DNA from: a bacterium
GTDB lineage: Bacteria; UBP15; UBA6099; DSWB01
Length of the DNA stretch: 5,502 nucleotides
NCBI GenBank assembly: GCA_020061125.1
Contig: JAGUYV010000079.1
Location: 1 to 5,502, forward strand
Direction: 5' to 3'
This document shows, piece after piece, positions 1-5,502 of the stretch. Both the position numbers and the translations under genes were made by a program. Every line of letters begins with the position of its first letter. Positions within the stretch are counted from its first letter, which is position 1. The notes beneath the pieces are model-generated. The model had not been told where the DNA came from and did not search any database. It saw nothing but the letters and a program-made list of their open reading frames with translations.

Positions 1-536
1 GAGGTTTTGCCGTCGAGCCGCGCGCAGCACACGATTTTGATCTTGTGCTTCACATGGTCGAAGATCAGAATGGCGTCCGTGAACACGAGGCACATGTCGG
101 GCAGGCGCAGGTCGTCTTTGGGCGCGCCGGGCAGGGCCTCGATGTGGCGCACCACATCGTAGCCCATGTAGCCCACGGCGCCGCCGATGAACGGGGGCAG
201 GCCTTCGGCGCCCGCAACCTTGAGGTCCTTGAACTCGCGGCGCAGGGCATCAAACGGATCGCCCTGTCCGGCCGCGCCGCCGATCTCGTACGCGCCGTCC
301 TTGCTTTTGAAAATCGCGCGCGGGTTCACCCCGAGGAACGAGTAGCGCGCGGTGCGCTCGCCGCCCTCCACGCTTTCCAGCAGGAAGCTATGCCCGCCGT
401 CCGCGGCCATGTTCATGTAGGCGCTCACCGGAGTCAGCAGGTCCGCCAGAACCTCGGTGTGCACCGGGATTACATTGCCCCGGGCCGCCAGCTTTTCAAA
501 TGTCTTGAAATCCGGAAATATCTGTTGAGCTTTCAT
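1..536 (-). CDS. trpE: Anthranilate synthase component I, N-terminal part (cut by window edge)
   Basis: TrpE with TrpG converts chorismate and glutamine (or ammonia) to anthranilate, the first committed step of tryptophan synthesis, in the cytoplasm. I translated 178 codons before the edge. Family signatures are FLLESVEGGERTARYSFLG at residues 51-69, whose LLES segment (52-55) matches the tryptophan feedback-binding region of known TrpE proteins, and GGAVGYMGYDVVRHIE at 118-133, typical of the N-terminal domain. The C-terminal chorismate-binding catalytic domain lies outside the window, so activity cannot be judged; full-length family members are about 490-520 residues. The ATG at 534-536 is preceded by AGGTGA (542-547) with a 5-base spacer, which fixes the start. 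It lies 190 bases downstream of rpe on the same strand, with a terminator between them. PabB and isochorismate synthases share the later domain, but the N-terminal motifs favour TrpE. Confidence 0.93.
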   Translation of the reverse strand, partial: MKAQQIFPDFKTFEKLAARGNVIPVHTEVLADLLTPVSAYMNMAADGGHSFLLESVEGGERTARYSFLGVNPRAIFKSKDGAYEIGGAAGQGDPFDALRREFKDLKVAGAEGLPPFIGGAVGYMGYDVVRHIEALPGAPKDDLRLPDMCLVFTDAILIFDHVKHKIKIVCCARLDGKT

Positions 537-559
537 TCGCGTCACCTGTTCATTCGTAA

Positions 560-588
560 TGTATAAATACCTTGGGAGAAAAAAACAA
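560..588 (-). promoter_or_regulatory. Candidate sigma70-like promoter for trpE
   Basis: On the minus strand a TTGTTT (583-588, 3/6 match to TTGACA) is followed after exactly 17 bases by TATACA (560-565, 4/6 match to TATAAT). Transcription would begin near 552-554, leaving a short leader of about 15-18 bases that still contains the AGGTGA ribosome binding site. The -35 box lies inside the T tract of the terminator, so a separate trpE promoter after the end of the rpe transcript is plausible. The match is weak and could be chance in this short AT-rich patch. Confidence 0.25.
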
Positions 589-616
589 AGGGCCGCCGGT
601 CACAGGGACCGGCCGC
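579..616 (-). terminator. Intrinsic terminator between rpe and trpE
   Basis: On the minus strand GCCGGTC (613-607) and GACCGGC (601-595) form a 7-bp perfect stem with a 5-base loop, CCTGT. After one mismatch, two more pairs (616/592 and 615/593) extend the stem. The stem is followed by a T-rich tract, CTTTGTTTTTTT, read from 590 to 579. This is a standard Rho-independent terminator. It could end the rsmB-kinase-rpe transcript or work as a conditional attenuator ahead of trpE. Confidence 0.8.
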
Positions 617-726
617 GCCAGGGCCAACGGTTGGCGCGCCAGAGGATGTGCGAAGGAAAAGAAAAAACAGGAGGAATCAGGCGGAGCGTTCCGCGCTGAA
701 AATCGTTGTGAGCCTGGACCACCCCA

Positions 727-1389
727 TCAGAGGCTGGCCTCCTTGAGCACTTTCACGGCTTTCTGAATCGTGTCTTCGCCCTTGAAGATGTAGGAGCCGG
801 CGACCAGGTAATCCGCGCCCGCGCCCACCACATCCCGCACCGTGCCGCGGGATACGCCGCCGTCCACGCCCACCAGGGCGCGCAGGCCGCGATTGTCAAT
901 CATTGTACGGCATTCCGCGATTTTGTCCAGCAACGGAATAAAATTCTGCCCGCCGAACCCCGGATTCACGGTCATGATCATGACCATCCACAGCTTGTCG
1001 AGCACATATTCGAGCACATTGAGAGGCGTGTGCGGGTTGAGGGCCACTCCGGGCTGTTTGCCGGCCTCGGCGATCTGCTGAATCACGCGGTCCAGGTGCG
1101 GGCAGGCCTCGGCGTGCACGGTGATGCTCTGCACCGCGTCCAGGGCGAACTCGGAGATGAACCGGCCGGGGTCGTGGATCATGAGATGCACATCCATGGG
1201 CAGGGGCGCGGACGGCGCGATGGAGTTCAGCACCACTTGGCCGAACGAGATGTTAGGCACGAACATGCCGTCCATGACATCCACATGCAGGGTGTCGCAT
1301 CCGGCGTCGCGCAGCGCGTTCATGTCCTGGCCCAGGCGCGTGAAATCCGCGCTAAGAATGGATGGGGAGATAATCAGTTGTTTGCTCAT
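727..1389 (-). CDS. rpe: Ribulose-phosphate 3-epimerase
   Basis: Interconverts D-ribulose 5-phosphate and D-xylulose 5-phosphate in the pentose phosphate (and Calvin) pathway; a cytosolic metal-dependent TIM barrel. The 220-residue product has the usual family length. It opens with SPSILSADF (8-16) and carries HVDVMDGMFVPN (35-46), DVHLMI (66-71), TVNPGFGGQ (140-148), VDGG (175-178) and AGSYIF near the C terminus. The expected metal and acid-base residues are all present: H35, D37, H68 and D176. I chose the ATG at 1389, which gives the canonical N terminus; the frame is open to 1467 but that extension overlaps the upstream gene and resembles nothing. The ribosome binding site is poor (CGGAAC just before the ATG), so translation may be coupled to the gene ending 22 bases upstream. 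Association of rpe with rsmB and a PASTA gene matches the ancestral cluster. Confidence 0.96.
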   Translation of the reverse strand: MSKQLIISPSILSADFTRLGQDMNALRDAGCDTLHVDVMDGMFVPNISFGQVVLNSIAPSAPLPMDVHLMIHDPGRFISEFALDAVQSITVHAEACPHLDRVIQQIAEAGKQPGVALNPHTPLNVLEYVLDKLWMVMIMTVNPGFGGQNFIPLLDKIAECRTMIDNRGLRALVGVDGGVSRGTVRDVVGAGADYLVAGSYIFKGEDTIQKAVKVLKEASL

Positions 1390-1411
1390 GTTCCGCGGCT
1401 TTCGTTGAATT

Positions 1412-3406
1412 TCAGAACTTGACCTGCTGTTCGAGGCGTCCGTTGATGAAAACTTTGACGAACACATCGCCGCGGCCTTCGAGGGACAGGGGCACGGTTT
1501 CGCCGCCGTTGTGGCTGCCCCTGTAGGCCTCGCTGCGCCCGTTGCGGTCCACCACTTCGACCACGACCTCGCTTCCGTCCTGGGTCACGGTGACATTCAC
1601 ATTCTTCTTTTTGAGTTTGTAGTCCGCGGCGTTGTCCCCATCATAGAAGGGGTCGTCATCCGGAGACACGCCGCCGTTGTCCGCGCCGCCGTCCGCAGGC
1701 TCGGCCACAAAAATCTGCACATCGCCCATGGACTTGGTGTTGACCCTTGTGCCGGGCAGGATGCTCTGCGACACCACCACGCCGACCTCATAGGCGTTGG
1801 TGGGCACGGACTTGATGTCCCCGTACGGAATGCCGTTTTCCGCGAGGATGCGGTGCACATCGTTGATGTTCTTGCCGATGAGATCGGGCATGTCAATTTC
1901 ACGCGGCTCGGGGCCGTTGCTTACGAACAGCTTGATGAGCTTGCCGGTGCTGCTTTTCTCGCCGGGTTTGGGAACCTGGTCCACCACATGGTCCAGGGCC
2001 ACGCTTTCGCTGTACTCGCGCTCGATCTCCACGCGGAAGCCCATGTCCTTGGCGAGCTGTTCGGCCTCTCGCAGGGGCATCTTGCGCAGGTCGCGCACCA
2101 CAAGATCCTGGTCGCCCAGGCTCACGATGAGCTTCACCGTGCGGCCAACCTTGACTTTTTTGCCCGCGGGCGGATCCTGGCGGATCACCAGGCCCTCGGG
2201 CACATCCGCGCTGTATACCTTCTCGATCTCGGTCTTGAGATCGGCGTGTCCGAGCTTGAACTTGGCCTCGGTCTCGTCCAGGTTCACCACATTGGGGACC
2301 TGCACCACGCCCGACTCCCCGGTTCCGAGATTGTCCCGGATGCCGCCGCAGGAGCGGAACAGAAACCCGCCGATTCCGGCGAAGGTTGCTATTAGAATGG
2401 CCACTGCGGCGATGGCGAAAATCTGCCTTTTGCGGTACTGGCCTGTGTCCATGTCACCATCCAGATCAAGGGATTTCCCCAGGTCGTCCAGAGACAGATC
2501 GCGTTCTCTGGGCGGGGGAGGCGGCGGATCCGCCGCGCGCGCCGGTGGCGGGATTGACGGCTTGATCGCCATGCTCTGCTCCTGAAACCGTTCGCGGTTC
2601 AGAGACCGCACGATGGAGGAGCGGCACAGAAGCAGTTCGGAGAGCAGGTCGGACGCGGTTTCATATCGCGACGCCGGGCGCGGTTTGAGGGCCTTGAGGA
2701 TAACGGAGTTGAGAAGCGGCGGCACATGCGCGTTCAGATCCGCGGGCGCGGCGGGCGCTTCGTAGTTTCTGTCCAGGGCGATGTCCATGGCCTGTTCGGC
2801 GGTGAACGGCCTGTGCCCGGTCATGAGTTCATACAGAATGACGCCCAGGGAAAAGATGTCGGCCTGTGGCGAGGGGGCTGAACCGGAAAGAATTTCCGGC
2901 GCGCAGTAGCGCGCGTCGCGCGTGCCCGCGGGCGCCATGGCGTGCAGAATCTGGAAATCCGCGACCTTGACCGCCAGGGAGCCGAGCACGGCCACGGACT
3001 CCGTGGTGAGCAGCCCGTGGGCCACGCCTTTGCCGTGCGCGTGCGCCAGGGCCTCGGCAATTTTTATGCCCAGCTCCAGGGCCTGCAGGGTGTTCAGAGG
3101 CGAGCGCGACTTGAGCACCTGGGCCAGGGTGGCGCCCTCGTAATATTCCTCGGCCGCCCAGATCACGCCCTCATGCTCGCCGCAATCGCGCAGATGCGCC
3201 AGGCCCGGATGCCGCAGCGAGGATACCACGGCCAGGTTGGCTTTGAGCCTTTCGAACGCCTGTTCCGCGGCGGGGCCGGTGTTGAACACCTTGACCAGGC
3301 TGCGGGTTTCCGTGTTCACGAGCCGCGCCGCATACGCATCATAGAATCGTTGCTCGCGTATCTTTTCGATTAACTGGTATTTTCCGCCAATGGTCTGTCC
3401 GGTCAT
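1412..3406 (-). CDS. Membrane-anchored PASTA protein with degenerate Ser/Thr kinase domain (PrkC/PknB-like pseudokinase)
   Basis: A 664-residue protein with the layout of PASTA kinases: a cytoplasmic kinase fold (about 8-262), a proline-rich linker (285-300), one transmembrane helix (about 328-350), and three outer PASTA repeats (about 367-430, 435-498, 503-569). An acidic linker and a beta-rich C-terminal segment (598-664) follow that I do not recognise. PASTA domains in related proteins bind muropeptides or beta-lactams. The fold markers kept are K39 (beta3), D150 of DFG, APE (169-171), D183 of DIFSLG and R247. The catalytic loop is broken: HRDxKPEN is replaced by HGLLTTES (130-137), so the catalytic Asp, Lys and Asn are gone; DFG is DFQ, the Gly-rich loop reads IREQRFY (16-22), and the alpha-C Glu position appears to be Asn57. 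Phosphotransfer is therefore unlikely (inference). Start ATG at 3406 has GGGGAG (3415-3420) 8 bases upstream; a TTG ten codons earlier is less likely. It sits 78 bases after rsmB and 22 before rpe. Confidence 0.9.
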   Translation of the reverse strand: MTGQTIGGKYQLIEKIREQRFYDAYAARLVNTETRSLVKVFNTGPAAEQAFERLKANLAVVSSLRHPGLAHLRDCGEHEGVIWAAEEYYEGATLAQVLKSRSPLNTLQALELGIKIAEALAHAHGKGVAHGLLTTESVAVLGSLAVKVADFQILHAMAPAGTRDARYCAPEILSGSAPSPQADIFSLGVILYELMTGHRPFTAEQAMDIALDRNYEAPAAPADLNAHVPPLLNSVILKALKPRPASRYETASDLLSELLLCRSSIVRSLNRERFQEQSMAIKPSIPPPARAADPPPPPPRERDLSLDDLGKSLDLDGDMDTGQYRKRQIFAIAAVAILIATFAGIGGFLFRSCGGIRDNLGTGESGVVQVPNVVNLDETEAKFKLGHADLKTEIEKVYSADVPEGLVIRQDPPAGKKVKVGRTVKLIVSLGDQDLVVRDLRKMPLREAEQLAKDMGFRVEIEREYSESVALDHVVDQVPKPGEKSSTGKLIKLFVSNGPEPREIDMPDLIGKNINDVHRILAENGIPYGDIKSVPTNAYEVGVVVSQSILPGTRVNTKSMGDVQIFVAEPADGGADNGGVSPDDDPFYDGDNAADYKLKKKNVNVTVTQDGSEVVVEVVDRNGRSEAYRGSHNGGETVPLSLEGRGDVFVKVFINGRLEQQVKF

Positions 3407-3448
3407 GCCGGTGACTCCCCGCGCACGCGCGTGCAATTAATTGAAGTT

Positions 3449-3478
3449 ATTGTAAAACCCGCGCATGCGCATCTGCAA
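3449..3478 (-). promoter_or_regulatory. Candidate internal promoter before the PASTA pseudokinase gene
   Basis: In the 78-base gap after rsmB the minus strand has TACAAT (3449-3454, 5/6 match to TATAAT) inside an AT-rich island (3435-3457). A weak TTGCAG (3473-3478, 3/6) lies 18 bases upstream of it. A start near 3441 would give a leader of about 35 bases carrying the GGGGAG ribosome binding site. The -10 is good and the -35 poor; read-through from rsmB could equally drive the gene. Confidence 0.3.
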
Positions 3479-3484
3479 CCATGC

Positions 3485-4867
3485 TCACGATTTCCTGTCC
3501 AGAATGCACACCGCCGCGCCGCAGGCCTGGGTGTGCTGCGGCAAAAATACGCTGCCGAACGGCGTCTTGAATTGCGGCAGGTGTTCCAGGGCCGGTTCGT
3601 TGCGCGCCGGGGCGAAATCTTCGTGCCGCTCGAGGAATTCCGCGGCCACATCGTCGTTTTCCTCGGGCAGAACCGAGCAGGTGGCGTAGACCAGCCTGCC
3701 GCCGGGCGCAACCAGCCGCGCCGCGGCCTCGAGCATCCTGCGCTGCAGGAACGCCAGTTCCATGACCTGGGCGGGCCGCACGCGCTGCTTGAGTTCGGGC
3801 CTGCGCCGGAATGTGCCCGTGCCCGTGCACGGCGCGTCCACCAGAACCCGGTCGAATGAACCCATGTCCCCCGGATCCGTGGCGTCGCACACGCGGGTTT
3901 CCAGAATGGAAACGCCAAGCCGCTCCGCTTCCCCGGCCGCGATTTCGGTTTTGTGCGCATGGATGTCGCAGGCCAGCACGCGGCCGCGGTTGCCCATGAG
4001 TTCGGCCAGGTGCGTGGCTTTGGCGCCGCGGCCGCAGCACAGGTCCAGCACGCTGTCGCCCGGTTGCGGCGCGACTGCGTGCGCCACAATTTGCGTGCTG
4101 AAATCCTGTGGCGTGAGCAACCCGGCCCGCACCTCGCGCGCCGGGTGATAGCCCTGCCCCACCTTGAAATAGACGCAGTTGGGCAGGCGCTTCGAGAACG
4201 CCGTGTCCACGCGCTGCCGCGCGTACATGTCCGACAGCTCATCTTCGCTCACGCGCAGCGGGTTTGTGCGGAAATATGACGGCATGCCCAGATTGTTGGC
4301 CCGCAGCATCTTGAGGGTGTCGTCCATGCCGTAGAATTTCACGGCGCTCTGCGCAAACCATTCCGGGCACGAGAATTCCAGGGCCATTCGCCGGAGATCG
4401 GTTTCCGCATCTTCGAGAAGACTGTGCATGTCTTTGTGTGAGACGCGCCGCAGGCAGGCGTTGAGAAATTTCGTCTCGCTTTTGCTGCACTCCGCGGCCG
4501 CGATCTTCATGTATTCGGAAATGGTTGCGTATTTGGGAATTTTGTTCTGGAACAGGATTTCGAAGATGGCCATGCGCGCGGCCAGGAGCAGAGCGGGCGC
4601 GGCCGTGATTTTGCCCTTGCTGGTTTTGGAGCGGAACACGGCGTCGAGCAGGGCGAGGTTGCGCAGCACGCCCAGGACCAGGAAGGTGGCTGTGCGGCGG
4701 TCGCCGGGCGCCAGGGATGCGTCGTCGAGCGCGTTGCCCAGCACGATGTTGCTGAACGCCCCGCCGTGCAGCACGCGATGCAGCGCGCGGTACGCCGTGA
4801 TGCGCCCCCTGTACCCGCCCGCGGCCGTGGCCTGTTCTTTTGTTTTTGTTTGCTTTTTGTTTTGCAT
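3485..4867 (-). CDS. rsmB: 16S rRNA (cytosine-967-C5)-methyltransferase RsmB
   Basis: Transfers a methyl group from SAM to C5 of C967 (E. coli numbering) in 16S rRNA during small-subunit assembly. The 460-residue product has an N-terminal NusB-like RNA-binding domain (about 18-150) and a C-terminal Rossmann methyltransferase (about 165-458). SAM motif I is VLDLCCGRGAKATHLAEL (273-290), an acidic ribose contact is D301, motif IV is DAPCTGTG (344-351), and motif VI is YATCS (394-398). Both cysteines of the m5C mechanism are present: C397 as nucleophile and C347 for product release. Motif I departs from the usual DLCAAPGGKT. I chose the ATG at 4867 because the 30 residues before it, from a TTG at 4957, read into repeat DNA and look non-conserved. 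Its ribosome binding site is weak (AGGG abuts the ATG). NSUN/RsmF-type enzymes lack the NusB-like domain, which supports RsmB (also called Sun). Confidence 0.93.
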   Translation of the reverse strand: MQNKKQTKTKEQATAAGGYRGRITAYRALHRVLHGGAFSNIVLGNALDDASLAPGDRRTATFLVLGVLRNLALLDAVFRSKTSKGKITAAPALLLAARMAIFEILFQNKIPKYATISEYMKIAAAECSKSETKFLNACLRRVSHKDMHSLLEDAETDLRRMALEFSCPEWFAQSAVKFYGMDDTLKMLRANNLGMPSYFRTNPLRVSEDELSDMYARQRVDTAFSKRLPNCVYFKVGQGYHPAREVRAGLLTPQDFSTQIVAHAVAPQPGDSVLDLCCGRGAKATHLAELMGNRGRVLACDIHAHKTEIAAGEAERLGVSILETRVCDATDPGDMGSFDRVLVDAPCTGTGTFRRRPELKQRVRPAQVMELAFLQRRMLEAAARLVAPGGRLVYATCSVLPEENDDVAAEFLERHEDFAPARNEPALEHLPQFKTPFGSVFLPQHTQACGAAVCILDRKS

Positions 4868-4932
4868 CCCTGTAATCAAAGTCCGGAATAATGCGGGTAT
4901 TTTGAATAGAAACGGAAACCGGCCCTTGTGAA

Positions 4933-5022
4933 GCTGTTGAACGAGCCGTGCGACCAAAAAAAGCAGGTGCCAGGCGGGCTGTTGAAAAAGCCTGGCGGCC
5001 GCAAAAAGCAGGGGACAGGCAC
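4933..5022. repeat. Degenerate 45-bp tandem duplication
   Basis: Bases 4933-4977 and 4978-5022 align without gaps at 34 of 45 positions. The best-kept blocks are GCTGTTGAA at the left of each unit and AAAAAGCAGG (4958-4967 and 5003-5012), both offset by exactly 45. Across the junction, GCCAGGC (4969-4975) and GCCTGGC (4990-4996) could form a 7-bp stem with a 14-base loop. The right end of unit 2 is the left arm of the neighbouring palindrome, so the duplication and the palindrome share material. Confidence 0.7.
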
Positions 5023-5058
5023 GCGGAAATTCGCCGCATTCCCAGTCCCCGTTTTTGC
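5001..5058. repeat. Imperfect palindrome A (REP-like)
   Basis: GCAAAAA (5001-5007) pairs with TTTTTGC (5052-5058). GGGGAC-A-GG (5011-5019) pairs with CC-A-GTCCCC (5042-5050) across one A/A mismatch, and an inner GCGG (5023-5026) can pair with CCGC (5034-5037). The element is asymmetric: its left arm reads GGGGACAGGCACGC while its right arm, on the other strand, reads GGGGACTGGG. The same two arms occur in reversed order in palindrome B. On the minus strand the GC-rich stem is followed by TGCTTTTTGC, so it could act as a terminator. Confidence 0.75.
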
Positions 5059-5197
5059 TGCTTTTGCGCTTTGTGTGCGATGGGTTTGCGGCGCCAGAGC
5101 GCTGGCTGCGGATCCGTTACATGGTTTCCTTTCGCAAAATAACAATGCGTAAAAACTTTCGTCAGTCAAGAAGTTGGCTCGTGTTGGCGCAAGGCTG

Positions 5198-5260
5198 CGA
5201 AAAACCGGGGACTGGGTCGCTTTCCTCAAGGAAAGCGTTGCCTGTCCCCAGCGTTTTTCG
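5198..5260. repeat. Imperfect palindrome B (REP-like), inverted relative to A
   Basis: The outer arm CGAAAAA (5198-5204) pairs with TTTTTCG (5254-5260). GGGGAC-T-GG (5207-5215) pairs with CC-T-GTCCCC (5241-5249). A perfect 8-bp inner stem, CGCTTTCC (5218-5225) with GGAAAGCG (5230-5237), closes on a TCAA loop. The left arm GAAAAACCGGGGACTGGG matches the right arm of palindrome A read on the opposite strand, so the two copies lie in opposite orientation. It starts 38 bases after the fmt stop and could terminate fmt transcription (minus strand: stem then GGTTTTTCG). Confidence 0.8.
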
Positions 5261-5298
5261 CCCCCCGCACTTTTTCAACAAACCCGATTGACCTCTTC

Positions 5299-5502
5299 TC
5301 ATTGATTTCTGTTCGAGCCGTGCGGGTCGAATCTGTCTCCCGGGGCCAACGGATATCCGTTCAGAAACGCGTCAAAGGGCAGCCGTTTTTTGCCCTGGCG
5401 CTGAAGTTCGGAGATGGCGACGCAGCCTGTGGCCGCGGCCGCGACGATGCCCTGGCCGGGCCGGATTTCGAGCACCGTGCCGGGTGCTGCGCCGTGAGCG
5501 CC
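5299..5502 (-). CDS. fmt: Methionyl-tRNA formyltransferase, C-terminal part (cut by window edge)
   Basis: Fmt formylates the methionine on initiator tRNA using 10-formyl-tetrahydrofolate, providing fMet-tRNA for bacterial initiation. Only the last 67 residues are in the window, starting in frame at the edge. They match the C-terminal tRNA-contacting domain of the family: GAAPGTVLEI (4-13), GIVAAAATGCVAISELQRQG (18-37), and the closing KKRLPFDAFLNGYPLAPGDRF (38-58, 21 residues described by its key K38, F43, F46, N48 and G55). The N-terminal Rossmann catalytic domain lies outside the window. The stop is TGA at 5299-5301. The position upstream of rsmB is the conserved genomic neighbour arrangement, though a 431-base repeat gap separates them here. 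Confidence 0.9.
   Translation of the reverse strand, partial: GAHGAAPGTVLEIRPGQGIVAAAATGCVAISELQRQGKKRLPFDAFLNGYPLAPGDRFDPHGSNRNQ

Follow-up and report, generated by a model that had tools for sequence, protein, structure and literature searches.

A PASTA pseudokinase gene between rsmB and rpe

The window, by which we mean the whole stretch of 5,502 nucleotides that was analysed, comes from a draft genome that is 79% complete. Its features are as follows.

3485..4867, minus strand: rsmB, 16S rRNA methyltransferase, upstream neighbour (Pfam and NCBIfam)
1412..3406, minus strand: PASTA pseudokinase gene, 664 aa; ATG start with the ribosome-binding site GGGGAG upstream; the start matches the orthologues
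2597..3406, minus strand: pseudokinase domain, residues 1-270; Pfam PF00069 3.8e-23; AF2 pLDDT 87.6, pTM 0.87; best PDB match PknA 4ow8, Z 31.1
3332..3364, minus strand: degenerate glycine loop KIREQRFYDAY, residues 15-25, no glycine (alignment)
3290..3292, minus strand: beta-3 Lys39, kept; invariant in four orthologues
3236..3238, minus strand: Asn57 at the alpha-C Glu position (alignment)
2996..3019, minus strand: HGLLTTES for HRDxKPEN, residues 130-137 (phmmer and alignment)
2951..2959, minus strand: DFQ for DFG, residues 150-152, Asp150 kept (alignment)
2357..2422, minus strand: predicted transmembrane helix, about residues 329-350, a hydrophobic stretch after RKR read from the sequence; a proline-rich juxtamembrane linker precedes it
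1415..2308, minus strand: three PASTA repeats and C-terminal domain, residues 367-664; homologues among both active PASTA kinases and kinase-less PASTA proteins
727..1389, minus strand: rpe, ribulose-phosphate 3-epimerase, downstream neighbour (TIGR01163 3.9e-77)
3..545, minus strand: 5' part of trpE, truncated by the contig end (Pfam Anth_synt_I_N)

The frame of the central gene is intact over 664 codons, as the original prediction had it, running from the ATG at 3406 to the stop at 1412. Its product has the complete PrkC/PknB layout that had been claimed for it, with kinase fold, linker, transmembrane helix and PASTA repeats all identified by Pfam and the NCBIfam profile NF033483. The kinase region matches Pfam Pkinase at 3.8e-23 and 82.7 bits, three PASTA domains match PF03793 at 3.3e-38, and NF033483 gives 299.6 bits over residues 3-565, which is far below its curated cut-off of 450. 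The PASTA repeats follow the single transmembrane helix in the predicted topology. Since residues 1-270 form a kinase fold according to Pfam and AF2, the protein differs from the kinase-less type that consists of a transmembrane helix and three PASTA repeats.

An AF2 model of the kinase domain reached a pLDDT of 87.6 and a pTM of 0.87 with an alignment of 17 rows (the query, 15 kinases from viral contigs and one Actinomadura record); a model built from the single sequence (pLDDT 37) was discarded. By Foldseek and VIA-align, the nearest structure was M. tuberculosis PknA (4ow8, Z 31.1, rmsd 2.1 over 257 residues), and further structural neighbours were PknB (Z up to 29.7) and S. aureus Stk1/PknB. 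Every row of the AF2 alignment after the first is a different kinase, and the majority have intact motifs; what the model indicates is that the sequence suits a kinase fold, and it carries little information on the pocket. Searching genome contigs with the window protein returned a single match, a distant Actinomadura kinase, and searching viral contigs with the orthologue profile returned none.

The active site is dismantled

In a phmmer alignment to StkP the catalytic loop aligns without gaps and reads HGLLTTES (bases 3019-2996) in place of HRDLKPQN, with L132 at the position of the catalytic Asp and S137 at that of the metal-binding Asn, while DFG becomes DFQ (bases 2959-2951). Alignment with nine active PASTA kinases likewise placed S137 at the metal-binding Asn, gave N57 in place of the alpha-C Glu, and showed a glycine loop that reads IREQRFYDAY, with no glycine, for IGxGGMAxVY. 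The original prediction had listed losses in the catalytic loop, DFG, the glycine loop and the alpha-C Glu, and all four were borne out. The glycine positions of the loop carry the bulky residues R17, Q19 and Y22, and R17, Y22, D23 and Y25 of this segment are invariant across the clade. No alternative Asp at the HRD position appeared in the alignments with active PASTA kinases. The activation segment of the window protein is 7 residues shorter than in its orthologues.

K39, D150, APE (169-171), D183 and R247 are kept and are invariant in all four orthologues (the window protein included), and H130 and F151 are also invariant in the clade. The first five had been described as structural residues that remain; their retention stands, but the label does not fit K39 and D150, which are the ATP-binding and the metal-binding residue. 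H130, F151 and D183 stand where kinases have the regulatory spine and its anchor. Among the three catalytic residues, then, beta-3 Lys39 and DFG-Asp150 are present and the HRD-Asp is replaced by Leu132, so that two of three are kept. A bacterial Ser/Thr pseudokinase is defined as a kinase fold without at least one of beta-3 Lys, HRD-Asp and DFG-Asp (PMC12599244); here the kinase fold is present and the HRD-Asp is missing in all four orthologues. As the losses are common to independent assemblies, they are due neither to assembly error nor to chance. The domain is almost certainly a pseudokinase domain without canonical protein-kinase activity.

A remodelled pocket could nevertheless serve another chemistry (AMPylation, glutamylation or atypical phosphorylation), in the manner of SelO, SidJ or E. 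coli YegI, the last of which is reportedly an enzyme despite non-canonical kinase motifs. SelO/YdiU, an AMPylating pseudokinase with the motifs Hgvmntdn and DYG, shows a resemblance: its catalytic loop also starts with HG and is similar to HGLLTTES, and Lys and DFG-Asp are kept in both (Table 1 of PMC12599244). However, SelO retains the terminal Asn of this loop, which is Ser137 here and Ser in all four orthologues, and SelO has no membrane or PASTA part. D150 is the only acidic residue in the cleft motifs that is invariant across the four orthologues, and the overall similarity is to PknA/PknB and not to SelO. We consider it very unlikely that the domain is such an enzyme.

Orthologues share the losses

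Orthologues were found in G001, G002 and G006, which come from two further families within its order; the phylum sample comprises seven species, all of one order. Every frame is intact. G001 reads HGLLTPES and DFY, G002 and G006 read HGQFSPRS and DFF, and both the HRD-Asp and the glycine loop are absent in all three. Conservation is highest in the kinase-fold domain, which has 52% (G001) and 45% (G002 and G006) identity to that of the window protein, against whole-protein values of 39% and 35%; the linker sequence varies between orthologues and shows no conservation. In the sole close pair, G002 and G006 (the window protein itself has no close relative), dN/dS was 0.064 for the pseudokinase domain, 0.16 for linker plus transmembrane helix and 0.013 for the PASTA part. 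In an unrelated pseudokinase lineage the values were 0.11 and 0.09. None of the four orthologues has an intact HRD, a frameshift or a replacement Asp, findings that the original prediction had named as speaking against it.

Because the losses are common to three orthologues in two other families and dN/dS is low, the sequences indicate that the pseudokinase state is kept by selection and is not decay. The claim of a folded pseudokinase under selection is thereby upheld by the shared losses, by dN/dS in one pair and by the confident PknA/PknB-like predicted fold. One could still picture a decaying former kinase on its way to a kinase-less PASTA form, with a pseudokinase domain of little function, as kinase-less forms are very common at the same locus and very degenerate ones are known in G252 and G116 (see below). 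But no part of the protein is better conserved than this domain, its dN/dS lies far below 1, all four genomes have an intact frame and the fold prediction is good, and we find such decay extremely unlikely. The pseudokinase gene, rsmB and rpe are jointly missing from three of the seven phylum genomes (G003, G004 and G005), possibly through block loss or a shared assembly gap.

The pseudokinase gene has a prkC-like position

The gene order rsmB-X-rpe, where X is the pseudokinase gene, is common to the window, G002 and G006, and fmt precedes rsmB in the latter two; G001 has X-rpe, and its rsmB lies on a separate contig. In Firmicutes, the prpC-prkC-cpgA operon (B. subtilis) has rpe as a neighbour (PMC6449344). 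The Firmicutes-like G058 has an intact kinase in the order priA-def-fmt-rsmB-rlmN-stp-prkC-rsgA-rpe, G201 has the same gene set, and G082 has rlmN, a stp-like match, an intact PASTA kinase and rpe. In the window rsmB and rpe flank the pseudokinase gene, with no rlmN, stp or rsgA present; a tblastn search with a single Stp sequence as query detected no stp-like gene at the pseudokinase loci examined. By the shared rsmB/rpe position X is probably a positional orthologue of prkC that has no phosphatase gene beside it. The window protein resembles PrkC/PknB/StkP (NF033483) in the order of its parts, in the full-length profile match and in its rsmB and rpe neighbours, and differs from them in having no catalytic base, second metal ligand, glycine loop or alpha-C Glu and no stp at the locus.

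The same slot in other lineages

In a survey of 386 genomes spread over bacteria, in which the flanks of the matches were read, the slot was found in four states: an active PASTA kinase, a PASTA pseudokinase, a split PASTA protein and pseudokinase, or a kinase-less protein with a transmembrane helix and three PASTA repeats. PASTA pseudokinases occupy it in at least three further phylum-level lineages (L115, L114, L173, L117, L146), with different residues lost. G021, G168 and G307, which are all three sampled species of their phylum, read HGHLVPGN and DFS in the order rlmN-X-rpe. G010 and G158 (X-rpe) read HGDVGPHN or HGDVSARA, with Lys changed to Arg and the DFG-Asp lost. G252 and G116, from one phylum with four sampled species, read HGFLNFRN/DYP and HNCLLPTN/DCG and adjoin fmt; their kinase homology comes from HHalign alone (about 95%), as Pfam gives no kinase match. 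In G125 (L163:3669-6149), rlmN, a PASTA protein, a separate transmembrane pseudokinase (YRTIKLSN, SFT) and rpe stand in a row; sensor and kinase are here on two adjacent genes, and the kinase part is dead.

The kinase-less proteins are about 310-410 aa long (234 aa in G028). Of the kinase-less loci whose flanks were read, approximately two dozen have the gene directly beside rpe or one gene off, often with rsmB or fmt on the opposite side; the loci read were the best matches, so that this share is a biased count. They have the same ectodomain as the window protein, including the C-terminal domain, at the same locus, and differ from it by having no kinase-fold domain.

PASTA proteins of another kind, with a cytoplasmic N-terminal domain of 150-260 aa for which HHalign does not support kinase homology, occur at L149, L150, L152 and L094, L152 being located at the rsmB-rlmN locus. 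The N-termini of the PASTA proteins in G052/G327 and in G025/G172 resembled kinase N-lobe remnants on inspection, a reading that profile comparison did not support (probabilities of 3% and 0.6%).

The window clade, G021, G252 and G116 have lost the catalytic base; G010/G158 keep the base and have lost Lys and the DFG-Asp, and G125 has lost both Asp. Because the lost residues differ between lineages, the sequences favour independent losses of catalysis. In the kinase tree the window clade is supported at 100/99, its nearest outside rows are PASTA kinases and the deeper branching is weakly supported. Support in the PASTA tree is 98/88 for the window clade and 97/92 for a large kinase-less clade, and this tree requires several state changes. 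The other pseudokinases sit on very long branches, so the trees leave the number of catalytic losses undecided. The occurrence of active, dead, split and kinase-less forms at one locus nevertheless means that the PASTA ectodomain has recurrently been kept without catalysis, and the kinase-less proteins at the slot in many lineages imply that the PASTA part works without kinase activity.

The combination of a kept beta-3 Lys and DFG-Asp with a lost HRD-Asp is found by alignment in G021/G168/G307, G252 and G116 as well. Together with the invariance of K39 and D150 in the window clade though the catalytic base is gone, this pattern would suit a nucleotide-binding switch, in which ATP or ADP would be held via K39 and D150 without phosphate transfer and occupancy would alter dimerisation or partner binding. 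But R17, Q19 and Y22 at the glycine positions, Asn for the alpha-C Glu and Ser for the metal-binding Asn are unfavourable for ATP-Mg, and the Lys and Asp may be retained just for the fold. A switch of this kind is, in our judgement, unlikely.

Other kinases in the genome and its relatives

A small kinase-like protein (HGDIRNDH, DFD) is encoded in the source genome of the window at L003:1120-2169 (G000 contig C76), adjoining a prephenate-dehydrogenase-like gene. In G001, L044:6031-7947 (contig C6) encodes a further pseudokinase (HGAVVPRK, DGC), unrelated to the first and joined to a membrane domain, beside a sugar-transferase-like gene. The source genome also holds, at L002:1450-1878 (G000 contig C236), the start of a kinase with an intact glycine loop and the motif HRDIKPG, cut by the contig end, which is a possible active partner.

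Such kinases bear on a further explanation, in which the pseudokinase would be the target of a signal relay: a separate active Hanks kinase would phosphorylate the juxtamembrane linker, and an FHA-type partner would be recruited, as for MviN. The HRDIKPG kinase start in its own genome fits this, as does the HRDLKPEN kinase of G001, which has a PP2C gene on the same contig, and MviN is a known precedent (PMC12599244). In G006 (88% complete), however, no Hanks-type kinase besides the pseudokinase was found, which argues against a relay as a general rule, and the linker varies between orthologues. We regard the relay as distinctly unlikely.

A candidate peptidoglycan-sensing scaffold

The protein is probably a catalytically dead, PrkC-derived, non-catalytic peptidoglycan-sensing scaffold, the scaffold role being one that we infer. 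The original prediction had likewise proposed a ligand-sensing scaffold in place of a signalling enzyme; this part of it is less well supported than the pseudokinase itself, since K39 and D150 are retained and a nucleotide-binding switch or an unusual transferase keeps some probability. It would have arisen from a PrkC-type PASTA kinase that lost catalysis and kept its position between rsmB and rpe. One helix would cross the membrane. The predicted topology would put the C-terminal domain and all three PASTA repeats outside it, and their most likely ligands, by analogy with PknB and PrkC, are peptidoglycan fragments or precursors. Muropeptide binding is a property of PASTA domains, which are also sufficient for PknB localisation (PMC6428115). 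The cytoplasmic kinase-fold domain would act as a docking or dimerisation module whose partners are not phosphorylated, making contact perhaps as in EssB/YukC, or perhaps through a phosphorylated docking site as in the MviN pseudokinase domain (PMC12599244).

We count in favour of a scaffold the shared losses, purifying selection in one pair, the kinase fold, the rsmB-rpe locus, the missing stp and the kinase-less forms. Against it we count the beta-3 Lys and DFG-Asp present in all four orthologues, which are dispensable for a pure scaffold, the existence of enzymes without canonical motifs (SelO, SidJ; PMC12599244), and the three of seven phylum genomes without the gene, where it is either dispensable or was missed by the assemblies. 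Because in the relatives at the same position the kinase is dead or its domain is gone altogether, the data suggest that the cell-wall-sensing half has a task independent of phosphorylation.

Other bacterial pseudokinases offer partial parallels to such a scaffold. EssB/YukC of type VII secretion is likewise a transmembrane pseudokinase and acts as scaffold and dimer (PMC12599244), but its motifs are Ytfvlapd and TRG, its role is in secretion and it has no PASTA domains. MviN (MurJ) of Mycobacterium tuberculosis, of the ActPs3 family, is also a bacterial pseudokinase tied to cell wall and membrane (PMC12599244). Unlike the window protein it is a transmembrane peptidoglycan-synthesis protein without PASTA domains; all three of its motifs are degraded (VALT for VAIK, no HRD or DFG) and its activation loop is deleted, whereas K39, D150 and APE are kept throughout the window clade. 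The conserved bacterial pseudokinase families described in a 2025 review are ActPs1-3, GLW, CP1, DYD and DLHK, besides single cases (PMC12599244). A PASTA pseudokinase group is missing from these families, and the word PASTA occurs in that review in one reference title only. Literature searches, with most subscription papers outside their scope, found no description of a PASTA pseudokinase; within the same scope they found nothing relevant on a PASTA protein with rsmB/rpe or on kinase loss in PASTA kinases, which is weak evidence of absence.

PASTA kinases appear in textbooks as sensors of the cell wall and are drug targets related to antibiotics; phosphorylation is taken for granted as their output. 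We tentatively put forward, as a real possibility, that the prkC slot of the def-fmt-rsmB-rpe locus holds a widespread peptidoglycan-sensing system whose commonest form is not a kinase, that catalysis was lost repeatedly (or gained once), and that in many phyla PASTA pseudokinases and kinase-less PASTA proteins are functionally equivalent to each other. If this is true, PASTA signalling outside Gram-positives would work by protein contact and not by phosphorylation. The PASTA pseudokinases add a group to the bacterial pseudokinase families of the review cited above (PMC12599244). Their recurrence beside kinase-less versions, at the same locus and in several phyla, uncouples sensing from kinase function and offers a natural experiment on the PASTA part acting alone.
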